64,000 nucleotides of DNA from Harmothoe impar. Its lineage: Eukaryota; Annelida; Polychaeta; Phyllodocida; Polynoidae. The position numbers and the translations under genes are program-made. This document shows positions 1 through 64,000 of the stretch, piece after piece. The notes beneath the pieces were generated by a model. The model saw only the letters and a program-made list of their open reading frames with translations, had not been told where the DNA came from and searched no databases. The number at the start of each line of letters is the position of its first letter. Positions within the stretch are counted from its first letter, which is position 1. The stretch is from the NCBI GenBank assembly GCA_947462335.1, contig OX381717.1:17971166-18035165 (forward strand). Reading direction: 5' to 3'.

Positions 1-411
1 CCATCTACTAACAGTGTAGCCCTTATCTGATAGTAATACCACATTTCATGCATTTATGTCATTTAGATACCGATAAAATCACATTTTTACTACTTTAATT
101 TTAAATAACAAGTAATGATACAAAATTAAGGGTGCTAGTTACAATACTGTCACATTTTGCCCAAAAAAAGTAATACCAGTAATGATATTGAATTGGAGAT
201 GATAAGATCAGAAATGTGTTTTAATGGTTGGGTTTAGCAGGGGGGGGGTGGCTAAGAGGGGGTGTGGCTTATTGGACATGGCTTGACATCAACCCTTTCA
301 CACCTACTCCCCACCCCCTGGGACTACCCTCCCTTAACCCCCTACCATTACCCCCCTTCCTTTTTAACCATTTAGGGGTGTGGCAGAGTGCTTCAATGCA
401 TGCTATACCCT

Positions 412-741
412 TTGGTCAGCATGATGCATGGATGCGGCACTGCCGACCTATGATGCATTCATGTTATCATGCCTCTCTTTTCAGGAGAAATCTGCACTTT
501 TGTAAAATGAAAGACCTGCTCCAGAAGTCGTCAAGGGAAGATCCCCCCCCCCCCATATGCCTCCTTTTCCTCACAAAAAAGTGAGATGCATCATCTATCG
601 ACTCTTAAAGACTGATACACTCCCTACGGATGGGCATAATCTAGAGGCATGATGCACCAATGCAGTGACAAGTTACCCGCCGACTCTGCATTGGTGCATC
701 ATGACGAGCCTAGATGCATCATGCTGCCCTTAAATAGTTAC
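412..741. repeat. Two fragments of the palindromic GATGCATGAATGCAGC MITE family
   Basis: Positions 412-475 carry one hairpin arm pair of the family (CATGATGCATG...GATGCATTCATG). Positions 600-741 carry a second, starting at a decayed terminus (CTCTTAAAGAC) with a hairpin whose arms read GATGCACCAATGCAG and CTGCATTGGTGCATC. Both are degenerate. Confidence 0.6.
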
Positions 742-1941
742 CACCCTCTACCCCGTCCATTACGACAGCGTTACCCCAACACGTCACTACGTCACACAAT
801 TAGCTCCCAGTCCTGTTTTTACGTCCCACTGTGTCTTTGAGGCCCTTTCCGCTTCCCATTAGCCGGTTCCGTATTTTGGCCCCATTGTGCCCGTGCCCGG
901 TGGCCTCTGCCCCCCCCCCCCCCACACACACACCCTTACTGTCCCTACCCCCTATTCTGTAGGCTCGTGGCAGGCCGTACGCCCGACCCTTACCTCCCAT
1001 GGTTACCGTGCGGACACGGCCACTCACCACAGACCCATACAGGGGCACCTGCCCCACCCCACCGTATCTGTCATGGTGGTAAAATGTGCCTCTACATGGG
1101 TAAAATTCGACGGACATGGTCAAAGAAGCTGTCTTAAAAGCTGTATGATAAAGGCCCTTTAAAAAATCGACACAGGCGACACAGACATTTTAAAAATCGA
1201 CGGACACAGTGTTATTTTAAAATATAATCTGACACACTCGACATTTCGGGTACCCATGTACAGGAACTAAAATGCAACGAAATCTTGATAGGAAGCATGT
1301 ATGAGTGCAGTGCTAAATATGAATTAATAGTAACTGCAATCCATCATCCTGTGTGTATTTACGTCTTGTACGTGACTCACTCAGCTTTCTTTTGATACCA
1401 AACATGCCTATATAGGGTGCGGCTTATACACGAGTTTAAGGCTCCCTCTACGACTTATATCATCTGTCAAAGTTAGGGGTGCAGTTAATACACGTCACTT
1501 AGTGAGTTCTTATTTCCACTTGCGCTACTTCCGCCGCCAAGTGCCACACGTCAAGTCAGTAAGATGTCCAGGTACCCCCCCCCCCCCACCCGCCCCAGTT
1601 GTGGTGTCACCTTCTAAACGACCCTATAGATAATTGTGTTTCCTATGGACTCCCCTCCCCCGCCTCCTTTCACATGGGGTATACCTGACATTTTTAAAGT
1701 GACCTGCAGTTTTCAATTTTGAATAATGCGATAAACTGCTTAAAAGATGGAAATTTGTGCAACATTCAGCCAAGGATTTATATATCTCTTTTAACACGAA
1801 ACACACACGTTGTAATCTTACTATTTAAAAGTATTTATATTTATCACCTTATCAGCTGTCACTAATCTAACCCCCGTCATCTGTTCCCCATTAGTATCTG
1901 ACTCCTTAATGCCGGGACGTGTCACACCGGTGACAGAGTCT

Positions 1942-2302
1942 GTACACTGATATTCCTAGGCTCCCTATACCCCCAACCTCTCAGTCACTAGTGCCTAACC
2001 TAGTTAGTCATTTTTTGGCTCCCTATACGACCAACCTAGATAAGTTATTATTGTCAGGTTGGTCACTACTGACCACCCACCTTAGTCTATTTGGTTCCAG
2101 GGGGAGCCACCGAGTGGTCATCACAGGTGGCCCCAACTAGTGGTATACAAATACAACACACCAATGATGGACCTAGGTTAGCCACTACTGACTGAACCCT
2201 TGGTCATTTTTGAATATAACTTTGCCATTGTGACTAACACTCATATGACCAACCTAGGTTAGTCTGTACTGACTAACCCTTTCAACCTATGGAATTTCAG
2301 TG
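1942..2302 (+). repeat. Dispersed repeat, copy A
   Basis: This 0.36-kb segment is nearly identical, in the same orientation, to 33,820-34,158. The second copy lacks about 20 bases near its start. Both begin at GTACACTGATATTCCTAGGC and end near TTTTCAGTG or ATTTCAGTG. The unit contains several short motifs of the type GACCAACCTAGGTTAGT. No open frame or terminal inverted repeat was recognised, so its class is unknown. Confidence 0.8.
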
Positions 2303-4400
2303 TATTGGTGTGTGGCAGGTTGGTTACCATGGCTACTTACCACCAGTCTGCACACAAACCGTTCCAAAGAGATGTCAATGACAATGTTGTCGACAATAAG
2401 TTTCGATGTGATAGAGGTTATTTGCTCTCTTTCTGAATCAGTTTCCAGACATGTTTTACTTTTTAATTAAACACGGGAGACAAGAATCCCCCCAGATTGA
2501 CATGACAAGGTCAAAAATTACCAAAACATCCCCAGATTTATCAAGCGAAGGTCAAAGGGTTCTTTCTCATATCATCCTCATTCTTAAATAGTCAGGGTCG
2601 GGTTTGGTGTGTTAGGGGTGCAAAGAGCAAAGGTTCCCACAGCTTTTTGACACCAAATCCTCCATATTCCCGCTATGTTTCCACCAGAAGTCGTCTGCCC
2701 CTTTGTACGGTAGTTCCCCGCCAGCCACAAGTGGCGCATGCGCAGTTAGAGAGGTACTGAGATAGAGAGAAGAGATGTTTGCCGTATTTACCCGTATTGT
2801 CCGTCCAGGTAACCTAAGTCATGGTACGTCATAGGGAGACGCTGGGAAAAGTCAACCAGCGTCCCTCTACACTGGGGCCCTGTGTGGTCAGGTTTACTGT
2901 GTAAAGGCACAGAGGCTGGTAGCACGGGCGGGTATAGGGGTATTTGTGAGGAGAGAATGTTCCATATTGGGTAGGGAGATTGACTTTCTCAGGCATATTT
3001 ATAGCAATCTCTACAATACTACTGCATGTTCATAGCAGATTATACACGTATGGTCTAAATGTTAAAGGACCGCGTAAGGCCGGGCGTAAGGCCACAAAAG
3101 GACATAGTATACTAAAGCACTATACTTACTTTGGCACAAAATTTGTGTTTGTTATGTAATTCTTTGAGGGGTTTTTGTAAACAATGGCCCCGCCCCATCC
3201 CCCTTTCTCAAAATCCTGGATCTGCCCCGTCTGTGTTCCGGTGGCTTATAATGAGAAACACCTCTGGAGGCTCACCGCTGACGCTTATGGGATGAGACTT
3301 GTGTAGACATTGATGCACAGATGGGCCCCACTTGTAGGGCCCCTCAACACACAGATAAACCCACATGGGGAGGTTAAACGTTGGGGCTGCTTAGTGTTGA
3401 CCTAAGCGGCCCTGTAGGGGCGGCCTGTGACATGGAGAGGGGTGGGAATGCCCAAGGTCAAACTCAGAATGGTATTTTAGTTTTGTCTTTGGTACTTGAC
3501 TTTTGAAATGTATACTGGCTCATCATTGAAACTTGCAGGTGTTGTTGCATAAATATGGGGGCCTGTGGGTTTGATACTTTGAGAAATGTTCATTTATAAA
3601 CAATGATTTGTTTGATTTAGGTCCATCATTTATTTGACCTTGTTTGCCACTCTTTGCGAATTATGTGAAATTAAATCGAAACTGGACAAATAAATAGGGG
3701 ACATTGTGGGAAAAAGGGGAACTTAATTGACGCGATATTCCCATGTGTACTTAAAAAAAGAAGATAAATTTACCAGTTATAGCAAAGAAACATTGTTATA
3801 AATGCAAAAGGCCTTCCAATATTGCTTATGTAAAGATATATACGGTCGGTATATATAGGGCTGTATTTCTCGGATTAAACCATCCTTGTCAAACTTTGAG
3901 AAGAGTAATAAATTTGTCAATATTGAATGAAGGCATTTAACGCCTGGGACATGCCCCTTTTTGTCTGAAAGCACTCCAGGTTTGTACCAATAAATCTGCC
4001 TAATTCTTGAGGACAAAAACCACCAGCGCATACAACTAAGGGCAAACAGAGTGTTATAAAAAAAAACATCCTACATGCTACAATTCATCACTTTTTATTA
4101 ATGAACTATACCCATATTCTATAGGGCCACCTGCATATGGGAGCATTTGTCAAGGAAATTAACCAAGATATTGGGTGAAAAAAAGGGACAAAAAATGGCA
4201 GAAAGGCTCCTGAATGACACAAAAACGATGACTAATTGGACGTTCTCCAGTGTCACGGCTGATGTCAGAGCTTTGGGTTTTGTTTAACGTCAGGTGCATG
4301 TTTTGGTCTTTATTCCTTTTTTTCTGCCATTTTGGGGCTTTTTTTCTTGGCTCGTGTCGGCCCTTTATTACTGTCTCAAGGAAGTCAATCATCTGTCTTA

Positions 4401-4437
4401 GACGTCATGTGACGTCACCAGGGTGACGTGACGTCAC
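4401..4437. promoter_or_regulatory. Cluster of CRE-like TGACGTCA motifs
   Basis: Three CRE-type cores lie within 37 bp (GACGTCATGTGACGTCACC, then GTGACGTGACGTCAC). They are candidate CREB/ATF sites by motif only. No promoter or gene start is recognised beside them. Confidence 0.25.
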
Positions 4438-6424
4438 AGGGGGTTAACTGCAGTGTATTGTGGGGGTTGCGTCAGCGCTATTGTCACATAGTAACCCCTT
4501 ATTATCGCCCAACTCCCTCCTTTATCGCTCACCCTCCTCCCTACAGCTCTCCCTCTCATATTACAATCTTTAACTTTTTCAATATCTAGAAATATTTTCT
4601 AACATCTAGACCCTATTCCGCATTTCCTAGTGCCATTTTAGGAGTTTCATTCAGTTTATTGGCGTAGTTTTAGTGAAATAAATTATATCAATTATTTGAG
4701 TAAATGTGTATGAAATGAAATATAATCTGGGATTTTTAAGTTTCGAAATATGCGACAAGGGACTATCAATATGGGAATGGGTTGGTGTGTGTGTGTGAGG
4801 GGGGGGGGCGTCTTGGGCGCTGCTCATGCGCGACATTCTCTATTCATCTGTTCACACTCCGCCTACACACTTACCCCTCCCCCCCCACCCCCCCCCCCCC
4901 ATCTTCCACCCACCCTAACCCCTCCCTTAAACACCACTCTCAGATAACATTAACCCTTAACCTACAAACCACCCAACTGTGACCCCTGTCATGGGGTTTG
5001 TTTATTTGGCATTAAGAAGGACAGGTTAAGTCACTATTCCATATACAGAGCCTATCACCAACGATGGGTAGATATCTCTAAAGGTAATTAAATATCTTTG
5101 ATACTTAAGGTAGTTAATATGAAAGAAGTGGTTTGGGGGTGGGGGGATTCTCCTCAACCCGAATACCCTAGTTAGGTAGTGTATCCTAAGCCCTAACCCC
5201 TTGCCATATAAAGACAGTTAGCGGTAACCTTTACTTTATAACCCACACTTGACCTCTGTTACATCGATGGTTGAGTACTAGTATATCACTTGATATCAAA
5301 TAGCTCTATATAGAGTAAGCCATAGCATTGACACATAGGTAGAAGAAAACTGGGGGTATAGTGGGGTATTAACCCTTTGGCCTTCAAATTAAAATCTTAA
5401 CTCTCCCCCATTCTTCACCACCCTCCCCCAACAGGTGGTAGGGGCCATGCATCCCCCCTACCACCCTCCTCCCATCCCCCCCCCCCCCCCACCACCATCC
5501 CGCACATCATCAAAACATTACCTGTCAAGACGGTCCCAACCCGCGACCGGCTGAAGAATGACGGGGCACGTAAAAAACATGCATGTTACGTAAAAAGCAC
5601 GCAACTTTAGACAAAACCGCAGAACCCCCAGATTGTTCAAGACACAAATACCACCTTTTTTCCTTTGCGGAAAATGATAAAAAGCCCCTGCCCCCCACCA
5701 TGGTAACATATGGCGCACGACAACTCCCCCGTCTCTATATCCCACTTACAGACAATATAGACATGCATGTGCAACTTTTTCTTCATTTTTCTATTTTTTT
5801 GTCTCGTTTTCTGTCATCACAGTTTGTAAAAAATGGTGAAGAGTCGTCACAGTTTGAGTCAATAATGGTGAAGTCGGATTCTTTTATGCCGGTTCCTCTT
5901 TCAGGTTCTTCGCTCATTGCAGGTAATTTGCCAGGTTTGTTTACAGGACACGAAGGGGGAACTATGTAATTTTTATCATTTTTCTTTCAAATTATCTTTT
6001 TTCCCGTGAAGAATCCAGGTTAATTGCCCAATTAGAGAGATAAAATATGAGGTATAACAATAAGAGCTGTAGTGTAGAATATTGCTTACAAAAACAGGTA
6101 CCTGATATTGTTACTGTTTATCCATCCCTTTTCTATAACCTGACAACGAAAATAGTCCATTTAAACAAAGCCTAGAACCAATATATATGGGAATATCCCT
6201 GTTCTTTATTGGTTTATATAAGTTGACTTGGGAACACTTGGGTTTAGTATTTCACATAGAAACATTCAGCACAATTCTAAGCATTCTGAAATAGAACCTG
6301 GCATAAATCTATTCCGACACTTTTTTAGCACTGTACTTTCCTAAAGTCAACCAGCTTTGAATATTTAAAAATATTATTATGAAATAAATTTAACCATTTA
6401 ATGCAGACATTTTTCATTTTTGAA

Positions 6425-6522
6425 TACAGCTCTGACGAGTTACTCACCATGTCTGCATTCATGCATCATGCCGACCAATGGAATGATGCATTAATGCACT
6501 ATGCCATCATCAAAGGGTTAAT
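6425..6522. repeat. Palindromic MITE fragment (right half)
   Basis: It carries one hairpin pair and the right terminus: GCATTCATGCATCATGCCGA followed by GATGCATTAATGCACTATGC and a decayed CATCAAAGGGTTAA end. Confidence 0.65.
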
Positions 6523-6567
6523 AACTTTAATATATTAAAGTAAAAGTCAGTAAACTTTTCTACTTAC

Positions 6568-6675
6568 GAGAGGAGATGGGTCCGAGTTGGAGATGAGGTA
6601 GTTCAGGAAGACAGCGAGGTGCGACGGTTTCCGCTTCAACGCGTTCAGGTCGCTGAACGGGCCGTGCTCCTCCAT
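6568..6675 (-). CDS. ARHGEF11/12: RhoGEF exon: start of the RGS-like domain
   Basis: The 108-bp exon (36 codons, phase 0-0) is bounded by acceptor TTTTTCCAG and donor GTAAGTAG on the minus strand. It encodes a peptide beginning MEEHGPFSDLNAL and ending SNSDPSPL. It matches the first helices of the RGS-like domain of ARHGEF11/12, where a 'LKSRPAHL.VFL' type core is conserved; here it reads LKRKPSHLAVFL. It is the most diagnostic exon of the gene. The following RGS-like exons are not in the window. Confidence 0.9.
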
Positions 6676-9600
6676 CTGGAAAAACACATACGGTATTTTA
6701 AAACTAAACTTTTCTTTCTTTTTTTTAAGTTGTTTTCTTGTCCATACCATAATGGTAAGATTTATAAGTACAATCCAAAAAAGTATGTTTGAATAAAGTG
6801 CAATTTTGTGCCTTGCTCTTCAAAATCTTTTCTTTCTAATTCAAGCTCGATTCTTTTTCGAAATAATAAATGGTAGAGAGATGACACTCCCTGGTCAACA
6901 ATTAAAGTGTGGGAAAACTTTCAACTGTAGTCGAATTTCGGAAGAAAATAAATATATATTACATTTTGTAATACCATGGACCTAAATACATTAGGAATTC
7001 ATAGAAAAGTAGGAAATATGACATCTCTGGTTGCAAGATACAATTTTTGAGTCATTTCAACAGCTTTCCATGTTTTCGTGACCAGGCTCACGCGGCAGTG
7101 TTAAATCTGATAATAATCAGGTTGATTGTAAGTATGCCTATTTGATTCAAATTCTGCTAAAAAAGTGTACTTCCCCTAATTGTATTGTTCTGTGGATAAA
7201 GCATTCAGATGTTATATGTCTCCAGTTTGCGTGTAGAGTATTAAAAGTAGTGCAGATATCTAGAGATAGATCATATGTGGGTATAAGCTGCTATTGCTAC
7301 AGCCTGTGCATAATACAACTACTGTAATAACTAATGGTGATTCATAATTCCCTTCTGCTAGATCCAGGCACGTGAAGAATGTGGGTGAATTAATCGGTGG
7401 GTGAATAAACTAATAGTTTAGCCGGTCATCCACTGCCGCGAATTTGTTGCGAGTGCACCCGTACGAGAGAGGCTTGCGAGTACACTCGCAGAAATCAAAA
7501 CTTTTATATTTCTGCGAATTTACTCGCAGGTCGCACAACCCTCGCGACTTTGTCGTCGCAGGTACTCGCAGCAGCTGATCCACTGCTGGAACGTTTTCTC
7601 CGTGTTTACACGCACACGTGTCATTCGCAGCTAATTCGCAGCTAATTCCCGGCAGTGGATCACCGCCTTTTGTGTGTTTGTGCAATGTACATTGATACAT
7701 CAAATGAGGTCTTACACTAACGTCTATGGGGCACACAGGGGGTTGAGGGGAGTGTATGTACTGTGATGTGCTAAGGCCAAAAAAGAAAAAGGTTTGTTTC
7801 AGGTAACATGTGCAGAAAATGTAGGGTCGGATTTATCTATTTTCTAACTTTTTTTTTAAAACATGAAAGTACTAGCCGGCTGGTCCGAAGACCCAAAAAT
7901 TGACCAAAAAAGGGTAAAATACGAAAATTGCATAAAAAAAACATAGTGTCGGCCCTGTTTTGATAGGCTCGGTCGGGTGACCTGAAACAAACCTTTTTTT
8001 CTGGCTAAAGGTCATCAATGACAGTTTAGTTTTTGTAAATTGATTTGTGAACAGAACGTACACAGGCTTAACACAGAACTGGTTGAAAGGGTTAACGCCA
8101 AGGAGTGAGATTTTACAAGGTTTAGAGAAGAAAGTGTGGGTTTACAAGGTGGGGGCATTGAAGGTTTAAAGACAATGTGTAAGGGTTTACAGGCCGTGAG
8201 GCATTGATGGTGAAAAGTGAAGTTGTGGACATTAATGGTCAAAGACAACGAGTGATTCTATAAGTTGTAGACAGTAAAGGGTGAGAGAGAGGAAGCGTGT
8301 GATAGTCAAAGTAACTACAAATGTATAGTGTGAGCTTGTACAAGGAGTGAGGTATAAGTCATTTAAGGGCCGCATAGCGCATTAATGCCTTATTCTCTTT
8401 GTCGTCATGATACATGAATGCAGCCCGAGCGAGGTACTCGGTAGGGCTGCACTAAAATATCATGCTGTTAAGGATTAACCCTGATGCTGCATGAATGCAG
8501 CCCTGGCGAGTTATTCGCCAGGGCTGCATTCATGCATTATGGTGACAAGGACATGATGTATTAATGCATTGTGCCGTCTTGAAAAGGTTAATACGCAATG
8601 CCCTTGATATCATGATGCAGTAATGCAGCCCTGGCAATTCTACACACCAAGACTGCATTAGTGTATCATGGCGACAAAAGGGCATTGCATATTAAAGCAC
8701 TATGCAGCACTTAAAGGTTAGTAACAAAGTGAGATAATACAGGAGGTGTGACATGAAGGGTTAAGACAATGCAGGCACCTCTTTGTCGACGACTCTCGGC
8801 AGGGACGGGAAGGGGTTCGCGATCACCTGTTCTGGGGTCTGTAGGAACCAAGGTCAAGGCTTTGAGGACGGCATGTCACCAAAACATGACATTTGTCGGG
8901 ATGATGCACCAATGCAGCCCCGGCGAGTAACTCGCCAGTGCTGCATCGGTGCATCATGCCGACCCTAAGGGAGCGTCTCAACGCCATAGTGTCGGCATGG
9001 TGCTTAATTGCAGCAGTGGCGAGTTTCTCGCCAGTGCTGCATTCATGCATCATGCAGACCCTTCGGGGTTGTTTCAACCCCATAGTGTCGGCATGATGCT
9101 TGATTGCAGCAGTGGCGAGTTACTCACCGGTGCTGCATTGGTGCATCACGCCGACCCTACGGGAGTGTCTCAACCCCGTAGTGTCGGTATGAAGCTTGAT
9201 TGCAGCACTGACCAGAGTTATTCTTCAGCGCTGCATTCATGCATCATGACGACCACGGGTATGATGCATTAATGCACTATGCCGTCCTTAAAGGGTTACA
9301 TCAGTCAGCACAGGGGCACGTAACAGGGGTGAACAGGACACAGACTTCCACTGTTAGTACTAGATGTAACTTGTTAGCGCTTGGATGCAAGATATAGGCC
9401 TAGAACTTATTCTCACTAAATCGATACAGATTCAAAATTTATGACCGACTGACGTCTATGACCGGCTCGTATCTATGACCAGCATGTCCTTCAAATGCAC
9501 TGTCACATAGGTAATTGGTGACTTTATACTCCATATATGATGTAAAAACTAATGCCTCCTCAGTCCAGACCACTTTATAGGCAGGGACAGTTTCAAAATA

Positions 9601-12600
9601 AGGGGTTCAAAGGGATTTATAGTCCCATTTTTAACCCGTTTTAACATTTTCTCACTATACCTGATTTTGGCTTGTTTCAAAGTGATGCTTTTGAATACAC
9701 ACTTTAAAAATTCCTAAAAATCGTAATTTTTCACCAGAAATCGTAATGGTCGTAATTTGGTTCAAAAATCGTAAAATTACGAGAAAATCGTAACACTTGG
9801 CATCCCTGCAAAGGGTGTGTGATTTCCTCCAGTTTTATTTAATTGGGGTATGCCGCCACAAGGGGCTGTCTTTTGGTAGATGTGGGCATAGTTGTCAGTC
9901 AGTCATAGACGTCAGCCGGTCATAGGTTTTGAACCTGTATCGAATTGGTGAAACTAACTCTAGTGCCATCGTAGTTGTAACTTGTTAGAGATTGGATGCA
10001 AAATATAGAATGATGAAGTGTGAATATAGGGTAAGAATGGAAATAGAAACGTTGTTATTTGGCTGTCAGGACCCTCTGAAGAAGGGCGCATGCTCGCCCA
10101 ACTTATTTTATACCCACACTGAAGTCTTTAAGAAAATATACTGAACAATTTTAGTTTAGAGGATCCGGATGCCAATTATCTCCTATGGGTTTGTTAGTCG
10201 AAAGTTAGATGTAGTTGAAAAAGTTGAAAATACGAGAGTAAAGATAAGATGTTCAGTGTGTGAAGTGGTATTGTGTTTTGTATGGATCTACCCCCCTCCC
10301 CCTGCCTCCTGAAATATAATATACTCCGATTTGAGCTCTGTACTACAGAGATTCGGTAGGTGATAAAAAGAAATACAACTTTCTCCACAATACAATATTG
10401 ATAATAGTATTTGTCGACTTTTAGAATAATTTTTGTAGTCTAATGAATGCTCTGCCCTCAGTGCATCATACCAACCCTTCAGGAGTGTATCACCCCCATA
10501 GGGTCGGCATGATGCATGAATGCAGCCCTGGCGAGTTACTCGCCAGGGCTGCATTCATGCATCATGACGACAAACATCATAAAAACATAGCGCATTAAAG
10601 CGGGCTAATGCTTGCTAATCTATCCTCATCTGTGAATAAAGATTAATTTATTTCTAAAAATAATTGTTAAAACTCACGGCTCCGTCCTCGTCTGTGGAGA
10701 AGTCGTCCTCTGCCCCCAGGATGTTGATGACCTGGTTGGGGCTGTAAGGGCCGCCCTCTGACGACGTCTGCTGCATCATGGGAATGATGGCCGGCCCGCC
10801 CTGAAACCACGCAACGTATATTACCGTATAAAACGTAGGTAACCTTATACCCAGGTAGCAGGTTCCTTAGTAGGGGCACCATTGCTTGATCTGGTAACTG
10901 GCGAGATAAGCACTGTTACAACAATCACAATGGGGACAGGGTGTTACATAATGCCCCCTAAGAAGTCCGCAGTGCAGGCCATGGAATTATCTCATTGGTT
11001 GATAATTCAACCGGCTACACGCCTATAAAACCTTAGTCATAATCAAAAAAACATATGTTACCGTATAAAAACCTTGGTCATAACCAAAAAATTGGGTGTC
11101 GATGTCGAACAATTATCTCTGGCTTGTTCTGAACCATTTTTGAAAATTACAGACGAGAAAATTTGGGAAAAAGATTTTGGGAGTATTTACTGACCATTTC
11201 AAAAATATTGGATGGTTTAGGGGTCAGGGTGGGTTGTTCAAGGTTGTCCTATTTTGCAAAAAAAATTTATATACCTATAAGCCAAAGTTTTTTTCTCTTA
11301 GATTCACATTTGGTTTATAAGCAGGGTAGGCTGTAACTGATTTACAGTTGTATAGAACTGGTACAGTAAAACCCTTCCTACTGGAAACTCTCGAGTGTAA
11401 CACGCCTTTCAGATATAGCATGCACCTTCAGCTTGGGATTTCACAACTTGAGATTAATTGATTGATTGATAATTCCCGTACCTCGTCATAATGTGCCGAG
11501 TCACCGTAGTCATCGGCCGAGTCAGAGAGCGGTCCGTCGTCCTTAGCGGGACTCGGGCTGTGGGGTGGGGGGTCACTCGGGTCCGTCACACAGGCCGGGA
11601 GGGACGTCGTCTGGGGGAGGAAAATACAAACATAACGTGTTATCTTAATTTGTGAAATAAGGAAATAATAACATTGCTTGTGTTGATTTGTATGTGAAAT
11701 AATCATAATCTATAACATTATCACACTTTTTTTCTAAACATAATTGTACTCATCCATCATGAACTTCAATATATAGTTTTGGTGATTAAAATGCATAGCA
11801 CCACTGCTTTCTACTATTTGAAATGATATATTAACGAAACGTACATATGAACTTCCTTCTTTGGTTTTCGATGATGATGATTTTATATTATTTCAAGTAT
11901 TTTAGTGTGGTCCCTTGTATCTATACAAAATATATATTCTCAAAATTGAACACTAGTATTCATTTATTTATTGAATAATCCTGTTAATCTTAGGGAGTGG
12001 TCATTTTTTAACAACAGGGGGGGTCGGTGGATTTTCGCGCGAACGGGTCGACATTTTTTTGGTCCCCCCACGGAAGGGGTCACAAATTTTTCGGTCCCCC
12101 CCCCTAGGTAGGTTGAAAATGAGCGCGGCCGACCCCTTTGAGCTATACTAACGCGCGGGCTTTTTCGCTAAAAAGGGGTGTAATTTTTTTGGTCCCCCCC
12201 TCAAGAGGGGTCCAAATTTTTTGGTCCCCCCCTTCAAGGGGTCCAAATTTTTTTGGTCCCCCCCCCAAATCCACCAACCCCCCCCCCCCCCCCTGTTGTT
12301 AAAAAATGACCACTCCCTTATACCACAAAATGTAAATTTCAGACAAACCATGTGCACAAGTTTTGAAACAATAGTGCTTCAAAATCCACCTTAAATCAAT
12401 TCCAAACAAATCCAAATGTGGACCTTAGCCTCGTTGAAGATTCAAAAAGGTTTTGTAAACACATAACAATCTTGTATTCAACTCCCAAAATTCCAAAAAC
12501 ATCAATCTGAAGAAACAAGAAAAGTGATGTAGCCATAATTAAACCCTAAATTAGTAGCTGACTGATTTCCTTCTCTCCCATGCGTTCCTGTTTTAACTCA

Positions 12601-15600
12601 CTTTGCTAGTTTGCTTCCTCCATCTTTCTAACCTCTATATGCAAAATGCCCACCTCTTGTCAACATGCGCATGACAGATCCCCATCGAGCTTTTCTATTT
12701 CTTTTGTATGTTTAATTATATCACCTTGGATTCTAGTCCAGGCATTTGTCACCTGTGGCCCCCATGTTGCTATATACCTTCTTTAGTTTGCAATTCACGC
12801 ACCAACTCTCGTAATCTCGCACCTCTTTGTGCGAGGTTCCCAGTGATTTTCTCACTTTGTGAAGTCTATTTTAAATCTCAATTTTCTCAGCTATAATCCA
12901 TGTTTGAAAGAAAATGAGAGCATCAATGGATACATAGGGCTGTGCATCGTTGCATATACCTTCCTTTTCTCCTAGACATGTAGAATAGCTGAGAGAATTG
13001 TGATTGAAATAGACTTAACATGGAGAGCAAAAAACACTGGGAACCTGGCACAGTAAGCTCCGGGAGAGGCCGCGGGACATGTGAAATAGCAACCTCTGGA
13101 GGGTCTATGGTATCCCTATGGGGAGCACCCAGACACCCAGTGTAGACCAACCCTGGGCATGCAGCTCCCGCACAGTGGTGCCCCCTAGGCGGCCTTCACT
13201 GAACTAACAGGGGCTACAGACCCGCCCCCTGTATGGACATAGTGAACTAGGAGCTGTTGGATGATTGGCCAAAAAAGGCCCATTCCTGTCTTGATTGTTA
13301 TTAATATTTGAAAGTTATTTCATGAAGATGTTTTTGAGGTAAAGCTAGGTTTAACATCAGAGATGAGAAAGAAGAGCAAAGTTCGTTTTCCTTATGAAGT
13401 ATGGCGTTTCCGTTGTTTACCAAATACCTGACCGCTACACATGCAATGATATTTTTAAGACGATACCGTTATGTTTTATAGTTCTGCAGCTCTTTAATCA
13501 TTACTTTCTGTTACAACCTTTTTGATCAGCATGCTACATTTGAAGCATTGAAATGCTTTCTCCTCAGTAGATTAAGTTATCTAAAGATCAAAAACTTTGG
13601 TCGAGGTGATAAGTCAGTTAAGTTAATTACACTAATGTCCAATTAGGAAACACACCATCCCAAATATGACGGACAGCGAATAAAACATACATACAATGTA
13701 TAGTATGAGACAGACGGACAGCGAAAGGTCAGCCAAGGTCGTTTTAAGACCAATAGAGAAGGCCAAGGTCATTTCAAGGTCAATAGAGGTCATGCATAGC
13801 ACCGCATGAGATTTGGATTTAAACGAATCTTTAATCTCCAAAACTCCACTTTACGTTTCACAATGCTTTCGTCATGATGCACCGAGGCAGCCCCCAGGAG
13901 CAGTGCATCATGCCGATCCTTTGCGAGTGCATCAACCTCAAAGGATCAAAATGATGCATATATGAAGCACCGGTGAGTAACTCGCCAGGGCTACATCAAT
14001 CCATCTTTGCGGCAAAGGGTGACATGGCTTTATAGCACTATGCCATTCACGAAGAGCTAATTTGGGCTAATTGTGGGGTTTTGAAGCTTTAAGATAACGC
14101 TTAAATGTCGATCTTCGTGCGGTGCAGAGGAGAGACAAGACAGAAGTCTGTGGCCCAGAGCCATTAACATGAGAGAGACATATTGAGGATTTATACAGAG
14201 GAAATATCCAGGTATCGTGTTATTATCAGAGAGTGCAGCGACAAATAATACCAACGTCAAGTGCTTGTCAATTTGGACGTAAACTCCATACGATGAGATG
14301 GGCGTGTAGTCGGGTGGTAGGAGGGGGGGATGGGCAAGCTGTTCCCAACTTGTTTGGGTACCCGCGCTTTAAGGACGGCATAGTGATTTCATGCAAAATA
14401 CCCCGTTGTCGTCAGGATGCATGAATATAGACATGGCAAGTAACTCGCCAGTGCTGCATTCAAGCATCATGCAGAGCGTATCAACCCCGTAGGATTGGCA
14501 CGATGCATGAATATAGAGCACGGGCGAGTAACTCGCCAGGGGCTGCATCCTTTGGGAGTGTATAAACTCATAGCGTCTGCATGATGTGTGAATGCAGCGC
14601 TGGCGAGTTATTACTCCCCAGGGCTGCACTCATGTATCATGACAACAAAGGGCATATCGCGTTAAAGTGCTATGCTGCACTTAAAGCGCTAAGCGATGGG
14701 AGTGGACCAGCTTTGGGTTGGTTTGCGGCAGGGGATGGTAGTGAGGTCAATGAGGTTACTTCAAGGTCGAATTGACATGCTAACTCAAGGTCAGGTCTTT
14801 CTTTACCTTCCGCATCATTCTACGTCGCCGCATTTGCAGCTCCGCCTAGTGGCAAATGCAGATATTAGATACTTTCTCTTTAAATCAAATGACTTTTAAT
14901 TAATTAATGTTTTAATCAAGGCAAAGAAAACCTTTACGTAAGAATCAATCATTTCATTTGGTAACTTATTACTTATACATTTTAAAGCATCAGCTTTTTA
15001 AAAACAAATCATTTTCATATTTTATAGTGCTTTGTCAAATCTGTTAAAGAAGGGAAAAGAAATATGCAAGTCATCCCAGGACAGCTTTTAGTAAAACATG
15101 TTTAGATCTGTAGATATTTTAATACTTCATCATAAAGAAGATGGCTAAAGGAACGTTTATAAGCACACACCCTCCTTATTCTTGTAACTTGGCTTTTGCA
15201 CATTCCCACAATTTTACACCAAGCAGCAGATTTATTGGTCTTTTTTTGTGTGGTTTGGCCCTATTTTGAGAAACTCGATTGGGAGCAATTCAATTTGGTA
15301 ACTGATTCTGTTCATGTTTACATATTTTCTGTGATTTCAATTATCGGTACAAAAAAGCCGAGGACTATCTGTGACCTGTGTTATACCACGAAAGGACCGG
15401 GCGGATAGGGGAGAATCTTTTAATGAAAAAACTAAAATAAAAACCTCTCATTTAGCATTCACATTCACCATAGACACCAGTTATAAGCCTCAGGCTGTGA
15501 CCTGTTACATGCGACCCTAGAGTTCTGATTGTTGTCCCTATATTTAAAGCAGTCAGGCTGGACGTATATGGAAGTAGGGCGCTAGGTTCAAAGGAGAATT

Positions 15601-18600
15601 GTAAAATGTACCCTGGTGGTAAAATTCGTCAGTAGCCGAGTCAAAGCATAAACTAAATAACACTGAGATGCATTCAGGCTAGATGTTATATGCACCCATA
15701 CGCGTATCTAACTTCGGGAATCTGGTATAGAGAGCCCTCTGAACCAGGGCCCTTGTCTCAGTATCCATGAGAACATTCAACACCGGTAGTCCAAACCAAC
15801 GGTGAATTATCAACGGTGGTAAGAACAGTTTCCGAGGGCCTACTGTCCTAAGGGTTTGGCTCAGAAGTCCCCTGTTTCAAGGGCCCTGGTACAGGGGCCT
15901 TCTATCTCAAGGGCCCTGGTTCAGGAGGCTCCTGTTCCAAGGGCCCTGGTTAGGGGGCTCCAGTTCCAGGGGCCCCAAGCCCTGTGAATATTGTCGCTGA
16001 TACAGTCTATTCTGAACCCATATTACCATTCTGATCCTCTGTTTCTATATAGAAAATATATCAGAGAAAACACATGTACTTCCAGGCTTGTCATGGAAAT
16101 CATATTCAAAACTGTCATTTAGTAATATCCTTATATTGTTATATTGAAAGTAAGAACAATAGACTTTGAAATAAATCTTTGAAATAAATTTCTGAAATGA
16201 AATTTTCAACTTAGATTTCAAACCATAATTATATGGGAATGGTGGGGAAATTGTGCTTCAATCTATTTTAATACTGTGATAGCAAAAGCAGTGTTTTTCT
16301 TGTGAAGTTCAACTACTCAAAAAATGCACTGCCAAACAACTCATACTCTAAAGAAATATTCAAATGAAACTAGAGGAGTATGGATATGCAGAATGGACAC
16401 ATTTCTAGTTAGTAAATAAAGTGAATGAAATAAGAGCCTAGGTGAGTAGATGAACTCCTTTTTCTTCCTAACTGTGTGGTGCATTAAGGTCGTACTATCC
16501 TCTCTCTTCCCTTACATATGAAGAAGTGGACTAAGGCCAAGAAATGAGTTCCTTATTAAGACTATAGTTATTCAAAAAATCTTATTTTGATAGAAAAAAA
16601 AGCCATAAAAGTAGACACACGGAAACGCTTCAGTTACACCGGTGTCCCATATAATTTTTTTCTTTTCTAAAAATTAAATCATTTTAGGAAAATCTTATCT
16701 TTGTTAATAGATAAGCAAGTAATGCTCTAATTTTTTAATTATTTTTCTTTCATTTTCTTGGCCTATCACCCTGGAACCTGTATAGAATCCCTATATCTAC
16801 TTACCGTGTGCGAACGAACCCTCTTTTCAGAGTAGCTTCTGTATTTTTTGTATTCTAGAGCCTTTATGGTAAAATGATTAAACCTATTAGAATTTGATTC
16901 ACTTATTATTTCTTTTTATTCGAAAAGTTAGTTTCGATCTATTGCAACTGTCATTGATGACATAGCCAATACAAATTAATTAGTTTTTAGCACATTTATT
17001 CCCTGTACTACATTCTTTTCTAGAGGTTTAGCTTTCTCAGTACGGCAAAAATACTTTCAATTTGACCAGTCCAAAATAGACATAATAATGTAACTTTCAT
17101 CATATCAGGTAGCACAAAATAGTATTAGTTCTTTCTACTGTTAGCTCAAACTTTTGAGAATAAATAAAAAATGGCAGCTTTTCCCAAAACTGACCTTGTT
17201 CCTGTCCTGAAGGTCACTCCCATCATGCCCTGCGTGGTGAGAGATCCGCTTCCTGCTGTCGGACAACGTCCTGGTTACCGTGACGTCACGTCGCGGAATG
17301 TCGTCACCGAATGTCACGTCCGGTCCTGAGTCTGACTTCCGTTGTCGTGGACCACCCGGTAACTATTTCAAGTGATATATTTTGATAAGAGGCACATTTC
17401 AAGGAATTTTATGTTATAGTTTGTGGACAGTTTTGTAAACTGACCCGCTCTGATGGCGTATAGGAAAATCATCACTGGCATTCAGGACTTCTGGAACTAC
17501 TTTCTGCATCTGGGTCTTTAGCTGCCGGGACTACTTTCTGCTTCTGGGTTGGATGCTGCAATAACTTTTTTCTGGGTCTGGGACAGAGCAGCCGGAACTA
17601 CTTTCTGGTTCTGGGAAGTTAGCTACCAGGGCTTCTCTCTTGTTCGGGGAAGTTAACTGCCGCGGCTACTCTCTTGTTCGGGTAAAGTTAACTGCCGGGA
17701 CTACTTTCTTGTTCGGGAAAGTTAACTGCCGGGACTACTTTCTGGTTCTGGGAAGTTAGCTACTACTTTCTAGTTCTGGGAAGTTAGCTGCCAGGACTAC
17801 TTTCTTGTCCGGGGAAGTTAACTGCCGGAACTACTTTCTGGTTCTGGGAAGTTAGCTATCGGGACTACTTTCTGGTTCTGGGATGTTAACTGCCGGAACT
17901 GCTTTCAACTTCTTGGACGTAAGCTAGCTGCTGGAACTACTTTCTGGTTCTGGGTAGGGCTTTGCTGGGATTACTTTCTGTTAGACCTCATGTAGGAGTT
18001 ATAGATGACTGCGGTCCCAGAAGTGATGTGTGCCAGAGATGATTCCTAGTCAGCCATCTTATTGCGGCCAGTTTGGATTCAAAGAGGGTAGAGTCACTAA
18101 CGTAAAGGAAGAAACTTATAAGTTCTGAAAAGGTGAGAGGGAATTTAAAGAGAGGCGGGGAAGAATTAATAGACATACACCACACAGCAAAAGCACAGAC
18201 AGACGCTAACATATATAAGTACTACTCCCGCGTTTGGTGATAGACTAGCGAGTGATTAGCATGCATTAATAATCTATGGAAAATTTGCGGGAAAATCTAG
18301 TAATATCCAACACCAAATGGGTACTAATGAAAAATAATCCAAGTGTCATTTGGTGGTATCAAGGTAATATGGCACCAGAGCATTCCAGGTTTTGGGCCTT
18401 CTGAATCAAAATCAGGGCCTTTGCGATGGGAGTGTCCTTGGAACAGAGGCCCCTTGAACCAGGGTCCTTTGAAGAGCAGTTCCTTGAGCCAGGACCTTTG
18501 GAACAAGGACCCTTGAAACAGGGGCCACCTGGTCCAAGGCCATTTTGGATAAAAGCCCCCTGAACCAGGGCCCTTAAGACAAGGTAGGTGTCGAAGGCCC

Positions 18601-21600
18601 TAGTGGGAAACCAAGGACCCTAGCTCAGAAGGCCCAAACCCTGAAGGACCCTGGTAGCCTGGTACTATGCTAATTAGCATATTAAGCCACGCCTACTACT
18701 GAATATTCATACCCGGGGGGTGGGGTTAGCTGAAGTGGGTGGGGCGGTGCCGTGGTGGTGGGCGGAGTCCCGGTGGTGCTGTCCGTCTGGTGATATATGC
18801 AGGTGCTCGCCGCTGGGGTACCTCCTTATATGGATGTGGGCGTGGCTTGTGTGTGAGTGGGCGTGGCCTGTGGGGGTGTGGTGGTGAGGGGGGAGTGGCG
18901 GGAGAGGGGAGGAGACCCCGTGATGGGGCGGGGTACCCGGGTGACCGGGAGGCGGGGAACGTTTACCGAGATTTGTCGACTGCAAAAAGAAACCGTAACC
19001 TCCGATGTAAATGAGAGCCCCATAAGCAGTGATTATAAAAAGCCTGTTATTTTTCCTGGCGAGCCAATATTAGCAATTCAGGACACAACAGGGTCAATAT
19101 GTTGTCCTTTTCGAAAGAAATAAAATTTCCAATTCAGTCTCCAAAATTAAAACATGGCCTTCCTGAAATATGTTTCCTTGCTGTTTGGTAGGGTGTTGCA
19201 AAGAATAAGCATGGGCATAGATACAAAGATAGTGCTTTTAAAATACCTGCCACCAAAGCAACTGCCAAGAAGCAATGTGCATTGAGTTAACCATGGTCAG
19301 TCCTTTTTAAAATTTGTAAAACCTGTACATAACTTTATGTAAGGGTTATGGTCATTGCTGAGTTTGGGAAGGACAGAGACAATGTCGGAATTTTCTTTAC
19401 ACACTTGCCATTGTAAGTAGTGATTACCAGGAACTTGTTACAATTAGACTGACTAGACACTAGAAACAATGATTATAGTCATTTAAAGTGAAAATAAATA
19501 TCAGTCAAAATCAAGTCTCAGACAAAAGGATTAGGTCCTTTAAAAGAATACAACTATTCTTAGTTTTTCTATCAGTTTTTCTTAGTTGTAATTAAAGGGA
19601 TCATCATATGCTAAAGGAATGGCTCCTAAATGGCCAATTTGTGAATTTTAAGTGAAAAGGGGAAAAGTGAAGACAGACAGGGAGGGGTAGGACTATATAC
19701 AACAAGGTGACAACAAACATATGAAATATTCAAAGGGCATGCAAACACAATGGTGGTTGTGAAATAGATATAAGTATATATAGGTAGTGTAATTAATCAT
19801 TAATCAATAAAACTATAATATATCAAATACGTATAAGGACAGGAAATACAATAGTGTGCAATGATATAGGCTTAAAAGAATTAATTATTAATAGTATTTA
19901 GATTTATAATTTATCATGATATACTTAATCTATACTATCGCATTTTTTAAAACCTTTGTTGTTGGTCATAATCAATTGATGTGTTTGGTTTTGTGTTTTG
20001 TATGACAATTTGTGATTGGTTGATTGTTTTTTATGATAGTTTGTGATTGGTTGTGTGTTTTGTATGGGTGTTTGTGATTGGTTGTGTATTTTGAATGATA
20101 GTTTGCGATTGGTTGTGTATTTTGTGTGACGGTTTGTGATTGGTTGTGTGTTTTGTATGATGGTTCGTGACTGGTTGTGTGTTTTGTAGACAGTTTGTGA
20201 TTGGTCATCTGTTTTGTATGATGTTTTTGATTGGTTGTGTGTTCTGTATGCTGGTTTGTGATTGGCTGTGCCTTTTGTATCAGATCTTGTGATAGGGTAT
20301 GTTTTGTATCATTTGTGATTGGTCGTGTGTTTTGTATGAGAGTGTTTTGTTATGTGTTTTTGCATCAGTTTACGATTGGCGGTGAGTTTTGTATATCAGT
20401 TCTGTGTGGTTTATCATATTGAGTGTTTTGTGTGGTAGATTCTGATTGGATGATCATTATGTATCAAGCCTTCTGATTGGTCAGCAGGACTCACGTGTGA
20501 CTCGGCGGGGATCCCTGTGAGGTCAAACAGCGCCGACTCGAGGCGGCGAATGGTGCGTAATTGGTCGTTGAGCTCTGCCTCTGTGAGATGGCGCTCTGCC
20601 TTCATATTCTGTCAGGTAGAGAGGGGGATATCCAGGTTAGTGCGTGCACTATTGTAAAATCTTGTGTATTAGCCCAACTCGCGTATTTGCCTTTGGGAAT
20701 AACCTATAAGTCTATCAGGGGGTCTCAGTATAGCAACTTTAGTACTGTAGTATACATCTAAAAATTTACGCATGCCCTGCACTCTGACTTTATCCTGATC
20801 TTGCTTACTAGTTGCGGCCTATACGCGAGAATTTATGGTAACCGAGCATCATGCCTCCCAGTTCATGTTCATTTGTTGTCATGATGCACCAGCATACCAC
20901 TGTACATAGGATTGGCATGATGTAATGGAGCACCGGTGAATTACTGTCCCAGTAAAACTTCAGGATCAAGAAAACATATTTAGACCTATAAAAGATGACT
21001 GCTGTCACAGCTGGTATCCTTGCTTGTGACCAGCAACTAAGCCTCAGAATCACCTCCATTGAGAAAATAACACCATTTATTACATGGTAGTACGGCCTTC
21101 TCTCTGCTAAGCCTATGGGAGCTCCGCACTCCATGCCCCCATGGAGTACGGTGTAGCCATACTCCATGACCTCCAAATTTGTTGATTTTCTCCATTTAAA
21201 GACTGTAGGGCCATGTAATAAACACAAAACCCCACTTATTAACATAAATGCACATCATACATCACCAGTTGAAGCTTCAACTCGTGAAGTATGATGTGGA
21301 TGTATGTCCATAGAGTTTTGTCTATATCTCACTGAATCTCTATTGACACTAGAATCACAAGAGTGCCTTACCTCTAGTTGGCTGGTAGCCTTCTCGTACA
21401 TCATCCGTGTCAGCGCCACCTTCTGGTTCTGAAGGTCCAGGTTCATCGCATCCTAACAGAACGAAAACATTTGTTTTTATTTTGAATGTCTCATTAATAT
21501 TATGAGATAGCACCATGCCTCGCGGCTTCATGTTAAATTGTCCGCATAATCCATCAATGCAGTGACGGCCTGTACCTTTCTAGCCCTGCATTGGTGCATC

Positions 21601-22069
21601 ATGCTGATCCTTCTGGAGTGCATCGCGCTGGGAAATTAGGCATCATGTTGCCCTCAAAAGGTTGGAACTCAACTATTTGTCCCCAGGCACTTAAAACTCA
21701 ACCCTCATACATTTGAACATTGCCATAAAAATTTAGGACAGAAACATAGATTATTTACGACAGATAAAACCCATATACTAGTAATATAGGACACATGAAT
21801 CACTTCTCTTACTTTCCTTCATGTCTACATCTAGCTGCTTAGTTCATTGTAAAATAGATACCGGTATTTCCTTAATAAATCAATCACAAATTCAATTTTT
21901 ATTGAGAAACCTACGTTAACAGGCTGTGGCCCGGTGACACGACTGGAGCCGGTAGCGTCTGTGGGGAGTGGAGGGGACCCAGGTCCTCCCCCAGGGGGTT
22001 GGTCAGCGTCCGAGCCTCCTCCACGCCCGGAGGCTCGTCCCAGCAACGTGAGCGCCACATAGGGACCCG
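6568..22069 (-). CDS. ARHGEF11/12: RhoGEF of the PDZ-RhoGEF/LARG family (partial, spliced; gene span)
   Basis: This is a minus-strand gene assembled from exons at 21915-22069, 21372-21452, 20495-20608, 18713-18979, 17195-17362, 14807-14845 (tentative), 11482-11610, 10678-10800 and 6568-6675. Family members link G-alpha-12/13 coupled receptors to RhoA: the PDZ domain binds receptor or plexin tails, the RGS-like domain binds G-alpha-12/13, and DH-PH catalyses GDP release from RhoA at the membrane. Visible here are the last PDZ strand (GPYVALTLLG), a charged coiled coil, a Pro/His/Ser-rich linker, an acidic segment ending ILGAEDDFSTDEDG and the first part of the RGS-like domain (FSDLNALKRKPSHLAVF). 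All internal junctions are phase 0, so missed exons could be added without frame problems. DH-PH lies outside the window. The symbol reflects family; whether it is pre-duplication (single 11/12 orthologue) is inference. Confidence 0.85.
7421..7667. repeat. Short inverted-repeat element (MITE-like)
   Basis: The outer ends read GCCGGTCATCCACTGCCG and, inverted, GGCGGTGATCCACTGCCG. The inside is rich in TGCGAGT/ACTCGCA motifs and a central GATCCACTGC. It is about 247 bp with no coding capacity. The target duplication is unclear. Confidence 0.6.
7774..8005. repeat. TA-target MITE, family AGGCCAAAAAA...GGTTTGTTTCAGGT (copy 1)
   Basis: Terminal inverted repeats read AGGCCAAAAAAGAAAAAGGT...TTTCAGGT and ACCTGAAACAAACCTTTTTT...GGC, flanked by TA on both sides. 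Related copies lie at 24,718-24,992 and 54,874-55,187. The interior carries GTAGGGTCGG and GTGTCGGCCCTGTTT. A Tc1/mariner-type non-autonomous element is likely from the TA target. Confidence 0.7.
8361..8719. repeat. Palindromic MITE block, two adjoining degenerate copies
   Basis: It begins at TTTAAGGGCCGCATAGCGC and ends at GCACTTAAAGGTTAG, with internal termini GTTAAGGATTAACCC and TCTTGAAAAGGTTAA. Three hairpins of the GCAGCCCTGGCGAGTT type are present. The middle one is close to a perfect palindrome. Confidence 0.7.
8860..9297. repeat. Palindromic MITE with amplified internal hairpins
   Basis: It starts near TTTGAGGACGGCATG and ends GCCGTCCTTAAAGGGTTA. Ordinary copies carry two hairpins; this one carries four in tandem, separated by the palindromic spacer GCCGACCCTACGGG...CCCGTAGTGTCGG. 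Internal module amplification explains its roughly 440-bp length. Confidence 0.75.
9421..9943. repeat. Non-autonomous element with about 45-bp terminal inverted repeats
   Basis: The left end reads TCGATACAGATTCAAAATTT and continues into ATGACCGACTGACGTC. The right end is its inverse (GACGTCAGCCGGTCATAGG, then TTTTGAACCTGTATCGA). Similar host sequence (GTAACTTGTTAG.G.TTGGATGCAA) lies on both outer sides, at about 9,366 and 9,976. That implies an older repeat, or a long flanking duplication, around it. No open frame is present. Confidence 0.6.
10444..10608. repeat. Palindromic MITE (truncated) containing a perfect 59-bp palindrome
   Basis: Positions 10,508-10,566 form 29-bp perfect arms around a single T: the left arm begins CATGATGCATGAATGCAGCC and the right arm ends GGCTGCATTCATGCATCATG. 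The spacer palindrome with CCATAGGGTCGGC lies to its left. Confidence 0.8.
10678..10800 (-). CDS. ARHGEF11/12: RhoGEF exon: acidic segment before the RGS-like domain
   Basis: The 123-bp exon (41 codons, phase 0-0) has acceptor GGTTTCAG and donor GTGAGTTT. It begins GGPAIIPMMQQTSSEGG and ends ILGAEDDFSTDEDGA. ARHGEF11/12 proteins carry an 'IIG.EDD.D' acidic motif just before the RGS-like domain, known to help contact G-alpha; the ILGAEDDF here is in the equivalent place. The next exon (6568-6675) continues directly into the RGS-like fold. Confidence 0.85.
11482..11610 (-). CDS. ARHGEF11/12: RhoGEF exon: Ser/Pro/Asp-rich linker
   Basis: The 129-bp exon (43 codons, phase 0-0) is bounded by CCTCCCCCAG and GTACGGGA. 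It encodes a disordered stretch with PSDPPPHSPSPAKDDGPL and an acidic tail, DSADDYGDSAHYDE. There is no fold to recognise. Assignment rests on strand, splice sites, matching phase and position between the coiled-coil and RGS-like exons. Confidence 0.75.
11993..12317. repeat. PIF/Harbinger-type MITE, GGGAGTGGTCATTTTTTAAC family (copy 1)
   Basis: The terminal inverted repeats GGGAGTGGTCATTTTTTAAC and GTTAAAAAATGACCACTCCC are flanked by TTA on both sides. The interior is made of short units of the type GGGGTC.AAATTTTTTTGG together with long C runs. A 3-bp TTA target is the PIF/Harbinger signature. Confidence 0.8.
13862..14059. repeat. Palindromic MITE (degenerate)
   Basis: It has two decayed hairpins (GATGCACCGAGGCAG; GCACCGGTGAGTAACTCGCC) around a spacer containing CCGATCCTTTGCGAGTG and its inverse. 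The end reads CCATTCACGAAGAGCTAA. Confidence 0.6.
14367..14691. repeat. Palindromic MITE, three hairpins
   Basis: It starts GCTTTAAGGACGGCATAGTG and ends GCTGCACTTAAAGCGCTAA. The hairpins are centred near 14,440, 14,535 and 14,615. Confidence 0.7.
14807..14845 (-). CDS. ARHGEF11/12: Candidate 39-bp microexon of the RhoGEF
   Basis: An acceptor-like CCACTAG and a donor GTAAAGAAAG on the minus strand enclose 13 codons, phase 0-0, reading AELQMRRRRMMRK. The phase matches both neighbouring exons (17195-17362 and 11482-11610). The polypyrimidine tract is weak and the peptide is short, so it could be a chance open stretch. A basic microexon in a disordered linker would be typical of alternative splicing. 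Confidence 0.4.
14846..17194. other. Intronic stretch without recognised coding sequence
   Basis: It is mostly A/T-rich single-copy-looking sequence. A short degenerate minisatellite built on AAGGGCCCTGGTTCAGG lies at 15,861-15,985. The same motif recurs at 18,400-18,620. Confidence 0.55.
17195..17362 (-). CDS. ARHGEF11/12: RhoGEF exon: basic/Ser-rich linker
   Basis: The 168-bp exon (56 codons, phase 0-0) has donor AAG|GTCAGT. The acceptor TGAAATAG lacks a strong pyrimidine tract, so the 5' boundary is less certain. The peptide contains RQRKSDSGPDVTFGDD and RTLSDSRKRISHHAGH, a pattern of basic-Ser motifs resembling phosphorylation sites in family linkers. Strand, phase and location support membership of the gene. 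Confidence 0.7.
17480..17985. repeat. Minisatellite, unit about 34-36 bp
   Basis: Degenerate units built on GTTAGCTGCCGGGACTACTTT followed by CTGGTTCTGGGAA are repeated about fourteen times. It lies in a RhoGEF intron. Confidence 0.8.
18400..18620. repeat. Degenerate minisatellite with CCAGGGCCCTT motifs
   Basis: Short units such as CCTTGAACCAGGGTCCTTT and CCTTGAAACAGGGGCC recur irregularly. They are related to 15,861-15,985. Confidence 0.55.
18713..18979 (-). CDS. ARHGEF11/12: RhoGEF exon: Pro/His-rich linker
   Basis: The 267-bp exon (89 codons, phase 0-0) has a strong acceptor (TTTCTTTTTGCAG) and a weaker donor (CGG|GTATGA). The product is low complexity: RSPPPGHPGTPPHHG, then His-rich tracts such as HAHSHTSHAHIHIRR, ending TSANPTPR. 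No domain is visible. The GC-rich sequence is also open in other frames, so the call rests on splice sites and on both phases matching neighbouring exons. Confidence 0.6.
19975..20460. repeat. Minisatellite, TGTGATTGGTTGTGTGTTTT
   Basis: Units of about 34 bp combining TTTGTGATTGGTTGTGTGTT with TTGTATGATGG are repeated roughly a dozen times with drift. The array ends just before the exon at 20,495. The repeated GATTGG core equals an inverted CCAAT box, which may be coincidental. Confidence 0.8.
20495..20608 (-). CDS. ARHGEF11/12: RhoGEF exon: coiled coil, second part
   Basis: The 114-bp exon (38 codons, phase 0-0) lies between acceptor TACCTGACAG and donor GTGAGTCC. It encodes NMKAERHLTEAELNDQL, then RTIRRLESALFDLTG. 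The heptad-like, charged helix continues the coiled coil that follows the PDZ domain in ARHGEF11/12 proteins and is used for oligomerisation in the family. Confidence 0.85.
20667..20838. repeat. Fragment of the CCGTAAA-ended TA MITE
   Basis: The right end GGCCTATACGCGAGAATTTA followed by TGGTA matches the end of the copy at 52,589-52,752. The left end is decayed and its position approximate. Confidence 0.4.
21372..21452 (-). CDS. ARHGEF11/12: RhoGEF exon: coiled coil, first part
   Basis: The 81-bp exon (27 codons, phase 0-0) has acceptor TTCTGTTAG and donor GTAAGGCA. It encodes a helix starting DAMNLDLQNQKVALTRMM and ending KATSQLE. It follows the PDZ-end exon and precedes the second coiled-coil exon. 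The reading frame is closed in the other two frames over most of its length. Confidence 0.85.
21520..21665. repeat. Palindromic MITE fragment
   Basis: It holds one hairpin (ATCAATGCAGTGACGGCC...GCCCTGCATTGGTGCATC) and the right terminus GCCCTCAAAAGGTTGG. Confidence 0.55.
21915..22069 (-). CDS. ARHGEF11/12: RhoGEF exon: end of the PDZ domain and Gly/Pro linker
   Basis: The 155-bp exon starts in phase 1 (two bases complete a split codon) and ends in phase 0. The acceptor is TTCCTTCCTCCAG and the donor GTAGGTTT. It opens with GPYVALTLLGR, the last beta strand of the class I PDZ domain of PDZ-RhoGEF/LARG. A Gly/Pro/Ser-rich linker follows, ending SSRVTGPQPVN. The exons encoding the body of the PDZ domain (carboxylate-binding loop, first helix) were not recognised upstream within the window. 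Confidence 0.85.
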
Positions 22070-23339
22070 CTGGAGGAAGGAAGAAGGGCACAGGTTAATG
22101 AAGGTCAATGAAAGTAATTGAAGGTCAATAGTCAATAGTCCACATGCTATATTATATTAGTACTAAAATGCTTGTCATTCCCTTGAAGACACCAGAATCT
22201 TTTTTTACACACATATTGTATGCTTTATAACATATTTGAAAATGTTATCTGCAATTTGGCAACATAGATTGGGCTTAATGAAGAGCTCAAATAATCATAT
22301 CAAAATTGCATGGCTGCATTTCTCTAAAGAGCACGGAATTCTATACTGGTTAAAGTATTCAAATGTATTATAAACTGAAATACAATCAAGTCATTTTATC
22401 TTTAAAATGTAAACAGTGAAACCTTTGCACAATAATAACATCATTCTATTACAAAACTAAATAAAACAGTTTATGTTGTGGGCAACAGTTATATCACAGT
22501 TAACACACTTTAACAACTGTCACATTATTGCAAACATATCCAAGCTGATTTCTCTGGAAGTAAAATATCATTATCAGGATATAATAACAAGGCAGTGTTA
22601 TGATTGTCCTTATGCCACAGCAGCTGGGTGACGGGATTTCTGCAAAGTAAATAAAGCTGATTATTACTGTATATAAACATTCTGAGGTATGTAACTCTTA
22701 GGTTGTAAAGTTTTCTAAATTCTGATGACTATCCTAACACCTTTGACTATATATAAATTCCAATAATTCTATTTCAAGACTCAAGTCCTTACAACTTTAG
22801 GGCTACGTGCTACTAGAAATGAGTTCACATGGTTCACATGGTTACCATAGCAACATGTACACACCCCTCCTGGCTCATTCAGGTTCCTTAGTTACCATAG
22901 CAACCCTCCCATCATGCTCTATGTTCCTGAGTCACTCAGTGCAGCAGGTGAGATCCTCACACCCTCCCACCCCTCAAGGTGGACTAGTCCATTCTCATGT
23001 AAGGGTCTAGAGATAGGGACAAGGACTAGTCCAGTGTGTAGGTAAGGGGGTGGGACAGGTGTGGTTTAAATGAAATATAAAGCCAGTCCAATGTAGCTCA
23101 AGGTCGAGAACATGTTTCAACTTGATGAGGTACTGGTGAGCAGGGGAGTCTAAGATACCGTTCCTGTTCAATTTGATGAAAGCTTTTATGGATTCAGAGT
23201 CAAAATCAAGCATAGGCCTAGTCACTGGGGCATGTTCACAATATTCGTATCATACCCTGTGCCGTAGACATCTTAATAGTACAAGGTTACTACCATATAA
23301 AATACAGTATTCAAATATCAGTAAATGGGCGCTTAGTTA
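22070..23339. other. Intronic stretch without recognised coding sequence
   Basis: It is A/T-rich and looks mostly unique. Short repeats of GGTTACCATAGCAAC occur near 22,840-22,905. No PDZ-encoding exon was found on the minus strand. Confidence 0.5.
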
Positions 23340-23656
23340 GGCCACTGAAAAAAAAAAAAGTTTCTCATCACCGCGAGCATCATTAAAATCAAGTTTTGGG
23401 GAAAACGGTTTTTTTTTGTCAATTTTTGATTCAAATTAAAGCTAATAATTCCAGCAATGCAGTGGAAAATAGATAACTTACATTACTCCACTTTTAAAGA
23501 TCAAATAATTCTTCACCAACAAAATGTGAATTTTGGTCTCGAAAAACGAAAATTATCCTATACATTTTGAACCTGCCAGTATAAAAAAAAAAAAAGCCTC
23601 CCTCGTCAGATTACTCAGACCTTGGTGATGAGAAACCACTTTTTTTTTGAGTGGCC
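23340..23656. repeat. PIF/Harbinger-like MITE with TTA target
   Basis: The ends read GGCCACTGAAAAAAAAAAAA then GTTTCTCATCACC, and inverted GGTGATGAGAAACCACTTTT then AGTGGCC. TTA flanks both sides. It is a different family from the GGGAGTGGTC elements. Confidence 0.75.
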
Positions 23657-23905
23657 TTATTACCGGTTTATTTGTAAATTTGATAAGGTGCTTGTGATGT
23701 GACCCGTCGATAAATGTATATAAGCATTCATCTAACAAAACAGTCAATTCAATTGAATATCAATGCTAATGGAAAATAAATTAATCGAAATATACCGCAC
23801 AGATGATGTCGTGCCGGTGATGATGTCGTGCCGGTTTAGGTAAGATTGGTGCTTTGCGCAAATTGGTGAATTGTGCACAATGGTAACTCTACTATGGGGA
23901 TGTGT

Positions 23906-23964
23906 GCTGCTCTGTGAGCCGCTCTGTGAGCTGCTCTGTGAGCTGCTCTGTGAGCTGCTCTGTG
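23906..23964. repeat. 12-bp tandem repeat GCTGCTCTGTGA, about five copies
   Basis: The units are almost identical. One carries GCCGCTCTGTGA. Confidence 0.85.
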
Positions 23965-24367
23965 GCGCACTAAGGTATAAACACTACCCGGAGCACAAAT
24001 AAATACGAGCTGCTCGCTGCTAGAGATGACACCGAGACGCGAGGTCTGATTCCACTTCCTCCGGCTGCAACCTTTGTACACTCATCTCTCTGAGAGCCCC
24101 ACCGTGAGGTAGACATGGTTATTATTTAGCAAAGGGGAAGCGAGTCATAGATGTTTGCGAACACCTGGAAATGCTTAAATGCCCCATCCCCAAACCCAGT
24201 GTGGGTCATTCTTATTTAGTCAGCAATTGAAAATATAACTACTGGTATATCAGATTTAGATACCACAGAGGATCAATGTAAATGCAGCATAGTTTTTTGA
24301 TGAACATAAAACATAATTGTTGCCAGAGCTGATGCGACACCACTGGCTACTAGCGGGCGCCTTCGAC

Positions 24368-24640
24368 CCTTTAAGGACAGCGTAATGTCTCGTCTTAATG
24401 CATCATGCCCTTGGTCGTCATGATGCATGAATGTAGCCCTGCTGAATAACTCACCAGTGTTGCATTCAAGCATTATACCGTGGGGTATAGTACTGTACTT
24501 TATATCCCTGATCATACCAATCCTGTGAGGTTGGCATGATGCACCAAGCCAGCACCAACGAGTTACTCGCCAGGGCTGCATTGGTGCATCATGACGACAA
24601 ATGTCACCTTTCAGCAACATGCCGTCCTTAAAGAGTTGAA
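24368..24640. repeat. Palindromic MITE
   Basis: It has a left end ACCCTTTAAGGACAGCGTAA, a right end GCCGTCCTTAAAGAGTT, two hairpins and a spacer containing CCAATCCTGTGAGGTTGGC. Confidence 0.75.
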
Positions 24641-24717
24641 GGCTTACAGCTGGTATCATGATGGATAGTTATGTACCAGAGTCTGGATGTGGTACCAGGA
24701 TGCCACCTGTCAGCTTA

Positions 24718-24992
24718 GGCCAAATAAAAAAAAAGTATGTTTCAGGTAACATGGGGAGAAACTCTAGGGTCGGTAGGTCGTTTGTTTTTTTCTTACCTCT
24801 TTACCCTAAAATTAACCCAAAAAAGTGTAAAAATGGGAGGATTTTTTCAGAATATTTGTAAACCAAAAATTTACCCCAAAAAAGTGTAAAAATATAAAAA
24901 TTTCTTAAAAATTGAATAAAAAAACCTAGGGTCGGCCCTGTTTAGATAGGGATGGTCGGGTGACCTGAAACAAACCTTTTTTGGGGGAGGCC
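24718..24992. repeat. TA-target MITE, GGCCAAA...GTTTCAGGT family (copy 2)
   Basis: The ends GGCCAAATAAAAAAAAAG and TTTTTTGGGGGAGGCC are flanked by TA. The subterminal GTTTCAGGTAACATGG and GGTGACCTGAAACAAACC are inverted relative to each other. Confidence 0.75.
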
Positions 24993-25863
24993 TAATCTGC
25001 TGCTGTATCTACCTACATTAACCATAGATCCTCCTTCTAGTGAAGGGTAGCTGCAGTCTGTTTGTCAACCTGAATTTACTCATGAAAACAAGTGCATCAA
25101 GTGCATTACCTGGGGATTACCCTTGTCAATTTGATTGAAAGCTTGACCGTCATGGTTGCAGCAGTTGCCTCGTAGTAGAGCAGTCACGCATAGGTAACAG
25201 GTTGGTGGTTCAAACCCAGGTTCTCTAAGAGTAAGTATGTCTCTTTGGAAAAACCTTTATCCATGCATCAGCATCATAGGTAGCTATAAGCCCCCCCCCC
25301 CCCGTCTTTAGGCGGATCCTATAGGCCCCACTGGTTACCTGACTCGCGTACTAACTCTCAGACTAACTGAATTAACAGTACCGTACCATCGCGAAAAAAC
25401 ACTGGTTTCGAAAAAGCGCCGGTCTTGTATAAACCGCAGGGGTACAGGGGTCTTGATTGTTCCTTAAGCACAAAATAGAACCCGTATAAGTACCTGTCTC
25501 ATGTTTAAAGACTCAGATCTCGGTACCCCTCCACGATGGAGCCGGGACAGGTACTCAGCCCTATATATACAGGCGCTGGGGGTTTAATGGCCCCGCCAAA
25601 TTGAACAGCTCCCCTGCGCTAACTCGCGACAGTACAGTACTTTTTAGCATTTAGCAACATCCCCCTTATGATGCCCATGAGTGGGACAGGTGGTGGATGT
25701 AGAGGGTAGACTGGGCAGTGTCTGGGGATTCAAACAGACATTTATTTGCCCTACACTTACAGCAGAGTAGTGTTTACCCTCATACATCCTATGTTATAGC
25801 AGTCTGTGTGCATGGGTATAGGATAACATGGGGGAACAGAGGACAGCTCTCTAACTAGTTCTC
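24993..25863. other. Non-coding stretch
   Basis: A tRNA-like segment near 25,150-25,225 ends in a B-box-like GGTTCAAACCC, which could belong to a decayed tRNA-derived SINE. A C run lies at about 25,289. No gene was recognised. Confidence 0.4.
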
Positions 25864-26148
25864 TTAATCCTTTAAGGACAGATGTCGCTAAAAGATGACA
25901 TTTGTAGCAATGATCCACCAATGCAGCACCGGCAAGTAACTTGCCAGTGCTGCATTGGTGCCGGCGAGTAACTTGCCAGTGCCGTGTTGGTACATCATGC
26001 CGAACTTTCGGGAGTGTCCAAGCCCTGTAGGGTTGGCATGATACTTGAATGCATCACTGGCGAGTTACTCGCTGTGGCTGCATTCATGCATCATAACGAC
26101 CAAGGGCATGATGTATTGAAGCACTCTGCCATCCTTAGAGGGTTAACC
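25864..26148. repeat. Palindromic MITE flanked by TTAA
   Basis: The left side reads TTAATCCTTTAAGGACAG and the right side CCTTAGAGGGTTAA. One hairpin is partly duplicated (GCCGGCGAGTAACTTGCC). Confidence 0.75.
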
Positions 26149-26370
26149 CTTTAAAGGCTGCATACTGCTTTAATGCCCTCGGTCGTCATAAGAAAGTTGT
26201 CCTCATTTTGCCTAACATCTTCTGGACTGCCAAGTGACCTCCTATTGGGGTATCATGATTTTGTCTTAATACCTGTAATGTTGACACGTGAATGTAGACC
26301 TTATCGCTATAGGGTTGGCATGATGAATGAAAGTAGCCCAGACAAGTCATGCTGCCCTTGAAGGTTTAAT
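26149..26370. repeat. Palindromic MITE, adjoining copy flanked by TTAA
   Basis: It starts CCCTTTAAAGGCTGCATA right after TTAA and ends GCCCTTGAAGGTTTAA. The hairpins are degenerate. Confidence 0.65.
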
Positions 26371-26684
26371 CACAAGTTGACTGATGCCAGTGACTGCAAT
26401 ATTTCCTCTTCAGACGTAAAATGTAAAGCCTATTTTAGTGGATTTATGTCTTTGCGTCAATCGCTTTTTGCTCTCCTCGACACAAATTCATCGCCAACAA
26501 AACACCCATCTTCACTCAGCAGTAAAATCATCCAAATACCGCAAAATCAAATTACCGTCTTAAATTACTCCATCAATGACCCAGAGAGAAATCCTCTCAG
26601 CCAAAACCGCTGACACGATTGTCTGCTCAATGAAACAATTCTCCTTCGTTGATAGAATTCTGTGCCAGTAACAGGTTTTCCATT

Positions 26685-26922
26685 AACCTTTTAAGGATGG
26701 CATGATGCCTTAATGCATCATGTCCTTGGCCTTCCTGATGCATGAATGCAGCCCTGACAAGGGACTTGCCAGTGCTGCATTCACGCATCATGCCGACCCT
26801 ACGGGGCTGCGACACGCTGGAGGCATTGGCATGATGCATCAATGCAGCACCGGTGAGTAACTCGCCAGTGCTGCATTCACGCATCATAAATAAATATGTC
26901 ATCATGCTGTCCTTAAAGGGTT
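26685..26922. repeat. Palindromic MITE
   Basis: The left end is TTAACCTTTTAAGGATGGC and the right end GTCCTTAAAGGGTTG. It has two well-kept hairpins and a spacer with CCGACCCTACGGG. Confidence 0.8.
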
Positions 26923-27011
26923 GGGGAGTAGTTCTGTAGTGAATGTCCCACTTTGAGCTGCTGATGTGTTAATGTGGGATTTGCTCACCAGGTGTCACCA
27001 CTAGTTACTGG

Positions 27012-27252
27012 TAACCCTTAAGGACGCCATCTTGTCTTGAAAAACTATTCTTGTCCTCAAAATGCACTGATCTTCCGCCGGCGAGGAACTCACCAGCACA
27101 GTGATTGTGCATCGTGCAGACTATTTTGAAGTATATCAAACCTGTTGGTTCGGTATAATGCATGAATGCAAACCTGGCGAGTTACTCGCTAGGTGATTCA
27201 TGCGTCATGACGACAAAGGGCGGAAGCACTATGCGGGCCTTCAAGGGCTAAC
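27012..27252. repeat. Palindromic MITE (degenerate)
   Basis: The left end is AACCCTTAAGGACGCCAT and the right end CCTTCAAGGGCTAA. The second hairpin reads GCATGAATGCAAACCTGGCG...CGCTAGGTGATTCATGC. Confidence 0.7.
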
Positions 27253-27414
27253 ACGCCACACTTCGCTGGTACCTCACAGAATGCTTCTGCAGGCACAAAC
27301 CAGCGGAAGTCCTCATCTACAATGAATGACTAAGCATTTTTTGGTCCCATTTCCCAAACTATGTTTACTCTTGGTTATAAAGGTTGCTTTGCACTCTCGC
27401 TAATGACTGATGTC

Positions 27415-27730
27415 ATTTATAAGGGCGGTGAGGGTGATCTGCATTGGTGTATCATAAAACAACCGAACATCAATGCAGCTGATGCATGATGTAGTCCTTA
27501 ACCCTTTAATGCATCATGCCCTTGGTCGTCATGATGCACAAATGCAGGCTTGGCAAATAACTTGCCAGCGCTGCATTCAAGCATCATGCCGACCATATGG
27601 GGTTGACACACTCCCGAAGAGATGGCATAATGCACCAATAAAGCACCGGTGAGTTACTCGCCGACTCAGATTGGTGAAACATGACGACAAATGTAATCCT
27701 TTAGCGATATGCCATCCTTAGAGGATTAAA
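27415..27730. repeat. Palindromic MITE, rearranged copy
   Basis: A partial copy is followed by TTAACCCTTTAATGCATCA and two hairpins, ending CCATCCTTAGAGGATTAA. Confidence 0.65.
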
Positions 27731-27858
27731 AAAGGAACACTCATTACCATAATAATAGACTTACAAAGAGCCTTAGATAATGTGCTGAACAGGGAAGGAA
27801 GCCACATGGGGCAACTGGGGACACGGCTCTGAGGGGTAGGGATGGAGGTGTGGCTTTA

Positions 27859-28126
27859 GGAGTGGTCATTTCTTAACAACGGGGGGGGGGGGGGCGATTT
27901 GGACCCCTCTTGAAGGGTGGACCAAAAAAATTGCACCCCTTTTTAGTGAAAAAGCCAGCGCATTATTCTAGCTCAAAGGGGTCGGCCATGCTCAATTTCA
28001 ACTGGGCTGAGGGGGGACCAAAAAAAATGTCGACCCCTCCCGTGGGGGGAAACCTAATTTTCTTTGACCCACTCATACGAAAATCCACTGACCCCCACCC
28101 CCTGTTGTTAACAAATGACTACTCCC
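27859..28126. repeat. PIF/Harbinger-type MITE, GGGAGTGGTCATTTTTTAAC family (copy 2)
   Basis: The ends GGAGTGGTCATTTCTTAAC and GTTAACAAATGACTACTCCC are flanked by TTA on both sides. The interior is G-rich. Confidence 0.8.
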
Positions 28127-28787
28127 TTAGGGACTAAGGCTGGTTATGTGGGTGTGTCATGGGGAGGGGGGGGGGGTTGTAGGGGGATGAGGGGGGCTCA
28201 GAGAAGAGCCTTTCCTTGTAGCTTCGATCTTCTATGTGGGTCAAACCAGTACACGGCCCAGAGACCCACTCCCACACTCAGTGCACTAGACTCAATACTG
28301 GGGTTCCCCTCTGCTTCATAGAAATATACAGCATGTCATATTACAGTCTTTGCCAAATCCTGCCGGACAGTGGCAATGTCCGCCTAGAAAGGCTCTGGTC
28401 TGGAAAAATGATTCAATGGTGTAGCCAGTCCAGATGTCCTGCAGATTCTGGGCTTTCCAGAACTGAAAGAATTTTTCAAATATTCAAAGTAAACTGAAGT
28501 TAGAAGTTAGAGGGTACACCCTAATATTCTAGGCAGTGTAACGTCATTTTCTTTTAGCATTAATTGTAATAAGATAATAAATTATTCTATATTGTATGCA
28601 AGACTTTGATTTTGGTATCCGGTCCTGCAGAAATCTATCCGGTCCTGCAAAGTTGGCAAACTGCAGAAACGAATTTCTTGCATGGTGAAAAAGTTTTGCC
28701 AAAGACTGTATATAGAGGAAACAAATATACTTTTTCAGTTAAAACCACCAACAGTTTTACGATATTATATATTCAATAGGATCTTAC

Positions 28788-28839
28788 CCTCTCCAAATAT
28801 TAAGCCGGATTTCCGTTTCTTACTCTTACGGCGAGGCAT
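28788..28839 (-). CDS. Candidate first coding exon, basic N-terminus
   Basis: An ATG in reasonable context is followed by 17 codons reading MPRRKSKKRKSGLIFGE plus one base, then donor G|GTAAGAT. It ends in phase 1, exactly what the PDZ-end exon at 22,069 requires. Joined this way it would give a PDZ-less isoform of the RhoGEF with a nuclear-localisation-like basic start. It could instead belong to another transcript. Support is one donor, one ATG and phase only. Confidence 0.4.
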
Positions 28840-29329
28840 GGTGTGACCAAATTTAGTTGGCATGGAAACTGTAGTCTATGGTCACTGGTTTCCATGGAAA
28901 TTGTACACTATGGTCCTTAGTTACCATGGAAACCGGACACTATGGCCGCCGGTTACTAGTTGGTAACCATGGATACCTTAGTGACTCCAAAATAAGCTGC
29001 AGATAAGTTTAATCACAATCAGAGCAATTCTCTGATACAAGCACAACCTTAGTGTTTAGGCCCCGTTTAGGCTCGACTGCTCCTTCCTTGTAGGTTCCAT
29101 AAATCCCCAGAGGTCGCACACTTGGCACCAGATGACCTCTGACCTTGTGACCTTGACCCCAGCCTATCCAACTGGGTCATGAGTAAGTGATCACTGTCTC
29201 AAGAATGTCTACATTATGTACCACATTTATAAGGGTACATACACAAGTTCCAGGGATGGAAGTGACCAGTCTAAAGAAGAACTTCACGACACAAAAAATA
29301 CCCTTGAAATCAGGAAGAAACTTGAAGTG

Positions 29330-30200
29330 TCTCATGCCTGAGGTATATTGTATGATAAAATAGCTAAGCTCCAGGTAAACCCAGTGTTACAGTGTCCAGC
29401 CCTTAGTCAGGTGTAGCCCCTGGGTCATCAGCAAGTGATCACTGTCTCAGTAGTGTTTACACTATGTACCACATTTATAAAGGTACATTGTATGATAACA
29501 CCACTGTAGGTAAGCTCCAGGTATACCCAGTGTTACAGTGTACAAGCCCTTAGTCAGGTGTTGTAGCCCCTGGAGGTTACCTGAGGGTTACCTGAGGGGT
29601 GCGTCTTAATGCAGGTATGAGTAATGCTGCTACACAGCTGCTTCCCCAGGGTGGAGTACAACCTGCACCTACTGGAGGAAGCTACAGGCAGCTCTAGGTA
29701 TCAAGGGCTACTGTATACTGCATTCTACTATGGCATCTTATCTCAACAGTTTCTATAATTTCACTGTATAAGTGTATTATGCCTATTAATCCCAATGTAC
29801 AGGCAGCTCTAGGTATCAAGGCCTGCTGTATACTGCATTCTACTATGACATCTTATCTCAACAGTTTTTAAAATGTCACTGTATTATGCCTATTATTAAT
29901 CCCATTGCACAGCTCATCCACGATCTGTGTCTCACACACTATGGTTATATACTGCATTCTACTATGGCATCTTATCTTAAAATAAAATCATTTCACTGTA
30001 TTATGCCTATTAATCCAATAGCACAGCTCATCCCCAATGTGTGTCAGGGATTAGCAGAATCACCAGTTCCTGGAGGAGGCACCTGGGTATGGCACAACAC
30101 ACACTCCATGTTACCAATGTGGGAGTTTACCCCAATATTCTCTAAAATCTCACTGTATTATGCCCAAGCACAGCTCATGTCCAATCTGTGTCTGTGTTTA
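29330..30200. repeat. Locally duplicated segments
   Basis: CCAGGTATACCCAGTGTTAC (once CCAGGTAAACCC) with CCCTTAGTCAGGTGT recurs near 29,370 and 29,520. GGCAGCTCTAGGTATCAAGG recurs near 29,690 and 29,800. TACTGCATTCTACTATG recurs three times after 29,710. Confidence 0.65.
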
Positions 30201-30729
30201 TGATGCATCCATGGTTATAGTGGTGACGGCCGACTTGCTCCTATATGATCACGTATTGGCCATCTATCAAGTATTGCTAGTACTCTATATATACATAGTG
30301 TTCATATCCAATAACAACACACATTGTACCTGAGGTTTATAGAAGGTTAAAGAAATCTGTATGTATGTATGTTATGTTACATAATCCCGTATAAACGCAT
30401 ACCATAATTCACAGTCCCAGGGTAGGGACAATGTCCTTTTGTGTTTTTGGCACTATCTCCTATCAGGTAAAGCATGTATCCATGGTGTTTACATCCAATA
30501 CCAAGACACTATGAACACGGTACGGCCTCTGAAAGGTCAACAAAATCTTCCAGTATAAAATGGGTGTATATCAAATTACCCCCTGGTATTACCAACGTTG
30601 GTCACACGTCTGTGACATTCATCAAGTCCCCAGCATTGTTCCTTATGGCACTATCTCCTATTAGGCAATGCTCATATCCATCATGTGTAAATCCAATACA
30701 CAAGACACTTGGAACTTGGTAGCTTAGCA

Positions 30730-31590
30730 GGGCCTTGAAATGTGTATAAATCTGTGTATTGTGTTCTAACTAATTATCCCGTGGGTTTGCAAATTATCCT
30801 CTGGGTTTATGCCAGGTGCAGGGTTGGGATTAATTCCTCCTTTGTTCCTCCAGTGCCTATTACCCCAGTGTTATCTTCAGTATCAGGTATTGCCCATATA
30901 CACCAACCTCTTGCCCTACATATTCAGGTGGCAGCTGAGCAGGGCCTTGAAATGTGACTAAAATCTGTGTATTCTGTTATAACACATTATCACCTGATTT
31001 TGTGCCAGGTATATGGCTGGGATTAATTCCTCCTTTGTTACTCCTGAAGGTCGTATAGCAGTGTTATCTGGTGTATCAGGTACTCCCCTCAAATCTTTGA
31101 AATGTGAATAATATCTGTGTATTCTATTGTAACACATTATCTCCAGATTTTGTGCCAGGTGCAGAGTTGAGATAAATTCCTCCTTTGTTCCTCCAGTGCC
31201 TATTATCCCAGTGTTATCTTCAGTATCAGGTATTGCCCATATACACCCCCCCCCCCTACAGATTCAGGTGGAAGCTGGGCAGGGCCTTGAAATGTGAATA
31301 AAATCTGTGTATTGTGTTATATCACATTATCCTATGGGTTTGTGCCAGGTATATGGCTGAGATTAATTCCTCCTTTGTTACTCCTGAAGGTCTTATAGAA
31401 GTGTTATCTGGTGTATCAGGTACTCCCCTCACATCTTTGAAATGTGAATAATATCTGTGTATTTAGTTGTATCAAATTATCCCATGGTGTAGGTTGAGAT
31501 TAATTCCTCCTTTGTTACTTCTGCTGCTATTACCCCAGTGTTATCTTCAGTATCAGGTATTGCCCATATACACCCCTACCCCCTCCTCCT
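30730..31590. repeat. Higher-order tandem repeat, period about 330-340 bp
   Basis: GTTATCTTCAGTATCAGGTA occurs near 30,870, 31,213 and 31,540, alternating with GTTATCTGGTGTATCAGGTA near 31,061 and 31,401. GATTAATTCCTCCTTTGTTA precedes most copies. It is a two-part unit with diverged halves. Confidence 0.75.
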
Positions 31591-31779
31591 GTAGCATGCA
31601 GGATGGCGAGGTGAGACCATGGAGAAGGTAAATAAACCTGCCTCTAACACATGCAGCGTTTACACTAGGGCAGCCTCTCCCAACGTAAACCTCCAGCCTA
31701 CTGAGGAGCTGCTCCCCTCTCCCTCCTGAGCTGCTCCCCTCTAGGGCTCTAGACCCCTAAATTCGGTACGGCGACATGG

Positions 31780-31960
31780 GCATTTCTTAAAATCGACAGC
31801 GACTAGGCCTCGTGATATACGACATGAGGCTTACAAAGATAGTGACAGGGGATTTGGACAGTTCTTAAAATCGACATGGGACATGAGCATTATCAATCGG
31901 CATAGACATGCAATATGATCATTTCTTAAAATCGACATGCGACATGGGGACCCCCTATCA
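31780..31960. repeat. TTCTTAAAATCGACATG repeats
   Basis: The phrase TTCTTAAAATCGACA recurs at least three times with GACATGGGCAT or ACATGAGCAT between. The same phrase, inverted, makes up 36,440-36,615 inside the Polinton-derived element. A related version (TTTAAAAATCGACGGACA) is at about 1,155-1,215. Confidence 0.7.
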
Positions 31961-32029
31961 AGGGCCCCTCCTCTACATGAGCTGCTCCTCTCAGACTCAG
32001 AACCAGGCCAGAGCCACTACTCACTGCCA

Positions 32030-32640
32030 GGAAGCAGCAACAAGAGGTAGGGGTAGTAGCCAGGTACCCTGGGTTTGTAGGTAGAGGTCCTGAGGGTATG
32101 CCCAGACTAGGAGTGACTCACACAACCTGTGTGTTCTATGAGTTGCTCATACAACCAGGTCCCTAACACTACATGCTAGGAAGGGGCAACAACTTGAACA
32201 AGGGGCAGCCAGGTACCCTGGGTTTGTAGGTAAGGGTCCTGAGGGTATACCTAGACTAGGAGTGACTCATCCAACCTGTGTGTTCTATGGGTTGCTCATA
32301 CAATAAGGCCAATACTACTCACTCACTCCAAGGAGCAACTCAGGTTAGTCAAGTGCAGGTCTTTCCCCTACATCTTGGTAAGGGACCTCAGGGTATGCCG
32401 AGACATGGAACAGTTCATCCTACCTTGTAGAGCTTAATTACATGTAGCAAGCTCAATGAGTTGCTCATGGAACCAGGCCACCCCACTACTATTCACTGCT
32501 AGGAAAGAGCAGCCTACCTTGTAGAGCTTAGTTACATATAGCTTGCTCAATGAGTTGCTCATGGAACCAGGCCACCCCACTACTATTCACTGCTAGGAAA
32601 GAGCAACTCAACTCTTGTTGAAGGTCCTACTGTGTGAGCA
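32030..32640. repeat. Tandemly duplicated segments
   Basis: ACCCTGGGTTTGTAGGTA followed by GTCCTGAGGGTAT and ACTAGGAGTGACTCA occurs near 32,068 and 32,215. GGCCACCCCACTACTATTCA occurs near 32,477 and 32,570. Confidence 0.7.
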
Positions 32641-32862
32641 AACCTGGTGGAGAGAGCATATAATTTTTGCTAAGTCATCGCCCACAAGATGGCGGCGCTG
32701 CGTCTAGACCCTGCACTGACCTCTGGCGGCAGCTAGTGGCACTGCTTGCCGCTGGTTGCTGGTGTAGTACTGCCTCAGGGAGCAGCTCGGTGGGTACCAG
32801 CGAACCCTGAGCTGCTCCTCTCCTCCTGGGGTAGGGGCTGCCGTGTGAGTCACTCAGGTTAG

Positions 32863-33085
32863 CCCCTTAAGGAGCGCATCATGCCTGAATGTATCATATT
32901 GATCTGCCGGCATGATGCAATAATGAAGCGCTGGTACCAGGCACTGTATAAGCGTGGGTCAATTCATGCCAAAGTTTAGAGAATGTATCAAACTGTAAAG
33001 TCGGTATGATGCATTCATGCAGCATGGTGAGCGGTTAATGCATAATTCAGGCGTATTTAAGCAGCACGCTGCCTTACAGGGTTAA
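32863..33085. repeat. Palindromic MITE (degenerate)
   Basis: The left end is CCCCTTAAGGAGCGCATC and the right end GCCTTACAGGGTTAA. The hairpins are poorly kept. Confidence 0.6.
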
Positions 33086-33374
33086 GGTGGGTGTACATGC
33101 ACTGAGTGGCTCTGATTGATGGTTTGTGTCCTAATTACATGCTGAGGTATTCTCATCATGGCGGTGATAGTGATCGGATCTATGGGGAGAAATAGGGCCG
33201 TATATTTGTGGTGGCTCTACAGGAATGAAGAATTATGATACTTATTGTAATATTATTATTGCACTCGACATAATTAGCACTTTGACCCATATAATAGGGG
33301 TTGTGAGTCACTCGTGCTATGAACCCCTTTTGTCGTAAAATGAATGCACAGCAACAGCGAATGAATTCATACGT

Positions 33375-33646
33375 ATTGCCGCCTTATGAACGCCAGCATG
33401 ACGCGCCAATGCAGCGATGGTATATATAAGTCACATGCAGAATCAAGCATATTTGACGTTTTGTCATGAAATCCATAAGATCTACATAAATCGATATACG
33501 GTACATCGAGACCAAAATACTGATAATCGAAATCAAAATACATTGGATGTCAATGACAGTTTTACAGTCAAAGATTCTGCATTGGTGCATCATTATACAA
33601 GTGAACATGACACCTTAAGGCATGATGTTGTCCTTAAAGGGTTATA
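33375..33646. repeat. Palindromic MITE interrupted by about 120 bp of A/T-rich sequence
   Basis: The half hairpin GCCAATGCAGCGATGG ends at about 33,420 and its partner GATTCTGCATTGGTGCATC resumes near 33,572. The right end is GTCCTTAAAGGGTTA. Confidence 0.6.
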
Positions 33647-33819
33647 CTTATAGTGGGGTTGCACCACAAGAAGGGATTTCCATAAAACCACAGATTGCAT
33701 GTAACACGTTCTCCCTGTATTGAGCGGCTCACCCCTGACACCCGCCATGTCAGCCTCACCGCCAGCCCTGAGTCACTCACAGATATCACCATGGCTGCAA
33801 ATGCAATATGTACTACCCG

Positions 33820-34158
33820 GTACACTGATATTCCTAGGCTCCCTATACGCCCAACCTCTTAGTCACTAGTGCCTAACCTAGTTAGTCATTTTAGATTAGT
33901 TATTATTGTCAGGTTGGTCACCACTGACCAACCCACCTTAGTCTTTTTAGTTCCAGGGGGAGCCACTGAGTGGTCATCACAGGTGGCCCCAACTAGTGGT
34001 ATACAAATACAACACACCAATGATGGACCGAGGTTAGCCATTACTGACTGACCCCTTGGTCATTTTTGAATATAACTTTGCCATTGTGACTAACACTCAT
34101 ATGACCAACCTAGGTTAGTCTGTACTGACTAACCCTTTCAAGCTATGGATTTTCAGTG
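33820..34158 (+). repeat. Dispersed repeat, copy B
   Basis: It is near-identical to 1,942-2,302 in direct orientation, with a deletion of about 20 bases after TTAGTCATTTT. The high identity suggests recent duplication or transposition. Confidence 0.8.
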
Positions 34159-34206
34159 CAGTTACTCATATATATCATATCGGGGTAGATCATATTATAA
34201 TTGTAA

Positions 34207-34420
34207 TCCTTTAAGGACAACATATTGCTTTAATGCACTAGGTCCTTAAATTGTCATGGTGCGTTCATGCCACCATGGCGATGGCCAGCAACTCGCCAGT
34301 GCTGCGTTTCATGCATCATTATTTCAACCATATACACTCTAGAAGCAGTAATGGTAAAACTTGGGTACTACATTGATGCATCATGGCAGTATATGATGCC
34401 GTCCACAAAGGGTTAATGAT
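34207..34420. repeat. Palindromic MITE
   Basis: It has a left end AATCCTTTAAGGACAACAT and a right end CCGTCCACAAAGGGTTAA, with degenerate hairpins. Confidence 0.65.
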
Positions 34421-34597
34421 AATGTAGCAGAGGGATGGCCCGGCAGTGTGTTTACAGAGTAATCTGAGTCTGAGTCACCCACCAGGGCTTCTTGGCAATA
34501 TGTAACTCACATATATATCATATCAGGGCAAACTGTGAAACTAAATGAGACTTACCAGGGTAAGGCGATATTTGATCATAATTTTGCCGAGGGCACC

Positions 34598-34740
34598 ACG
34601 AGCGGTGCAGAGTATACCGACAGCATAGTGCTTTAATGCACTATGGCCTTTGGTTGTCATGATGCATGAATGCAACCATGGCGATGGTGAGTAACTCGCC
34701 AGTGCTGCATTCATGCATCACGACGACCCTATGTCCTTGA
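34598..34740. repeat. Palindromic MITE fragment (left half)
   Basis: GACAGCATAGTGCTTTAATG leads into a hairpin GATGCATGAATGCAACCATG...GTGCTGCATTCATGCATC. Confidence 0.65.
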
Positions 34741-35205
34741 TATACTCTCCCTCTGCTACATTATTAACCCTTTTAACCCCCCCCCCCCCCACCAACCCTA
34801 TATAAAGCCTAGAGTACCTGACCTCTCTCCACTCCAACTGTTGGTGGAAGGGCAGCAAATTGTGGACTCAATCCCTCCTTTGGTGTCATCATACACCTGT
34901 GTAGCGCCGACAAGTAACTCACTGGCATTACATCAGTACATCAGGTAGTCTCAGACACCAAACTATCCCAGGGGTGGGGGAGCGGGAGGGCCTGTTCCTG
35001 AGAGACTATGCAGTGTAGTTACAGAGTACTGTGAGTATGAGTCATCTACTCAGGGCGTCTTTACACTGGGGCTGTGAGCAGCTCGTGTGTCAGGTGGTGA
35101 GCTGCTCACCCGCTACATGCTGACTGTGTACTACGTGTTACATGTTACAGCATCAATCAGGCTCTGACTCACTCTCACAGAGCTACAGGGTATTGATTAT
35201 CTAAC

Positions 35206-35488
35206 CCTTTAAGGGCGGCATCATGTCTTAATGCATCATGCCCTTAGGGTCGGCATGATTCATGAAGGGACGGCATGATGCACCAATGCAGCACCGGTGA
35301 GTTACTTGTCAGGGCTGCATCGGTGCATCATGGAGACCCAAGGGCATGATGCATATAGGTATCATGCCGTCTTTACAGGGTTAACCATTATTTTTGTACT
35401 ACACACAGACACATACCACAGCTAGGGCTGCATTGGTGCATCATGACGACAAATGTCATGTTTTCGCGACATCTGTCCTTAAATGGTT
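35206..35488. repeat. Palindromic MITE copies bordering the Polinton-derived insert
   Basis: A copy runs from AACCCTTTAAGGGCGGCATC to GCCGTCTTTACAGGGTTAA (35,206-35,390). A second, truncated one at 35,405-35,488 ends CTGTCCTTAAATGGTTC, only a few bases before the CCCACA target site. Confidence 0.7.
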
Positions 35489-35492
35489 CAGG

Positions 35493-35498
35493 CCCACA
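35493..35498. other. 6-bp target-site duplication, left copy (CCCACA)
   Basis: CCCACA immediately precedes the element terminus AGTAGTAT and recurs immediately after the other terminus at 45,387-45,392. Six-base duplications are characteristic of Polinton integration. Confidence 0.85.
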
Positions 35499-35559
35499 AG
35501 TAGTATTGTATGTATCGGAACGGGACTATAGTTAAGTACTGTTTATTACTCAATCGACC

Positions 35560-35850
35560 TGCAGCCAATCAGAGGCCTCCCTTTTGGCGGGAAATTCAAA
35601 AGCAGCCAATGAGAGGCCTCCCTTTTGGCGGGAAATTCAAATAGGTCACGTGACCGGAAGTGACCTACTTCCGGTCACGTGACCTTTGGGCGGGAAATTC
35701 AAATAGGTCACGTGACCGGAAGTGACCTACTTAAGAGGGTCACGTGACCACCATGTTGGCGGGAAATTCAAATAGGTCACGTGACGGGAAGTGACCTACT
35801 TAAGGGGGTCACGTGACTACTAGGTTGGCTTTCAAAATAAGTCACTTGAG
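35560..35850. promoter_or_regulatory. Left-terminal array of E-box, ETS and CCAAT motifs
   Basis: Units of about 65-100 bp combine GGTCACGTGAC (USF-type E-box CACGTG), CCGGAAGTGACC (ETS core) and GGCGGGAAATTCAAA (E2F-like TTTCCCGCC inverted) with AGCCAATCAGAGGCCTCC (CCAAT). The E-box/ETS unit occurs several times, partly as a palindrome. Enhancer function is inferred from motif density. Confidence 0.5.
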
Positions 35851-36439
35851 ATTTTGATGGATAAATAAATTTAAAAAAAGAAAAAAAAAGCAAGCTGAAA
35901 AAGCTTGCTAAAAAATAATTTAAAAATGTGGCTCTTTTTTTCTAGGAGGGGGGGGGGGGGAGAGGGGCACTCTGGGGGGCACTCTTTAAGATGCATGGGG
36001 GGGGAGGGGGGGAGGGGGGGAGGGGGGAGGGGAGGGGCAGGGTTTTTTAAGAGTGAGACTCGCTTCTCTGCCCTCTCTAAAAGAGAGGGCAGAGAGGCGA
36101 GTCTACTTACTATGAAAGGTATCATGATCGCGTTTATGATGATGTGCATCTCTTGCTGGCTAGACTTTCAAGCAAATTTGCCAAAGTCCAGCCCGTTATT
36201 GAATGTCCGGCCTAGCCTGACCCTCAGTAGAACAGTCCTTGACCCATCTATTATAGTCTAGCAGCGCCTGACCCTTGTATGAGAGTAGTATTGGCGACAT
36301 TGGCTGACTCTGATATTTACCTGTGTGTACGGAGAGAGGAGAGGGTTCACAGCCACAGCTCTCTTAAGGCAAAGCTTGCGCTTATAGAGCGCTACTAGTG
36401 GAGGTCTGGATAAGGAAGCTATGGCGGTTGTCTTCAAAA

Positions 36440-36615
36440 AAAATAAAAAATAGCCATGGCGCATGTCGATGTCGCTTAATTATGCTCATATCTCATGTCG
36501 ATTTTAAGAATTGCTCATGTCACCTGTCACTATGTTTTTCAAGCTTCATGTCAAATGTCACTAGACCTCATGTCGAATGTCGATTCTAAGAAACAGATAT
36601 GTCACCATCTCGAAT
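36440..36615. repeat. Insertion of TCATGTCGATTTTAAGAA repeats in the left arm
   Basis: The segment between TAGCCATGGCGCATGTCG and the CTG tract consists of phrases such as CATGTCGATTTTAAGAATTG. It is absent from the matching place in the right arm (near 43,790). It is the inverse of the repeats at 31,780-31,960, so a host-dispersed repeat entered this arm after the arms diverged. Confidence 0.6.
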
Positions 36616-36631
36616 TTAGCGGTCCACATTG

Positions 36632-36632
36632 C

Positions 36633-36671
<39 letters not shown>

Positions 36672-37005
36672 TGCTGCTGATTTGCTGTTGCTGCTGCTGT
36701 CGGTGCTGCTGCTTGTGCTGCTCGTGCAGCTGCTGCAGCTGCTGACAGCTGCTGCTGCTTGTACTGCTCGTGCAGCTGCTGCAGTTGCTGACGATGTCAC
36801 GGATGCTGTTGACAGATGCTGCTGCTTGTGCTACTCGTGCAGCTGCTGCTGCTGCTGCTGCTGCTGCTGACGATGTCACGGATGCTGCTGACAGATGCTG
36901 CTGCTTGTGCTGCTTGTGCAGCTGCTGCAGCAGCTGCTGCTTGTGCTGATCGTGCTGCTGCTGCAGCAGCTGCTGCTGACAGATGCTGCTGCTTGTGCTG
37001 CACGA
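36632..37005. repeat. Expanded CTG/CAG compound repeat
   Basis: About 370 bp of interrupted (GCT)n with blocks GCTTGTGCTGCTCGTGCAGC and GACGATGTCACGGATGCTG. It lies 3' of the left-arm gene, so its transcript would carry CAG repeats. The right arm has only about 75 bp of the same motif (about 43,700-43,770). Confidence 0.85.
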
Positions 37006-37062
37006 GACCGAGTAGCCGCTATTACTAATGCTACTAATACTAGTATGAGAAAATACATTTAG

Positions 37063-37845
37063 TCAGTCGACTAAATCAAGGAGGTTTTCTGACTTCAGTG
37101 GATCGTTTAGCCATCGGCCACAGGCAAAACTTGAAACCATTTTATACATGGGACAATTGGCAGAGTCGAAACATGTTGGTACGACGGGGTCGATCATGTT
37201 CATCATCAGTTCAGGCAAAGGAAGTGTGTCGACAGCCCGCGAAAACTTCATGTCCGGATGTTTCAACACAACACTTTTTATCACACTCACACAGCTGCTT
37301 TGAAGAGTGAATCCTTGACCAAACTTGAGCTTTTCCAACACAGCTTTGGCCTCCTTCTGTGCAGTAAGGGATCTCTCTTTCGGGGTCATCGCAGTGCTGG
37401 CTAGCATGTCCTCAAAGTCTTTAACATAATGTTCCAACGGGCTACAAATGATGTACTCCAGATCATCGTCCGCATATGTCGTCTCCTCGCACCATACTTC
37501 TTTTGTTTCGAATTCCGTCATTTTCTGAACAATCTCCTCGTGAGTGCGTTGCATATATCGAAGCTTCTTCAAAGACCAGATAACTTGTATGCCGAACGCT
37601 GAAAAACCTGAAGGAATTTCACCACTACAGTCACGCCAACTATACGGAGCTAAGAAAAATAGCTCCAACAAAATTTTCTCCCTCTGTCCAAATGAAACTA
37701 CTTCCGTTCCGATGAAGTTGAAGCATGCTTCTATCCATTGCTCCTTGGTGACGTCCTTCCAATGTTTCTTTACCTCACATGCATCATAGGGCACTGTTTC
37801 TCTTCTTGCTTCTAGTGGGAGTTGCTTTTTCTTTCTTGGACTCAT
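37063..37845 (-). CDS. Unknown 260-residue protein, left-arm copy
   Basis: The start is chosen at MSPRKKKQLPLEARRET because this Met is shared by both arm copies; an upstream in-frame ATG at 37,920 would add 25 residues. The product is unrecognised: a basic start, then mainly predicted helical sequence (HWKDVTKEQWIEACFNFIG; REKILLELFFLAPYSW), an acidic stretch (ETTYADDDLE) and a C-terminal FACGRWLNDPL. There are no membrane segments or catalytic motifs. It differs from the right-arm copy by scattered substitutions and by indels that all keep frame, and both are exactly 260 residues. That pattern points to selection on the protein. A TATA-like TACATAAG lies upstream at 37,981-37,988. Absent a match, roles such as accessory or host-interaction factor are guesses. 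Confidence 0.75.
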   Translation of the reverse strand: MSPRKKKQLPLEARRETVPYDACEVKKHWKDVTKEQWIEACFNFIGTEVVSFGQREKILLELFFLAPYSWRDCSGEIPSGFSAFGIQVIWSLKKLRYMQRTHEEIVQKMTEFETKEVWCEETTYADDDLEYIICSPLEHYVKDFEDMLASTAMTPKERSLTAQKEAKAVLEKLKFGQGFTLQSSCVSVIKSVVLKHPDMKFSRAVDTLPLPELMMNMIDPVVPTCFDSANCPMYKMVSSFACGRWLNDPLKSENLLDLVD

Positions 37846-38534
37846 TTGGAGAGTTTCGATGCTCTGTAGCGTCGACACTTCGATAAGAAAAGAAGCTGTA
37901 AAGGTAGAAATAACCCTCATAACATGCTGAGCGAGCGTGGAGTGGACGATGCTACGATGAGTGAGAGCAGCGTTTCACTCCTTATGTACCCTGTCCTAGA
38001 TAATCCTCTTAAACAGCTGAAAAGACTCTCTCAGTACAGAGTCTCTACTCAATTAAGTGATCTGTTAAGTAAGTTTTCACATGCTACTTGACTACTGCAG
38101 GGGGGTTTAGACTTAAGCAGCTTAGTGCACACACGTGTCTGTTAGAAAGCTACCTGCACACCTGTCTTCCTTTTTCACTAGTATTTACCCCTTGCCGACT
38201 AATAAGGCACCTATACACGTGTCAGCCTCCTTATATACGTCATTCTTCCTCTCGAGAGGAAGAAGTGTGTCTCTTCGTTTTTTTTGTTTAAGAAGTGAGG
38301 GTCTTTAAGATCACGTGCCTGGAAGCGACTTGATGAAGCAAGTGACTAGAAGCGACGACGTCACATGCTTTTAATGAGGTGATCAGCTGTGACTGGCGGC
38401 GGCGGCGGCGGTGGCAGCGACGGTGGTGCTGGTGGTGGTGGTAGTAGACGTTACTGTGGTCAAAGGTGCTATGGTTTTTTTCCAACAGAAATCAGAGCTT
38501 TTATACAGAGGGAGTTTAATCCTATTTCCAACAG

Positions 38535-39096
38535 CACCCCAGCTGTCCAGCAGCCGCCCCGCTCCGTAAGAGCTTCTTAAGAGCTTAGATGACGAGGGGC
38601 GTGTCATCATCATCTTTGGTGGCCAGCTGAAAATGGTGTTTTTTCTTTATCCATTAGCCTTACCTCCTACTCCCTACCTGAGGACGACTCTCTCCCCCTT
38701 TAGCATTCATTGTAACAAACGTCAGAGGTCAGGTGAAAATCTGATTTTCATGCACAGCCTTAGTCAGCTGTCACTCCTATTGAACTAGCTAGCCGCCGCC
38801 GGCCGGTCTACTCACCCCAGCTGTCCAGCAGCCGCTCCGCTCCGTAAGAGCTTCTTAAGAGCTTAGATGCCGAGGGGTATGTCATCGCCATCTGTGGTGG
38901 CCAGCTGAAAATGGTGTTTTTTTTCCTTATCCATTAGCCTTACCTCCTACCCCCTACCTGAGGACAACTCTCTCCCCCTTTGGCATTCATTGTAACAAAC
39001 GTCAGAGGTCAGGTGAAAATCGGATTTTCATGCACAGCCTTAGTCAGCTGTCACCCCTATTGAACTAGCCAGCCGCCGCCGGCCAGTCTACTCACC
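38535..39096 (+). repeat. Tandem duplication, 278-bp period
   Basis: Two copies, highly similar, begin near CCCCAGCTGTCCAGCAGCCG and end CCGGTCTACTCACC or CCAGTCTACTCACC. Each includes AAGAGCTTCTTAAGAGCTTA, an inverted pair around TTCTTAA. Confidence 0.85.
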
Positions 39097-39250
39097 ACGG
39101 CAGGAGGCGGTGATTTTTTTTTGTTTTACACTTAAGTCGCTCACCACATGCACACGACTCTACTCACAGACAGACACTCCCGTCTTAGGGGGTCCTGCTT
39201 CACACTACACGCCTCCTGTAGTTTTTTTGTATACACACTCTAAGCTCATG

Positions 39251-39608
39251 ACTGCTTAATCCTTTATACAGCTAATGCGCGTTGAATTAGTACAGTCGGT
39301 ACACCGCCCGCTCATGGCAGTCCATCTCTCAAAAAAAAAAGAGGGAGGGGGGAAAGAGATCCAGCTGAAAACGTCATGACTTATGTCTTTTGTTTCTCTT
39401 TGGGAATGTCCGCCGGTCAGCTGGCGGCAGCAACTGCTTAATCCTTTATACAGCTAACGCACGTTGAATTGCTGAACAAGGCAGTAAGTAGCTTAGCTCG
39501 TGTCAGTCGATCTCTCAAAGGGGAAAGGGATCCAGCTGAAAACGTCATGCCTTATGACTTTTTGTTTCTCTTTGTGAATGGTCACCGGTCAGCCGGCGGC
39601 AGCTGAAG
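39251..39608 (+). repeat. Tandem duplication, about 182-bp period
   Basis: Both copies start ACTGCTTAATCCTTTATACA and end in GGTCAGC.GGCGGCAGC. The second copy runs up to the promoter of the death-domain gene. Confidence 0.8.
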
Positions 39609-39646
39609 AGAGCTGTAAGTAGCTTAGCTCTAGAAGCGAGAAGGAG

Positions 39647-39712
39647 TATATAAGAGGCCTGGAAACACCCGTTCACTCACTCAGTCTTTTGCTGCTCTCT
39701 ACAGGCACCACC
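39647..39712 (+). promoter_or_regulatory. TATA promoter and short leader of the death-domain gene
   Basis: TATATAAG sits at 39,647-39,654. An initiator-like CACTCACTCAGTC lies about 30 bp downstream, and the ATG at 39,713 follows in good context (CACCACCATGA). The leader would be only about 35 nt. Confidence 0.65.
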
Positions 39713-40169
39713 ATGAGCAAAACACAACAACTACTGTCGTCCAAGGATCTAATCGAGTTCAAGAACAAGAAGAATACGCAGAACGGTGATCGTTTACTGT
39801 CAGCGTCTCCTCTTGCTACTGAAATTGAGACTACCGCCGCAACCGCTTGGTCTTATCACCCTCCCGCTGTAGCGAGCGCACACAGCAGTAGTAGCGACGT
39901 TGTTACACTCGCGACGGTTGTTGCTGCTGAGCACACTGCTGCTGCTGCTGCTGCGCCTGCTGCGGCTGCTAGTGATCCTCGTGCTGCTAGTGCTGCTGCT
40001 ACTGCTGCTGCTGCTGCTGTTGCTGCTGCCGCGCCTGTTACTGCTGTGCCTGCTGCTGCTGCTGCTGCCACGCCTGTTACTGCTGCGCTTGCTGAGGCGG
40101 CTGTGCCTGCTGCTGCTGTGCCTGCTACTGCTGCGCCTGCTACTGCTGCACTTGCTAGCGCTGCGCTTG

Positions 40170-40219
<50 letters not shown>

Positions 40220-41278
40220 GCTACACCTCTTGCTGCGACTACCGCTACTAGTACTGACACGCAGTACGTTGCACAGAACCTCTCCACCGCTTCATCAACC
40301 GACGCCATCAACGCTGCTCGCGCTGAGACTTACAGCTATTCGGACACTCAGCCCCAGCAGCGCGTAGTAGACATACATGTCCTAAAGCAACAGGGTGAAA
40401 CAGAGAACGACGCTGACGACGAGGCGTACGAGGAACCCGAAGGGTCACGGGCGCACAGTCCGTTTTTCGACCTCATTTCCACTGGTAGTGCGTCCGGTCC
40501 GTGGCGCCTGCCCTCACCAATACCTTACGAAGTCATGTGGTTGCCCTGTTCCGACAACGAGTCGTCTGATACCAGCGCAGACGCTGCTCCTGTTATTGGT
40601 TCTGCTGCAGTAGTACCTGTATCATCATACTTCAAAGCAGAGCCGTTAGGATACTTGTCAGACGCTATGCTACTGAAAATAAGTGGTAAGTTGCCGACAT
40701 CAGATTACATACGGTTAGGTTCATTCCTTGAAGTGAACTTGAAGGATATGGGATATCTCAGTTGTGAGACAAGTGTCATAACTCAAGCTAGAGAAATGTT
40801 CACTACTTGGTACCAGAAAAGTTGTACTAGTAGGTGGAAGGACCTAGCCACCGCCTTGGAAGAATCTTACCGTATGGACCTCATCAAATTCTCACGTGAG
40901 TACATGGACAAGCATGACATGTGGGATGGCTTAGAGAGTGGAGACATGGAGTGGAAAGTGCAGAAATATTTCTCTCTTTTAGCTGAGCTCTGCCCTAGAG
41001 ACTGGAAGACCATAGGGATCTACTTAGGGTTGACTTCTCATGAAGTAACTTCCATCTCTCAACCTGTGCCTTCTGACAGGACTGTGAAGAACCCTGTGTA
41101 TGAAGTGCTGAAAGCTTGGAAGTACAACGAGACGTCTGAGCCTATGGCTCTGATGAAAGTGTTGGAAGACTACATGGGACGCGGCGACGTCGCAATGTAT
41201 GTTCAAGGGTTGTATGCAGCTGTACCCAAAGAAATAAAAGTGAGCTGTGACACTCCAGTGTTGACGACTCTCGTCTGA
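39713..41278 (+). CDS. Element-encoded protein with Ala-rich tract and two death-domain-like folds
   Basis: 521 residues from the ATG in CACCACCATGA context, just after a TATA promoter; single exon. Residues 1-65 are Ser/Thr-rich. Residues about 70-176 are a poly-alanine tract encoded mostly by GCT runs with Pro/Thr interruptions. An acidic segment (ENDADDEAYEEPEG) follows. Residues about 319-400 resemble a death domain (SDYIRLGSFLEVNLKDMGYL ... WKDLATALEES). Residues about 416-501 form a clearer one (LLAELCPRDWKTIGIYLGLT, then VYEVLKAWKYN and LMKVLEDYMGRGDV), with the W...LG...V.....L..W spacing typical of the fold. Death domains assemble apoptotic and innate-immune complexes (FADD, MyD88, PIDD types) by homotypic binding. 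A mobile-element or virus copy could act as a decoy or adaptor. That role, and the domain call itself, are inferences from pattern. Confidence 0.75.
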
Positions 41279-41444
41279 TCCCTGCAGTAAGATGGACATC
41301 TGTTGAAATCGATCCTACACTACAGACGTCTTTCACTATGCTAATAGCATCGTGTGGTAAGAGGCGTCTAGTATTCGAAGTGATAAACAACGTTTATTTT
41401 TTTAATATTTGGTAAATAAGTGAAAAAACAAAAAAAAGAAAAAC

Positions 41445-42480
41445 ATGCCGCAGGACGTTTGCGAAAAGTGTTTCAAAATTTTTAAAAGACCGTACAATCA
41501 CGAGTGACCCGTAGAAAAATGAAGAACGATACCTAAGTTTTGCCCTCTATGCAGCGATGTCGGCTAGCGTCGCATACGACTTTCCGGGGTAGGAGGGGCA
41601 GCGTACGTCAGAGAATCCGACGCAGATTCCGACCCCTTGTTAGACCGAGTTTAAAAATCACATAAACGAGAACGTCAAAGTCATCGAGAAAGCTGTGCTA
41701 GAAGTTTACCGACCAACCTTAGCGAAGTTACATGTAGCGATAGGTGAAGCTCTCCTGCTAGAGGAAGCGACATTCACCCCTTCTCCAGGCGGCTTCGCTG
41801 CAGCTCACACCAGACAACCGTTAGTTCAACTGAAGAAGCGGCTTCTGAGATACATCCGTCAAGCTCCAGTCGTACGCTTCAACTCGGAGAGTTACGACTT
41901 GAACCTGATCAAAAAATACGCCTTCACTCGTTATTTGCCTCCGGAGACCGAAGAAACCAACAATTCAGCGTCATAAAGAGAAGCAATTAATAGTTGACGT
42001 AGTAGTCAACTTTTTTAGCACTTGGTTACAGCTACGCGAATTATTTGCGAGCTTTCACTACAAACGAAGAGAAAGGTTGCTTTACTTACGAATGGATGAC
42101 GTATACCAAGAAACTAGTAAACAAAAAACCCCTGCCACCGAGATCGACTTTTGACAGCGACCTGACGGGCGTCAAAATGGCCGAAATCCGACTACGCCAC
42201 ATGTCAGAAAGTTTAGTATGACAAGAAGAAGCAAACTATGACAGATTACTTGATCCACTACAACAACGAAGACGTCAAATCTTTCATAGAAGCTTTTTGA
42301 AAAAATCACGCTATTTTTTTCCAACATAGCAGCATTGTCATGTTGAAAGACGCCATCTCTCTCGCCAGTTTGACTTTACAAGACCTCTTCCAAAAAACCT
42401 ATAAGCTGTGTTCACAACGTTCCCTCCGTTCGACGCCGTCCTCCACGCTCTGATCAAAGAAAATGTAGTCAGTGGTCCTT
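41445..42480 (+). pseudogene. Decayed protein-primed DNA polymerase B (exonuclease domain remains)
   Basis: A broken gene with stops and frame changes. 41,445-41,504 encodes a Cys-pair zinc-finger-like start (CEKCFKIF) that ends at a TGA. About 41,660-41,976 is open in one frame and contains VVRFNSESYDLNLIKKY, matching the ExoII-type motif (N..YD) of Polinton/adintovirus pPolB. About 42,020-42,215, in another frame, contains KGCFTYEWMTYTKKL and LPPRSTF. About 42,230-42,480 resumes with HYNNEDVKSFIEAF, then breaks again. The polymerase palm (motifs A-C) and later parts are absent. The fragments keep their ancestral order, so the gene decayed in place. In intact relatives this enzyme replicates the element from a protein primer. 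Confidence 0.7.
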
Positions 42481-42688
42481 CCATCATCTTCCATAGATTT
42501 CACGAGAAAGAGTGTATAGGTGTCTTATAAGTCGGCAGAGGGTGAATACTAGTGAAAAAAGGAAGGCGCGTGTGCAAGTAGCTTTTTCTAACAGACATGT
42601 GTGTAAACTAAGTCTAAACCCACCTGCGGTAGAAGCTCTGTACTTAGAGAGTCTTTTCAGCCGTTTAAGAGGCTTATCTAGGACAGGG

Positions 42689-42787
42689 TACATAAGGAGT
42701 GAAACGCCCCTGTCACCAGTCACACTTTCTCCACCCGCCCTTCATCTTCGTAGCATCGTCCACTCTACGCTCGCTCAGCACGTTACG
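42689..42787 (+). promoter_or_regulatory. Putative TATA promoter of the right-arm gene
   Basis: TACATAAG at 42,689-42,696 is followed by an initiator-like CACCAGTCACAC about 25 bp on. The same arrangement is found inverted in the left arm (37,981-37,988). Inference from motif and conservation between arms. Confidence 0.45.
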
Positions 42788-42856
42788 ATGGTTAGTTCTG
42801 CTATTTTCTTTGTTTATGAAAGTGTTGACGCTACAGAGCATCGAAACCCTCTCGAA

Positions 42857-43639
42857 ATGAGTCCAAGAAAGAAAAAGCAACTCCCACTTGAAGCAAGAAG
42901 AGAAACGGTGCCCTATGATGCATGTGAGGTAAAGAAACATTGGAAGGACGTCACCAAGGAGCAATGGATAGAAGCATGCTTCAACTTCATCGGAACAGTA
43001 GTTTCATTTGGACAGAGGGAGAAGATTTTGTTAGAGCTATTTTTCTTAGCTCCGTATACTTGGCCTGACTGTGGTGAAATTCCTTCAAGTTTGTCAGTCT
43101 TCGCCATACAAGTTATCAACTCCTTGAAGGAGCTTCGATATATGCAAGGCACTCAGGAGGAGATTGTCAAGAAAATGACGGAATTCGAAACAGGCGAAGA
43201 CACAATATGGTGCGAGGAGACGACATATGCGGACGATGATCTGGAGTCCATCATTTGTAGTCCGTTGGAACATTATGTTAAAGACTTTGAGGACATGCTA
43301 GACAGCACTGAGATGAACCCGAAAGAGAGATCCCTTACTGCACAGAAAGAGGCTAAAGCTGTGTTGGAAAAGCACAAGTTTGGTCAAGGATTCACTCTTC
43401 AAAGCAGCTGTGTGAGTGTGATAAAAAGTCTTGTGTTGAAACATTCAGACATGAAGTTTTCGCGTGCTGTCGACACACTTCCTTTGCCTGAACTGATGAT
43501 GAACATGATCGACCCTATGGTACCAACACGTTTCGACTCTGCCAATTGTCCCATGTATAAAATGGTTTCAAGTTTTGCCCGTGGCCGATGGCTAAACGAT
43601 CCACTGAAGTCAGAAAACCTCCTTGATTTAATCAATTGA
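42857..43639 (+). CDS. Unknown 260-residue protein, right-arm copy
   Basis: The start is the conserved MSPRKKKQLPLEARRET; an in-frame ATG at 42,788 would add 23 residues that are poorly conserved in the other arm. The product is 260 residues, like the left-arm copy. Compared with it, this copy lacks one residue after FNFIGT and one after DC, and gains two at FETGEDTIWCEE, so the lengths compensate. The segments VKHW.DVT-like start, the LELFFLAPY helix and the LPLPELMMNMIDP stretch are fully conserved. It is mostly helical, with no recognised domain. Because the neighbouring polymerase gene is wrecked while both copies remain open, the protein was probably under selection longer, or gene conversion between the arms kept it intact. 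Confidence 0.75.
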   Translation: MSPRKKKQLPLEARRETVPYDACEVKKHWKDVTKEQWIEACFNFIGTVVSFGQREKILLELFFLAPYTWPDCGEIPSSLSVFAIQVINSLKELRYMQGTQEEIVKKMTEFETGEDTIWCEETTYADDDLESIICSPLEHYVKDFEDMLDSTEMNPKERSLTAQKEAKAVLEKHKFGQGFTLQSSCVSVIKSLVLKHSDMKFSRAVDTLPLPELMMNMIDPMVPTRFDSANCPMYKMVSSFARGRWLNDPLKSENLLDLIN

Positions 43640-44443
43640 CTAAATGTATTTTCTCATACTAGTATTAGTAGCATTAGTAATAGCGGCTACTCAGTCTCGT
43701 GCAGCACAAGCAGCAGTATCTGTCAGCGGCATCCGTGACATCGTCAGCAGCAGCAGCAGCAGCTGCACAAGCAAAAGACAAACACTGTAGTCTCCTCATC
43801 CAGACCTCCGCTAGTAGCGCTCTATAAGCGCAAGCAGTGGCTGTGAACCCCCTCCTCCCGCCGTACACACGGGTAAATATCAGAGTCGGCCAATGTCGCC
43901 AATACTACTCTCATACAAGGGTCAGGCGCTGCTGACCTATAATAGATGAGTCAAGGACTATTCTACTGAGGGTCAGGCTACGCCGGAAATTCAATAACAA
44001 GCTGGACTTTGGCAAATTTGCTTGAAAGTCTGGCCAGCAAGAGTCCGGCATACTCTCCCAAGAGTTCAGCATTGCCAGACTATGGCATGAGGATCCCGCA
44101 TGGTCAGACTTTCAAAAGCAAGTTTGCCAAACTCCAGCTTTTTATTGAATGTCCGGCGTAGCCTGACCCTCACTAGAATAGCCCTTGACCCATCTATTAT
44201 AGGCCGGCCGTGCCTGACCTTTGTCTGAAGGTAGAATTAGCGCTATTGGGTGCCTCTGATGTTTGCCTGTGTGTAGTCAAACCTCGCCTGAGAGAGACAT
44301 ACTTCAGAAAGAAAAGAAAGCGGCGTGAGAAGGTGACGGGATCCCAAGTGTCAACCCTAAGACTTACATTTGCTACGATCAAATCAGCGGCACCGGTGAA
44401 AGAAAATCTCAAAAAAAGTGTACAGAAGTAGTCGTCTTCTTAA

Positions 44444-44623
44444 ATGTTTTCGAAAACGAAAAACTCTCCTTGCGGTAAATATAAATTTCAAAAGTGGTAC
44501 GAACCAAAAATGGCCACTTACACCATAGAGAAAGATGACGTGCGCTACTTGTATTATAAGCGTCGCGTGCATTCTAACGGTGTGACAACGAGTCCTTTAA
44601 AATATGAAAAAGTGTGTTATTGA
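44444..44623 (+). CDS. Small open frame in the right arm (59 codons)
   Basis: An ATG opens a Lys/Tyr-rich peptide (KYKFQKWYEPKMATYTI ... DDVRYLYYKRRVH) ending in TGA at 44,621. A/T-rich sequence with AATAAAAAAATAAAATAAAA follows, as expected for a polyadenylation region. There is no counterpart in the left arm and no recognised family. It may be a real short gene, the last exon of a lost one or chance. Confidence 0.35.
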   Translation: MFSKTKNSPCGKYKFQKWYEPKMATYTIEKDDVRYLYYKRRVHSNGVTTSPLKYEKVCY

Positions 44624-44819
44624 TTGATTGAGCGCATCTTTTCAAAAATAGAGTGTTATTAGAATTGAAAAAAAGAAAATAAAAAAATAAAATAAAATTA
44701 TTGTTGTGTTTATTTTCATACGTCTTCTTTTATTAGTAAGTAAAACAAATATAACAATTAACTAGCGTGTCCTCTTAAAGTGACACTTCCTCCGGTCGCT
44801 GCTGAATCGTCTAATTAAG

Positions 44820-45310
44820 GTATGTGTCGTCGTCACTTCTAGTCACGTGACTCATCAGGTCACTTCCGGTCGCGTGATCCTAAAATCGATCACTTCCTAA
44901 ACAAAATTAAATTAAGAGACACATTTCTTCATGACCCAACCAATCAGAGGTCTCCATTTGACCAGAAGTAGGCCCCTCATTTGCATAAATGGGTCACTTC
45001 CGGTGTACCAGCCAATCAGAAGCCTCTAACTAAGTCAAGGTCGCTTGACGTCACTTCCGGTATGCCCTTATATGTACATGTGAAGGTCACATGACGTCAC
45101 TTCCGGTATGCCCTTATATGGGCGTGTGACGTCACATGACGTCACTTCCGGTATGCCCTTATATGGGCGTGTGACGTCACTTCCGGTCAAATGGAAGCCT
45201 CTGATTGGCTGAGTCATGACCTTGACCTCTAACTAGGTCAAGGTCACGTGACGTCACTTCCGGTATGCCCTTATATGGGCATGTGACGTCACTTCCGGTC
45301 AAATGGAGGC
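44820..45310. promoter_or_regulatory. Right-terminal array of CRE, ETS and CArG motifs
   Basis: Units of about 45-60 bp read TGACGTCACTTCCGGTATG followed by CCCTTATATGGGCGTG. Each joins a consensus CRE (TGACGTCA), an ETS core (ACTTCCGG) and, in three units, a perfect CArG box CCTTATATGG (45,112-45,121; 45,157-45,166; 45,269-45,278). CCAAT-type CTGATTGGCTG is repeated. CRE plus CArG/ETS is the layout of immediate-early serum-response enhancers; function is inferred. Confidence 0.55.
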
Positions 45311-45386
45311 CTCTGATTGGCTGCATGTCGATTGAGTAATAAACAGTACTTAACTATAGTCCCGTTCCGATACATACTATACTACT

Positions 45387-45392
45387 CCCACA
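45387..45392. other. 6-bp target-site duplication, right copy (CCCACA)
   Basis: It directly follows the terminus ATACTACT and is identical to 35,493-35,498. Confidence 0.85.
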
Positions 45393-45426
45393 TGATGCTC
45401 AAAGAGCTATACCCTCTGCCGTCGTG

Positions 45427-45535
45427 GTACATCGACCATGTAGGGTCAGCACAATGCATGAATGCTGCCCTGGCGAGTGGCGTGTTACTCGCCCGATCTA
45501 CATTCATGCATCATGCCCCCCAAAAGGCAACAATG
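45427..45535. repeat. Palindromic MITE fragment
   Basis: One hairpin: CAATGCATGAATGCTGCCCT with TACATTCATGCATCATGCC, plus a left spacer with CATGTAGGGTCAGC. Confidence 0.6.
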
Positions 45536-46317
45536 ATACACTCAAAAAATAAACTTGTCTCCAGACTCTTCAAAGTGACGGTCATAAAATACTCAAGTCA
45601 AAAACTCGTCTATGTGAAAAGGAAGCGGGTCGTCTAGCTGGAGATAGAAGACCCACTTGGTATGTGCCAGCCCAAAACCCGACATTTGCCAGCTCTAGAT
45701 TCTATTTGTTGAATAGTAACCTCATGCCTGTCTTGATTGGGTGTAGAAATCTACATGATTGGTTGGAATAAGCACAATCAATAGAACTACCCCTTCTGTC
45801 CGTAACTCTCAGACAGCCCTGGCTATGATACAGGAGTTCCCATCGAGAACCAACCAGAGCCATGACTTGCAGTATTCTGAGGGAAGAGCAGACAGGGCAG
45901 TGCGCCAGGTAGTACCCAGGTAGGGCAGCACAGCTGATGGCTGACTGCTGGGGGGGGGGGGGGGGGGTAAGCTGGGAGCTGGGGTTTCCCCAGGTGTCTG
46001 TGCTATACCCACACTGTGGGGGACCCCAGGCAGCCTGTGACTAAAACATGACCTGGTACTGCAAGAAATAACATGCTGTATTGCTACTCCATACTTATTG
46101 CATATTGATGTTACAAAGTATGCATCACACCAATGACTTGTGCAGGCATTTGTCAGTTTGGTCAAATATCTGATGGCAATCTATGCATACTCAGGTACCT
46201 AATGTGATTTGATTTGACTTGAATTTCTTTCATTTATCCTGGCAGGAATGTATGGCCTGGTAGACCGTGTTGATACAATGGACATTGCAATTTTATCTTG
46301 TCTAAATTCTTTTGTCC

Positions 46318-46354
46318 CCCCCCCCCCACCCCGTTTTTGAAAATGATCACTCCC
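46318..46354. repeat. PIF/Harbinger-type MITE fragment (right end only)
   Basis: A C run followed by TTTTTGAAAATGATCACTCCC and TTA matches the right end of the GGGAGTGGTC family. Confidence 0.6.
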
Positions 46355-46549
46355 TTACATCCCCAGGGTACTAGTAATAACTAGGAACGCAGACACGTGT
46401 CCATTGCTATATGCAGCTGACATGCTCTATGACCTGGGTAATACATTTCCTCTCCTTAATAAAGCAATGACGAGCACGTCCCCAACGACTCGCCCCCTTA
46501 GTGTCTGAGAAAATACAGCACTAGAGGAATTAGGTCACAGCCGGAATAC

Positions 46550-47290
46550 ACCATCTCTGAGCTGTTGGTGAGGCTGACAATAGTAGGTCTCTGAGCTGTT
46601 GGTGAGGCTGACAAGGGCTGCCCATAGTAGGTCTCTGAGCTGTTGGTGAGGCTGCCTATAGTAGGTCTCTGAGCTGTTGGTGAGGCTGACAAAGGCTGCC
46701 CAAAGTAGGTCTCTGAGCTGTTGGTGAGGCTGCCTATAGTAGGTTTCTGAGCTGTTGGTGAGGCTGACAAAGGCTGCCTATACTAGGTCTCTGAGCTGTT
46801 GGTGAGGCTGACAAGGGCTGTCCATAGTAGGTCTCTGAGCTGTTGGTGAGGCTGACAAGGGCTGTCCATAGTAGGTCTCTGAGCTGTTGGTGAGGCTGAC
46901 AAAGGCTGCCTACACTAGGTCTCTGAGCTGTTGGTGAGGCTGACAAGGGCTGTCCATAGTAGGTCTCTGAGCTGTCGGTGAGGCTGACAAAGGCTGCCTA
47001 TACTAGGTCTCTGAGCTGTTGGTGAGGCTGCCCATGGTAGGTCTGTGAGCTGTCGGTGAGGCTGACAGAGGCTGCCTATAGTAGGTCTGTGAGCTGTCGG
47101 TGAGGCTGACAAAGGCTGCCTATACTAGGTCTGTGAGCTGTTGGTGAGGCTGACAGAGGCTGCCTATAGTAGTTCTCTGAGCTATTGGTGAGGCTGACAG
47201 AGGCTGACTACACTAGGTCTCTGAGCTGCTGGTGAGGCTGACAAAGGCTGCCTATAAAAGATCTCTGAGCTGTTGGCGAGGCTGACAAAG
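46550..47290. repeat. Minisatellite, about 45-63 bp units
   Basis: Roughly seventeen units contain TCTGAGCTGTTGGTGAGGCT followed by GACAAAGGCTGCCTATA or variants. Some units lack the GACAAAGGCTG part, giving two lengths. The inverse strand is open and would encode SASPTAQRP-type repeats, but no start, splice or domain evidence supports a gene. Confidence 0.85.
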
Positions 47291-47839
47291 GATCCTGACA
47301 TAGGCTGCCGAGAGGGTACTTGGCAAATCTTGGGAGATGACTTCTTGCCTGGGGTCTTCCCCTGGAACTTCCCCATTCTTGCCATTCTTCTAATGACGAG
47401 TTGTCCCCGACCCTACACCAGCCACGCCCCATACGGACTGAGTAGGCCACAGGTGGTCTAGGTGTAGATTGTGGAGATAAGAGAGCTGTTGGTTGTAGGT
47501 GTAGGTGTAGTTTAATTACCCACACTTGATAACCTCTCCCTTAATTCCCTTTACAAACCCACTCACTCCACCTCACCTATAGCATAAGGGATACTCCATA
47601 TTAGACTTGCTCAAGTCCTAGAATTTAAAAAGACAAAAACATACTTTTCTCAACTATACTTTTCTCAACTGTCTAAGTGGGAACAACCAGGGGAGGGCAG
47701 GAGGAGGGGGGGGGGGGGGGTAGTGCGTGGCGGAGTAGAGTTCTCACTGATGCAGGCCAGTCTAACTCCACATGAACGTGAAATTCCCATGGTCAGGGGG
47801 GAAATGTCTCAATGTGTACACGTTCCTTATTTTTCCTTA

Positions 47840-48015
47840 GGGAGTGGTCATTTTTCAACAAAGGGGGGAGTGGGTGTGTTAGCAGAATTTGTGCCAACAT
47901 CGTTTTATTTTGGTGTCCTTCAAAGGTGTCCACATTTTGTTGGTTTCCCACCCCCCCCCCTCCTAAATCCATCAACACCGCCCCCCCCCCTCCTTGTTAA
48001 AATATGACCACTCCC
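47840..48015. repeat. PIF/Harbinger-type MITE, GGGAGTGGTC family (copy 3)
   Basis: The ends GGGAGTGGTCATTTTTCAAC and ATGACCACTCCC are flanked by TTA. The interior is shorter than in other copies. Confidence 0.8.
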
Positions 48016-48019
48016 TTAC

Positions 48020-48110
48020 TGAGTTACTGGTCGGTTACTCGTCATGATTGCATGAATCCACATGGTTGACCAAGGTGCATTAAAACATCCTGCTTTCTTC
48101 AAAGGGTTAA
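48020..48110. repeat. Palindromic MITE fragment
   Basis: A decayed right half: GTTACTCGTCATGATTGCATG ... CCTGCTTTCTTCAAAGGGTTAA. Confidence 0.5.
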
Positions 48111-48311
48111 AGCTTTAACTACATCTCTTGGGCCCAGCGATAGGCCATGGCCTTTGTCTATGAAAGGGGAATATCAACCCATAACCCAGTTAGATAACTC
48201 ACAGACAAAGGGATATAGCGGCTGCCCCCTGCCTGCAGTGGTAAACAGCCACACAAACAGCCCTGCCCCTGGTATACCCCCTCCACACTGAGGGTCAGTC
48301 AGGGTCAGAGG

Positions 48312-48561
48312 GCTTAACCCTGTAAGGGCAGCATACTGCTTTAAAGTACTAATGGTTGATGAATGAATGCAGCACCAGTGAGTAACTCGCCAGTGCTGAA
48401 TTTATGCATCCTGCTGACCCTAGGGGTCTGATACAATCCCCAAGGCTTGGTATGTTGCATGTAAGCATCGCAGTAGGTTACTCGCTCCTGCCGAATTGGT
48501 GCATCATGAAGACAATTGAAGATGGATCGTGAGGCGTTATGCCGTCCTTAAAGGGTTAACC
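48312..48561. repeat. Palindromic MITE flanked by TTAA
   Basis: The left side reads TTAACCCTGTAAGGGCAGC and the right side GCCGTCCTTAAAGGGTTAA. Two decayed hairpins and the spacer CCTAGGGGTCTG lie between. Confidence 0.75.
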
Positions 48562-48769
48562 TTGACCAGCGGTCAGCCTGTGTACTACATGCTGTAGGTA
48601 TCACTGACCACTGACCTTCAAGGTCACAGGGGTCAGGGGGTCACAAGGGTCAGGGTGGAGGGCTGGGGTGGGCATGATATACACATTGTCACCCTATCTC
48701 TATCTAGTAGTATAGGCAGTGTTAGTATAATACCATGTATTACTATACATTATTCCTGAGTAGGCTACC

Positions 48770-49010
48770 CAGTAACTATGGTAACATGATGTTGGTAACT
48801 ATGGTAACATTGTGTTGGAAACTATGGTAACATGATGTTGTTAAAACTATAGTAACATGATGTTGATAACTATGGTGACAATATATTGGTAAGCATGGCA
48901 ACATGATTTTGGTTACTATGATTACAAAATGTTGATAACTGTGATTACTGTGATTACAAAATGCTGATAACTATGGTGACAAAATGTTGGTAACTGTGGT
49001 AAAAACATGC
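48770..49010. repeat. Minisatellite, GGTAACTATGGTAACATGATGTT
   Basis: About eight units of roughly 30 bp mixing AACTATGGTAACA with TGATGTTG. They drift towards GATAACTGTGATTAC at the right. Confidence 0.8.
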
Positions 49011-49882
49011 CATTATCATTTGGGATTTTATTACATGTTACCATTGCCACAATGCATCAATTGACGACCCTACTTTAAGTGCACTGTATCCAGGCATGTA
49101 TCCATCCTAGCTATTCTAACTTACCCAGTACCTATGTACTTTAACAACACAGGATCCTGCCATCATTTATAAATAACATTATTTTTCATTTTTAAATATT
49201 TTTAAATAAAGCACTTTGTACTTTGTAACCTTGACAACCTCAGAGGGCAACACGACATGGCCAAGTGTCTGCTTTTTACGTCCCCATTTGGCAACAACTC
49301 CATTAGCCCAATATTATACTGCCACACTCGGCCTTTAAACCTTGGCTACGCAGGTTAGAGTGCAACCATCTGTTTCCCATGATTCAATTGGTTAGTGCCT
49401 CTAAAAGGGGGGGTATTTTTATCTCTTGGTGGTAATGAAACCTGTTGGTGAATGTATGAGTTCAGGGTACAGGATCCTGGATAGAGCTGGGTAGTTATTG
49501 TGCATTAAAGCTGGAATAAATTACATTAGAGACAAACATTTAATTCCTTTTCAACTCAGTACATAGAAACATGTGTAGTAATAATTTCATTATTATTGGG
49601 CCATCATGGAAAATATCTGTAGAGTGAAAGACATTAAGAACTTATAGAATACAAACATCCATCATGAAAACTTAGCAATCAAGTAGAAGTAACGCAAGGG
49701 AAATAATATATCCACATTGACCTATAATGAAAATTGAGACAACTGAAATGAATTGAATTATTAATAACACAAACAATAACTATTGAAAAAGTTGGAGGAA
49801 ACATTGTGACAATAAAACATCAATAATGGGAATCAGAGAGACTTTGTAAACCATTTCTCTCTAGTTGGTATACATTGCTTAC
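49011..49882. other. Non-coding stretch
   Basis: A/T-rich, with no exon or repeat recognised. It is the likely intron after the donor at 49,881-49,882. Confidence 0.5.
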
Positions 49883-51478
49883 CACCGCTGTCGTTGCCAT
49901 GGTGATGATGACTCGTATCCTCATCCTCATCAGTGTCGTTATCTCCATGGTAACCCACATTACTCCCGCGGTGATCAGCGTAACGACTACTATGTGTGAC
50001 ATCACCGTTGTCATGGTTACCGAGGGCACTTTTCATTTTATTCTCCTTGTCCCTTGATTCTAACATCACAGATAGCTCTGTGTCCCCGAGGCTTCTCCGC
50101 CATGAGGCGTCACCGGGTCGCTTAGCGACGCTGTCACTGTCACAACCATTGACAATGTCACTGCTGTCAGTTGACGCGGTGCGTTGTGACAGTGTCAGAC
50201 TCTTCCGACGCTCCTCCTCTGTCCCCAGCACTGCGTATCCGCCATCTTGGATGCGGGATTCTGGGCCGGAGACGAGGCCGATTTGGCTCACGTCTGGGGA
50301 GCTCGCCACGCGCACCATCATGGTCGGATGGAAGAGATTCTGGAAGCTCAACGACTTATGTTTCAGATCAGACTCCCCACCGGCGAGGCGGCTACGGCGC
50401 TTTGCCCGGGACTGGACACTTTTGAGTTTTTCCTTCATTGCGTTCTTCACGTCTGTGAAGCTGTTGACTCTGTGTCGTGGCTGGGGGGGTAAGTCCTGGT
50501 GTGGCATCCGGTGAGACGCTCCGTCCTCCGGGGTCGCCGTACCCTCCGTGTCCGACCCGGAGGAGCCGGAGGGATGCCGTCTCCGGTGATGCCCCCGTCC
50601 CTCTGTCACCTCGGAACCCCGTCCTCATTGATTATATCCGAGCCGGGTCTCCGCTTCTTCTGCGGGGGCTTTGAGTCGGGGGTTTTGCGTCCGGAGGGAC
50701 ATTGTTGGGTATGTTAGGCCGGGAGTGGGAAGAAATCCGCCGCACCCGTGTCCGCACGTTGTTCAGTTTATCTTTCACTGCGTTTTTCATCTCGGAGAAA
50801 CTATTGACCCGATGTCTCTTGATGGGATCGAGATCCCCGTCTTGTATCCGCGAGTCGTCAGCTGCGCTATATGTCCGTGAGAGGGCGAGGGGGCTGGGTT
50901 GGGACTGTTGTGTGGAGGGGCGGGGGAGGGTGCTACTGGCACCGGGGCGGGGCCGCAGCCGCACCTCCGGGAAACTACTCGTGCAGGGAATGCGTCTTCC
51001 GACTCGCCAACGGCGGCATCCCAACCGGCCCAGCCGGCGGGGAGGGGATCCGGGAGGGAATCCTCAGCCATATTATCTCCGTCGTCGATGTCTTCAGCTA
51101 CTTGATTTATTATCAATAATATCCTCACCGGGCCCCACTAGTAGAAGCGGGCAGGAGTGCCGGTTCCGTGCGATACTCGGGCGTGACTCCGGTTTCACCC
51201 CGTTGCATGGCACCGAGGATCCGATTCACACGAGGCGGGTTGACTGAAGGTCCGCGTGATCCTTCTCAGTTCCCGACGCTCCAGGAACTGACTCGTACTC
51301 TCTCTCACCGGCGTCCCCTCGTCTCCCGAATCGTCGCTGTAGTCCGAGTCCTCTCCGTCCTCCTCACTCAGGGTTGCCGGGACTACTTCAGCGGCCGGCG
51401 TCGCGGACGTATTCCGGAGCTCCCGTTGAGACCGCGTAACTTCTGGGAGTAGTCGAACCACGTGAAGGTCTCTCGTCT
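49883..51478 (-). CDS. Unidentified coding cluster with duplicated basic motif; apparent frame changes
   Basis: On the minus strand an acceptor-like GTGTCATTACAG precedes 51,478 and a good donor (GGTG|GTAAGC) follows 49,883. Between them four long open segments lie in changing frames: about 51,198-51,478, 50,940-51,128, 50,632-50,960 and 49,883-50,609. The product is disordered and charged: SEEDGEDSDYSDDSGDEG, then HRVNSFSEMKNAVKDKL followed by RTRVRRISS. Later comes a second copy, HRVNSFTDVKNAMKEKL followed by QSRAKRRSR. SRIQDG also appears twice. The last donor is phase 1, which would fit the PDZ-end exon of the RhoGEF at 22,069, so these could be upstream exons of that gene or a separate gene. 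The frame changes may be short introns, sequencing indels or decay. Not recognised as any known family. Confidence 0.5.
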
Positions 51479-51897
51479 CTGTAATGACACAAGGGGAACA
51501 GTTTTTGAGGTTTTGTGGCTAAAATGCATATTTTGTGAGCCGGTTTTTTGAGTTATTACTTCTATATAGTATATAGAAATTATTGTTGATTTATTGTTAG
51601 TTTAAAGTATGTATTTATTGATAACATTTCCTATGCCATGTTTATCTGCATTGAGTAGGATAGTATTCATTAATTAACTAAATCGTATACACATTCATAT
51701 CTTCAAAACCTTCAAGATTTTAGCTCAAACCACCAAATATCTTCCTATCTAGTTTTCATTGAACTAATAGAGACCCATGGGCAACCCACAACCTACTGTA
51801 TATGACTTACAGATCACGTGGGGGCCCGAGTGGACCTTCAATCTCATAAAAGCTCTCATAAATGTTAAAACTAATGTCTCATCATCCTGGGGTATAA
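51479..51897. other. Non-coding stretch
   Basis: A/T-rich. Nothing recognised. Confidence 0.5.
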
Positions 51898-52219
51898 GGG
51901 AGTGATCATTTTTTATCAACGGGGGGGGGGGGGGGGTTGGTTTGGGGGGGGGGCAAAAAAATTTGAACCCCTTGACCGGGGGGGGTGTAAAAAATTTGGA
52001 CCCCTCTTGGGGGGGGGTCAAAAAAATTTAACCTGTTTTGGGCCAAAAAGCCCGCGCGTTACTATGCTTCAAAGGGCCTGCGCGCGCGCCGATTTCCGAC
52101 CCGTAGGGGGGGGGGGGGGGTAAAAAATTTTGACCCGTTGACCGGGGGGGTGAAAAAAATTTCGCGCGCTCCGCTCGGAAAACCACCCCCCCCCCTGTTG
52201 TTAAAAAATGATCACTCCC
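51898..52219. repeat. PIF/Harbinger-type MITE, GGGAGTGGTC family (copy 4)
   Basis: The ends GGGAGTGATCATTTTTTATC and GTTAAAAAATGATCACTCCC are flanked by TAA on both sides, showing that the target is TTA or TAA. Long G runs lie within. Confidence 0.8.
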
Positions 52220-52588
52220 TAACAATGGTCAGCATGTTGGTCCTAACAAATTCCCATGCCCGCATATCCTCATAAAAGTTGAAACAAGTGAATATTATGC
52301 ATAGCAATTATGCTATGAACACCCAACCCCTGGGATCCTATCTTCTAGTTTATGTGTAGTTTTAGCACTAGGTTGCATGACCCTGGTGACACAGAAGAGT
52401 GGTGGCTGGCGTCAAAACGACGCAATCAGTCAGCCAGGACAAACATGACCTATAATATATCATACAGACACCCCCCCCCCTCCCAACATGCACACCTACC
52501 CCCCCCCCCCCCCCCCCCCCCCCACACACACACCCAGGCACTCATATAGTGTATTCAGTGTTTAACTATCTCTGTCCCAACCTGCCTA

Positions 52589-52752
52589 CCGTAAAACCTT
52601 GCGTATAAGCCGCACCCCGACTTTTGGCCGATTCTATAAGCCGCACTTGCGATCTGATTATGGTGACTTTAGTACTGTTCTATAGTAGCAAAATCTCCCG
52701 TAAAAGCTCTAGCCTAGACTCTAGGTTGCGTCTTCTACGCGAGAATTTACGG
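52589..52752. repeat. TA-target MITE with CCGTAAA ends
   Basis: The left end CCGTAAAACCTTGCGTATAA and the right end TCTACGCGAGAATTTACGG are inverted partners flanked by TA. Relatives are at 61,842-62,018 and 20,667-20,838. Confidence 0.7.
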
Positions 52753-52789
52753 TACCCGGAGTACAGGTACCATCATGTTGGGTTTTTAT

Positions 52790-52970
52790 TCAACACTGTG
52801 TAATGCTTTACATCAACATGTTTATTTGGCACAATCATGCACCAATACATCACCGGTGAGTATCGAACCGTTGGGAGTGTATCACTACATCACTCCCTTG
52901 GGAGTTGGCATGATGCATGATTGCCACCCCGGCGAGTTACTCACCAGGGCAAGATTCCCTGAACAGATAG
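52790..52970. repeat. Palindromic MITE fragment
   Basis: It contains CATGCACCAATACATCACCGG, a spacer with CCGTTGGGAGTG and CCCTTGGGAGTTGGC, and the hairpin arm GATGCATGATTGCC. Its ends are lost. Confidence 0.5.
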
Positions 52971-53159
52971 ATGTTTGGAGCAGGAATACGTCAGGATAGT
53001 GTGATACCATAACATATGATATGTAACCCCCTCCCCCCCCCCCCCCCCACACACACACGGTGTGCTGTAGTGTGTGTGGAGCCCGCATGGGGGCGGGGTA
53101 CACAGCAGCAGCGTCTGTGTGACCTTTGTGTTTGACCTTTGCTATTCTCAGGCCTCCTG

Positions 53160-53790
53160 TCTATACAGTGTATATATCACGTGTATAACACGGAGTTATA
53201 ACACTGCTATACCAGATCTTTGTTCTACAGGGGTAAAACGGTCTATGCACTGTATATATCATGTGAATATCTACCAGTATAACAGTTATAACGCTGTTAT
53301 AGAAAGACTCTATAGGAAATTATGGCATGATTTAGTTCTATACGGGACTATCGCATCCTGGTACCTGAGGTAGTCGGGGGCTAAACTCCATCTCCCTATC
53401 AGGCTAATCCCCTCCCCTCACACCAAGAACAAAGGTGCTGATAAAACAAAAAATAAGAAATTCACCCATGATACACTGCTCTGGAGTCGGGGGCCTAACC
53501 ACAATGCAATGCTCTGAGCCAATATTGCGGCCCCCATAGCATAATGCGCCAGTCCCGTATCGGGGCAGAACTGTCTATATACTGTATATATCATGGGTAT
53601 AACTACCCCTATAACACTGTTATAGAAGGTCTCTATAGGGGAATATTGCAGATCTCAGTAGAACTGTCTATGTACTATATATAATGTGTATAACAAGGGT
53701 ATAACAATTAACACTGTGGTATAGAAGGTCTCTATAGGAGTAGAACTCTCTATACACTGTATATATCATGTATAGGAGCAGTGATCATAT
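53160..53790. repeat. Degenerate tandem repeat, period about 100-130 bp
   Basis: CACTGTATATATCATGTGTAT (and variants) with TATAACACTGTTATAGAAGG and TCTCTATAGG recurs about five times. Confidence 0.7.
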
Positions 53791-54486
53791 ATGTAAAACC
53801 TACTAGTATAACACGGTGTTTCAGCAGATCTCAGCTCTATAGGACTACTAGGACTACCCGGTAGTACTGTACAATGGATATATGATTTGTAAAGCACAGG
53901 TGTTATAACAGATACAGGTATACTGGGGCACGAAAGGTAAAACCGAAATGAAACTGCTGTATATGCAATTTTAGAATTAAACTTCTTACTCCAAGTATAA
54001 ATGCCTCTTTTCATATATTTTTATTCTATATTTAAGAATAATATTTGGTTGATGTTTTCTTTGTAAGAAAAAGTTCTTCTAATAGCCTTATACGGTGGGT
54101 GTAAAAATTAATTTCTATTCTAGAGAGAATTCACTGCTTCTATAGAACTGTTTCAAACTATGTCTGATATTTCTGACACACTTCCCGACCTCAGAGTGTG
54201 CTATATTTAGTGGTACAAAAGTACCATGTGATAATGAGGGGATAAGGTAGGTTTATAGTTCACTATTTTTACACATATATAAGCCTACATGGAAACGGCA
54301 ATAAAAATATCAAGGCCAAGAAAAGAGACCCATGTGTCACAGCTTTAGCCCCTACCTAAAAAGGTCTCCCCCCCCTTTAAAAAAAAGTTTGCTAAAGAGA
54401 AAAGAAATAGTCCTGGAGGCCACAGACCCACCAACAAATGAGGTGAATTGGCATCTACTTTATATTTATTTTCTTACATTACATTA

Positions 54487-54655
54487 CACAGCCAAAAATA
54501 AATAATTAAATTTAATGAAAAGAAATTGTTAAACTCGACTGACGGACAAAGCACTTGTTCTAAGAAAAAATATTTTCTTAAAACAAGCGGTTTGTCCGCC
54601 AGTCGAGTTTAATGATCTTATTTTTGTGAAAATGAGATAATTATTTTTGGCTGTG
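54487..54655. repeat. Palindromic TA-target MITE, 169 bp
   Basis: The outer ends CACAGCCAAAAATAA and TTATTTTTGGCTGTG are flanked by TA. The inner arms TAAACTCGACTGACGGACAA and TTGTCCGCCAGTCGAGTTTA nearly meet in the centre, so almost the whole element folds into one hairpin. Confidence 0.8.
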
Positions 54656-54689
54656 TATCTAGGTCTAGCTCTAAAACGTAGCACAGTAC

Positions 54690-54866
54690 TTAAAGTCACA
54701 ATACCCCTTTCATGCAGCATCAGCGAATAATTCACAAGGTGCTGCATGAATGCATCATGCCGTCTCCACCGTGTTGATACCTCCTCCCATGATGCACACG
54801 ATGCATGACACCCATGAGTTCCTCACCGGCGCTGCATTGGTGCATCATGACAACAAATGAACATGA
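54690..54866. repeat. Palindromic MITE (degenerate, ends lost)
   Basis: Hairpins: CATGCAGCATCAGCGAATAATT with GGTGCTGCATGAATGCATC, then CACCGGCGCTGCATTGGTGC. Confidence 0.55.
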
Positions 54867-54873
54867 ATCTATA

Positions 54874-55187
54874 GGGCCAAAAAAAAAAGGTGTGCTTCAG
54901 GTTACCCGACCCTACCTAGCAAAACAGGGCCGACCCTAGAAATTTTTTTGCAATTTTGAAAAAATATTTATATTTAGGGTCATTTTGGGGCTATTTAAGG
55001 GTCAATTTGATAGTTCACTAGTCGAGGCTGTCATCGGCGAGTCGGCATTGAAGTTTGCGAGTCAATTTCTGGGTAATTTTCAGGCCAAAGTAAAAAATAA
55101 AAATCTAAAAAAAAAAAAATTCCGACCTACCTATCCTAGATTTTCAGACCATGTAACCAGAAACACACCTTCTTTTTTTTTTGGCCT
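54874..55187. repeat. TA-target MITE, GGCCAAA...TTCAGGT family (copy 3)
   Basis: The left end GGGCCAAAAAAAAAAGG then TGTGCTTCAGGTTACCCGAC. The right end is TTTTTTTTTTGGCC. It carries extra internal sequence compared with the other two copies. Confidence 0.7.
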
Positions 55188-55384
55188 TAGATTGGACCTG
55201 AAACACTCCTCTCCTCCATTGTCCTATACAGCATGCGGCCTATGGGCATTGTGAGGTGGGTCTAGGTTCTCACGGCTAGACTCTACAGTTGTATCCCCAA
55301 GCTACATACACTAAAAAAAGACTTTACAAAATAAATGTCCTACGGCCATGTCCTGTCATTATTCAAAATTTATATCAAAGCCAT

Positions 55385-55636
55385 TAACCCATTAAGGACC
55401 ATATGATGTCTGAATGGTCTGTCTATATTTGTGGTCGTGATGCACTATTGCAGCTTACCAGTGCTGCATCATGCCGACCCTTCAAGAGTGTATCATGTGG
55501 CGTGATACACCCCAGGAGGGTAGGCATGATGCATGAATGCAGCCCTGGCGAGTTACCCACCATGGCTGCATTCATGCATCATGACGACCAAGGGTATAAA
55601 TACCTTGAAGCAGTATGCGGCCCTTAGAGGGTTACC
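55385..55636. repeat. Palindromic MITE
   Basis: The left end is TTAACCCATTAAGGACCAT and the right end GCGGCCCTTAGAGGGTTA. It keeps one well-preserved hairpin near 55,530-55,590. Confidence 0.7.
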
Positions 55637-56170
55637 TCATGTGTTAAGGGCTGTGTTGTGGTGTTATGGTGTCGTGACTATTTGTTTCATCTCTTTTCAG
55701 TTGTTTAACAAAGGCAAGGTTGAAAATGGATGGGTATTCTGATGACATCTATATATGTAGGTAAATTATAGGCATACATGTAGGTATATTTATAAGCCTG
55801 GGCATATCTGATGGATTGCATTCTACTTTTTAGACGTTTTGTGTCTCAATAGGGTAGGAGAGAAAACGCCACTGTTAATATGTTATAAAAACTAAACCGA
55901 TAAAACTGAACGTTGTCTATCAAATTGTACCATAAGAATATAACTAACTATTGTCCAATTCAGCCCAATTAATGAGTACTAAAGTCATTCCGAGTTCATA
56001 CCATTTGGTATCCCTTCCTCATTTCTGGAATCATTACCCACTGACTAAGTGAAAACCTCTCCATTAATTGCAGCTCGCATTCTGTGCATCGTGTTTAGTT
56101 AAGGTGACTGATACAACACCTGTAATTGGGGACTGTACTCACGTGGGCAGCCTGCGAGTACACAGGAGGT
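55637..56170. other. Non-coding stretch
   Basis: A/T-rich single-copy-looking sequence. Nothing recognised. Confidence 0.5.
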
Positions 56171-56414
56171 AACCCTGTAAGGGCCGCATGCTGCTTTAAC
56201 GCTATTCCCTTTGTCATCATGATGCATGAATGCTGCCCTGGTGAGTAACTCACGAGGGCTACATTCAAGCATCATGCTGGCCTTATGGATTTATACACTC
56301 TCATACGGTCGCCATGCTGCATCGATGCAGCCATCGCGAGTTACTTATCAGGACTGCATTCATGCAACAAAATGCAGAGCGCATTAAAGCAGAATGCGGC
56401 CCTTAAAGGGTTAA
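56171..56414. repeat. Palindromic MITE
   Basis: The left end is AACCCTGTAAGGGCCGCATG and the right end GCGGCCCTTAAAGGGTTAA, with two hairpins. Confidence 0.75.
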
Positions 56415-56523
56415 ACCTGGGGGCCAGCTAAACACCGTGTACAGGTGAGAAGGGTGAACCAAAACGGTCAACAACGGATAGGTAAAGGTGTGTGTGTGTG
56501 TAGACTGGGGGGGGGGGGGTAAC

Positions 56524-56571
56524 CCTTTTAAGGCAGCATAGTGCTTAAATTCACTATGCTCCTGTGTCAAT
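56524..56571. repeat. Left part of a palindromic MITE split by the DIRS-like element
   Basis: AACCCTTTTAAGGCAGCATAG followed by TGCTTAAATTCACTATGC is the standard left end. It breaks off where the retrotransposon begins. The remainder resumes at about 61,712. Confidence 0.65.
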
Positions 56572-56853
56572 ATGGTGTGGCAATGTTGAGGCAACATTGC
56601 GGGTCATTACTGGCCGCCCGCCAGACCTCAGCGTCCACTGTCCCCCCTCCTAACATCTGACCAATACCCTCCACCAATCACAGCGCACCTCACCTTCACC
56701 CCGCGCCCTCTCCCCGTCACACGGCCTCAGTCAACGTCCGCTCCTCCTATATACAGGTTGTGTTGTGACGATGCTCGTGCAAGCACCGCCATTTTGAACT
56801 TTTCACTCTGTGAATTTTAGACAAAGTTTTATACAAAGTTAATACAGTTCACT

Positions 56854-58110
56854 ATGTCACAACCGGGAGATCTCCTGGACTACGACTCCAACATGTCGGC
56901 CTTCTCCGCGGCAGGCCAACACTCGGCCTCATACGACGACGGGGAGATAAACTTCAGCCGGCACCGACACCGGTCTGACAAAAGCCACATCTCCTCACTG
57001 TCACACTTCTCCAGAGCCTCAGCGTCTACGGGTGTGAGTACACAGTCGACCAGAGACAGGGTCAACAACCTCGAGTCTGCAATGACCACCATGTCGCGTC
57101 AATTTACACAGCTCATGTCCATGCTTCAAAAGGGACAGCGAAGCTCACACTCCGCACCACGTGACCACGCCACCCGCGAAAGGACTCGCGGGCCGTCCAC
57201 CACTTCGCGCCGCCCGGCGACCGACCCGCCGGCCTCCCGGGGAGCCCGCCCGAGGCCGCCTCCTGCTGTCAACCCCCAGCATGACAGCACACCGCCTTCA
57301 CACAACACACACCGGCGCTCTCAGCTGGACGTGGCGTCGGTGGAGAACTACGTCGCCATACAACTCCTCATGGAGCACTTCGACGTGCCCAGGACCTCCG
57401 GTAAGACACTCGCTGCAGATATATTTGTCACAGATCCTAAAGTCAAGCCATACATGTACTTAGAAAGGCCCGGCCTAAACACGTTGCAAAAGAAACTTGA
57501 CGCCCGTCAGGACATCCCACACTCAGAGTACATTGAGTGCTACCTACGTATGCTTGATGACAAAAGGTCACAACAAATGCCGCACATAGAGCACCACATC
57601 AAACACCTGTTAGACTTACACAGCTTTAAAGCTAACTGGCACACCACAAGGGCATGGAGTCAGTCTATGTTCGATAAGTTTGAGACAGGGTGCTGGACAT
57701 GGGACGACTACCTTGGTGCTATACACAGGGACCGCACCGACCGCGCCTTTGAGGCGCGGGAGGCATACAGCAGGGACTCCTCCAGTGCCTCAGATCTCCC
57801 ATGCCCCGACTTCAATGGTAGGGGTTGCCTTCATGACAAACACCACGATTCCGCACAGGGAAAGATGGTACACTACTGCAGTTACTGCTTTAGTGTTGTG
57901 GGGGGATGGAAGAAATTCGGTCACCCGCTCAGGTCGTGTAGACAGAAACCCGGTGCCATGCAACAACAACAGCAACAACAACACCCACCACAACATGCAC
58001 AAGGCGCCCAACACCCGGCCGCCCAACATCCCTACATCCCACACCCACAACAACAGCCTGCATTGAGACCACAGGCCCCACCATTCGCCCCAGCAAAAAA
58101 CTACAACTGA
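56854..58110 (+). CDS. gag: Gag-like protein of the DIRS-order element
   Basis: 418 residues. The start follows a short leader and TATA-like box. The N-terminal part is Ser/His-rich, with a short coiled coil (DRVNNLESAMTTMSRQFTQL) around residues 66-95. A Pro/Arg-rich linker follows, then a helical core (residues about 155-300). A Cys/His cluster then appears at residues 317-362 (C317, C325, H327, H340, C342, C345, H357, C362), a zinc-finger-like arrangement. A Gln/His/Pro tail follows. By analogy it would package element RNA and form particles. Sequence similarity to retroviral Gag is not evident; the call rests on position before RT and on the zinc-binding pattern. Confidence 0.75.
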   Translation: MSQPGDLLDYDSNMSAFSAAGQHSASYDDGEINFSRHRHRSDKSHISSLSHFSRASASTGVSTQSTRDRVNNLESAMTTMSRQFTQLMSMLQKGQRSSHSAPRDHATRERTRGPSTTSRRPATDPPASRGARPRPPPAVNPQHDSTPPSHNTHRRSQLDVASVENYVAIQLLMEHFDVPRTSGKTLAADIFVTDPKVKPYMYLERPGLNTLQKKLDARQDIPHSEYIECYLRMLDDKRSQQMPHIEHHIKHLLDLHSFKANWHTTRAWSQSMFDKFETGCWTWDDYLGAIHRDRTDRAFEAREAYSRDSSSASDLPCPDFNGRGCLHDKHHDSAQGKMVHYCSYCFSVVGGWKKFGHPLRSCRQKPGAMQQQQQQQHPPQHAQGAQHPAAQHPYIPHPQQQPALRPQAPPFAPAKNYN

Positions 58111-58196
58111 GCTCCCTCCCCGCAACAGGTGAGGAAGGGGGCGATGATCTCTCTACACAGGTCAGTACGACTGAAAAATGTATAAACTATATTGCT

Positions 58197-61100
58197 ATGC
58201 ATCCATCGTATGTTTACAATGTTGACAGCACGCGGCACGTGTCCCCCACACGCGCCAATACGCCCCGGCTCGCCGCGGGGAATCCCCGGCCCGCGGCGCA
58301 TGACGTCACCGCCAGCCCCGGCCGTGTTGGTAAACACAACCACGTGGCGGCGCACGTGCTCCCTGGTGTTGATAAACATTGCCACGTGTTCCACCGCTCC
58401 GCAGATACACAGACACCGCGGGCGACACTGTCCTCCGCTGACACTGCCCCCATGGATGAGGGCTCCGCACGGGACTCATCAGCACGGGCACATGAACCTG
58501 TGGACACCCCCAGCCCCACAATTCATGCCCCTGTCACCAATACATGTACTAAAGCTATAACCAATATTTCTTCACACACAGATGGGGTGCAGCCGCTCAC
58601 CAACCCAGCCCGCCCACACTGTGTTAGCCAAAACTCCTTCCCCACATGTGTCCCGGATACCAATATCGACTTTGACATTATTAAACACATGTGTGAAAAT
58701 GACTTCATTGCAGAGGGCGTCGACATCTCCCCGGCAGCGTTTGCCCCACACAGGGTTACACACTGGCCGGCCACAACTGACGCCTGGCAGTCAATGGGCA
58801 AGGAGGAACAGGCTTTGGCGCAGATCTACTCCACAGTGAAGGCTACAGGTCTGCCCAACTGCCTCTCCGCCAGACTTGAGGTTCCTAGCAATCTTAATCT
58901 CCATGCATGGTCCGCCTATCTGGGTCATGACACACAGTACACCAGGTTACTGGACTACCTCTATTACGGATTTCCCCTTGGTTATATGGGCCCAGTGTCC
59001 GATAACAGAGGGGTCAACAATCATCCTAGCGGGGTAAACTTCCCCGACCATGTTGGTACTTTCTTGCAGGACGAGGTAAAACTGGGGGCACTCATCGGCC
59101 CCTTCACCCAGTCCCCTTTTGACAGGTGGCTACACGTCGCCCCCATCATGTCTAGGCCTAAGAGCAATGGTGTGGACAGGAGGATCATAACCGACCTCAC
59201 ACACCCGAGGGACAAGTCTATTAATTCATACATTTTCAGGAACACCGCCATGGGGGAGCTCAGAGAGCATGCACTCCCATCTGTAGACCACCTAGTTAAC
59301 CTACTCATCAATGCTGGCCCCAATGCACATGTCTTCTCACTTGATTTGGCCAGAGCTTATAAGAATCTGAGATGTGATCCACTAGACTTTCCCCTCCTAG
59401 GTATGACATGGAATGATGACCACTACATCGAGGTGTCGGTCCCCTTCGGCGCGCGTGCCAGCTCGGCACACATGCAGAGGGTGGCTGACGCCATAGTCGA
59501 CATCCTGGCCCGCGAAAACATCACAGCGCTCATGTACCTGGACGATCTGGTCGTGGTCGCAGCCGACATGCACACTGCTCAGGCCCATTATCAAAGGGTC
59601 AGGGCCCTATTCAAAGAACTAGGCCTACCTGAGGCATTGGACAAGGCCCAGCCCCCATCCAAAAAGGTTAGGTGGCTCGGTATAATTATTGATGCACAAA
59701 ACATGTCTCTTTCAATCCCACAGGACAAACTTGCTGAGGTCAAGGACGACATCAGCAAGGCAGCCTCCAAACGCAGCCTCAACAAGAAGGTCCTAGAATC
59801 AGTTGTTGGTAAAATGCTTTACGTGTGCAAATGTATTCCACCCGCTCGCCCCTTCATGTCCAGTCTACTAAAGGCCCTACGGGACCTTAAAGGCTGGTGG
59901 TGCCACGTCACCAAGGACATGAAATCTGACTTGTTGACATTCCATGAAATGTGTTCAGGTTGGAATGGTGTTGGCATGATTCCACCCCCAGACCCCACTA
60001 AGCAGATCTGGGTTGCCGCATGCCTCACCGGTGTGGGGGGCACCGAAGGGGTCAAGGCCTTCCGCCAACAGATCCCCACCCCACCTGAACAAGTACACAT
60101 AATTACTGAAATTGAAGCAATCAATGTTGTCATTGGCCTACACACTCTCCTCAAGGACACTGAAAAAGGTTCTCACGTCCTCATACATTGTGACAACCAG
60201 GCCACCGTCAGTGCACTGAGGTGGGGTAGGGCTAAAAACTGTATTCTCAATCAATGTTCCAGATCCGTGTGGGCCCTACAAGCCACCATGCAGATCCACC
60301 TCACATACGATTACATAAATACTGATGACAACTTTGTGGCCGATGCACTTAGCAGGTCACACCTCTCAAAGGCACACAAAGCACTAGCAGACGAAATAAT
60401 TGCCATTAACAATCTCAGTGAAACCGATGCTTGTATGTACTTTTTCAACAACATGTTTCCATCACTTGTTTACAGACAAAATGAGGAACACGCTGGCCGA
60501 GATGGCAGAGAAGCGCCAGGAGAGGGCGAGGGCACAAGGGACGTTCAAAAACCACAAGTCGGACGTGACCCAATTCCTCAGGTTCTGCCTCCAATTCGGG
60601 GTGGACCCTCTTCACCCGACAGCATACGACATCTGCATACTCATAGAATTCTACATGATGGGGGAAATCAGCCCGGCCACACTCAAGAACAAATTGGGTG
60701 CTATAAGGGGATATTTGACTCTGGCAGGGGGGTCCCTCACTGGGCCAACCAACTTCCGAGTGAAAAGGGCGGTGGACGCCGTAGAAAGAGACTCCAAATT
60801 CCAATCAAAACCCAAGCCGGCGATACCATTGCCTATACTTATCGCAGCACTGCAGGCAATCCCGGTGGACCTGGAAGGCAAGATAGTAAAGACAGCCCTC
60901 CTGACCATATATCATGCCGGCCTGCGGCAGTCAGAGGTGGCGCCACCTTCAGTCAACACATTCGACCCACACCGACACCTGTGCAGGGCCGACGTCAAGG
61001 TGGGTCGGGTAGTGAACATTGTCATAAAGCACGCAAAGAACCTGCAGAAATACAACCAGAGACGCTACATCACCTTACACCCAGCATCCAACAAGGAGAT

Positions 61101-61331
61101 GTGTCCTGTGTCTCACATAAAGGATGTGATCGAGGCCTGCCCCACCGACGATGCATTTCAACCCATGTACTGTTTCCCGGGGTCGACCACACCCATGCCG
61201 GTGACTCACCTACGGGCAGAATGGGAGAGGGCACTGTCACGAGTGGGGGTGGACCCAAAGACATTCAGCCTACACTCAATACGCAAGGCCGCCTCCACGG
61301 TGGCATTCACTCAGGGGTGCACAGAACTTGA
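58197..61331 (+). CDS. Reverse transcriptase-RNase H polyprotein of the DIRS-order element
   Basis: The open frame is 1,044 residues, starting at the first ATG after the Gag-like stop and in a different frame. An unstructured N-terminal part of about 180 residues is followed by RT: FDRWLHVAPIMSRPKSNG, motif A around SLDLARAYK (D383), and the catalytic YLDD box (447-450, MYLDDLVVVA). RNase H follows: WVAACLTGVGG (about 605-614), TEIEAINVV, HCDNQATVSAL and NTDDNFVADALSRS. In related elements the first RNase H motif carries an Asp where A607 stands here (VDACLTG type), so RNase H may be disabled or the position mis-sequenced. The frame stays open for about 285 further codons over the recombinase ORF. 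That tail has no recognisable domain and may be non-functional read-through. Confidence 0.9.
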   Translation: MHPSYVYNVDSTRHVSPTRANTPRLAAGNPRPAAHDVTASPGRVGKHNHVAAHVLPGVDKHCHVFHRSADTQTPRATLSSADTAPMDEGSARDSSARAHEPVDTPSPTIHAPVTNTCTKAITNISSHTDGVQPLTNPARPHCVSQNSFPTCVPDTNIDFDIIKHMCENDFIAEGVDISPAAFAPHRVTHWPATTDAWQSMGKEEQALAQIYSTVKATGLPNCLSARLEVPSNLNLHAWSAYLGHDTQYTRLLDYLYYGFPLGYMGPVSDNRGVNNHPSGVNFPDHVGTFLQDEVKLGALIGPFTQSPFDRWLHVAPIMSRPKSNGVDRRIITDLTHPRDKSINSYIFRNTAMGELREHALPSVDHLVNLLINAGPNAHVFSLDLARAYKNLRCDPLDFPLLGMTWNDDHYIEVSVPFGARASSAHMQRVADAIVDILARENITALMYLDDLVVVAADMHTAQAHYQRVRALFKELGLPEALDKAQPPSKKVRWLGIIIDAQNMSLSIPQDKLAEVKDDISKAASKRSLNKKVLESVVGKMLYVCKCIPPARPFMSSLLKALRDLKGWWCHVTKDMKSDLLTFHEMCSGWNGVGMIPPPDPTKQIWVAACLTGVGGTEGVKAFRQQIPTPPEQVHIITEIEAINVVIGLHTLLKDTEKGSHVLIHCDNQATVSALRWGRAKNCILNQCSRSVWALQATMQIHLTYDYINTDDNFVADALSRSHLSKAHKALADEIIAINNLSETDACMYFFNNMFPSLVYRQNEEHAGRDGREAPGEGEGTRDVQKPQVGRDPIPQVLPPIRGGPSSPDSIRHLHTHRILHDGGNQPGHTQEQIGCYKGIFDSGRGVPHWANQLPSEKGGGRRRKRLQIPIKTQAGDTIAYTYRSTAGNPGGPGRQDSKDSPPDHISCRPAAVRGGATFSQHIRPTPTPVQGRRQGGSGSEHCHKARKEPAEIQPETLHHLTPSIQQGDVSCVSHKGCDRGLPHRRCISTHVLFPGVDHTHAGDSPTGRMGEGTVTSGGGPKDIQPTLNTQGRLHGGIHSGVHRT

Positions 61332-61434
61332 GATCCAGCGCTTTGGGGGCTGGTCCTCCAAGGCCTACAAAACATATATAAACACTCAGGACTCACACAA
61401 GGTCAATAAGACACTTGCAAAATCAATGTCTTAA
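60481..61434 (+). CDS. Tyrosine recombinase of the DIRS-order element
   Basis: 317 residues from MRNTLAEMAEKRQ. The frame is open further upstream (another ATG at 60,427), but the chosen ATG directly follows a strong acceptor-like CATCACTTGTTTACAG, so expression from a spliced RNA is possible. The N-terminal SAM-like core-binding helices (residues about 15-95) precede the catalytic domain. R149 lies in HAGLRQSE, H265 and R268 in HSIRKAAST, W291 in GGWSS, and the nucleophile candidate Y299 in KTYIN. All expected catalytic residues are present. It would integrate the circular double-stranded cDNA by site-specific recombination without target duplication. The ORF overlaps the end of the RT-RNase H frame by about 850 bp. 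Confidence 0.9.
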   Translation: MRNTLAEMAEKRQERARAQGTFKNHKSDVTQFLRFCLQFGVDPLHPTAYDICILIEFYMMGEISPATLKNKLGAIRGYLTLAGGSLTGPTNFRVKRAVDAVERDSKFQSKPKPAIPLPILIAALQAIPVDLEGKIVKTALLTIYHAGLRQSEVAPPSVNTFDPHRHLCRADVKVGRVVNIVIKHAKNLQKYNQRRYITLHPASNKEMCPVSHIKDVIEACPTDDAFQPMYCFPGSTTPMPVTHLRAEWERALSRVGVDPKTFSLHSIRKAASTVAFTQGCTELEIQRFGGWSSKAYKTYINTQDSHKVNKTLAKSMS

Positions 61435-61711
61435 TCTCATAACTTCTTATAATTCATACCACTGTTTCTTCCCACCTCTCCCACCCTCTCTTCTCTTTTT
61501 CTCCTCCTGGCGGTTTTGGCATTTTATTATTACATTATCATCATAATATAATAATGTCTTAAAGGTTCATCAGTCGTCGTTCCTACATACATACAATTGT
61601 ACATACCTCTTAATCAATCTAATTTATTACTCGGTAATTAAATATTACTATTTATCCAAAACTGCCTTCACTTCTCCTTCACTAATTAGCTGTCTCAGGG
61701 GGGCGTGTCCA

Positions 61712-62095
61712 GTAATGATGCATTCATACAGCCCTGCTGAGCCTCATCGCCAGGGATTCATTCATGCATCATGCCAACTCTGTGGGGGCTGATACACTCC
61801 TAAATGGTCTACATGATGCATCAATGCAGCGCCAGAGAGTACCGTAAAACCCCACCTTTAAGACGACCATATTTTGGGATTTATTTTCCCTAACTAGGGG
61901 GTCGTCTTAAAGGTGGGGTTTTCTTATATAGGATTGAAGAGAAATCCATTCTCAAGTTTTTCCTCATACAAGGGGGTCTTCTTAAAGGTGAGGTCGTCTT
62001 GAAGGAGGGGCTTTACGGTAACTCTGCATTTATAAATTATGGCGACAAATAATCATGAAGCCTTGAAGTATTCTGCCGACCTTAAAGGGTAAAGG
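61712..62095. repeat. Right part of the split palindromic MITE
   Basis: It resumes with AATGATGCATTCATACAGCCC, then spacer and hairpin, and ends CCGACCTTAAAGGGTAA. A TA-target MITE (61,842-62,018) is nested in the second hairpin. Confidence 0.7.
61842..62018. repeat. TA-target MITE with CCGTAAAACCCC ends, nested
   Basis: CCGTAAAACCCCACCTTTAAG and its inverse (CTTGAAGGAGGGGCTTTACGG) are flanked by TA. Inner copies of GGTCGTCTTAAAGGTGGGG add a second level of inverted repeats. It interrupts the loop of a palindromic MITE hairpin. Confidence 0.8.
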
Positions 62096-62125
62096 TGAGG
62101 GGTGGTGGTTGGAGGTGTAAATTTT

Positions 62126-62372
62126 GTAGACCTCCGCTTGGTGAGTGAGTGCGCTATATATGATACCATAGAAAGGTGTGCAACTAAAAGTCCAATCCCA
62201 TCTTTGCACCTACCACAGTGTACCATTGACTCTTGAAAGAAAGAGGTACATACTCTAGATGGCACTACCCGTTTGTATACTCTATTGAGAGGTGCAAAGA
62301 TGCGGTTGGACTTTTAGTTGCACACCTTCCCAGGCAACCTATAGCCTACCCACTCACCAAGCTGAGGTCTTG
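62126..62372. repeat. Inverted-repeat element, about 247 bp
   Basis: The outer ends are AGACCTCCGCTTGGTGAGTG and CACTCACCAAGCTGAGGTCT. A second inverted pair, AAGGTGTGCAACTAAAAGTCC and GGACTTTTAGTTGCACACCTT, lies inside, plus TTTGCACCT and AGGTGCAAA. The target duplication is uncertain. Confidence 0.75.
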
Positions 62373-64000
62373 TTAGAACCTGTGCCGAACACACCCGGCC
62401 CCTGGTGTGGGTTGTTTACATGTGGATATTGAGGTCCTGTTGAGAAGGCCTCCAGGTACAAAGGGGTCCAATTCAATAAATCAATTCTGTAAAACGTCTC
62501 CCGTCATGGGAATTCCCACGTGTTCACACCACACCTACTCACACCAAAGTTTAATTTGTCCAATTCTACTATTTTTTTTATTTTTTTTCAACTTTTCAAT
62601 TTTCTCTCTCTCTTTCTCTCTACTTGTCTGTTTCTCCCCTTTGCTCCCAGTCTTGGTCTAACTGCTTGTCTCTATCTGTCTCTTTGCTTTCCTTCAATTC
62701 TCTCTTTCTCTGGTATTTCTGTTTATGTTCTCCTTCTCTGTCCTTCTATGTCTCCTATTTATACTGGCTCTACCCCTTTACAATGTACAAATCCCTTCTT
62801 TATTATCAAATGCAATAAACTTATAAAAATCAACAACAAAAATTAAATGTAAATAAGTAATTTCATTCTATTATTTCCACCTGTGACTCACCTTAAGTTT
62901 AGACATGGTTGGTTAGGTTATGGGCCTCCTCCAACTCCAAACTGTCTCCAAATATCACAATTATATATATTTATCCTTGATCTCTTTCTCACAAAACCAT
63001 CAAGGGACCTGTCCTGGATCTTTGGAAATTATCAAGGCACCAGTATGTAGTCCTGGTACAGGAGTTATCATGAAGTCAGGATGCAATCTCAAGTTGACTT
63101 TTATCTGGTTGCACAGAGTCATAGTTATCAACTAAAATCCCAGTTGGAGGTCACATTAAATTATTCACAGCCACACCTGTTCAAAGTCCCATAGAGGCAT
63201 GGGTAGTGTGGGATTAGGTGCATGTGGATCACATATCCACAGGCAACCAGTAGCTTTGCTAACACTACATATCCCTGCTCCTCATATTACATAGAGCCAG
63301 TAACTTTCTAGTGCAATGTCTATCAATGTCCACATTGAATGAGTAATTCTCCAGGATTTTGTTGGTTATTTTACAACACTAACTAGTATCCAAAGTCACC
63401 TTTCTAGTGCTATGTCTATCAATATTCACATTGAATCAGTAATTCTCCAGGATTTTGCTGGTTGTTTTAGCACAATATCCAAAGTCATAAAGTTGGGTCA
63501 GAGTCTGTAGATTTGATTAATATCCAGGTGACCAAGGATTGACCCTCCGACTGATAAAAATACAATTACCTTCCCAGTGCAGGAGGGTATCAATATCCCC
63601 ATGGTCAAACTCCACTGTCACATCTGCATCCATGTTCAAACTTTGCAGATTTTTTTCAATGTTTTTAGTTATTTCCTGTGAGTTTCCTCTGCTATGTGGT
63701 GCCAGATTGTGCTTGTTTTTACTTTATTCCAGTCTGTGCCTTGTTAGGTCTGTCCGGCCTCCCCCCTCACCCCATGGTGGTGGTCCTGTAATATGTTAGC
63801 ACAGATTGAGCATGATTCTGTCCGGTCTCCAGCGACAACTCAACAAGGGTCCTGACTGTATACGGCAGCCATCTTGTCTCTAGCAACGATCTCACAAATT
63901 GGCAACGCAGTCGCTCCTTTGCAACTGTTTGTGACTCATTATTGTATGAATCTTTAATGAGTCGATCAAGTTTTCAGTCGCTTTTTCCGTGGGAATTTAC
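62373..64000. other. Non-coding stretch
   Basis: A CT-rich tract (62,585-62,760) and a short tandem duplication (TTTCTAGTGC.ATGTCTATCA near 63,308 and 63,401, each followed by AGTAATTCTCCAGGATTTTG) are the only structures noted. A GCCATCTTG motif at about 63,868 is an inverted YY1-like site. No gene was recognised. Confidence 0.5.

What the first reader, a model, noticed from the sequence alone, without database searches (positions are those of the whole stretch)
35499..45386. Shrunken Polinton carrying cargo genes in long inverted arms
Termini AG...CT, 6-bp duplication CCCACA and pPolB remains identify a Polinton. Core genes are gone or decayed, while a death-domain gene and two copies of an unknown gene stay open. 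Inverted arms of 2.7-2.9 kb with a gene inside each are unusual: Polinton terminal repeats are normally shorter and non-coding. This looks like a derivative lineage that keeps host-interaction cargo and drops replication genes.
Basis: partly seen in the sequence, partly recalled or inferred. Interest (0 to 1): 0.88.

Follow-up and report, generated by a model that had tools for sequence, protein, structure and literature searches.

The report
High-copy gutted Polinton with cargo genes
A ten-kilobase virus-like jumping element that has lost its own copying machinery but kept a cell-death-type gene and an unknown gene has spread to many places in this animal genome, probably by borrowing the machinery of intact relatives.

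Summary
The element is real: 35499-45386, (AGT)2//(ACT)2 ends, 86-bp terminal repeats, 6-bp duplication CCCACA. It is no lone relic. Its exact 33-bp left terminus occurs 1,396 times in the host genome (reversed control 0; several element forms together). Ten copies picked by an intact right-arm gene all have perfect, different 6-bp duplications; 9 of 10 repeat the window's order of parts at 96-99.9% identity, which refutes an assembly artefact. The arms are not one long repeat: unlike subterminal arrays separate the 86-bp repeats from inner inverted gene blocks. A one-arm form also exists. The left arm is diverged (left-right gene 94.9%, left-left 99.3%), so the window form looks like an end-exchange chimera that later amplified. 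It keeps a tandem death-domain gene and an unknown 260-codon gene; only a broken, probably PolB, remnant remains. Long open ORFs of the remnant's lineage abound, and one lies behind an end 99% identical over 208 bp to the one-arm form's. Best reading: a coding, non-autonomous Polinton derivative mobilised in trans, a new variant of a known kind. Helper identity, packaging and cargo function are unproven.

The parts
35493..35498 (.). left copy of 6-bp target-site duplication CCCACA
35499..35584 (+). left terminal inverted repeat, 86 bp, begins AGTAGTATTGTATG
   Evidence: exact 33-bp start found 1,396 times in the genome
35585..35850 (.). left subterminal array: 4 GGCGGGAA, 6 CACGTG (all within TCACGTGA), 3 CCGGAAGT sites in 35499-35850, unlike the right array
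   Evidence: site names E2F/E-box/ETS are recalled
36150..36434 (-). outer inverted block of left arm (partner 43775-44043, 86%)
36617..37000 (.). CTG-type repeat in left arm
36938..38218 (-). inner inverted block of left arm holding the gene (partner 42512-43773, 85%)
37063..37845 (-). left copy of unknown gene, 260 codons plus stop
   Evidence: open in 6 of 9 other two-arm copies
38211..38250 (.). junction of left arm to element body, present in 9 of 9 sampled two-arm copies and 0 of 4 one-arm loci
38259..38399 (-). displaced block shared with the right subterminal side 44789-44930 (78%)
39647..39685 (+). TATATAA box and TCAGT initiator-like motif ahead of the death-domain gene
   Evidence: the arthropod-type reading of TCAGT is recalled
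39713..41278 (+). 521-aa protein with alanine-rich N half and probable tandem death domains at about 40676-40900 and 40964-41203
41558..41562 (.). point where one-arm copy L039 carries 774 bp more of the probable polymerase remnant
41644..42400 (+). broken remnant of a probable protein-primed family B polymerase; longest open piece 41644-41976
   Evidence: identity likely, not proven
42512..43773 (+). inner inverted block of right arm
42857..43639 (+). right copy of unknown gene, 260 codons plus stop
   Evidence: 147 of 147 scored genome matches at 100% rounded identity without a stop
43775..44043 (+). outer inverted block of right arm
44830..45300 (.). right subterminal array: 7 TGACGTCA, 8 CCGGAAGT and 2 CACGTG sites in 44830-45386
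45301..45386 (-). right terminal inverted repeat
45387..45392 (.). right copy of target-site duplication CCCACA

Best explanation
A non-autonomous but coding derivative of a Polinton/Maverick. Shown: it inserted as a unit at many sites with 6-bp duplications; it exists in a one-arm and a two-arm form, and the sampled two-arm copies are 96-99.9% alike; no frame in it is long enough for an intact polymerase, integrase or capsid gene once the cargo frames are set aside; long open ORFs of its polymerase-remnant lineage are in the same genome, and one lies 5.7 kb behind an end that is 99% identical over 208 bp to the one-arm form's. Inferred: polymerase and integrase of such relatives act in trans on the shared ends; the two-arm form arose when the left end of a one-arm element was replaced by the inverted gene-bearing right end of a diverged sister element (end exchange between terminal repeats during strand-displacement replication), and that chimera then amplified; the death-domain protein interferes with host death-fold signalling, and the 260-aa protein has an unknown accessory role.
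For: Ends and duplications: 10 of 10 fetched copies, the window and L051. Copy number: 1,396 exact termini, control 0. Order of parts repeated in 9 of 10. Open death-domain frame in 9 of 10. One-arm form. Arm ages: left-left 99.3%, right-right 99.7% (biased upward, the right genes were picked for identity), left-right 94.9% mean; right gene 99.2% and left gene 93.8% to the one-arm gene. Candidate helpers: 117 of 117 scored matches to P0014 at 76-78% identity, 37 of them in open frames of 1,371-1,382 aa; 2 of 36 on contig C1 have the exact terminus in the same orientation 5,716 and 5,672 bp upstream, with frames of 1,367 and 1,044 aa; 208-bp end match of the first. A separate lineage in the genome holds open integrase-like (rve 4.2e-9) and ATPase-like (Pox_A32 8.3e-5, 22.6 bits against a cut-off of 22.8) ORFs downstream of a 1,189-codon PolB frame.
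Against: 34 of the 36 listed polymerase-lineage ORFs on C1 have no exact copy of this terminus within 20 kb (the list of termini is capped at 100 places and ends at 120.2 Mb, so one of the 34 lies beyond it), and the one-base end variant could not be searched. The 5.7 kb between terminus and ORF in the two good cases was not read, so a nested piece is not excluded. By eye, none of the long ORFs is among the PF03175 matches listed; polymerase identity is sub-threshold. No integrase was looked for in that same lineage. Cargo selection since the burst is not shown. Copies were picked on an intact right gene, which biases the sample.
Confidence: 0.78

Rival explanations
1. Ordinary dead Polinton remnants: a decayed family spread some time ago, with open frames left by chance and no current role.
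For: Polymerase remnant in frames of at most 254 codons in all 150 scored copies of 7,550 candidates; 1 of 10 copies has a broken death-domain gene and 3 of 9 a broken left gene; variable codons show little constraint.
Against: 99.6-99.8% identity over kilobases between the window and copy L033/L034, perfect duplications, death-domain frame open in 9 of 10; nine relatives of the unknown gene at 46-90% aa identity in public proteins, organism not shown.
Confidence: 0.17
2. The arms are a simple recent inverted duplication of the element's own right arm inside this copy, or an assembly artefact.
For: Same gene in opposite orientation; the two main blocks are in the same order.
Against: Found in 9 of 10 other loci; left arm 5-7% diverged in the gene and 28-32% in the upstream part (gapped) from both right-arm types; left genes are closer to each other than to right genes.
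Confidence: 0.06
3. A virus satellite: the one- and two-arm forms are packaged in particles of the intact relatives and travel between animals, with the death-domain gene as a host-control gene.
For: Shared end with a polymerase-lineage element; element size about 9-10 kb; cargo of host-signalling type; relatives of the unknown gene in other public records, organism not shown.
Against: No packaging signal, particle or between-species identity was tested; no relatives in viral contigs.
Confidence: 0.22

Closest known systems
Maverick/Polinton elements of vertebrates (PMC8097293, passages seen)
   Same: (AGT)2//(ACT)2 ends, terminal inverted repeats, perfect 6-bp target duplications
   Different: those called intact there encode eight conserved ORFs (seven in Xenopus tropicalis); here no intact core gene, two other genes kept, high copy number
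Adintoviruses (PMC11071296, passages seen)
   Same: Polinton-like animal viruses; [quoted passage not shown]
   Different: all are said to encode an integrase; a death domain is not mentioned (0 hits for 'death' in that text)
Tlr elements as a once-suggested non-autonomous derivative of Polintons (PMC4028283, one passage seen)
   Same: the idea of a non-autonomous Polinton derivative is already in print
   Different: that paper argues that Tlr diverged anciently and is not such a derivative
Non-autonomous DNA transposons in general (recalled)
   Same: shared termini with autonomous elements, trans-mobilisation, high copy number
   Different: this one is large and coding; most such derivatives are short and non-coding
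Adenovirus variants with inverted terminal duplications (recalled; none of the 8 papers listed, of 12, is on them by title)
   Same: protein-primed linear replicon in which one end is replaced by an inverted copy of the other
   Different: here the outermost subterminal arrays stay unlike and the acquired end is from a diverged sister

Membership tests
Polinton/Maverick | (AGT)n//(ACT)n termini with terminal inverted repeats | tested here: met
Polinton/Maverick | 6-bp target-site duplication | tested here: met
   window, 10 of 10 fetched copies and L051
Polinton/Maverick | intact protein-primed PolB | tested here: not met
   only a broken remnant, itself identified at sub-threshold level
Polinton/Maverick | rve-type integrase | tested here: not met
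   no such match among seven frames scanned; of the 31 frames of 80 codons or more overlapping 34500-46500, none outside the cargo frames exceeds 164 codons, against 332 for the integrase-like ORF of L054; introns and the unscanned short frames were not tested
Polinton/Maverick | packaging ATPase, protease, capsid proteins | tested here: not met
   as above; by frame length and seven Pfam scans only, no structure-level search
non-autonomous derivative of a Polinton | shares termini with a relative that bears the core gene | tested here: inconclusive
   one relative's end read for 208 bp, 2 of 36 by geometry; interior not read, 34 of 36 without the exact end nearby
death-domain proteins | Pfam Death above cut-off | tested here: met
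   46 bits against 22.6 for the stretch holding both; the first domain alone 19.8 bits, under the cut-off
virus satellite | packaged by a helper's particle | not testable with these tools
   needs particle DNA

The most novel reading that the evidence does not exclude
An animal counterpart of phage satellites: a Polinton-derived lineage that threw away its replication, integration and capsid genes, kept and duplicated host-interaction genes, and spreads by using the enzymes and perhaps the particles of intact Polintons that share its ends; end exchange between sister elements is its way of gaining genes.
Probability: 0.25. Interest if true: 0.85.

Novelty: new variant of a known kind. Interest (0 to 1): 0.62.

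Why it matters
Polintons are mostly described as self-sufficient virus-like elements. A recently amplified, gene-keeping derivative beside relatives of the same lineage, one with a matching end, makes trans-mobilisation, gene capture at the ends and possible satellite behaviour testable in one genome, and offers a death-domain gene riding on a virus-like element.

Tried and rejected
Searching the 86-bp terminus by similarity found nothing, not even the window itself, probably because its words are too common; an exact pattern count was used instead. Relatives in viral contigs: none. Structure models of the unknown protein and of the death-domain part were too poor to use (mean pLDDT 41 and 37), so no fold search was run. 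PDB profile search of the unknown family: three weak matches, E 0.13 or worse. The 1,189-codon PolB family was tried as helper: the 4.5 kb read downstream of one copy shows no shared end or cargo, so it is only evidence that other Polinton lineages with open core genes exist here. The exonuclease pieces of three other polymerase lineages were compared with the remnant: no match. Counts of the two-arm junction, of a one-arm-specific sequence and of the one-base terminus variant, and searches with P0009 and P0013, were asked and never answered. First-look candidate numbers (2,580; 7,550; 5,372; 695) are not copy counts and are not used as such. Literature: searches (Polinton with death domain; adintovirus with death domain) listed 0 papers; (Polinton with nonautonomous) listed 15 of 16 papers. 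Only passages were seen of PMC6431247, PMC11071296, PMC8097293, PMC9341512, PMC4028283 and PMC8363768; none showed such an element. That is no proof that none is in print.
Full report
OBSERVATION. The element runs from 35499 to 45386 (9,888 bp). It starts AGTAGTAT and ends ATACTACT, has 86-bp inverted ends at 96.5% identity and a 6-bp duplication CCCACA. These are the (AGT)2//(ACT)2 ends and the 6-bp duplications reported for vertebrate Mavericks (PMC8097293, passages seen). Inside lie a 521-codon frame with probable tandem death domains, two inverted copies of an unknown 260-codon gene and a broken remnant that is probably PolB.

ARMS. The inverted arms are not one repeat. After 86 bp the two ends differ: the left one has GGCGGGAA and CACGTG arrays, the right one TGACGTCA and CCGGAAGT arrays (left against right: GGCGGGAA 4 and 0, CACGTG 6 and 2, TGACGTCA 0 and 7, CCGGAAGT 3 and 8; means of 500 simulated sequences of the same neighbour-base make-up below 0.2 for each). 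Further in, blocks of 285 and 1,281 bp pair with the other side at 85-86%. A block at 38259-38399, on the inner side of the left arm, pairs with one near the right terminus, so the two sides are not in the same order throughout.

COPIES. The unknown protein found 147 scored matches out of 2,580 first-look candidates, all 147 printed at 100% rounded identity and without a stop. I fetched 10 of these 147, chosen to include three with odd frame lengths. All 10 have perfect 6-bp duplications, all different from one another and from the window's. Nine have the window's order of parts at 96-99.9% identity; of these, L036 lacks 68 bp and L042 and L048 carry about 440 bp more repeat in the right arm. 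The exact 33-bp left terminus occurs 710 times forward and 686 in reverse; the reversed control 0. This count mixes forms: the one-arm copy L039 and the polymerase-bearing relative below have it too, and it can occur at both ends (8 facing pairs among the 100 places listed). Of 21 matches on contig C1, 17 have that terminus upstream in the same orientation, 16 of them at 7.2-7.5 kb as in the window; 4 have none.

ONE-ARM FORM. One of the 10 copies (L039/L040) lacks the left arm: its left end joins the body at window 38243, and it keeps 774 bp more of the remnant. A remnant search found 150 scored copies of 7,550 candidates, all in frames of at most 254 codons. Three stretches chosen from these 150 gave one complete one-arm element of 9,054 bp with duplication CACGGC (L051), one with its right end but cut at the left by the fetch (L052), and a tandem array of internal parts (L053). 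The right-arm gene of the window is 99.2% identical to the L051 gene, the left-arm gene 93.8%. Across copies 10 left genes agree at 99.3% on average, 32 right genes at 99.7% (30 of them picked for identity), left with right at 94.9%. So the left arm is older than the burst and comes from a diverged sister. End exchange is my inference.

HELPERS. PF03175 has 129 matches in this genome (83 of 695 candidates scored); 28 cover model positions 12-462, 23 of these in open frames of 1,177 or 1,189 codons. Downstream of one of these lie open ORFs with an integrase core domain (4.2e-9) and an A32-type ATPase (8.3e-5, just under the cut-off), but no shared end or cargo in the 4.5 kb read. The remnant's own lineage was found through P0014 (59% identical over 72% of the query): 117 scored matches of 5,372 candidates, 76-78% identical to P0014, 37 of them in open frames of 1,371-1,382 codons. 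On C1, 2 of 36 of these have the exact terminus in the same orientation 5,716 and 5,672 bp upstream (frames of 1,367 and 1,044 codons), and none of the 36 has a listed one elsewhere within 20 kb; the list ends at 120.2 Mb, short of one of the 36. The first 208 bp of the first of those ends match the one-arm form's left end at 99.0% and 98.1% (L051 and L039), and the window's left end at 98.8% over the 86-bp repeat. Thus a relative with a long open ORF shares these ends in the one case read. For 34 of 36 the end is unknown. The polymerase identity of this lineage is likely by motifs (recalled) and one sub-threshold match (0.0047); a profile comparison did not confirm it (E 0.35), although the aligned motifs are in register, and by eye its ORFs are not in the PF03175 list.

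CARGO. The death-domain frame is open in 9 of 10 copies; the left unknown gene in 6 of 9. The unknown gene has nine relatives at 46-90% identity in public proteins, with no Pfam match in the four frames of the family scanned. One protein, P0013, shares a stretch of the death-domain protein (56% over 17% of the query part) but ends in a PC4-like domain (0.00031, under the cut-off), which may mean that this gene position swaps its C-terminal domain. Purifying selection is weak in the tests I could make.

VERDICT. A coding, recently amplified (by identity; no rate is known here), Polinton-derived non-autonomous element in two forms. Trans-mobilisation is the best reading and is supported by one shared end and one repeated geometry, not proven. 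I do not file it as an autonomous Polinton, since core genes were tested and not met.

Noticed in passing
window 56821-61434: DIRS-type retroelement: reverse transcriptase (1.2e-15) and tyrosine recombinase (1e-6) in overlapping open frames.
   Followed up: partly
window 34662-34745, 35202-35383, 45427-45513: Dispersed, partly palindromic repeats with GCATTCATGCATCA-type cores on both sides of the insertion.
   Followed up: no
L053 (C2:100736001-100746000): Internal parts of the one-arm element repeated at about 6.14 kb spacing; three remnant matches at that spacing.
   Followed up: partly
P0013: Only relative found of the death-domain protein's middle region; its C-terminal end is PC4-like: possible domain swapping at one gene position.
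   Followed up: partly
P0009 and P0010: Two diverged relatives of the unknown gene, both listed with a longest contig of 91,410 bp, have the same last 40 or so residues: perhaps paired copies with gene conversion; whether it is one contig was not checked.
   Followed up: no
window 35499-35850 and 44830-45386: Dense arrays of sites that look like host transcription-factor sites, different at the two ends, reminiscent of adenovirus ends (recalled).
   Followed up: partly
L045 1-1160 and L043 8105-10000: Further partial copies close beside two full copies: a second left end head-to-head and a second arm.
   Followed up: no
P0021: Polymerase-remnant relative listed with a NADAR domain.
   Followed up: no
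G000: Many open polymerase-like frames of several lineages in one animal genome.
   Followed up: partly
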